33,999 nucleotides of DNA from Gammaproteobacteria bacterium (GTDB taxonomy: Bacteria > Pseudomonadota > Gammaproteobacteria > SURF-13). Positions 1 through 33,999 of the stretch are shown here, piece after piece. Every line of letters starts with the position of its first letter. Position 1 is the stretch's first letter. The stretch spans positions 1 to 33,999 of the forward strand of contig JAURVQ010000089.1 in NCBI GenBank assembly GCA_030655395.1, read 5' to 3'. The notes below the pieces were generated by a model that saw nothing but the letters and a program-made list of their open reading frames with translations, was not told where the DNA came from and ran no database searches. Both the position numbers and the translations under genes were made by a program.

Positions 1-5
1 TGACT

Positions 6-707
6 TTGAGGATTCTTGCGCTGATAACCGCGCGGGGCGGGTCGAAACGGCTCCCGGGAAAGAACATCCGCCCCTTGGGCGCAAGCCCTTTGATCGTATG
101 GAGTATCGATGTCGCCAAAGGAATCCCTGAAATCTGCGATATTCTTGTTTCGACTGATAATTCTGCGATTGCAGAGGTTGCCAGCAATGCGGGCGCGGTG
201 GTTCCTTGGCTGCGGCCGGCTGAACTGGCTACTGATATGGCCTCATCAGTAGACGTTTGTCTGCACGCGCTGGATTGGTATGAAGGCGAGAACGGGAAGG
301 TCGATGGGCTATTGTTATTGCAGCCCACTTCCCCCTTTCGCAGCCGTGATACCGTGCTGCGGGGCATTGAGATTTTCCGTGTGCATCAACGCCGCCCCGT
401 GCTTGGGCTTTCTCCCGCTGAGTCTCACCCGATGTGGTGTTTTCAACTCGATGGAGAGACCATGAAGCCATTCATCGACAGCGGCGGTTTGCATCTGAGA
501 TCCCAGGATCTTCCTCCAGCCTATGCGGACAATGGGGCGTTTTATCTCATCGCGCCTGAAGATTTGCGAAAGCTGCGATCATTTTACAGTGATGACACGG
601 TGCCGTTGATGATTGATGCGCCGGAGGAAAGTATTGATATTGATACGGAGTGGGATTGGAGGATGGCGGAAGCCATCCTTGCGATGAGTGGCGCTGGTCA
701 AAAATGA
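6..707 (+). CDS. Acylneuraminate cytidylyltransferase family protein (CMP-sugar synthetase, NeuA/PseF-like)
   Basis: N-terminus MRILALITARGGSKRLPGKNIRPLGASPLIVWSI is the family nucleotide-binding motif; LLQPTSPFR motif; stop overlaps next start (ATGA at 704-707). Confidence 0.9.
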   Translation: MRILALITARGGSKRLPGKNIRPLGASPLIVWSIDVAKGIPEICDILVSTDNSAIAEVASNAGAVVPWLRPAELATDMASSVDVCLHALDWYEGENGKVDGLLLLQPTSPFRSRDTVLRGIEIFRVHQRRPVLGLSPAESHPMWCFQLDGETMKPFIDSGGLHLRSQDLPPAYADNGAFYLIAPEDLRKLRSFYSDDTVPLMIDAPEESIDIDTEWDWRMAEAILAMSGAGQK

Positions 708-1930
708 GTAAGGTCGTTTATTTGATAGATCAGCCACTTGATGAGCGGAACTATGACCGCTTCGGTATCCAGGCCTGGATTGATAGAGGATGGGACGTGG
801 AAGTGTGGGATTTAACATCACTTGCGTACCCCCGTGTTTGGCAAAATTATATTGAGTCAGGACGCAAATTAAAAGAGTTTGAAGGCCATTTCCCTATAAC
901 GTCGAAAAGCCAACTAGAGCACAGATATTCCAGCCTTGCGAGGATTGGATATTTTATTGATTTAACCTCAGATAATTATTGCTCCATACGAGTAAAAATG
1001 CGCCTTATACAAATGGGTGCTATAAGGGTGACCTGTGCTATCGGCTCAATTCCAGAGCCCGGTGATGGGCAAAAATTCGGCTTTGTACGTAAATCAAAAA
1101 AAGCAATTGCAAAAGGTCCAATTAAGTCGTTTAAATGGCTAATTGACGCATTTGTTCGCAAAGTGGCAGCCCCGTTTACCAAGCCGGGCTTGGTCGTTGT
1201 CTCTGGTGAAAAATCAATTCGTTCTGCTGGGAATGATTGCGGAATTCTTAAGGCACATAACTTAGACTATGATATTTTCCTGAGGCTCGCTGAATCAAGG
1301 AGTGTATTAGCAGGAGAGTATGCCGTCTTCATCGATCAAGATTATTGCTTCCATTCTGATTTTATTTATGAAGGCACTCCTTTTTTTGTTACTCCTGAAA
1401 GATATTTTCCTGCCATTTGTAACGGACTTAGAAAGATTTCAGATGTCTTAGAAGTGGATTTGCGGATCGCTACACATCCTAGGTCATCTTATCAACAAAG
1501 AACCCCAGACTATTTTGAAGGGATCCCGGTTGAATATGGGCGATCAGCCGAGTTGATTAGAAATTGTAAGGTTGTGGTGTGTCACGACAGTACAGCGATC
1601 CAATTTGCCGTGTTGTATGGAAAGCCTATAATCTTCGTGATCACGGATGAGTTGCATTCTTCGCCCGGAGGGGAGCTTATTGCTAAATTCGCTTCTGTTT
1701 TTGGAAAATCAGTCATTAACCTGGATGGTGATTTGGTTAAGGTCGATTGGCGCAAAGAGTTGCGCGTTGATTCTCAAAAATATACCGAGTACAAAAATAA
1801 GTATATAAAGACCGATGGCAGTCCAGAAATTCCATTATGGGATATTGTCATCAATCATATCGAGAAGGCCGAAAGGCTGACGTCCACTGATCTTCCGGCA
1901 CAGTGTGCATCTGCTAAGGTGGGCGGGTGA
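704..1930 (+). CDS. Putative GT-B-like surface glycan biosynthesis protein, candidate glycosyltransferase
   Basis: Real start is ATG 704 (MSKVVYLIDQPLDERNYDRFG), inside the 650-1930 ORF. C-terminal part (ATHPRSSY...VVVCHDSTAIQFAVLYGKPIIFV) resembles the GT-B donor domain of polysaccharide enzymes. Visibly AT-rich. Confidence 0.6.
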   Translation: MSKVVYLIDQPLDERNYDRFGIQAWIDRGWDVEVWDLTSLAYPRVWQNYIESGRKLKEFEGHFPITSKSQLEHRYSSLARIGYFIDLTSDNYCSIRVKMRLIQMGAIRVTCAIGSIPEPGDGQKFGFVRKSKKAIAKGPIKSFKWLIDAFVRKVAAPFTKPGLVVVSGEKSIRSAGNDCGILKAHNLDYDIFLRLAESRSVLAGEYAVFIDQDYCFHSDFIYEGTPFFVTPERYFPAICNGLRKISDVLEVDLRIATHPRSSYQQRTPDYFEGIPVEYGRSAELIRNCKVVVCHDSTAIQFAVLYGKPIIFVITDELHSSPGGELIAKFASVFGKSVINLDGDLVKVDWRKELRVDSQKYTEYKNKYIKTDGSPEIPLWDIVINHIEKAERLTSTDLPAQCASAKVGG

Positions 1931-2029
1931 GCTTTCCCTCTTGTTAATTCTGGATACAGAGTCCCGAGAGCTGGCCCCGCAAAAGTGGACGGGGCGATAA
2001 GTGGCAGGGTTGCTCATGGGGCTCGTCTC

Positions 2030-4987
2030 ATGGCCCCTTTGAATCAATCCACGGCAAAACTCATACCCACCAATCCATCGCCTGCCTTTGACCGCTTCCG
2101 ACAGGAATTACGCGGCGAGGTGTATACCGATGTGCTGTCCTTGGGGCTTTATGCCACTGATGCCAGCATGTATCAGATCCCGCCGCTGATGGTGGTGGTG
2201 CCGCGTGACCGGGCCGATGCCTTGCGGGCAGTGCGGCTTTGCGGTGAACTGGGTCTGCCGGTGCTGGCCCGCGGCGGTGGCACCAGCCTCACCGGCCAGA
2301 GTGTGGGGGAGGCCGTTATTCTTGATGTTTCCAAGCACCTCAATCACCTGCTCGAACTGAATCTGGAAGAGGGTTGGGTGCGGGTGGAGCCAGGATTGGT
2401 GTGCAGTGAGTTGAACGCACTGTTGCGACCCCACGCTGTCCAATTTGCTCCGGACCCGGCTACGGCCAACCGCGCCAATATCGGTGGCATGATCGCGAAT
2501 AACGCGGCGGGTATGCGCTCGATTCGTTACGGTATGACCATTGACCACGTGCTGGCGCTGGATATGGCCCTGGCCACCGGCGAGGTGTTGAATCTGGACC
2601 CACTGGACGCGGGGCAACTGGCTGCCAAGTGCGCGCTCCCAGATCGGGAGGGGGTGATCTACCGCGGCCTGCGCGATCTGATGATCCGCCATGCTGACGA
2701 AATTCGTGCCCGCTATCCCAAGGTGATCCGTCGCTCCGGTGGCTATGCCCTAGATGCACTGCTCGATGCTGATCCCTGGAACCTGACTAAGCTGATCTGT
2801 GGTAGCGAGGGCACACTGGGGGTGATTCTTGAGGCCAAGCTGCGTCTCACGCCCCTGCCACGCCACAGCGCCCTCTGTCTGGCGCACTTCGACAGCTTGG
2901 ATACCAGCCTGCGCGCTGCTGCGCTCATCGTGGCCGAAGGCCCGTCGGCGGTGGAACTGATCGACGGCGTTATCCTGCGTCAGGCACGGGCACATCCACT
3001 GACGCGCGATGTCTGCGCCCAGATTAAGAGCGATCCGGGCGCGGTGCTGGTCATCGAGGTGCAGGGTGATGATTCCGGGGCCGTGATGACACACATCCAT
3101 CGTATTGCCGATGGACTTTCCGGTAGCGCCTATGCCGCACCTGTGATGACCGAGCCTCAAGCCGTACAGCAAGTCTGGCAGCTGCGCTCCAGCGCCCTTG
3201 GGCTGATGACCACGGTGCCGGGCACTAAAAAGCCCGTGCCCTACATTGAAGATGCTGCGGTGCCGCCCGAGGTACTGGCGGACTATGTGGCTGAGGTGCT
3301 GGCGGTCTGCCGCAAATACAATCAGCCCGTGTCCATGTTCGGCCATGTCAGCGTTGGCCTGATCCACATCCGGCCTTTGCACGATCTGCACCAGAGTGCC
3401 GACATCGCTCGCATGGCGCAGATTCAGGAAGAGGTCTTCCCGCTGGTGCAGAAATATGGCGGCTCCTGGAGCGGCGAGCATGGTGATGGTATTGTCCGCG
3501 GCGGTTACAACCGGCGTTTCTTCGGCGATGCCCTGTATGGTGCCTTCCAGGAAGTGAAACAGTTCTTCGACCAGGAAGGCCGCATGAACCCGGGCAAGGT
3601 GATTGACACACCGCCCTTGGACAGCCACCTGCGCTTCGGCCCCGGCTACCAGCCGCTGACGGTGCAAAGCGGGTTTCATTACCGCGCACAGGGCGGCATG
3701 CTGGCGGCGGCGGAGCAGTGCACTGGCGTGGGTGCCTGTCGTAAGACCCAAGTGGGCGTGATGTGCCCGTCCTATGCCGCCACTCGCGACGAGGTTCACA
3801 GCACCCGTGGCCGCGCCAATGCCTTGCGCCTAGCGCTGACTGGACAGCTTGGCCCTGAGGCTCTAGGCAGCAATGAACTCAAAGCCGTGATGGATCTGTG
3901 TGTTGGTTGCAAAGGTTGCAAGGGCGAGTGTCCAAACAGCGTGGATATGGCGCGTCTCAAATCCGATGTGCTGTATCAACACCAAATGCGTCATGGGGTT
4001 CCGTTGCGGGCGCGGCTTTTTGGCCATCTGTCTGGTATAGCCAGACTGGCATCTGGTCCGCAGGCACCGCTAGTCAATGCACTAATGGGCAGCGCACCCA
4101 TGCGCGGCCTGATGGAAAGAATATTGGGTATTGACTCAAAACGGACGCTGCCACCGTATACAAGTCAGCGCCTGAGCCGATGGTTTGTGCAGCGTCCTTC
4201 CGGCGGCATCGCCACGGAGCAGGGCAGGGTACGTGATACTGTCATACACATGCGGAGTCATCGTGTCGTACTCTTCAACGACACCTACACCGAGCACTAT
4301 TTACCACAAGTGGGTCGCGCGGCCATTGAAGTGCTTGAGGCCGCGGGCTATCAGGTTGAGCTAGCCACTTTGGGCGACAGTCAACGCAGCGTCATTTCCC
4401 AAGGGTTGCTCGACCAGGCAAAACGCGACGGCACCAGGCTTTTTCAGCGGCTAGATGCGCTGCTTGCGGATGGCGTGCCGCTATTGGTGTGCGAACCTAG
4501 TTGCGCTACGGCGCTGGCTGATGATCTGCCGGATCTGTTGGATGACACCGCACTGGCTCATCGCGTAGCCAGTCGCGTTCAGATGCTGGATCGTTTTCTG
4601 GAGCAAGAGCTTGCCGCTGATCGTTGCACACTGCCCTGGAAGGTGCCAGAGACAGCAGCGCCCCGGCGGTTTCTGGTACACGGACATTGTCACCAGAAAA
4701 CCCTGGACGGCGGCCGCTGGACTCATCGGCTACTTGCCCGCATTCCCGGTGCGATCGTGGTCGACACTGAAGCCGGTTGCTGTGGCATGGCGGGTGCCTT
4801 TGGCTATGAAGCCGAACATGCTGAGCTTTCGCGTATAATCTTCGGCCAGCGGCTATTGCCTAGATTGGTTGAGAGTAGCACCGGAACACGTGTTGTGACC
4901 AATGGGTTTTCCTGTCGCCACCAGATTGCTGATCTGAGTGAACGGCAACCGGGGCATGTTATGGAAATAATTCGAGACTTTCTATAA
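2030..4987 (+). CDS. Fused FAD-binding oxidase / 4Fe-4S / CCG-domain protein (glycolate, D-lactate or D-2-hydroxyacid dehydrogenase-like, YdiJ-like architecture)
   Basis: FAD_binding_4 motif ARGGGTSLTGQSVG and NIGGMIANNAAGMRSIRYG; GEHGDGIVRG; Fe-S cysteines CTGVGACRK...CVGCKGCKGECP; C-terminal GHCHQK and GCCGMAGAFGYE. The ORF opens at 1985; ATG 2030 (MAPLNQSTAK) is the more likely start. Confidence 0.85.
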   Translation: MAPLNQSTAKLIPTNPSPAFDRFRQELRGEVYTDVLSLGLYATDASMYQIPPLMVVVPRDRADALRAVRLCGELGLPVLARGGGTSLTGQSVGEAVILDVSKHLNHLLELNLEEGWVRVEPGLVCSELNALLRPHAVQFAPDPATANRANIGGMIANNAAGMRSIRYGMTIDHVLALDMALATGEVLNLDPLDAGQLAAKCALPDREGVIYRGLRDLMIRHADEIRARYPKVIRRSGGYALDALLDADPWNLTKLICGSEGTLGVILEAKLRLTPLPRHSALCLAHFDSLDTSLRAAALIVAEGPSAVELIDGVILRQARAHPLTRDVCAQIKSDPGAVLVIEVQGDDSGAVMTHIHRIADGLSGSAYAAPVMTEPQAVQQVWQLRSSALGLMTTVPGTKKPVPYIEDAAVPPEVLADYVAEVLAVCRKYNQPVSMFGHVSVGLIHIRPLHDLHQSADIARMAQIQEEVFPLVQKYGGSWSGEHGDGIVRGGYNRRFFGDALYGAFQEVKQFFDQEGRMNPGKVIDTPPLDSHLRFGPGYQPLTVQSGFHYRAQGGMLAAAEQCTGVGACRKTQVGVMCPSYAATRDEVHSTRGRANALRLALTGQLGPEALGSNELKAVMDLCVGCKGCKGECPNSVDMARLKSDVLYQHQMRHGVPLRARLFGHLSGIARLASGPQAPLVNALMGSAPMRGLMERILGIDSKRTLPPYTSQRLSRWFVQRPSGGIATEQGRVRDTVIHMRSHRVVLFNDTYTEHYLPQVGRAAIEVLEAAGYQVELATLGDSQRSVISQGLLDQAKRDGTRLFQRLDALLADGVPLLVCEPSCATALADDLPDLLDDTALAHRVASRVQMLDRFLEQELAADRCTLPWKVPETAAPRRFLVHGHCHQKTLDGGRWTHRLLARIPGAIVVDTEAGCCGMAGAFGYEAEHAELSRIIFGQRLLPRLVESSTGTRVVTNGFSCRHQIADLSERQPGHVMEIIRDFL

Positions 4988-5012
4988 ATTTAAGCAAACG
5001 AGAGGTTTTAAG

Positions 5013-5783
5013 TTGAAGCTGGTGCGTTACAAGAATGAGGAGTTCGCCGCCGAATTCGGTTGCGTGGAAGGCAATCATGTATACAAGCTGATCGGTGATC
5101 CGCTTGGAAAGCCAGGGCGCGGCGAGTTGGTCGGTGAACTTGGTTCGATTAAGCTGCTCGCACCTTGTGTGCCGCGGAAGGTGGCGGCGGTGGCCATCAA
5201 CTTCCCTGGCATTGAGCGCTATTCCCCAGACATGAAAGAGCCGCTGGTGCTGCTTAAGCCGGGTACCAGTGTCTGCGGCCCCGGCGACCCGGTTATCAAT
5301 CCTTTTCCTGATCTGCCATGGTGGGGCGAGGCCGAGTTGGGTGTGGTGATTCGCCACACGCTGCGTAATGTCGGCGAGGATCGGGTGCGCGAAGGCGTAC
5401 TCGGATTCACCATCGGCAACGATGCCTCGGTCGAGAACGTGGAAGGCCGCGATCACCACTTGGCGCGTTCGAAGGCACCCGACACCTTCTGCCCTCTTGG
5501 CCCGTGGATTGACACCGAGTTCGATGCCAGCGACTGTGTTATCGAGGCGGTTCAGAACGGCGAAGTAATCCGCCGCGGGCGAACCAGCCAGCAGGTATGG
5601 CAATGGCCGCGCGTCGTTTCCTGGCTGTCCACCTGGATGACCCTGGAGCCCTGGGATGTGGTACTCACCGGGAACCCACCGGACACCGTCGGCATGCGCT
5701 TCATCCAGCATGGCGACATCTACACAGCGCGTATCCAGGGTCTGGGCGAGCTGACCAATCCCTTCTACGTCAGAGGCAAATAA
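5013..5783 (+). CDS. Fumarylacetoacetate hydrolase (FAH) family protein
   Basis: TTG start after an AGAGG-like RBS; motifs WWGEAELGVVI, GFTIGNDASVENVEGRDHHLARSKAPDTFCPLGPW, DVVLTGNPPDTVGM typical of FAH C-terminal domains. Confidence 0.85.
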   Translation: MKLVRYKNEEFAAEFGCVEGNHVYKLIGDPLGKPGRGELVGELGSIKLLAPCVPRKVAAVAINFPGIERYSPDMKEPLVLLKPGTSVCGPGDPVINPFPDLPWWGEAELGVVIRHTLRNVGEDRVREGVLGFTIGNDASVENVEGRDHHLARSKAPDTFCPLGPWIDTEFDASDCVIEAVQNGEVIRRGRTSQQVWQWPRVVSWLSTWMTLEPWDVVLTGNPPDTVGMRFIQHGDIYTARIQGLGELTNPFYVRGK

Positions 5784-6640
5784 TGTACGACTTTTTTCTG
5801 GGTTCGCGCGAAGAGATCGCGCGAAACGAGACCAAATTTTTGATATCGGTAAAGCGCATGATGCCACGCTGGGTTAATTCTGTGCCGGATACCGAGTTTC
5901 TTAGCTTAGCCGCACTTCTCGATGCTCAGGGCCAAACTGCCACAAGCGCGGGCAGACGATTCGTGGCTGTCGAAACCGGCGCCGGCGCGAGCAGCTTGGC
6001 CTGTGCCTATTACGCACTCAAATACGACGGGCTGGCGCTGTCATGGGACAGCAATGGTGAAAAAGGTTCGCTTATCCGCACGGTCTGTACCGAGACCATG
6101 GGCAACGTATTTGCCAAGCATGTCGATACCCACTGGAAGCTTGTGGCGCACGACAGCCTGTCACCGTACCTGGGGCTGCCAATTCTTCCCGACCTGGTTG
6201 ACCACGTGGACCTGTTCTTCCACGACAGTGAACACACATGGAACACGGTGCTGGGCGAATTGAAAGCGGTGAATCCGCTGTTGGTTGAGGGCGCGGTGGT
6301 TGCGCTCGATGACGCCAACCAGGATTATCTGCACACCAATATTGCCTATATCAATACATTCAGACGCAAGCTTGGCCTGCCGCCGGTGCCGCGCCCGCAG
6401 GACAACACCAGTCTGCCGTTCTATCAGGAGACGGAGCGCTTTCTTCAGGCCAACTGGGGCAAGGTGGATTATCTGCCCGATCTGTACAAGCAGAACGTCA
6501 GGAACGATCCGTATTTTGCTTATTTCGATGCCGAGTTTGATATCAAGGTCGAGCTTGGCACCGAGCGCCTGGAAAAACTCGAACACCGTTTCGATAGCTG
6601 GCGCGTGAGCAAGCGGCTTGACCAGACGGGCAAGCCATGA
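5783..6640 (+). CDS. Class I SAM-dependent methyltransferase-like protein
   Basis: ATG overlaps previous stop (TAATG). FVAVETGAGASSLACAYYA resembles SAM motif I; DHVDLFFHDSEHTWNTVLGEL resembles the Methyltransf_24 acidic motif. Real start is 5783, not the 5597 ORF start. Confidence 0.65.
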   Translation: MYDFFLGSREEIARNETKFLISVKRMMPRWVNSVPDTEFLSLAALLDAQGQTATSAGRRFVAVETGAGASSLACAYYALKYDGLALSWDSNGEKGSLIRTVCTETMGNVFAKHVDTHWKLVAHDSLSPYLGLPILPDLVDHVDLFFHDSEHTWNTVLGELKAVNPLLVEGAVVALDDANQDYLHTNIAYINTFRRKLGLPPVPRPQDNTSLPFYQETERFLQANWGKVDYLPDLYKQNVRNDPYFAYFDAEFDIKVELGTERLEKLEHRFDSWRVSKRLDQTGKP

Positions 6641-7572
6641 GGGCATTGGTAACGGGCGGCGCGGGTTTCATTGGCGCGCATCTGTGCCGCCGCTTGCTGC
6701 GCGAGGGCTGGTCGGTGCTGGTGGTCGACAACCTGTCCTCGGGACACGCCCGGAATCTGCCCGAGGGCGCGGATTTCAAATGGCTGGATCTTACCGACGA
6801 GGACGCGGCGCTCGAACTGCCCAAAGATGGCGTAGATGTGGTGTTCCATCTAGCTTCTCATGTCGGCCAGGAATTGTCGTTTGAGCGACCGTTGTTTGAT
6901 CTCAAGGCGAATGCATTTTCCACCATGATCTTGCTCAAATGGTGCCTGGAGAAGCGCGTCAGGCAACTGGTTTTCGCCAGTTCAATGAACGTGTATGGCG
7001 ACCCGCTTCAGGTTCCGGTCACGGAAGACACGCCGGTGCAACCGCCCTCACCCTACGCAGTTGGCAAGATCGCCTCGGAGTATCTTTGCAAGGTGTATCA
7101 GACTTTCGGCGTGAACACCACCAGCCTGAGGTTATTCAACGTCTACGGCCCGATGCAGGACATGCGCAACATGAAGCAGGGCATGGCCAGCATCTTCATG
7201 ACTTACGTGGCCCGCAATGAACCCATCCTGGTGCGCGGCTCCAAGGATCGGTTTCGCGATTTTATTTGTGTGCATGACGTCGTCGATGCTTTTCTACGCT
7301 GCGTCGACGAGCGGGCCTACGGGAAAATCTATAATGTTGCGACCGGAAAAAAAACCCACGTCTGGGAGCTGTTGCACGGCATTATCGCTGCGTTTGGCCA
7401 CGATCCGCAGGAGTATCCCGTTGCTTACGGTGAACCGACCCCACGCGACCAGTTCGGGGTGTTTGGTGACTCGTCCCTGCTGCAACAGGACTTGGGATGG
7501 AAACCGGCCGTGGCTCTGGATGAGGGCCTGCGCGAAATGGCGGACTGGGTGCGGCGGGAAGCCATCCTTTAA
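6637..7572 (+). CDS. NAD-dependent epimerase/dehydratase (UDP-glucose 4-epimerase-like SDR)
   Basis: GGAGFIGAHLCRRL Rossmann motif, YAVGKIASEYL (YxxxK), LRLFNVYGP. Confidence 0.9.
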   Translation: MRALVTGGAGFIGAHLCRRLLREGWSVLVVDNLSSGHARNLPEGADFKWLDLTDEDAALELPKDGVDVVFHLASHVGQELSFERPLFDLKANAFSTMILLKWCLEKRVRQLVFASSMNVYGDPLQVPVTEDTPVQPPSPYAVGKIASEYLCKVYQTFGVNTTSLRLFNVYGPMQDMRNMKQGMASIFMTYVARNEPILVRGSKDRFRDFICVHDVVDAFLRCVDERAYGKIYNVATGKKTHVWELLHGIIAAFGHDPQEYPVAYGEPTPRDQFGVFGDSSLLQQDLGWKPAVALDEGLREMADWVRREAIL

Positions 7573-7596
7573 CAACTTCGAGAGAACGGGAAATAC

Positions 7597-8355
7597 ATGA
7601 AAGTCGTGATTGGTATACCGGCGCGTATGGGTTCGTCGCGTCTGCCGGGCAAGCCGCTGGCGAAAATCCTCGGCATGCCGATGGTCGAGCATGTCTACCG
7701 GCGCTGCCTGCTGGCAAAAGGTATCGATGAAGTATTTATCGCCACCTGTGATCAGGAAATCCTCGACGCCGTAAAGTCGATTGGCGCCCAAGCCTTCATG
7801 ACGCGCAAGGACATCGAGCGTCCTGGCTTGCGCGTTGCCGAAGCCTGCCGACAGCAGCAACTCGCCGACGACGACATCGTGGTGGTGGTTCAGGGCGATG
7901 AGCCGCTGGTCCACCCCGGCATGATCGACCTGGCGGTACAGCCCATGCTGGACGATCCGGCGATCCAGCTTTTGACCTTGGTGGCCGATGCCAATGAGAC
8001 GGAGTGGTGCGACCCCAACGAAGTGAAAGTTGTGATCGACATTAGGGAGGACGTGCTGTTTATGTCGCGTAGCCCGCTCCCGTCCAACGAGTGGAGGCAT
8101 ATCGGGCCGCGCCTGAAACAGGTCGCGATCATGCCCTTTCGCAAGAAATTCCTGCTCGAGTTCCAGGCCATGCCGCCGACACCCTACGAGCTCGCCGAGC
8201 AAATCGAGCTACTGCGCGCAGTGGAGCACGGCGTGAAGATTCGCGCCGTGAAATCGCCGTACCAGAGTATTTCGGTGGACACCGAGAGCGACCGTCAGGA
8301 GGTCGAGGCCGCGATGGTGAGCGACGAGTTCTATCTGCAATACGCCAAACGTTAA
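7597..8355 (+). CDS. 3-deoxy-manno-octulosonate cytidylyltransferase family protein (divergent KdsB-like)
   Basis: MKVVIGIPARMGSSRLPGKPLAKILGMPMVEHVYRR, VVVVQGDEPLVHP, NEVKVV, SVDTESDRQEVEAAM. The canonical HQSGTxR signature is replaced by IERPGLR. Confidence 0.82.
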   Translation: MKVVIGIPARMGSSRLPGKPLAKILGMPMVEHVYRRCLLAKGIDEVFIATCDQEILDAVKSIGAQAFMTRKDIERPGLRVAEACRQQQLADDDIVVVVQGDEPLVHPGMIDLAVQPMLDDPAIQLLTLVADANETEWCDPNEVKVVIDIREDVLFMSRSPLPSNEWRHIGPRLKQVAIMPFRKKFLLEFQAMPPTPYELAEQIELLRAVEHGVKIRAVKSPYQSISVDTESDRQEVEAAMVSDEFYLQYAKR

Positions 8356-8365
8356 CGAGGCTCAA

Positions 8366-9205
8366 ATGACCATCCCCAATCGTATCAAATCGGAACTCAG
8401 AGCCGGACGTACGGTGTTCGGCACTTGGTCCAACCTGTCCTCGCCTTCGGCCTTGAACGTTATTGGGCAGTCCGGGCTTGATTTCGTCATTATTGACATG
8501 GAGCATGGACCAACGTCTTTTGAGACGGCAGAAATGCAACTGTACGCCACCGAGTCGGCCGGCTGTACCCCAATAATCCGCTTGGGTGAAGGTAGTGATA
8601 CGACCATCCTGCACGCCCTTGACATCGGTGTGCAGTCGCTACTGGTATCGCAGGTCGCGACCCCCGAGGAAGCGCAACGAATAGTGCGCGCGTCCAAGTA
8701 TTTCCCCGATGGCAACCGCGGCCTTTCCCCGTATACCCGCAATCACGGTTACTCCGACGCCAATCTGGCAGAGAAGCTGCATCGTGCCAACGAGGAGATG
8801 CTTGTCGGGGTGCTGGTCGAAGGAGAAGCGGGCATGGGCAACCTGGAGAAAATCGCACAAACGCCCGGGCTGGACATGATCTACCTCGGTATATTCGACA
8901 TCTCCATGGCGGTGGGAGTGCCGGGTGACGTGCGGCACCCCAAGGTGGTGAAGATGGTGCGTGATTGCGTACGCGTCATAGAGGGGCATGGACTTGCTGC
9001 GGGTTCGGTTGCACCTGACCGCGAATATCTGAAACTGCTGCACGAGGCAGGCTTTCGCTTCCTGTCTTATCGGGTCGACAGCGCTGTGCTGCGTGAAGGT
9101 TTCGCCACAGCCTGTTCCTGGTATGAGGAGTTGTGTGTGCAGCCGGATTCAGGCAAAGGTGTGCGTCGTCAACCGGGCACCAAATCACCAAAGGGGGGCA
9201 GTTAA
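8366..9205 (+). CDS. HpcH/HpaI-type class II pyruvate aldolase (2-keto-3-deoxy acid aldolase family)
   Basis: GTWSNLSSPSALNVIGQSGLDFVIIDMEHGP; PIIRLGEG; VLVEGEAGMGNLEKI; DMIYLGIFDISMAVG. Positions matching the HpaI catalytic His/Arg and metal Glu/Asp appear kept. Confidence 0.85.
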   Translation: MTIPNRIKSELRAGRTVFGTWSNLSSPSALNVIGQSGLDFVIIDMEHGPTSFETAEMQLYATESAGCTPIIRLGEGSDTTILHALDIGVQSLLVSQVATPEEAQRIVRASKYFPDGNRGLSPYTRNHGYSDANLAEKLHRANEEMLVGVLVEGEAGMGNLEKIAQTPGLDMIYLGIFDISMAVGVPGDVRHPKVVKMVRDCVRVIEGHGLAAGSVAPDREYLKLLHEAGFRFLSYRVDSAVLREGFATACSWYEELCVQPDSGKGVRRQPGTKSPKGGS

Positions 9206-9468
9206 TGCCTGCGTCAGGCCATGCATGTCCATTGTGCGGGGCAGGTGCGAACCAGCAGCGCGTCCTGCTGCATTGGCTTGGGCGTAAGTTTGAAGTGCGC
9301 CCCGGCCAGCGCTATGACCTGCCCAACCACATGCACTGGATGCTTGCCGGCCAGCCAGGTGGAATGGGTAAATACAGCCACATCTTAAGCCGTGAAACTG
9401 AGCGCTCCTACGCTGAAGATTTGAAGCGCAACGGGTACTGCGATTATCTGATCGCAATCATCTCCTGA
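9205..9468 (+). CDS. Small (87 aa) protein with an N-terminal CxxC motif, unknown function
   Basis: ATG 9205 overlaps preceding TAA (TAATG); MPASGHACPLCGAGANQQRVLLHWLGRKFEVRPGQRYDLPNHMHWMLAG... Confidence 0.55.
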   Translation: MPASGHACPLCGAGANQQRVLLHWLGRKFEVRPGQRYDLPNHMHWMLAGQPGGMGKYSHILSRETERSYAEDLKRNGYCDYLIAIIS

Positions 9469-9479
9469 GCTGGTGCCGC

Positions 9480-11330
9480 ATGGTAAAAGTGCTGTACCTG
9501 ATTCATGCCGCATCTGCCCCGCAACGCTTGGCCAAGGCACAGATTGCTAGTGCGACACCGGTTCCATGGATGTTTCTATGCCAGGATTATGCGCGCCATT
9601 TGTACTGGGAGCGCACGCTCGGAGCGAACTTCGCCAAGCTGCCTTTGCGCGATCTCCTTGTGGAGGCAGCGGCCGGGTTGCGCCAGCCCTTTCTTGATCT
9701 GCTATCCGAACGCGGCCGTAAGCACGACTCGCTAGCCTGGTGGGCCTCACGCGTTTCCGAGCGCAATACCGCAGTGTCCCCTCTATTTCTGTACTGCTGT
9801 TATCTCAAAATTGGGCAAGTACGGCTTGCGCGTAGCGATGGGCCGCTTGTTATCGTCGGCGAAAGCTATGCACTGCTTTCCAGTTTGGCCAGTCACGCGG
9901 AACAAGAAGGCTATGCAGTCCAATGGCTGAATCGGCCGAATATCGTGCTGCGTTTTTTCAGGCACCATGCCATCGCGTTTCTACGCGCGGCGAGATTTCT
10001 GGCGCACGCCTTGGTACAAACCACTTTAGGACCGCCGCCGGCTCCGCTGCCTGCTGATCGACCAAGCGCACTACTGCACACATTTCTGGATGAACAGTGT
10101 CTGGGCAAGGATGGCGAATTCCATGACCGTTATCTGCCGGGATTGTGCACATGGCTTGAAGGAAAGGGCTTGACAGTAACGCACATGCCGATATTGTTCA
10201 ACATGCGGCGCAGCAAGGCTGCAACTTGGTGCTGGCTGGCATCAAGCCGGCAACGCTTCATCAACCCCTATCGTTGTTACCGAATTTCCGACTACCTGGC
10301 CGTATTGGTCGAGGCGATGCCCGGTCGCAGCAGAAAATTCGGCCCGGCTGTTCTGGGTAACCTTGATGCCAGCGCCCTGTTCAGCGAAGCGCAGGCAAAT
10401 TGCACCTACGATGGAGGAACGCTCGAGTCGCTGCTTTCCTACCGCCTGCCGCTTCGCCTTCGCGAGCGCGGCATCAAAATCGACCTTTTCGTCGCCGAAT
10501 ACGAAAACATGATTACGGAGAAGCTCCTTATCGCAGGATTCCGTAAATACTCCCCGAACACCAAGCTGGTCGGCTTCCAGCATGGCGCGCTCTATCCGAT
10601 GCTGCTGTGTAATTTCATCACTCGTGAAGAGGCGCAGTTTGCCCCGATGCCTGACCGCATCGTGTGCAACGGGCCCTTTTTTAGGGATATCCTGATTCGG
10701 GAAGGTCTGCCGGCAGATCGTGCCGTAGCCGGGCCGGCGTTGCGATATAGTCATCTTTGGCGGATACAGCCGAATGCAGAGTCGCCGGCGAGACAGGGGG
10801 TTTTTGTCCCGTTGCCCATGATGCAGAGTGATGCCACGGAATTGCTCACCAAGCTGATTGAGGCATTTGGCGCCGAGCCGCAGATCACACTTTCGCTCAA
10901 ACCGCACCCGATGTCGTCATCGCGTATGCTGGAGGCCGCCGGCATCTCCGGGCTACCGCAAAACTTTCGCATAGTTTCCGGAGAAATCGGCATGTGGTTG
11001 TCTCGGGCACAGGTGGTGGTTGCACTGAGCTCGAGTGCACTGTACGAGGCGCTAGCGGCGGGTGTCCTGGTGGTGCCGGTTGGACGCGAAGCCGCGCTGG
11101 ACCTGAACCCGCTTGCATGGCATCCGCGCTTCGCGAAACAATATTGTTCCGCCGAAGAAATCCGCTCAGAAACTACTCGCCTGATGCATCTTGGGCCAGC
11201 CGATTTGCAGGCTTATCGGGAACACGCGCGCCAGATTCTTGATCACAGCTTTGGCCAAATCAACGAAGACACGATGAATTGTTTCATTGACGGCCTGTTG
11301 CCAGCAGGCGGTGCGTTGCTCCCACGATAG
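9480..11330 (+). CDS. Large GT-B-like surface carbohydrate biosynthesis protein, candidate glycosyltransferase
   Basis: 616 aa; SLKPHPMSSSRMLEAAG...VVVALSSSALYEALAAGVLVVPVG is a GT-B style donor-binding region similar in form to KpsS/CDP-glycerol transferase-like enzymes; KLVGFQHGALYPM motif. Confidence 0.6.
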   Translation: MVKVLYLIHAASAPQRLAKAQIASATPVPWMFLCQDYARHLYWERTLGANFAKLPLRDLLVEAAAGLRQPFLDLLSERGRKHDSLAWWASRVSERNTAVSPLFLYCCYLKIGQVRLARSDGPLVIVGESYALLSSLASHAEQEGYAVQWLNRPNIVLRFFRHHAIAFLRAARFLAHALVQTTLGPPPAPLPADRPSALLHTFLDEQCLGKDGEFHDRYLPGLCTWLEGKGLTVTHMPILFNMRRSKAATWCWLASSRQRFINPYRCYRISDYLAVLVEAMPGRSRKFGPAVLGNLDASALFSEAQANCTYDGGTLESLLSYRLPLRLRERGIKIDLFVAEYENMITEKLLIAGFRKYSPNTKLVGFQHGALYPMLLCNFITREEAQFAPMPDRIVCNGPFFRDILIREGLPADRAVAGPALRYSHLWRIQPNAESPARQGVFVPLPMMQSDATELLTKLIEAFGAEPQITLSLKPHPMSSSRMLEAAGISGLPQNFRIVSGEIGMWLSRAQVVVALSSSALYEALAAGVLVVPVGREAALDLNPLAWHPRFAKQYCSAEEIRSETTRLMHLGPADLQAYREHARQILDHSFGQINEDTMNCFIDGLLPAGGALLPR

Positions 11331-11430
11331 TTGTTGCGTAATCGCTGCACATACTGGGAGTACCTCAAGGTGCTAAAATGTGCATTCTCAATCTTGGCGG
11401 GCTGTGATCCCCGAAAAAACCAGACGCTTT

Positions 11431-12495
11431 ATGTCAAAGGAAAATAATATTATTCGCGTTGGGATAGCCGGATACGGCATGGTTGGCAAGCGCAGACGGG
11501 CATGTGTTGATCGAAACCCGCTTATGAACCTTGTGGCGGTTTGCGATCGTGCATTCGAGAGGGAGGGAAGCTTTTCTGACGGGGTTCGCTATTATCCCGA
11601 GTATCGTCGGCTACTCGAGAATAGCCTGGACATGTTGATTGTTTGTCTGCCCAATGACATCGCGCCAGAAGTCACGATCGCCGGACTGGAACGTGGGCTG
11701 CATGTATTCTGCGAGAAACCGCCTGGGCGCGATGTTGAGGACATAGTCCGAGTCATCAGGTGCGAGCGAAAACATCCCGGCCTCAAGCTCATGTATGGCT
11801 TCAACCATCGCCATCATGAATCCGTTCAGGATGCGCTTCGCCTGATACGATCCGGAGAGCTTGGCCCCATTATCAATATGCGGGGGGTCTATGGAAAATC
11901 AAAATTAATTACCTTCAACCAGCCCTACTGGCGTACCAAGCGGCATATTGCCGGCGGCGGTGTCTTGCTTGACCAAGGGATACACATGGTTGATTTGATG
12001 CGCTTGTTCGCCGGCGAGTTTAACGAAATTCAAAGCTTTATTTCGAACAGTCACTTTGGGTATGACGTCGAAGATAATGCCTATGCGCTGATGCGAACAG
12101 AGGATGGAATTGTCGCAATGCTCAACTCATCGGCTACTCAATGGCGGCACCGTTTTAATCTTGATATCAATCTTGCCAACGGCAGCATTATTCTCGGCGG
12201 AATTCTGTCCAGTTCCAAGAGCTACGGAGCCGAGACTCTGACAGTGGTCAGGGCTGATCACGATAATGATGGCGGCGATCCCAGAGAGGAGATGGTTCGT
12301 TATAACCGCGATCCTTCATGGGACGATGAGATCAACAGTTTTGCCGAAAGCATATTGTCCAACAAGCCAGTTGAGAGCGGCTCCTCGCTGGATGCGCTCA
12401 ATACGATGAAGCTGGTATATCAAATTTATTATGCCGACCCGAAATGGCGGCAAACCTACAACATACCCGATCCCGAAAATCAAACTCCGCCATGA
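11431..12495 (+). CDS. Gfo/Idh/MocA family oxidoreductase
   Basis: RVGIAGYGMVGKRRR Rossmann motif, GLHVFCEKPPGRDVEDI (EKP), GGGVLLDQGIHMVDLM. Likely ATG 11431 (MSKENNIIRVG). Confidence 0.9.
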   Translation: MSKENNIIRVGIAGYGMVGKRRRACVDRNPLMNLVAVCDRAFEREGSFSDGVRYYPEYRRLLENSLDMLIVCLPNDIAPEVTIAGLERGLHVFCEKPPGRDVEDIVRVIRCERKHPGLKLMYGFNHRHHESVQDALRLIRSGELGPIINMRGVYGKSKLITFNQPYWRTKRHIAGGGVLLDQGIHMVDLMRLFAGEFNEIQSFISNSHFGYDVEDNAYALMRTEDGIVAMLNSSATQWRHRFNLDINLANGSIILGGILSSSKSYGAETLTVVRADHDNDGGDPREEMVRYNRDPSWDDEINSFAESILSNKPVESGSSLDALNTMKLVYQIYYADPKWRQTYNIPDPENQTPP

Positions 12496-12950
12496 GCCAT
12501 CTTGGCCGTGTTTTTACCCATGATCCTATAGTATTTGTAATCGCTATTTCGATTTGCTCGATGCACGGAAAAGAATGGCCACCGCTTATTTTATTGACAA
12601 TGGGGCAATGCAGCGACAGCCAGTCATTTTGCCAATGATCAGTCGATTGACTGAATAGCTATGACAAGCCATTTCATGTGATTGGCCTGACCGACCACCA
12701 GGAGGTCATCACGGTATTGGCAAACGATTCCGGCTTGGAAGAAATTTTTGTTCGCCAGTTGTGTGGTATCGGCCGACTAGCCGATACCGTTGCCATTACG
12801 GCTTTCGACGGCTGCCAGATGAAAGCGATGGCAGATGATGGTATCCATGTGCCCACCGAGCCCAAGGAATATGGCCCCGCCGAGGACGCACACATGATTC
12901 TCGATCACCTTGTAGGGGCGTATCTGATGCGGTATGTCCGGCCTATATAA
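12492..12950 (+). pseudogene. Decayed SIS-domain phosphoheptose isomerase-like (GmhA-like) gene
   Basis: Homology is split over frames: RYFDLLDARKRMATAYFIDNG (frame from 12539), GNAATASHFAND (frame from 12604), then YDKPFHVIGLTDHQEVITVLANDSGLEEIFVRQL...AITAFDGCQMKAMADDGIHVPTEPKEYGPAEDAHMILDHLVGAYLM (frame of 12678 ORF). In-frame stops lie between the pieces and the central SASGNS-type segment appears missing. Confidence 0.75.
12765..12788. repeat. Perfect 9-bp inverted repeat (GGTATCGGC-cgacta-GCCGATACC)
   Basis: Read directly; lies at the point in the gmhA-like pseudogene where the central SIS segment is missing. Confidence 0.85.
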
Positions 12951-12962
12951 GGATCAATAAGT

Positions 12963-13679
12963 ATGCGTTTTTCAGACAAGAAGGTATTTGTCACGGGTGC
13001 ATCAAGGGGAATAGGTCGGGCAATTGCCGAAGCGTTTCGATCCGAGGGCGCCTGGGTAATAGGAACCCGCACTGGCAAAAGCAGTGGAATGGATGATGCT
13101 TGTCAAGAGTGGGTTGCTGCTGACTTCTCGGACGTTGAGCAAATCAAGGCTTGTGCTCGCCATGTGCGCCATGCCGAACCTGATGTGCTTGTTAATAATG
13201 CGGGCATCAACAGGATTGCGCCATTTGTGGAGATCAGCCCGGATGATTTTCTTTCTATACAGCAGGTAAATGTCTTTGCGCCATTTTTGCTTTGTCAGGC
13301 TGCGATACCTGCAATGAAAAATAAAGGATGGGGCCGCATCGTGAATGTGTCATCCATCTGGGGAAAGATCAGCAAGGAACACCGTGCATCTTATTCTGCC
13401 AGCAAATTTGCAATAGATGGCATGACATTAGCTTTGGCTGCTGAGCATTCAGCCGATGGCATCCTTGCGAACAGCGTTGCGCCAGGTTTTGTTGATACTG
13501 AATTAACCCGCCGCGTGCTGGGTGCAGCAGGGGTACAGTCTCTTGTGGACACTGTGCCGGCACGTCGACTCGGGCAGGTTGATGAAATTGCTCGTTTGGT
13601 CCTCTGGCTCGCCAGTGAAGAGAACACTTACCTCACCGGCCAAAACATAGCCATTGATGGAGGCTTCAGTCGTGTCTGA
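12963..13679 (+). CDS. SDR family NAD(P)-dependent oxidoreductase (FabG-like)
   Basis: VFVTGASRGIGRAIAEAF, NNAGI, YSASKFAIDGM, C-terminal YLTGQNIAIDGGFSRV. Confidence 0.92.
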   Translation: MRFSDKKVFVTGASRGIGRAIAEAFRSEGAWVIGTRTGKSSGMDDACQEWVAADFSDVEQIKACARHVRHAEPDVLVNNAGINRIAPFVEISPDDFLSIQQVNVFAPFLLCQAAIPAMKNKGWGRIVNVSSIWGKISKEHRASYSASKFAIDGMTLALAAEHSADGILANSVAPGFVDTELTRRVLGAAGVQSLVDTVPARRLGQVDEIARLVLWLASEENTYLTGQNIAIDGGFSRV

Positions 13680-14742
13680 GCAGTTGATAATTCAATCCCA
13701 CAGAGGGGCATATACCGTACATTTTGACGACACACTCTTATCTGACCCGGCGAGGCTTCTGGAGGGCGAACCTCATTTCTTGGTTGACGCCAATGTGGCG
13801 CGATTATATGCCTCTAGTCTCCATGCAATTCTTCATCATCCCAATGCCATTGTTATTGAGGCAACGGAAGAAAATAAATCAATAGAAAGAACGATACCTG
13901 TTATTGAGCGGCTGGTTCAGAACAAGGTGCGGCGTGACCACACCCTTGTTGCAATCGGTGGTGGCATCATCCAGGACATCACCTGCTTCATTGCGAGCAC
14001 GCTGCTGCGAGGACTTTCCTGGCGCTTTGTGCCGACGACGTTGCTGGCCCAGGCAGATTCGTGCATCGGTTCAAAGAGCTCCATTAACCTGGGTGCGACC
14101 AAGAATATTCTCGGCACCTTCAACCCCCCTCAGAATATCTTTATCCATTCAGGATTTCTTGAAACTCTCGAAGACAGGGACATTCGATCGGGTGTTGGAG
14201 AAATCATCAAGGTGCATGCGATAGATGGGATAGCTGCGTTTGATCGGTTGACGTCTGATTTCGATCGGTTGTTTGATGATCGAGCCGTGCTTTTAAGATA
14301 TACCCGGGCGGCTTTGCTGATAAAGCAGCGCTACATTGAGCAGGACGAGTTTGATCGCGGGATTCGCAACATCTTCAATTATGGCCATAGCTTTGGCCAT
14401 GCCATCGAGTCAGCCGCGCATTACGCAGTGCCTCATGGCATTGCTGTTGCCATAGGCATGGATATGGCCAATTACATTGCCGCAAAGCGCAGTTTGTTGC
14501 CGGTGGAGCATTACCATCGGATGCATTCTATTCTGCGTAAAAATTATGGAAAATATGCAAGAACCCCGATCCCGCTCGATGCAATGCTTTCCGCACTTAT
14601 GAAGGACAAGAAGAATACGAGCACTATGCTACGCCTGATTTTCCCGATGGGTGACCGGGCTGAAATTCAGCAGGTACAGGTTTTGCCGGATGAAATATTT
14701 CGCTCTCAATGCGCAGAGTTCTTCGTGGAGATTAATGGATGA
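13672..14742 (+). CDS. 3-dehydroquinate synthase-like sugar-phosphate cyclase
   Basis: AIGGGIIQDITCFIASTLLRGLSWRFVPTTLLAQADSCIGSKSSINLGATKNILGTFNPP, GVGEIIKVHA, NYGHSFGHAIES. Likely GTG start 13672, overlapping the SDR stop. Confidence 0.85.
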   Translation: MSEQLIIQSHRGAYTVHFDDTLLSDPARLLEGEPHFLVDANVARLYASSLHAILHHPNAIVIEATEENKSIERTIPVIERLVQNKVRRDHTLVAIGGGIIQDITCFIASTLLRGLSWRFVPTTLLAQADSCIGSKSSINLGATKNILGTFNPPQNIFIHSGFLETLEDRDIRSGVGEIIKVHAIDGIAAFDRLTSDFDRLFDDRAVLLRYTRAALLIKQRYIEQDEFDRGIRNIFNYGHSFGHAIESAAHYAVPHGIAVAIGMDMANYIAAKRSLLPVEHYHRMHSILRKNYGKYARTPIPLDAMLSALMKDKKNTSTMLRLIFPMGDRAEIQQVQVLPDEIFRSQCAEFFVEING

Positions 14743-15686
14743 GTTCTACCGCCAAAGTCGCGGTTTGCTCCCGTTCCTTCTCCAAGAATACCATTTTGCG
14801 CGCCGAATTGATGGCGCGGTATCAACAGGTCACCTTCAACGATGCGGGTCTCCAGTTAAAGGGCGACAGCTTGGTCGAGTTTCTGAGCGGGCATGACAAG
14901 GCGATCACCGCCCTTGAGACTATTGATGAGGCGGTACTGTCCCGTCTGCCCGAACTCAAGGTCATCAGCAAATATGGTGTTGGACTCGACATGATAGATA
15001 TGGTGGCCATGCGTGCTCATGGCAAGCGCCTGGGCTGGACCGGCGGGGTTAACCGCCGCTCCGTGTCCGAGTTGGTAATCTCGTTTGCCATCGCCATGCT
15101 GCGCCACGTGCCGGCGGCCCATCGCGAAGTTCTCTCGGGCACTTGGCGCCAGCATGTTGGGGGCCATCTGACAGGGCGCACCGTCGGCATTATTGGCTGT
15201 GGCCATATCGGCAAGGACTTGGTGCCCTTGTTGCAGGCCTTCGACTGTCCAATTCTGGTGAACGATGTTCGGGATTATCCCGATTTCTACGCGGCACACA
15301 ACGTTGAACCGGTAAGCCTTGAGACTCTCTTGGTGCGATCCGACATCGTTACCCTGCATGTTCCCCTGGATGAGAGCACCCGTGGCATGCTTGATGCCCA
15401 CAGGCTTACAATGCTGAAGCCTACCGCCGTGCTGATCAATGTCGCCCGGGGCGAGTTGGTCGATGAGGCTGCATTGAAGCAGATGCTGCAGAACAAGCGC
15501 CTGGCAGCCGCGGCCTTCGATGTATTCGCGGTAGAGCCACCCCCGGATCAAGAACTGCTGGCCCTCCCCAATTTTCTGGTTACCCCCCACATTGGAGGCA
15601 GCGCCCACGAAGCCGTACTGGCCATGGGGCGGGCAGCCATTGACGGTTTGGATCACAACCAGATTCCCGGAACCGAGGTTGACTGA
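14739..15686 (+). CDS. D-isomer-specific 2-hydroxyacid dehydrogenase (phosphoglycerate dehydrogenase-like)
   Basis: GRTVGIIGCGHIGKDLVPLL, VTLHVPLDESTRGMLD, AVLINVARGELVDEAAL, TPHIGGSAHEA. Confidence 0.9.
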   Translation: MSSTAKVAVCSRSFSKNTILRAELMARYQQVTFNDAGLQLKGDSLVEFLSGHDKAITALETIDEAVLSRLPELKVISKYGVGLDMIDMVAMRAHGKRLGWTGGVNRRSVSELVISFAIAMLRHVPAAHREVLSGTWRQHVGGHLTGRTVGIIGCGHIGKDLVPLLQAFDCPILVNDVRDYPDFYAAHNVEPVSLETLLVRSDIVTLHVPLDESTRGMLDAHRLTMLKPTAVLINVARGELVDEAALKQMLQNKRLAAAAFDVFAVEPPPDQELLALPNFLVTPHIGGSAHEAVLAMGRAAIDGLDHNQIPGTEVD

Positions 15687-15904
15687 AAATCGGCCCGGCA
15701 TTTCTATTGCCACCTGGGATTCCAGTGCCGATGGTGAGCGGCTTCGGCGCCAATGCTTGGCATGGTTTCATGGTCTCGGCGAGAGGTTGGTCGACGGCAC
15801 GCGTCTCATCGATCGCGAAAAGCGGACGCATTATTGGATATCTGGTCGTTGAAGCAAGTCGGAGTGTCAAATCGAAGAAACATTAGGCGGACAAGCTTGG
15901 ATTC

Positions 15905-15940
15905 ATGAAAACAGTCATCCTCTGCGACGGTGAGTTTTGA
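15905..15940 (+). pseudogene. Possible N-terminal remnant of a sugar nucleotidyltransferase (MKTVILCDGEF then stop)
   Basis: MKTVILCDGE resembles the RfbF start at 18505 (MNVVILCGGL); only about 10 codons. Confidence 0.3.
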
Positions 15941-15995
15941 ACGGCTGCTGCTTCTCGTATTGTCATAAGAACTTTTAAAGGAAACCGCTTTCAAT

Positions 15996-17177
15996 ATGAA
16001 AACAAAATTATCCGTGTTAACAAGGAAAGCGTGGGTCGCTTATCAGCAAGGTCGTCTGCTGGGGGTTCTTCACAGAAGAATACGAGTATTCATTAAAAGC
16101 CTTGCCGCCTTGGCCTTGAATAGAGATATCGTAATTCATTGCCCGGTCTATATTTCACCACCAAAATATGAGCAACCGGTCGTTCAGCGGATTTTTCAAT
16201 CTTACTCTAAAATGAAAGAAGCTCAGAGAGCTGCATCAAGCATTTATCTCCCATCATCATTGTGGCAAGGGCAACTTGATAATGCCTACGCAAATATTAT
16301 GCAATCGGTGGAATCAAAGGATATAAGTAGATTCCATCACTTTCTTGCAAACTTTGGTGTATGGGAAAAGTACACGGGAATTGAAGAGGGGCTGTTTGTC
16401 CGGGAAAGCAATCAGAACCCATGCGGGCGAGCTCACCTGAGACAGGTTATTTCAAATCTTGTTGCACTTTGGCGCCATTATTATGCTGATAGGAAGCCAA
16501 TTAATGCGCTAAAGCGACCATCTCATGGTAATTTATCTGGTGCCTACATAGAAAACACACTGGTGACCATTGACTCTTTCTTTAGCGAGATATATGGCAG
16601 TTTAATTGGATCAATTGTCCGTGATAGTTCTCATCCGATTGTCGTTGAGTTGGGTGGCGGGTCTGGTAGGCTTGCTTATTATTCGTTACGCGATCTTGGG
16701 CCATCAACATATGTTGATTTTGATCTACCCGAAACACTCTGTGTTGCAGCTTATTATCTCATGCTCGCTTTCCCGGAAAAGAAAACTCTTCTTTATGGAG
16801 AGTCACGGTATGAGCCGATGGTTCACCGGAAATATGATTTGATTTTTATGCCATCTTTCGAGATGGAGAAGCTAGGTTCAGACAATGTTGATATTTTTTT
16901 CAATGAATGCTCTCTTGGAGAGATGAATCCGGAGGCAGCATCGAATTTCATTCGTCTTGCTTCTCTAGCATCGCGGTATATTTTTCACATGAATCATGAC
17001 CGTTACCCGAATGTTTATTCTGACGGGAGCAAAAGTTTGCTTGGATCCGAGTACCCAATATCTAATAATTTTAAATTATTGTTTCGATATCCTGAGTTAA
17101 AGCACTTCTTGATTGATGGTGAAGCCGATTTAAGTAGCGATACTGTGGCCTACTTGTATGAAAAAATTAATTCTTGA
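15996..17177 (+). CDS. Putative sugar O-methyltransferase (NanM-like)
   Basis: VVELGGGSGRLAYYSLRDLGPSTYVDFDLPETLCVAAYYLMLAFPEKKTLLYGE and DLIFMPSFEMEKL...FFNECSLGEMNPEA are typical of the putative sugar O-methyltransferase family. Distinctly AT-rich. Confidence 0.7.
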   Translation: MKTKLSVLTRKAWVAYQQGRLLGVLHRRIRVFIKSLAALALNRDIVIHCPVYISPPKYEQPVVQRIFQSYSKMKEAQRAASSIYLPSSLWQGQLDNAYANIMQSVESKDISRFHHFLANFGVWEKYTGIEEGLFVRESNQNPCGRAHLRQVISNLVALWRHYYADRKPINALKRPSHGNLSGAYIENTLVTIDSFFSEIYGSLIGSIVRDSSHPIVVELGGGSGRLAYYSLRDLGPSTYVDFDLPETLCVAAYYLMLAFPEKKTLLYGESRYEPMVHRKYDLIFMPSFEMEKLGSDNVDIFFNECSLGEMNPEAASNFIRLASLASRYIFHMNHDRYPNVYSDGSKSLLGSEYPISNNFKLLFRYPELKHFLIDGEADLSSDTVAYLYEKINS

Positions 17178-17221
17178 ATCTAGGCTAGATGTTAATTTCT
17201 CCAATCCCGCGACGGAGGGGT

Positions 17222-17293
17222 TGGCAGGTGTCACTGGTCGATACCAGCGTCAACACCATGACCGTGTTGCGATTGAAGCGTCACCTGCAATCC
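17222..17293 (+). pseudogene. Internal remnant of a glucose-1-phosphate cytidylyltransferase (rfbF-like) gene
   Basis: Translated WQVSLVDTSVNTMTVLRLKRHLQS aligns without gaps to WKVTLVDTGMDSMTGGRLHRLEST of the intact RfbF (18781-18852). Confidence 0.6.
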
Positions 17294-17366
17294 GGCGGCC
17301 TCAAGGGAAAGGGAATCATGGGCGGCATGATTGTGGAAAGAGGTTGCTGTGTGGAGAGGAGGAAAC

Positions 17367-18482
17367 TTGATTAGACTGTCCCGCTCCCTGGTGGGGGAGA
17401 TGGAAATAGAAGCCGTGGCCACGATCATTCGTCGCGGCTTTCTCGGCATGGGCGCGGAAGCGCAGTGCTTTGAGCAGGAGTTGGCCTCGTTTATCGGCGG
17501 TGGCGTTTCCGTGGCCTGCGTGAATACCGGCACGTCCGCCCTTCACCTGGCTTTACAGGCTGTGGGCGTTGGCCCGGGCGACGAAGTTCTTGTGCCAACC
17601 CTGACCTATGTCGCGACATTCCAGGCAGTTTCCGCGTGCGGTGCCGTTCCCGTCGCCTGTGATGTGTCTGAAAATACCGGATTGCTGGATTTATCAGACG
17701 CGGGAAAAAGAATCACCCCGAAAACCAGGGCGGTCATCCCGGTTCATTACGCGAGTTTTACCGGGGATATTGGCGCTGTTTACGCATTCGCCGGGAGTCA
17801 CGGCTTGCGGGTGGTTGAGGACGCTGCCCATGCGTTTGGCTGCGAGTTCAAGGGGAAGAGGGTCGGCAGTTTCGGGGACGTGGTGTGTTTCAGTTTTGAC
17901 GGGATCAAGAATATCACTTCGGGAGAAGGCGGTGCCGTTGTATCGGCGGACGGGCAGGTTATCGCGAAGGTCCAAGATGCCCGCCTTCTCGGCGTGCAGA
18001 AGGACACCGAGAAGCGTTTCCGGGGCGAAAGAAGTTGGGATTTCGATGTTACCGAGCAGGGCTGGCGTTACCACATGAGTGACATCATGGCGGCGATAGG
18101 GCGGGTTCAATTGAAGCGGTTCGAACGTGACCTCAAGCCCGCGCGAGTCTCCCTTGCGGAGCACTACATTAGGAAGCTGCAAGGTCTTTCCCAGATCAGG
18201 CTTTTCGGAGCCGACTTGTCAGCCGTTGTCCCCCACATCATGCCGATACGGATTTTGGGTGGCAAGCGCGACATCGTCAGGGCTGCCCTGCTTGAAAACG
18301 ATATTGAGGCGGGCCTGCACTATAAGCCGAATCACCTTTTGTCGAAGTTCGGCCACGGTGCCGTCAAGCTGCCAGTGGCGGAGAAGCTATATAATGAGAT
18401 ATTGTCGTTGCCCCTGCATCCCGGATTGACCGTATCTGACGTCGACCGAGTGGCGGGAGTAATAGAGCGAGCCTTGGTATAA
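17367..18482 (+). CDS. DegT/DnrJ/EryC1/StrS family aminotransferase
   Basis: NTGTSALHLALQAVGVGPGDEVLVPTLTYVA; VEDAAHAFG; CFSFDGIKNITSGEGGAVV with the PLP lysine present. Likely TTG start 17367 after GGAGAGGAGG. Confidence 0.9.
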   Translation: MIRLSRSLVGEMEIEAVATIIRRGFLGMGAEAQCFEQELASFIGGGVSVACVNTGTSALHLALQAVGVGPGDEVLVPTLTYVATFQAVSACGAVPVACDVSENTGLLDLSDAGKRITPKTRAVIPVHYASFTGDIGAVYAFAGSHGLRVVEDAAHAFGCEFKGKRVGSFGDVVCFSFDGIKNITSGEGGAVVSADGQVIAKVQDARLLGVQKDTEKRFRGERSWDFDVTEQGWRYHMSDIMAAIGRVQLKRFERDLKPARVSLAEHYIRKLQGLSQIRLFGADLSAVVPHIMPIRILGGKRDIVRAALLENDIEAGLHYKPNHLLSKFGHGAVKLPVAEKLYNEILSLPLHPGLTVSDVDRVAGVIERALV

Positions 18483-18504
18483 CCTTTAACATGGTGGATG
18501 TGCA

Positions 18505-19275
18505 ATGAATGTGGTTATTTTGTGTGGCGGCTTGGGAACACGCCTGAGCGAGGAAACAAGTTTGAAGCCCAAGCCCTTGGTTACGATTGGAGGCCACCCA
18601 ATTCTTTGGCATATCATGAATATCTATGGCGCCCACGGATTCAACGAGTTTTCCTTGGCGCTGGGGTACAAGGGCGAAACCGTCAAAGAGTATTTCCTTA
18701 ACTATTATTCCCTGGACAGCGACCTTTCCATCGACTTGAAAACCGGGGCGGTCAATCACATCAGCCAATCCAAACGGGACTGGAAGGTTACGCTGGTCGA
18801 TACCGGCATGGATTCTATGACGGGCGGTCGTCTGCACAGGTTGGAGTCGACATTGCGGCCACATGGAACGTTTATGTTGACGTATGGAGATGGAGTATCC
18901 GATGTCGATGTGAATCGTCTGCTGGCATTTCACAAGGCGCATGGAAAGCTTGCCACCGTGACGACGGTGCGCCCGCCTGCCCGATTCGGTGGGATCGTGT
19001 TTGACGGTGACCGGATCGTGGAGTTCAAGGAAAAACCGCAAACTGGGGAAGGCTGGATCAACGGCGGCTTTTTCGTTTTCGAGCCCGGCGTGTTTGATTA
19101 TCTTTCCGGCGATCAGACCGTCCTGGAAGGCTCGCCGCTTGAAGCTCTTGCCAGAAATGGGCAGCTCATGGCGTTCAAGCATGAGGGTTTCTGGCAGTGC
19201 ATGGATACGCTGAGGGATCGCCAGTATCTCGATCATTTGTGGGCAAGCGGTGCGGCGCCCTGGAAAAAATGGTGA
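18505..19275 (+). CDS. rfbF: Glucose-1-phosphate cytidylyltransferase
   Basis: MNVVILCGGLGTRLSEETSLKPKPLVTIGGHPILWHIMNIYGAHG; KVTLVDTGMDSMTGGRLHR; TYGDGVSDVD; GFWQCMDTLRDR. Followed by rfbG. Confidence 0.95.
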   Translation: MNVVILCGGLGTRLSEETSLKPKPLVTIGGHPILWHIMNIYGAHGFNEFSLALGYKGETVKEYFLNYYSLDSDLSIDLKTGAVNHISQSKRDWKVTLVDTGMDSMTGGRLHRLESTLRPHGTFMLTYGDGVSDVDVNRLLAFHKAHGKLATVTTVRPPARFGGIVFDGDRIVEFKEKPQTGEGWINGGFFVFEPGVFDYLSGDQTVLEGSPLEALARNGQLMAFKHEGFWQCMDTLRDRQYLDHLWASGAAPWKKW

Positions 19276-19327
19276 TGGCCGTGTTTGCCGGAATTACCCG
19301 GCGCTTGCCACATGAAAAGTCTGCCTG

Positions 19328-20422
19328 ATGTTTAAAGGTCTGTATTCAGGGAGGCGTGTCCTGGTTACCGGGCATACCGGTTTCAAGGGGTCGTGGTTGT
19401 GCCAGTGGCTGTCGCAACTGGGGGCGCAAGTCGCCGGTTTCTCCATCGGCGTTCCTTCGCAACCGTCCAACTTCGAGGTGTTGAACCTGAGTGCACGCGT
19501 GAAAGATTTCCGGGGGGATGTCAGGAACTTGGACGAACTTGTGCGCGTCTTCGGGGAATTTCAGCCGGACATGGCTTTTCATCTGGCGGCGCAGCCGCTG
19601 GTGCGAGCCTCCTACGATGAGCCCACGCTGACCTTTGACACGAATCTGGGGGGCACCGTCAACTTCCTTGAAGCTGTTCATCGCACTCCGTCCATTAAGG
19701 TTGGCGTAGTGATCACCAGCGATAAATGCTACGAGAATGTGGAATGGGACTACGGATACAGGGAGACTGATCGCTTGGGCGGCAAGGATCCCTACAGCGC
19801 TTCCAAGGCCTGCGCAGAAATCGCTTTCAGCACTTACTGGCGTTCGTTTTTCGCGGCGGGCGATAAGCGACTTGCCACCGTTCGCGCCGGCAACGTGATT
19901 GGCGGCGGCGACTGGGCTGGAGAACGGATCGTTCCGGACTGTATAAGGGCTTGGGCTAACGGAGAGGCGCCTCTCATTCGCAACCCAAGAGCAACACGGC
20001 CGTGGCAACACGTTTTGGAGCCACTTAGCGGCTACCTCTGGCTTGGCGCCGAGCTAGTCGGCGGACATTCTGGGCTCGCGGGCGAGGCTTTTAATTTCGG
20101 GCCGAAGGCCGAAGTCAATCAACCCGTCTCAAAACTGGTTGAGGAAATGCTCAAAACCTGGACTGCCGGGTCGTGGAGCCAGCAAACACAATCCGGTACG
20201 GAAAAACCGGAAGCCGGATTACTCAAGCTGTGCTGTGATAAGGCACTCCAGAGACTCGGCTGGCAAGCAATTCTTTCCTTCGAGGAAACGGTCAGGATGA
20301 CCGCAGAGTGGTACCAGCGATATCACGCTGGTGAGGGTGACATGGCGGCCTTTACGACTAAGCAGATCCGGCTTTATGAAATTCTTGCCAAAGAGAGAGC
20401 GGTGCGATGGGCCGCATCATAA
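19328..20422 (+). CDS. rfbG: CDP-glucose 4,6-dehydratase
   Basis: RRVLVTGHTGFKGSWLCQWLSQLGAQVAGFS; TSDKCYEN; YSASKACAEIA; VRAGNVIGGGDWAGERIVPDCIRAW. Confidence 0.95.
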   Translation: MFKGLYSGRRVLVTGHTGFKGSWLCQWLSQLGAQVAGFSIGVPSQPSNFEVLNLSARVKDFRGDVRNLDELVRVFGEFQPDMAFHLAAQPLVRASYDEPTLTFDTNLGGTVNFLEAVHRTPSIKVGVVITSDKCYENVEWDYGYRETDRLGGKDPYSASKACAEIAFSTYWRSFFAAGDKRLATVRAGNVIGGGDWAGERIVPDCIRAWANGEAPLIRNPRATRPWQHVLEPLSGYLWLGAELVGGHSGLAGEAFNFGPKAEVNQPVSKLVEEMLKTWTAGSWSQQTQSGTEKPEAGLLKLCCDKALQRLGWQAILSFEETVRMTAEWYQRYHAGEGDMAAFTTKQIRLYEILAKERAVRWAAS

Positions 20423-20461
20423 CGGCCGCTTCAGTATCGCGGGTATTTCGATTCTCTGCCC

Positions 20462-21421
20462 ATGGGTGAAGTAATGGATCAGCCCCTGGTCTCAGTGATC
20501 ATGAATTGTTTCAATGGGGAGCAATACCTCCAGGAAGCCATTGACTCAATCTACGCCCAGGACTATTCTCATTGGGAGATCGTTTTCTACGATAATGCCT
20601 CGACTGATCGAAGCGCGGAGATCGCCAGACGGTGTGATAAACGACTATGCTATTTTCGCAGCAACGCCACGATTCCTCTGGGTGCCGCTAGGAACGAGGC
20701 AATTGCCCGTGCGCATGGAGAATTGGTCGCCTTTCTTGACACCGACGACAGATGGCTACCGGCAAAGCTGAGTACCCAGGTTGACGTGTTTTTGCAGCAC
20801 GCCGACGTCGATTTCGTTTACAGCAATTTCTACTTCCTGCCTTCGCCAGGTGACCACAGATATCTCGGGTATTCCAAGCCTCAGCCTCATGGGAGAGTAT
20901 TTCGGTCGTTCCTCCGCCATTATCCGGTCAACCTGCAGACTGTGATGCTTCGGCTGTCTGCCTTGGAGAGGTTGAGTACCCTGTTTGACCCGAGCCTTAA
21001 CATGTCCGAAGAGTACGATCTTTTCATGCGGCTGCTGCATTCAAGCAATGCACATTACGTTGATGCGCCTTTAGCGGTGTATCGGATTCACTCCGGGATG
21101 GCAAGCATCAAGTTTGCTGACAAATACCCCGAAGAATATCGTTACATATTGAATAAACTACGTGACTTGGAGCCATTCTTTGACCGGACATATGCCGCAG
21201 AGTTGCGCTATCTGGGCGCGAAGATCGGGTACTGGCAGGCTGTCGCGGAGATGCAAAAAGACAATGCTCTTAAAGCCCGGCAGGCGCTCGGGCCGCACAA
21301 GTGGGTGAGCCCGTTGTTTTTTGCCATTTACTGTGCCACGTACCTTCCCGTGGTCTTTTGGCGCAAGCTTCATGAACTGCGATTTACAATAAGCGACATA
21401 ATGAAAAAGTTGTGCTGGTAA
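20462..21421 (+). CDS. Glycosyltransferase family 2
   Basis: PLVSVIMNCFNGEQYLQEAIDSIYAQDYSHWEIVFYDNASTD; VAFLDTDDRWLP. The start could also be ATG 20474. Confidence 0.9.
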   Translation: MGEVMDQPLVSVIMNCFNGEQYLQEAIDSIYAQDYSHWEIVFYDNASTDRSAEIARRCDKRLCYFRSNATIPLGAARNEAIARAHGELVAFLDTDDRWLPAKLSTQVDVFLQHADVDFVYSNFYFLPSPGDHRYLGYSKPQPHGRVFRSFLRHYPVNLQTVMLRLSALERLSTLFDPSLNMSEEYDLFMRLLHSSNAHYVDAPLAVYRIHSGMASIKFADKYPEEYRYILNKLRDLEPFFDRTYAAELRYLGAKIGYWQAVAEMQKDNALKARQALGPHKWVSPLFFAIYCATYLPVVFWRKLHELRFTISDIMKKLCW

Positions 21422-21598
21422 GATTTAGAGATGAATGGGGTTGTCATGGAGTTCGATAAAAAGAAGTGATGTACTGTAGACACGTCTCTTTACCTTCGGG
21501 CGCCCGTGTCTGCGGCTCAAGATACGGACTTGCAAGCTGCCAGATGCCTGTATAACCCATGATCATCACCCACACGAGTACGTGAGGAATCTCTTTAT

Positions 21599-23020
21599 AT
21601 GGTTAACATAGACAACCTGCGCGTCTGGTTCCAGCAGGCGCCGTATCGCGTATTCTGGGCTGCCGTCTTTTGCACAACATCCGCAATTGCTCTCACTGTC
21701 CAACTAATCGTGCTTCCGTACCTGTTGCCGGGACTGCATGCGGGAAACGGTTTGCTCGTTGGCGGCGACTGGGTGACGTTTCATGAAGTCGCCAGTAGGC
21801 TTGCGGAAAAAATAAACGCGCAAGGGTGGCAGGCCTGGACCTTGCGGCCCACGGCGGAGTTGACGGCAGGACCTGAAGGACAGTCAACGGCCGGTATCGC
21901 CGCCGCGATTTACGCCATCACCGTGTCCAAGCCGTATGTGCTCATCCCGCTCAATGCGGCCCTGCACGCCACGGCCGCTGTCACGCTCATGCGCATCGCT
22001 CGGTATCTGACCGGTGACGACTTCACCGCCATGTGCGCGGCGCTGCCCTTCGTGCTGTTTCCGTCAGCGATGACATGGTATGCCCAGATACACAAGGATG
22101 GCTTTTATTTTGCCGGTGCGTTCCTGTGTCTTTACGGTTGGATGCTGCTCGCGCGTCTGCCGACTTGGCAATCAGGCTGGCGAACGGTGCTGGCGGGATT
22201 GGCTTGGATCGGTGCGGGGGTTGCCCTGATGGGGCTGGTGCGTACCTATTCATTCCAGGTGGTGCAGGGGGTGGGTTTTGTTTTTGCCACGGGACTGTCC
22301 ATGCTGTTCATCGTGCGCGGCGTGAAAAAACAACTGCCTTGGAAGACCTGCACCGCGGCGATTGCCGTCCTGTTTCTGGTACCGCTACTGCTCAGACTCG
22401 CGCCAGTCGATACGAAACTCAGCTACAAAGTGCCGGAAGCGACTTCTACGACGGGCTTAACAGTTGACAGTCATGGTGAAGCGCTTGTGAGGGATCATTG
22501 GCGCGCCAGCGGGTGGCTGCCGAACTTGATCGAAAACAAATTCCTGTGGCTCGCCGTGCAGCGCGACGGATATATTCTTCGGGAGCCCGACATGGAGCAG
22601 CATCAGAAGGCGGGCAGCATGATAGACCGCGATGTGCGGCTGTTCAGTGTGTCCGACTTTGTTGTCTATCTGCCGCGCGCTGCCCAGATCGGGTTACTTG
22701 CCCCTTTTCCCATCCACTGGATCACACCGGGGGCTAGTACGGCCGGCTCTCTCATGCGTCAGCTGGCGGGCGTGGAAATGATCGGTGTGTATTGTGCGCT
22801 GCTGTTCCTGCCATATGCCATGTGGCACTGGCGCGGCAAGGTGGAAATGTGGCTGCCCGTTGTGTTCGGTACGATGCTGGTTCTGGTCTATGCCTTTTCC
22901 ACCCCCAACCTCGGTTCCCTGCACCGCCAGCGCTACGGCTTCCTTATGTTGCTAGTGGGAGTTGGGCTCGCAGGCTGCTTGAGCGCACTGAAGCTGCGGG
23001 CGTCCAGGCAAGCGGACTAG
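21599..23020 (+). CDS. Polytopic membrane protein (candidate Wzy-like polymerase or GT-C glycosyltransferase), paralog 1
   Basis: 473 aa, many hydrophobic segments; shares LLPGLHAGNGLLVGGDWV, WYAQIHKDG and other blocks with the next gene. Confidence 0.6.
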   Translation: MVNIDNLRVWFQQAPYRVFWAAVFCTTSAIALTVQLIVLPYLLPGLHAGNGLLVGGDWVTFHEVASRLAEKINAQGWQAWTLRPTAELTAGPEGQSTAGIAAAIYAITVSKPYVLIPLNAALHATAAVTLMRIARYLTGDDFTAMCAALPFVLFPSAMTWYAQIHKDGFYFAGAFLCLYGWMLLARLPTWQSGWRTVLAGLAWIGAGVALMGLVRTYSFQVVQGVGFVFATGLSMLFIVRGVKKQLPWKTCTAAIAVLFLVPLLLRLAPVDTKLSYKVPEATSTTGLTVDSHGEALVRDHWRASGWLPNLIENKFLWLAVQRDGYILREPDMEQHQKAGSMIDRDVRLFSVSDFVVYLPRAAQIGLLAPFPIHWITPGASTAGSLMRQLAGVEMIGVYCALLFLPYAMWHWRGKVEMWLPVVFGTMLVLVYAFSTPNLGSLHRQRYGFLMLLVGVGLAGCLSALKLRASRQAD

Positions 23021-23022
23021 CG

Positions 23023-24459
23023 ATGAGATCGTTTCCCGCACTTCATTTCCCTTCTGTCACGCCAAGCCGCATCTGGGCGTTTTTTTTCGTCTTCGCCGCC
23101 GCCACGGCGCTGTTACTGCAATGGGTGGTGCTGCCCCATCTGCTCCCCGGACTCCATGCCGGAAACGGCCTGCTGGTAGGGGGTGACTGGGTCGGGTTTC
23201 ACGCGATGGCTGTAGATCATGCCGCGGAAATCCGTGCGCAGGGCTGGTCCGCATGGGAACTGCGGCCATGGAACCAGGCACCGTCCGGCATTGCGGCGGC
23301 GCTGTATGTGCTCACCGTTCCCCATCCCTGGGTGCTGGTGCCGCTCAACGCCGCGGTTCATGCCACAACCGGCGTGGTGCTGGTACGCATCATGCAATCC
23401 TTTGTCCCCGACTTTCGCCATGCGCTGGTCTGCGTGCTGCCCTTCATGCTCTTTCCTTCCGCGCTGACTTGGTACGCGCAGATACACAAGGACGGTTATT
23501 ACTATGCAGGCATCTTTCTGAGCCTGTACGGCTGGATATTGCTCGCCCGCCTGGAAACCTGGAAAGGGCGCGCTGGAGAACCACTGCGTGGCCTGCTCTG
23601 GATTTTTGTAGGCTGCTTGCTGATCTGGGTCGTCCGTCCGTACGGCGTCAATCTGATGCAAGGCATCGGCGTCATCTTTGTCCTGATGCTGGTGCCTTTG
23701 TTCATCTTCCGCGGCCTGCGGCGGCAACTTCCGGCATCACGGGTCGTGGTGTCCGTGCTGATCGTTTTGGCGCTGCCTGTGACATTGGGCGTCTATAAGG
23801 ACATGGGTGTCTATGAGAGTAGGGGCATCCATGAGAACAAGGGTCTCCATGAGAGCAGGGGTCTCCATGAGAGCAGGGGCATGGATGGCGCAGCCACTGT
23901 GCTAACTTATAGTGCGCGGCACTTGGGGCTTGGTGGTGATTTTTCCGAAGTTGAGCAGATTCGCTGGCAGAGGACCGCTTGGCTGCCTGCTTCACTCGAC
24001 GAGATATTCTTTACGCTCAGCATGATACGCTCAGGCTACGCGCAATCGAAAGGTGCGAGCATGGTGGATGCCGATGTCCTGTTTCGCAGTGCCGTGGACT
24101 TCATTCCCTACCTGCCCCGGGCCTTGCAGATCGGTTTTGCCGCGCCTTTCCCGACACAATGGCTCGGTCAGGGCAGCAGCGAGGCCAACACTATGATGCG
24201 CCGTATTTCCGCGCTGGAAATGATAGTCGTGTATTGCGTGCTGTTGTTTCTGCCTTATGCCCTGTGGCTGTGGCGCAGAAGAATTGAAACTTGGCTGACC
24301 TTCAGCTTCTGCACCATCCTGCTCTTGATCTACACCTACATCATGCCCAATGTCGGCAGTCTCTATCGCACCCGCTACGGCTACCTCATGATGCTGGTCG
24401 CGCTTGGCATCGCGGGTGCGATTTCCGCGTGGCGTGATTTACACAGCAAAACGACCTGA
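23023..24459 (+). CDS. Polytopic membrane protein (candidate Wzy-like polymerase or GT-C glycosyltransferase), paralog 2
   Basis: Real start is ATG 23023 (MRSFPALHF), just after the previous TAG; collinear similarity to 21599-23020; contains hexapeptide repeats. Confidence 0.6.
   Translation: MRSFPALHFPSVTPSRIWAFFFVFAAATALLLQWVVLPHLLPGLHAGNGLLVGGDWVGFHAMAVDHAAEIRAQGWSAWELRPWNQAPSGIAAALYVLTVPHPWVLVPLNAAVHATTGVVLVRIMQSFVPDFRHALVCVLPFMLFPSALTWYAQIHKDGYYYAGIFLSLYGWILLARLETWKGRAGEPLRGLLWIFVGCLLIWVVRPYGVNLMQGIGVIFVLMLVPLFIFRGLRRQLPASRVVVSVLIVLALPVTLGVYKDMGVYESRGIHENKGLHESRGLHESRGMDGAATVLTYSARHLGLGGDFSEVEQIRWQRTAWLPASLDEIFFTLSMIRSGYAQSKGASMVDADVLFRSAVDFIPYLPRALQIGFAAPFPTQWLGQGSSEANTMMRRISALEMIVVYCVLLFLPYALWLWRRRIETWLTFSFCTILLLIYTYIMPNVGSLYRTRYGYLMMLVALGIAGAISAWRDLHSKTT
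23788..23877 (+). repeat. 18-bp in-frame tandem repeat, 5 units
   Basis: Units translate as GVYKDM-GVYESR-GIHENK-GLHESR-GLHESR; the last two units are identical at DNA level (ggtctccatgagagcagg). Confidence 0.85.
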
Positions 24460-24467
24460 GAACCGAA

Positions 24468-25715
24468 ATGACGTTGACGCCTCATTCCAAGCAATGCCGC
24501 TTCTGCGGCAGCGGCCTTTCCCGCACCTTCTGCGACCTTGGCATGTCGCCGTTGTCAAATGCCTACGTGAAGGCTGACGCGCTGGAGCGCATGGAGCGGT
24601 TCTACCCGCTACATGCCTACGTGTGCGAGTCGTGTCTGTTGGTGCAGCTGCAGGAATTTGCAAGCCCCGAACATATCTTCGACGGCTACGCTTATTTCTC
24701 CTCCTATTCGGAATCTTGGCTGCGACACTGCCGGGCCTACACTGACTATATGATCGAGCGTTTCAGCTTGGGCCGCGAGCATCAGGTGGTCGAGATCGCC
24801 AGTAATGATGGCTATCTGCTCAAATACTTCAAGGCGCACGACATCCCGGTGCTCGGCATCGAGCCGGCGGAAAATGTGGCGCGCGTCGCGCAAGAGCAGG
24901 GAATCAAAACGCTGGTGAAGTTCTTCGGCGCTGAAACCGCCGATGGATTGGCGGCGACCGGCACCCGCGCCGACTTGCTCTTGGGCAACAACGTGCTCGC
25001 GCACGTGCCGGATATCAACGATTTCGTGCGCGGCCTGAAAATTCTGCTCAAGCCCAATGGTGTGATCACCATGGAATTCCCCCATCTGCTGCGGATGATA
25101 GAGGAAAACCAGTTCGACACCATCTATCACGAGCATTTCTCGTATTTTTCGTTCCAGACCGTGGAGCGAGTATTCGCTCATCACGGTCTCTCACTGTTCG
25201 ACGTCGAGGAATTTACCACACATGGTGGTTCGATCCGCATTTTTGCGCAGCATCCTGAAACCGGCAAATGTGCGGTCGGCTCACGTGTCGCGGCGATGCG
25301 CGATAAGGAAGCCGCATTCGGAATCGACAGGCTGGAAACCTACGCCGGCTTTGCCGAGCAGGCGCGCCAAACCAAGTACGCGCTGCTCGATTTCCTGATC
25401 GGCGCGAAGCGCGCAAAGAAAACGGTTGTCGGCTACGGCGCGCCGGCTAAAGGCAACACCCTGCTCAACTATTGCGGCATCCGTACGGATTTCCTGGATT
25501 ACACCGTGGACCGCAGCCCGCACAAGCAGGGTACCTATCTTCCCGGCACGCGTATCCCGGTCTTTGCGCCGGAGAAACTCGCGGAAACCCGGCCTGACTA
25601 TGTGCTGATCCTGCCGTGGAACCTCAAGGGTGAAATCATCGATCAGATGTCTTATGTACGTGAATGGGGTGCGAAATTCGTCATCCCGATTCCTCATGTG
25701 GAGGTGATTGCTTGA
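24468..25715 (+). CDS. Sugar C-methyltransferase family protein (NovU/TylC3/EryBIII-like)
   Basis: N-terminal zinc-binding CRFCGSGLSRTFCDLGMSPLSNAYV...CESC; VVEIASNDGYLLKYFKAHDIPVLGIEPAENVA; YHEHFSYFS; VGYGAPAKGNTLLNYCGI. Confidence 0.88.
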   Translation: MTLTPHSKQCRFCGSGLSRTFCDLGMSPLSNAYVKADALERMERFYPLHAYVCESCLLVQLQEFASPEHIFDGYAYFSSYSESWLRHCRAYTDYMIERFSLGREHQVVEIASNDGYLLKYFKAHDIPVLGIEPAENVARVAQEQGIKTLVKFFGAETADGLAATGTRADLLLGNNVLAHVPDINDFVRGLKILLKPNGVITMEFPHLLRMIEENQFDTIYHEHFSYFSFQTVERVFAHHGLSLFDVEEFTTHGGSIRIFAQHPETGKCAVGSRVAAMRDKEAAFGIDRLETYAGFAEQARQTKYALLDFLIGAKRAKKTVVGYGAPAKGNTLLNYCGIRTDFLDYTVDRSPHKQGTYLPGTRIPVFAPEKLAETRPDYVLILPWNLKGEIIDQMSYVREWGAKFVIPIPHVEVIA

Positions 25716-26245
25716 ACTTTTCACCGTCTGGGCTTGATGGCGCTTATGTCATCGATATTGAACCGGCGATGGATGAAAGAGGATTTTTCGCCCGCAGTTG
25801 GTGCCGCCGGGAGTTTGAGAAGCACGGCCTCAATACGGATATCGCACAGTGCAGCATATCCTTCAACAAGAAGTGCGGGACGTTGCGCGGCATGCATTAC
25901 CAAGGTAAGCCATGCGAGGAAACCAAACTGGTGCGCTGCACTTACGGCGCGATTTACGACGTGATTGTTGATCTGCGGCCGGAGTCTCTCACCTTCAAGA
26001 AATGGGTCGCGGTGGAGTTAAGCGCCGAAAACTGGCGCATGATTTACATCCCCCCCGGCTTTGCCCATGGGTTTCAGACCTTGGTTGATGATACGGAAGT
26101 TTTTTACCAGATATCCGAATTTTATTGTCCAGAGGCCTCTGGGAGTGTGCGCTGGGATGATCCCGCGTTCGGGATCAAGTGGCCGCCTGCAGCAGAACGG
26201 GTGATCTCTGAAAGAGACCGCCAGTATCCGGATTTTGTGTTGTGA
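25712..26245 (+). CDS. dTDP-4-dehydrorhamnose 3,5-epimerase family protein (RmlC-like)
   Basis: DERGFFARSWCRREFEKHGL; SFNKKCGTLRGMHYQ; YDVIVDLRPES; YIPPGFAHGFQTL. TTG start overlapping TGA of the previous gene. Confidence 0.88.
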   Translation: MNFSPSGLDGAYVIDIEPAMDERGFFARSWCRREFEKHGLNTDIAQCSISFNKKCGTLRGMHYQGKPCEETKLVRCTYGAIYDVIVDLRPESLTFKKWVAVELSAENWRMIYIPPGFAHGFQTLVDDTEVFYQISEFYCPEASGSVRWDDPAFGIKWPPAAERVISERDRQYPDFVL

Positions 26246-27165
26246 AAAGAGCGCTGGTGACCGGCGCGACCGGATTTATCGGCCGCCACAGCCTGCCCCG
26301 GCTGCGCGAATCCGGCTATGAAGTGCATGCTGTTTCCTCCCGGAAATCGCCACAAGAACATGGCGAAAATATCACTTGGCATTGTGCAAATTTATTGGAA
26401 TCGGGTGAAATAGCCTCGTTGATGGAGAAAGTGAGGCCGACCCATTTGCTGCATTTTGCGTGGTACGCGGTGCCCGGAAAGTACTGGACGGCGCCTGAAA
26501 ATCTCGCGTGGGTCAAGGCGACAGTGGGCTTGATGCAGGCGTTTTCAGAACAGGGCGGGCAACGTGCAGTGATGGCGGGTAGCTGTGCCGAATACGACTG
26601 GAAATTCGATTATTGTGCCGAGGAGTTTACGCCCTGCCGGCCGGCGACACTTTACGGGGCCTGCAAGTACAGCACGCAGATATTGCTCGATGCATGGTCA
26701 AGACAGGTGGGCATATCGAGCGCCTGGGGCAGGATATTTTTCCTCTACGGTCCCGGCGAATATCCATCACGTCTGGTTCCTTCTGTCATCAATTCTCTCC
26801 TGCATGATGAGCCGGCGCGCTGCACGCACGGCAACCAGGTGCGTGACTTCATGCACGTGGAAGATGTCGCGGCTGCCTTTGTCGGACTGCTGGGTAGCGA
26901 TGTGAAGGGCGCCGTGAACATTGCCTCCGGAATGCCTGTTCCGCTTAAGGATGTCATCTACACCATCGCCGATTATCTGAACAAGCGCAGTCTGGTGCAG
27001 TTGGGCGCGACCCCGACCTCTGTCGGCGAGCCGGACGCCTTGATTGCCGATATTGGTCGGTTGCGTGATGAAGTCAGGTTCAGGCCGCGATATAGCCTGA
27101 AGGAAGGCATCTCTGAAACCATTGAGTATATGGAAGCAGCCACACACTCTGTGCGCCGGCCATAA
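26242..27165 (+). CDS. NAD-dependent epimerase/dehydratase (SDR, nucleotide-sugar ketoreductase candidate)
   Basis: RALVTGATGFIGRHSLPRL; AGSCAEYDW; YGACKYSTQILLD; RDFMHVEDVA. GTG start overlaps previous stop. Confidence 0.88.
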   Translation: MKRALVTGATGFIGRHSLPRLRESGYEVHAVSSRKSPQEHGENITWHCANLLESGEIASLMEKVRPTHLLHFAWYAVPGKYWTAPENLAWVKATVGLMQAFSEQGGQRAVMAGSCAEYDWKFDYCAEEFTPCRPATLYGACKYSTQILLDAWSRQVGISSAWGRIFFLYGPGEYPSRLVPSVINSLLHDEPARCTHGNQVRDFMHVEDVAAAFVGLLGSDVKGAVNIASGMPVPLKDVIYTIADYLNKRSLVQLGATPTSVGEPDALIADIGRLRDEVRFRPRYSLKEGISETIEYMEAATHSVRRP

Positions 27166-27168
27166 GGA

Positions 27169-28233
27169 TTGAATCCGTTGAAAAGGGGAACGCTATCGGT
27201 TGTCGTCTGTAACTATAACCACGCGCACTATCTTCCAGCGGCTCTGCAGGCCATCTTGGACCAATCTTACCGGCCGCTGGAGGTGATCGTCATTGACGAT
27301 GGCTCAACGGATAACAGCGTAGAAGTAATAGAAGGGTTGGCACGGAAGGATCCGATCGTTCATCTCTATCGCAATGAGCAGAATCAAGGCGTTTGGTTCT
27401 CAGCCAATCGAGGGTTGAGCCTTGCTACTGGCGAGTACATCTATTTCGCGGCGGCTGATGACCGGGTCTGCTCAGGCTTCTTTGGAAAATCGATGGGACT
27501 CTTGGCGCAATATCCACAAGCGGGGCTGTGTTCGGCGTTACTGCAATTAATCGGAGTGGACGGAGAGGATAAGGGGTGGGTCAAATCACCGGTGATTTCT
27601 CCAACTGCCTGTTTTCTGCCGCCGGAGAAGGTTCTTGCCACCTTGACTCGCTACGGCTTCTGGTTCACAGGGCATACGGTCATTTGCCGGCGCGACGCCA
27701 TATTGCGCGAGACCGGCGGCTTCATACCGGAGCTATACCACTATGCGGACCATCTTGTGGATATGGTTGTGGCCCTGAAATGCGGGGCCTGCTTCATACC
27801 CGAGGTGCTTGCGACCTGGCGGGTGTTGGATGCGGGTTATGCCGAGACTCATTTCAACAACGCGGAGCTGTCCCGGGCGACGTTTGAGAAGACAACCCAA
27901 TTAATGCGATCGCCAAAATACGCCGCACTCTTCCCTGAAAAATTTGTGAAAGTGTGGGAAGAGAGGGGATGGTATGGTTTTGAGATGCGCCATTATCGCC
28001 GGCTGATCCAGAATCAATTAGATTTTATCAGCCGGTTAAGAGGGTTGAGGCCAAATTCAACGCTTCTGGACAAGGCCTCCTTCGCCGTGCTTAAGCTATT
28101 GACGCTGACCGGGGGGCTTGTGGGCAAGGCATATCTTTGGCATCGCCGAATAAATTGGGATTTCCCATGGGTGGTCAGGATGCGGCGATCCTATTCGAGA
28201 CATGCCCCCCGAACCCCGGCCCATCGGAAGTGA
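27169..28233 (+). CDS. Glycosyltransferase family 2
   Basis: LSVVVCNYNHAHYLPAALQAILDQSYRPLEVIVIDDGSTDNS; YFAAADDRV. Start uncertain (TTG 27169 or TTG 27178). Confidence 0.9.
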   Translation: MNPLKRGTLSVVVCNYNHAHYLPAALQAILDQSYRPLEVIVIDDGSTDNSVEVIEGLARKDPIVHLYRNEQNQGVWFSANRGLSLATGEYIYFAAADDRVCSGFFGKSMGLLAQYPQAGLCSALLQLIGVDGEDKGWVKSPVISPTACFLPPEKVLATLTRYGFWFTGHTVICRRDAILRETGGFIPELYHYADHLVDMVVALKCGACFIPEVLATWRVLDAGYAETHFNNAELSRATFEKTTQLMRSPKYAALFPEKFVKVWEERGWYGFEMRHYRRLIQNQLDFISRLRGLRPNSTLLDKASFAVLKLLTLTGGLVGKAYLWHRRINWDFPWVVRMRRSYSRHAPRTPAHRK

Positions 28234-28303
28234 GGATGCCCAGGACTGAGGATGGTAAAGTGAACTCCTCGGTCAGGACCGCATTAGTAAAGTCAGAATA
28301 CTC

Positions 28304-29215
28304 TTGCCCAAGGTGGACCCGTTGACTCTGCGCCTATGCCCGTTTTGCCGCAGCGCGGGCGCATTCCTGTTTTATGCCGGCGACGAAAATCGTCGTGTTT
28401 CGGACGCGTGCTTCAGCTACTTGATGTGCTCATCCTGCGAAGCGGTTTTCCTGCCCGAGCCTCCGGCTGATCTCTCGTGCTACTACCAGAGCGAGTATTA
28501 CGACATCCCTGCCCTGGAGCAATTCAAGGCAGTCGCCGGTAAGGATCGAAACAAGATCGAGACCGTGCTGAAATTCGCGCGTGGTGGGCGCCTGTTGGAA
28601 ATCGGTCCGGCCTTCGGCGTGTTCGCCTGGCAGGCAAAACAGGCAGGCTTCGTGGTGGACGTGATCGAAATGGACGCGCGCTGCTGTGAATTCCTGCGCC
28701 AAAACATTGGAGTCAATGTGAGGCAGAGCAACAGCCCGCACAGCGTGATGCCGACGCTACCGCAGCACGAGGTGATCGCCATCTGGCATGTGCTGGAGCA
28801 TCTGCCGGAGCCGCTTGCCTTCCTGCGGGCCGCGGCCGCGAACCTTGCGCCCGGCGGCGTGCTGGTGATCGCCATGCCCAACCCGGACGCGTTTCAGTTC
28901 CGGCTTATGGGCAGGCGCTGGCCACACCTCGACGCGCCGCGCCATCTCACCCTGATCCCGGCGGCCCTGCTCGCGCGCAAGGCGCAGGAGTTGGGGCTGG
29001 ATCGGGTCTATCTAACCAGCGATGACAGCGATGCGCGCAGTTGGAACCGCTTTGGATGGCAGCGCTTGTTGATGAATCGCTTTGCCGGTAAGTTCATGCA
29101 GCGTGTGATGTTCGTGCTGGGCTACGCGCTGAGCCTAATCATGATGCCGTTTGACCGCAAGGCTTTCAACGGTAGCGCGTATACGATCGTTTTCAGAAAA
29201 AAAACATCACCATGA
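28304..29215 (+). CDS. Class I SAM-dependent methyltransferase with N-terminal Cys motifs (Methyltransf_23-like)
   Basis: LCPFCRSAG...MCSSCEAVFL; RLLEIGPAFGVFAWQAKQAGFVVDVIEMD; IWHVLEHLPEPLAFLRAAAANLAPGGVLVIAMPN. Confidence 0.85.
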   Translation: MPKVDPLTLRLCPFCRSAGAFLFYAGDENRRVSDACFSYLMCSSCEAVFLPEPPADLSCYYQSEYYDIPALEQFKAVAGKDRNKIETVLKFARGGRLLEIGPAFGVFAWQAKQAGFVVDVIEMDARCCEFLRQNIGVNVRQSNSPHSVMPTLPQHEVIAIWHVLEHLPEPLAFLRAAAANLAPGGVLVIAMPNPDAFQFRLMGRRWPHLDAPRHLTLIPAALLARKAQELGLDRVYLTSDDSDARSWNRFGWQRLLMNRFAGKFMQRVMFVLGYALSLIMMPFDRKAFNGSAYTIVFRKKTSP

Positions 29216-30366
29216 AATTTTCAGTGCTGCTCCCCACCCGCAACGGTGGCCCTTTCCTGGCAAACTGTATCCGCTCGATCCTGGATCAGGATTATTCCGA
29301 TCTGGAATTGGTGATTTCCGATAACGCCAACACCGACGAAACGCCGCAGGTCATCCGTGCATTTGCCGGAGACCCGCGCGTCAAGGCATTACGGCTGGAA
29401 ACGCCGGCGTCGGTCACCGACAACTGGAACAACGCCCTCAGCGCCGCTTCGGGTGATTACATCCTGATGATGGGGGACGACGATTACCTGCTGCCGGGCT
29501 ATTTCAGCAGGATGGAGCGCATCCTCAACCAGTACCGCCAGCCCGACTGCGTGGTGCACAACGCCTATTCCTATGTCGCGCCCGGTTCGATCGGCGGCAA
29601 CCCGCAGAGCTTTTACAACGAGGCGCATTTCCATTTCGGCCCAGACCTGGTGCAGGAGGGCATGCTGAGCCCGGAGCAGCGTTTTGCCATCGTGCGTGAC
29701 ATGTTCAGCTTCAAGGTGCGCATTCCGCTCAACATGCAGACCACCCTGGTTGGACGCAAGGTCTTCGGCAAGATCCACGGCGGCACGTTCCAGCCGCCCT
29801 TTCCCGACCACTACGCACTGAACTCGCTGCTGCTCACTGCCGAGAACTGGGTGTTCTCTCCGGAGAAGCTGCTCGTGGTCGGCGTCTCGCCCAAGTCGTT
29901 CGGCCATTACGTCTACAGCAACCAGCAAAGCAGCGGTCTTGCTTACCTTGGCATTGCTGCCGATTTCGAGGGGCGGCTGCCCGGCAATGAGCTGATGAAC
30001 GGCATGCATGTCTGGCTCAACCTGTTAAAGCGGAATTACTCCGAGCTGCTCAAGGGTGTGGAGGTGGATCGCGCCGGCTACGTGCGGCGCCAGGTCTATG
30101 CTTGGTATATGCAAAAGAAGCTTGGCGCGATCACGGTCGGTGATTTCCTGCGCCACCTCGGCCTGCTGTCTTTCCCCGACTGGATTGGGCTGCTCGCCGC
30201 GGTCGCGGACAAGGAGAGTTGGAAACGCCTAGTGCGGTTACTGTCCTCGGGGCGGAAGAGCGATGCTGAAACTCAGTGGCACGGCCTGCAGACGTTGGAG
30301 GGCATTGCCGACATCCGCCAGTTTGCGCAGTGGCTGGCGGTGAATCGGGACGTCCCGAAAGCATGA
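29212..30366 (+). CDS. Glycosyltransferase family 2
   Basis: FSVLLPTRNGGPFLANCIRSILDQDYSDLELVISDNANTDET; YILMMGDDDYLLPGY. Confidence 0.88.
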   Translation: MKFSVLLPTRNGGPFLANCIRSILDQDYSDLELVISDNANTDETPQVIRAFAGDPRVKALRLETPASVTDNWNNALSAASGDYILMMGDDDYLLPGYFSRMERILNQYRQPDCVVHNAYSYVAPGSIGGNPQSFYNEAHFHFGPDLVQEGMLSPEQRFAIVRDMFSFKVRIPLNMQTTLVGRKVFGKIHGGTFQPPFPDHYALNSLLLTAENWVFSPEKLLVVGVSPKSFGHYVYSNQQSSGLAYLGIAADFEGRLPGNELMNGMHVWLNLLKRNYSELLKGVEVDRAGYVRRQVYAWYMQKKLGAITVGDFLRHLGLLSFPDWIGLLAAVADKESWKRLVRLLSSGRKSDAETQWHGLQTLEGIADIRQFAQWLAVNRDVPKA

Positions 30367-31436
30367 CCCTGGGTCTGCGTATCGGTTATGTACCCATGAC
30401 TCCGGCGTTGGACGCGCCCGGAGACCGACGCCGGTTTGTGCACTACGCGCGTGCAAGAAACCTCCGCTTCGAAATCGCCGATCCGTCTCGGGAGTACGAT
30501 GTGGTGATCCTGTCACAACGTGCCGATCTCAGTGTGTGGAGCCGATACCCGAAAGGCCGTCTGGTCTATGATTTGATCGATTCCTATCTGGCTATCCCCC
30601 GAGGCGACATCAAGGGCCGGCTGCGTGGGCTGGCCAAATTCGTAACGCGCCAGAGCCACTATCCGCAACTTGATCACTGGAAGGCGATTGAGGCGATGTG
30701 TCAGCGCGCCGATGCGGTGGTCTGTAGTACTGAAGAGCAGAAACGCGATATTTCTCCATTCTGCAGCAACGTCCACATCATTCTCGACGCGCACAGCATG
30801 GTCACCCGCACTGTCAAGCACGATTACGCCGCCAGCCAGCCATTCCGGCTGGTGTGGGAGGGCATGCCGCAGACGCTGGGCTCTCTTGACCTGATCCGAT
30901 CCGCACTGGAAAAGCTGCGGCAAAAGCATCCCGTCGAGTTGCATCTGGTGACGGATATTGAGTATTACCGCTATCTCGGTAGATACGGCAGGAGCAGCAC
31001 CCTGAAAGCTGCGCGCCGAATCTTTCCCGATGTTCACCTGCATGAGTGGAAAGAGGAGGATTGCGCCGACATCATCTGTGCCTGCGATATCGCCGTAATC
31101 CCGCTCGTGCTGGACGATCCATTTATCGCCGGCAAGCCTGAGAACAAGCTGTTACTGTTCTGGCGTATGGGCATGCCTGTGGTGGCCTCGGCCACTCCGG
31201 CGTATGTGCGTGCCATGCAGGGCGCGGGCTTGGATCTGACATGCAGGGATAAAGAGCAGTGGTTGCCCGCCCTAGAGCGCCTTCTTGCTGACGAAGCGGC
31301 GCGCTGTGATGCCGGCTGCCGCGGCAAAACCTATGCGGACCACGAGTTCGGGGAAGACAGGCTGCTGGCCCGCTGGGATGCGGTCTTCGCCTCTCTCGGA
31401 TTTACCTGCGGCGCGCATGCGCCAATATTGCCGTGA
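30363..31436 (+). CDS. GT-B-like glycosyltransferase (family 1/4-like)
   Basis: ATG 30363 overlaps previous stop; VVCSTEEQKRDI, FRLVWEGMPQTLGSLDLIRSALEKL, IPLVLDDPFIAGKPENKLLLFWRMGMPVVASATPAYVRAM. Confidence 0.75.
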   Translation: MTLGLRIGYVPMTPALDAPGDRRRFVHYARARNLRFEIADPSREYDVVILSQRADLSVWSRYPKGRLVYDLIDSYLAIPRGDIKGRLRGLAKFVTRQSHYPQLDHWKAIEAMCQRADAVVCSTEEQKRDISPFCSNVHIILDAHSMVTRTVKHDYAASQPFRLVWEGMPQTLGSLDLIRSALEKLRQKHPVELHLVTDIEYYRYLGRYGRSSTLKAARRIFPDVHLHEWKEEDCADIICACDIAVIPLVLDDPFIAGKPENKLLLFWRMGMPVVASATPAYVRAMQGAGLDLTCRDKEQWLPALERLLADEAARCDAGCRGKTYADHEFGEDRLLARWDAVFASLGFTCGAHAPILP

Positions 31437-32305
31437 TCCGGATGAAGGTGTCTATGACGAGCTTGCCGCACCACAAGGACGACCGGGTCGTAAAGGGCTT
31501 CGGCGAAGAGTGGAGCCGCTTTACCCAAGGGGGGCTCCCGCCCGACGAGCGGCAGGCGATCTTCGAGGATTACTTCTCCATATTCCCGTGGGGCACACTG
31601 CCTGTCAGCGCATCGGGCGCCGACATCGGCTGCGGCAGCGGGCGCTGGGCGATGCTCGTGGCGCCGCTCGTGGGCGAACTGCACTTGGTGGATGCCAGCG
31701 AGGCTGCGCTGGACGTGGCACGGAGGAATCTCGATCGGGCCGGTAACGTGCGCTTTCATCATGCCAGTGTGGATGAGCTGCCGTTCGCCGAGGAGTCGCT
31801 CGACTTTGCTTATTCGCTCGGCGTGCTGCATCACGTGCCGGACACGCTGGCCGCCTTGCGCTCGGTGGCACGGGCGCTCAAGCCCGGCGCGCCGTTCCTG
31901 GTCTATCTCTATTACGCGTTCGACAATCGTCCGCAGTGGTTTCGCGCGCTGTGGCGGCTGAGCGACTGGGTGCGGCGCGCGATCTCGCGCCTGCCGGTGA
32001 GACCTCGGAACGCCGTGTGCGACGTTATCGCCGTGATCGTCTACTGGCCTTTGGCCAGACTGGCCAAGTTGCTCGATGCGGCCAGTCTGCTCCCCGCTGC
32101 GTGGCCACTTGCGGCCTACCGCGACCGCTCCTTCTACACCATGCGCACGGATGCTCTTGACCGCTTCGGTACACGCATCGAGCAGCGCTTCACGCGCACC
32201 GAGATCGAAGCCATGCTGCGTGCGGCGGGCTTCGATTGCATCCGCTTCTCCGACCGGCTGCCTTACTGGTGTGCGGTTGGCGTCAAGGCCGGCTACCGAA
32301 CCTAG
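31433..32305 (+). CDS. Class I SAM-dependent methyltransferase
   Basis: GADIGCGSGRWAMLVAPLVGELHLVDASEAAL; FAYSLGVLHHVPDTLAALRSVARALKPGAPFLVYLYY. GTG 31433 or ATG 31442 start. Confidence 0.88.
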   Translation: MIRMKVSMTSLPHHKDDRVVKGFGEEWSRFTQGGLPPDERQAIFEDYFSIFPWGTLPVSASGADIGCGSGRWAMLVAPLVGELHLVDASEAALDVARRNLDRAGNVRFHHASVDELPFAEESLDFAYSLGVLHHVPDTLAALRSVARALKPGAPFLVYLYYAFDNRPQWFRALWRLSDWVRRAISRLPVRPRNAVCDVIAVIVYWPLARLAKLLDAASLLPAAWPLAAYRDRSFYTMRTDALDRFGTRIEQRFTRTEIEAMLRAAGFDCIRFSDRLPYWCAVGVKAGYRT

Positions 32306-32308
32306 CCC

Positions 32309-33999
32309 ATGTGCGGAATCGCCGGTATCAGGGGTGAGCCGGGTGCGAATGCCAGTGCTGCGGTCGAGGCCATGACCGCAGCACTGGTGCACCGCGGTCC
32401 GGACGATTCCGGCGTCTGGGTGGACGCAGCGGCTGGCGTCGCGCTCGGCCACCGCCGTCTATCCATCCTCGATCTTTCCAGCGCCGGCCATCAGCCGATG
32501 AGCTCTCATTGCAGCCGTTATGTCATCGCCTTCAACGGCGAGATATACAACCACGCCGACGTTCGCAAGGAGTTAGAAGCCGCTGATCCCACTATACGCT
32601 GGCGCGGCCACTCCGACACTGAAACGATTCTCACCGCGGTGGCACGCTGGGGCGTGGTCCCGGCGCTTAAACGCATGGCTGGCATGTTCGCTTTTGCCCT
32701 GTGGGACCGCGAGAAACGCGTGCTGCATCTCGTCCGTGACCGGCTCGGCGAGAAGCCTCTCTACTACGGCTGGCTGGGCCGCACCCTCGTCTTCGCCTCG
32801 GAGTTGAAGGCGCTGCGTGTGCATCCACAGTGGCGCGGCGAAATTGATCGCGGTGCGCTGGTGCTGCTGCTGCGGCACAATTACATCCCCGCGCCGCACT
32901 CGATCTATCAAGGAATCCGCAAGTTGATGCCTGGCACGATCCTCTCGGTGCGGGCCGATGGCTCGTGCGAAGAAGTGCACTACTGGTCGGCGCGGGAGAC
33001 CGCCGAGCGCGGCGCCTCCGAGCCGTTCGCGGGCAGCGAGGCGGAGGCGGCCGAGGCGCTGGAGCGGTTGCTGTCCCGCTCAGTCGGTCGGCAGATGGTC
33101 GCCGACGTGCCGCTCGGCGCCTTCCTCTCGGGCGGCGTCGACTCGTCCACCATCGTGGCGCTCATGCAGGCGCAAAGCCCTCGCCCCGTGAAAACATTTA
33201 CCATCGGCTTTAACGAAGAAGCTTACAACGAGGCCGAGCATGCCAAGGCGGTAGCCAGGCACTTGGGTACGGATCACACCGAGCTTTACGTGACACCCCA
33301 AGAAGCTATGGATGTCATCCCGAGGTTGCCAGAACTCTTCGATGAGCCTTTCGCAGACTCTTCCCAGATTCCCACCTTTCTTGTTTCTCGACTCGCGCGG
33401 CAGCATGTCAAGGTGAGCCTCTCCGGTGATGGAGGCGACGAGTTGTTCGGCGGCTACAACCGCTATTTTTGGGGCAGAAGTATCTGGAGAAAAATCGGTT
33501 GGATGCCACGAGGGTTGAGGGGGTTGATAGCTGGAGGATTGAGGACGTTGCCACCGCAGTCCTGGGATTTAATCTTTCAGCGTTGTGCTGCTGTCTTGCC
33601 GGGAAAACTCAGGCAGCGAAGCCCGGGAGACAAACTCCACAAGCTGGCAGGGATTCTTGCGGTCGATAGCCCGGAGGCGATGTACTTGGGGCTGGTGTCT
33701 CATTGGAAGGACCCGGCTACGGTGGTCTTGGGCGCCAGCGAGCCCACTGTACTTACAGATCGCAATCGATGGGCGAATCTGGAAGACTTTACCCAGCGCA
33801 TGATGTATCTGGATACGGTGAGTTACCTGCCGGACGATATTCTCGTCAAAGTAGATCGGGCCAGCATGGGTGTAAGTTTGGAGTCACGTGTGCCATTTCT
33901 GGACCACAGGGTTGTTGAATGTTCCTGGAAGCTACCGCTGTCCATGAAGATTCGTGGTGTCCACGGCAAATCGCTTTTAAGGCAGGTGTTGTACAAATA
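32309..33999 (+). CDS. Asparagine synthase (glutamine-hydrolysing)-like amidotransferase, 3' truncated by window end
   Basis: MCGIAGIRGEPG (class II glutaminase Cys2), LVHRGPDDSGVW, FNGEIYNH, FLSGGVDSSTIVALM, SLSGDGGDELFGGYNRY, LPDDILVKVDRASMGVSLESRVPFLDHRVVE. Open to the window end, so absent from the ORF track. Confidence 0.93.
   Translation, partial: MCGIAGIRGEPGANASAAVEAMTAALVHRGPDDSGVWVDAAAGVALGHRRLSILDLSSAGHQPMSSHCSRYVIAFNGEIYNHADVRKELEAADPTIRWRGHSDTETILTAVARWGVVPALKRMAGMFAFALWDREKRVLHLVRDRLGEKPLYYGWLGRTLVFASELKALRVHPQWRGEIDRGALVLLLRHNYIPAPHSIYQGIRKLMPGTILSVRADGSCEEVHYWSARETAERGASEPFAGSEAEAAEALERLLSRSVGRQMVADVPLGAFLSGGVDSSTIVALMQAQSPRPVKTFTIGFNEEAYNEAEHAKAVARHLGTDHTELYVTPQEAMDVIPRLPELFDEPFADSSQIPTFLVSRLARQHVKVSLSGDGGDELFGGYNRYFWGRSIWRKIGWMPRGLRGLIAGGLRTLPPQSWDLIFQRCAAVLPGKLRQRSPGDKLHKLAGILAVDSPEAMYLGLVSHWKDPATVVLGASEPTVLTDRNRWANLEDFTQRMMYLDTVSYLPDDILVKVDRASMGVSLESRVPFLDHRVVECSWKLPLSMKIRGVHGKSLLRQVLYK

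Follow-up and report, generated by a model that had tools for sequence, protein, structure and literature searches.

Among the described systems, the closest to the locus considered here are the routes by which bacteria make and activate 2-keto sugar acids for their surface glycans. The Kdo pathway comprises KdsD, KdsA, KdsC and KdsB, with KpsF and KpsU as the capsule forms and, to our knowledge, all the established bacterial routes to CMP-ulosonates (Kdo, sialic, legionaminic and pseudaminic acids) start from phosphoenolpyruvate (PEP). HpaI-type aldolases are best known from sugar-acid breakdown, the group with HpaI, GarL and YfaU serving in the degradation of aromatic acids as well. In the locus described here an enzyme of this latter type is encoded next to a KdsB-like cytidylyltransferase, and we consider it probable that the surrounding block of genes produces a 2-keto sugar acid distinct from Kdo, activates it with CMP and uses the product, a pyruvate-type aldolase replacing the PEP-dependent synthase.

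The window, i.e. the whole stretch of 33,999 nucleotides that was analysed, comes from a genome of 1.72 Mb that is 97.9% complete, and its same-strand gene cluster is a surface-polysaccharide locus. Every gene named in a preliminary description of this DNA is present as an open reading frame at its coordinates, all on the + strand, but the interval proposed there (5013–11330) was too short, the conserved block running on to 15686. As had been described, the HpaI-type aldolase gene (8366–9205; PF03328, E 1.7e-27) directly follows the KdsB-like gene (7597–8355; PF02348, 166 bits, E 1e-48), with 10 bp between them. The neighbours had been named as an SDR epimerase, a methyltransferase, a FAH protein and a large GT-like protein, which Pfam bears out for the first three, the last giving a weak TIGR04326 match. 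The block thus opens with a FAH-superfamily protein, which would be a keto-acid hydrolase, decarboxylase or tautomerase (5013–5783; PF01557, 127 bits, E 1.1e-36; PF10370, 28 bits), a class I methyltransferase of the Methyltransf_24 type (coding part about 5786–6640; PF13578, 41 bits) and an extended SDR epimerase/dehydratase (6637–7572; PF01370, 188 bits, E 2.8e-55; 480 bits to its orthologue in genome G166). After the cytidylyltransferase, the aldolase and a GT-B-like protein of 616 aa (9480–11330), it continues with a Gfo/Idh/MocA oxidoreductase (Gfo; 11431–12495, in a frame open from 11380; PF01408 and PF22725; 534 bits to G396 and 492 to G166), the remnant of a GmhA-like SIS isomerase gene (12554–12941), a FabG-like SDR (12963–13679; PF13561, 176 bits), an AroB-like protein, putatively a cyclising sugar-phosphate phospholyase (13654–14742; TIGR04425, 471.5 bits, cut-off 400), and a SerA-like D-2-hydroxyacid dehydrogenase (D2HDH; 14739–15686; PF02826, 187 bits) with phosphoglycerate dehydrogenase as its top family match. 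Past 15686 the locus goes on with a sugar methyltransferase and an aminotransferase, followed in this list by the CDP-glucose genes that match TIGR02623 and TIGR02622 (each over its cut-off) and by several glycosyltransferases. Before the block lies an FAD/Fe-S oxidase akin to the D-2-hydroxyglutarate dehydrogenase YdiJ (1985–4987; PF02913 and PF01565; NF049975, 596 bits, below the cut-off of 1350); this protein (972 bits to L073) is conserved in G396 only and is possibly a helper of the block. A further cytidylyltransferase gene, this one NulO-type (PseF-like), occupies 6–707 of the window; neither it nor the isomerase remnant figured in the preliminary description.

The KdsB-like protein shows the CTP_transf_3 fold with the catalytic Lys and two Mg-binding Asp residues and, judged by its motifs, profile scores and position in the tree, it belongs to a distinct subfamily of KdsB, here termed 'KQ'. 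The KdsB proteins encoded near HpaI lack HxSGTDR and [RK]H[IV]G[LI]Y..[YF]R, two motifs common to ordinary KdsB and KpsU that we take to face the sugar in KdsB structures. The first is replaced by an HER[AC][TS]DR-like segment (IERPGLR in the window version), and the second by a KQ[VL]xI[IM][PA]FR-like segment, from which G520 deviates (QQTGVMAF). The Lys needed for catalysis and the two Asp that bind Mg (K19, D101 and D228) are invariant across the subfamily and are the counterparts of K19, D95 and D219 in KdsB, Mg ligands included (PMC3149649). A profile built from nine KQ proteins leaves a clean gap between members (at least 372 bits) and other proteins (at most 283 bits); nine of the ten KQ proteins scored are themselves part of this profile, and the one outside it, from G338, scores 372. 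In a tree from a short search, the KQ proteins share one branch (SH-aLRT 97) with a single odd member, the G396 protein, which displays yet another motif distinct from the KQ type. Plasmid searches with two KQ-type proteins returned no close relative, and their Streptomyces matches were kdsA-SIS-kdsB arrangements or lone kdsB genes.

It could be argued that the window enzyme nevertheless makes ordinary CMP-Kdo in the manner of KpsU, the aldolase being either unrelated to it or an alternative Kdo maker. The protein passes two KdsB subfamily models (NF009905, 268 bits, cut-off 255; NF003952, 242 bits, cut-off 193) and its closest solved structure is KpsU, but it misses the Kdo equivalogs TIGR00466 (147 bits, cut-off 155) and NF003948 (162 bits, cut-off 281), in addition to the replacement of the two ordinary motifs. 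The host genome also has Kdo genes of its own. As previously noted, KdsA is absent from the annotated genes of the window, and neither it nor NeuB, by which a canonical PEP-based ulosonic acid locus would be recognized, is found among them. The KdsA of the genome (417 bits to TIGR01362) is encoded on another contig between genes reading as pyrG and eno. A KdsB distinct from that of the window, with the ordinary motifs, is likewise encoded on another contig, beside genes reading as lpxK and an MsbA-type transporter. The window pair is therefore not needed for Kdo. KdsA scored over cut-off in 8 of the 11 genomes tested, that of the window included, which further argues against synthesis of ordinary CMP-Kdo, although G323, with its KQ-type KdsB and HpaI, gave no KdsA over cut-off, perhaps because HpaI takes over the role of KdsA in that organism. 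On balance, we regard production of ordinary CMP-Kdo as unlikely. A single Pfam search gave no WaaA match in the host genome, and no conclusion rests on this.

The aldolase is the sole PF03328 match in the host genome and, as in all the paired HpaI proteins, its catalytic Asp, Glu, His and Arg and its metal-binding Glu and Asp columns are kept. It misses the named catabolic equivalogs HpaI, GarL and YfaU (172, 142 and 123 bits against cut-offs of 369, 407 and 441), and its relatives include GarL, YfaU and solved hydroxyketoacid aldolases (6r62). Since GarL and YfaU are catabolic, and since the FAH protein gives an 89-bit match (under cut-off) to 2,4-didehydro-3-deoxy-L-rhamnonate hydrolase, the aldolase, the FAH protein and the FabG-like SDR might be viewed as a non-phosphorylating module for sugar-acid catabolism that just happens to lie in a polysaccharide locus. 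This seems very unlikely, however, because no sugar-acid dehydratase is found among the annotated genes of the window and because HpaI accompanies KdsB in genomes that are distant, whereas the FAH protein is restricted, among the KQ loci compared, to the window and G166 (where it is kept in the block, 436 bits).

How closely the two genes are linked was apparent from samples of 399, 369 and 48 genomes, in which the KdsB protein or the profile served as the query for finding loci (the G166 locus came up first through its aldolase and again with the KdsB profile). The KQ type is present in 4 of 369 sampled genomes in the class of the window (G000, G166, G323 and G338) and in 6 of 48 in another class (G382, G426, G477, G485, G505 and G520). 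HpaI lies within 10 kb of KdsB in all nine KQ loci that could be judged, but in none of 11 ordinary KdsB loci similar in length (Fisher p = 6e-6, or 3e-5 with G396 as a failure, values that are guides since the loci are related). The tenth KQ locus, in G505, was set aside because its KdsB ends at the end of a contig; a second G505 contig starts with methyltransferase, HpaI, HAD, SDR and D2HDH genes and, since the same order is found in G338, it is a reasonable inference that the two contigs join into one KQ locus. The pairing of KdsB with HpaI exceeds chance. A neighbourhood check had been proposed in the preliminary description, whose reading would have suffered from a lack of conserved co-occurrence; the pairing in fact recurs in two classes and with two HpaI lineages. 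In a careful tree, HpaI from seven of the KQ loci groups in a single clade (97/94), and the window and G166 pair is placed elsewhere with strong support, which implies at least two events in which the pair was formed or one aldolase was swapped for another. G053 and G249 offer a less tight third example: there HpaI, branching near that of the window, directly precedes a NeuA-like cytidylyltransferase, and the two are flanked by a gene reading as a DRE-TIM lyase ahead of them and one reading as a HAD phosphatase behind. Conversely, HpaI is absent from the entire G396 genome even though its KdsB sits in the KQ clade, so that the KdsB of this branch is not strictly dependent on HpaI.

Other partners recur to varying degrees. 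D2HDH accompanies every KQ locus (on the partner contig in G505 and G520). Gfo gives a strong match in G166, G426, G382 and G520 and a split one in G485. Isomerases of the GmhA-like SIS kind are found in G426, G485 and G382, HAD phosphatases in G323, G477, G338, G505 and G520, a phosphatase of the inositol-phosphatase type in G426 and G485, and a transketolase in G382. As these accessory genes vary between loci, the products probably differ too. The constancy of D2HDH, which no KQ locus lacks within it or nearby and which best matches phosphoglycerate dehydrogenase, invites a variant of our reading in which this enzyme supplies hydroxypyruvate as the donor to HpaI, so that the 2-ulosonic product keeps its C3 hydroxyl. 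The solved hydroxyketoacid aldolase relatives (6r62) and the co-occurring phosphatases are in accord with such a scheme, to which we nonetheless assign a low probability, because it is built purely on co-occurrence, D2HDH could equally act on the acceptor or the product, and G396 has a D2HDH without any HpaI.

In the window itself, the SIS isomerase survives as a pseudogene, with pieces in three frames, a 27-residue gap and 43% identity to the intact SIS of L073 (tblastn, E 9e-26). G396 has an intact SIS gene at this very position, between Gfo and FabG, and in G166 Gfo directly adjoins FabG. The window block therefore seems, from these alignments, to descend from an arrangement with an SIS isomerase that has since been lost, although an assembly error is possibly behind the frame breaks. 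This pseudogene counts against our reading, in that the pathway of the window may no longer be complete. Another role for this end of the block would be that the AroB-like protein, Gfo and FabG convert the sugar acid or a precursor to a carbocyclic sugar, as proposed for unusual O-antigen sugars, a reading in line with the TIGR04425 score over cut-off and with the Gfo-SIS-FabG-AroB-D2HDH series beside a KdsB-like gene in L073. Such a conversion is quite unlikely, since at most KQ/HpaI loci the sequence read contains no AroB-like gene, and the one in the window may contribute another sugar to the glycan. Bradyrhizose was considered as a product on account of the AroB-like gene; according to a published paper, one assumed cluster only is available for its genes.

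The 616-aa protein gave no Pfam match over cut-off. Its similarity to TIGR04326 is weak and C-terminal (56 bits where the cut-off is 250; 51 bits for the G166 counterpart) and it carries a KPHP motif. Proteins from L065, L114 and G520 reach 457, 536 and 452 bits with this model, and in G505 and G338 a TIGR04326 protein is encoded directly beside the KQ-type KdsB, as one is beside D2HDH in G520. Only 3 of 399 genomes encode a protein over the cut-off, and two of the three are KQ genomes; the third, G731, has by reading a NeuA-like enzyme instead of a KQ-type KdsB and HpaI, with a NeuB-like gene in the neighbouring stretch. A structural model of the window protein (mean pLDDT 45) matches generic GT-B enzymes and UDP-GlcNAc 2-epimerases, which is uninformative on CMP. 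As a distant TIGR04326 relative, the protein is a plausible candidate for CMP-sugar transfer.

The idea put forward in the preliminary description, that this is a cassette for an ulosonic acid other than Kdo, is thus strengthened by the separate kdsA and kdsB genes, the changed KdsB motifs, the polysaccharide setting, the recurrent pairing and the TIGR04326 proteins beside this KdsB subfamily in other genomes, the chemistry being read from enzyme families. In the pathway that we propose, the SDR, Gfo, D2HDH and possibly the FAH protein would prepare the sugar aldehyde acceptor and/or the keto-acid donor, and the HpaI-type aldolase would join pyruvate or a close relative (hydroxypyruvate) to the acceptor, yielding a 2-keto (3-deoxy) acid. 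The C2 hydroxyl of this acid would then be joined to CMP from CTP by the KQ-type KdsB, through the two-metal mechanism of KdsB, and the 616-aa protein might transfer the sugar acid into the surface polysaccharide of the locus. A heptulosaric, octulosonic or nonulosonic acid would fit as the product. Most of the papers listed for heptulosaric acid concerned plants. There is roughly an even chance that this locus represents a whole family of ulosonic pathways in which HpaI replaces the PEP synthase, with their own KdsB subfamily and TIGR04326-type transferases, assembled more than once from differing HpaI lineages and possibly including a NeuA-type version (G053 and G249). If our reading is true, an aldolase-based route would be an added branch of CMP-ulosonic acid chemistry, some 'second kdsB' annotations are probably misnamed, a function would be suggested for TIGR04326 proteins, and unfamiliar sugar acids would be predicted in the glycans of carriers, further examples of which could be found with the KQ motif as a simple sequence test.

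How does this arrangement compare with known systems? A search of the open-access literature found no description of HpaI together with a cytidylyltransferase or kdsB, or of a pyruvate aldolase together with ulosonic acids. The likeness to the Kdo pathway is apparent in the KdsB fold and catalytic residues and in the sequence of steps, with an SIS isomerase, a C–C bond enzyme, a phosphatase and a cytidylyltransferase, all four of which are found in several related loci. However, HpaI occupies the place of KdsA, the KdsB motifs are replaced and there are extra D2HDH, Gfo and SDR proteins, while in the window the isomerase is a pseudogene and a HAD phosphatase was not identified. With the catabolic aldolases HpaI, GarL and YfaU, the window enzyme shares PF03328 and the catalytic and metal-binding columns, but it scores far under their equivalog cut-offs, differs in the acceptor-side segment GLSPYTRNHGYS and is encoded in a biosynthetic locus, adjoining a cytidylyltransferase. 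The nonulosonic acid pathways (NeuB with NeuA/PseF) likewise provide a CMP-activated 2-keto acid for surface glycans, and the window has its PseF-like gene, but no NeuB is seen among its annotated genes and the neighbour of the aldolase is KdsB-type rather than NeuA-type. As for TIGR04326, true members adjoin the KQ-type KdsB in other genomes, whereas the window protein resembles them weakly and falls well short of the family cut-off. The enzyme families are known, and their arrangement would, if the chemistry holds, add a new form of ulosonic acid biosynthesis.

The block in which the window carries a Gfo gene (11431–12495), a FabG-like SDR (12963–13679), an AroB-like gene (13654–14742) and a D-2-hydroxyacid dehydrogenase (D2HDH, 14739–15686) holds, between Gfo and FabG, a pseudogene of a GmhA-like SIS isomerase (12554–12941). 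In another sampled genome (G396, locus L073 on contig C17), the SIS gene at the same position is intact, and a KdsB-like gene of the same clade as that of the window lies within the block formed by Gfo, SIS, FabG, AroB-like and D2HDH genes, with a close relative of the window's FAD/Fe-S oxidase (1985–4987) in the vicinity. Despite this KdsB-like gene, HpaI is absent from the entire G396 genome. In G323 (locus L066), a complete genome on a single contig, a KQ-type KdsB and HpaI are both present and no KdsA above the cut-off was found. A kdsA–SIS–kdsB group occurs in a Gram-positive host, on a plasmid of Streptomyces sp. NBC_00963 (L127, 8569–10744).

In the window's own genome (G000), KdsA and KdsB are present, in contrast to WaaA (PF04413), for which one search gave zero matches, which may reflect an assembly gap. 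At the contig start, a second cytidylyltransferase of PseF/NulO type (6–707; 155 bits, below the cut-off of 206) is followed by a 426-aa protein with a THP motif (650–1930) and no family match. The glycan may use a second CMP-sugar. Further along, two long ORFs of 473 and 555 aa (21599–24459), overlapping by about 230 bp, have no Pfam or NCBIfam matches.

In G731 (loci L118 and L120), a TIGR04326 surface carbohydrate protein is found together with a D2HDH, an SDR, a HAD and a NeuA-like enzyme, and the adjoining stretch contains a NeuB-like gene. In L121 (G053) and L122 (G249), a NeuA-like cytidylyltransferase gene immediately follows that of HpaI, this pair being flanked by a DRE-TIM-like gene upstream and a HAD-like gene downstream; these two possibly represent a second type of locus in which ulosonic acid synthesis relies on an aldolase.
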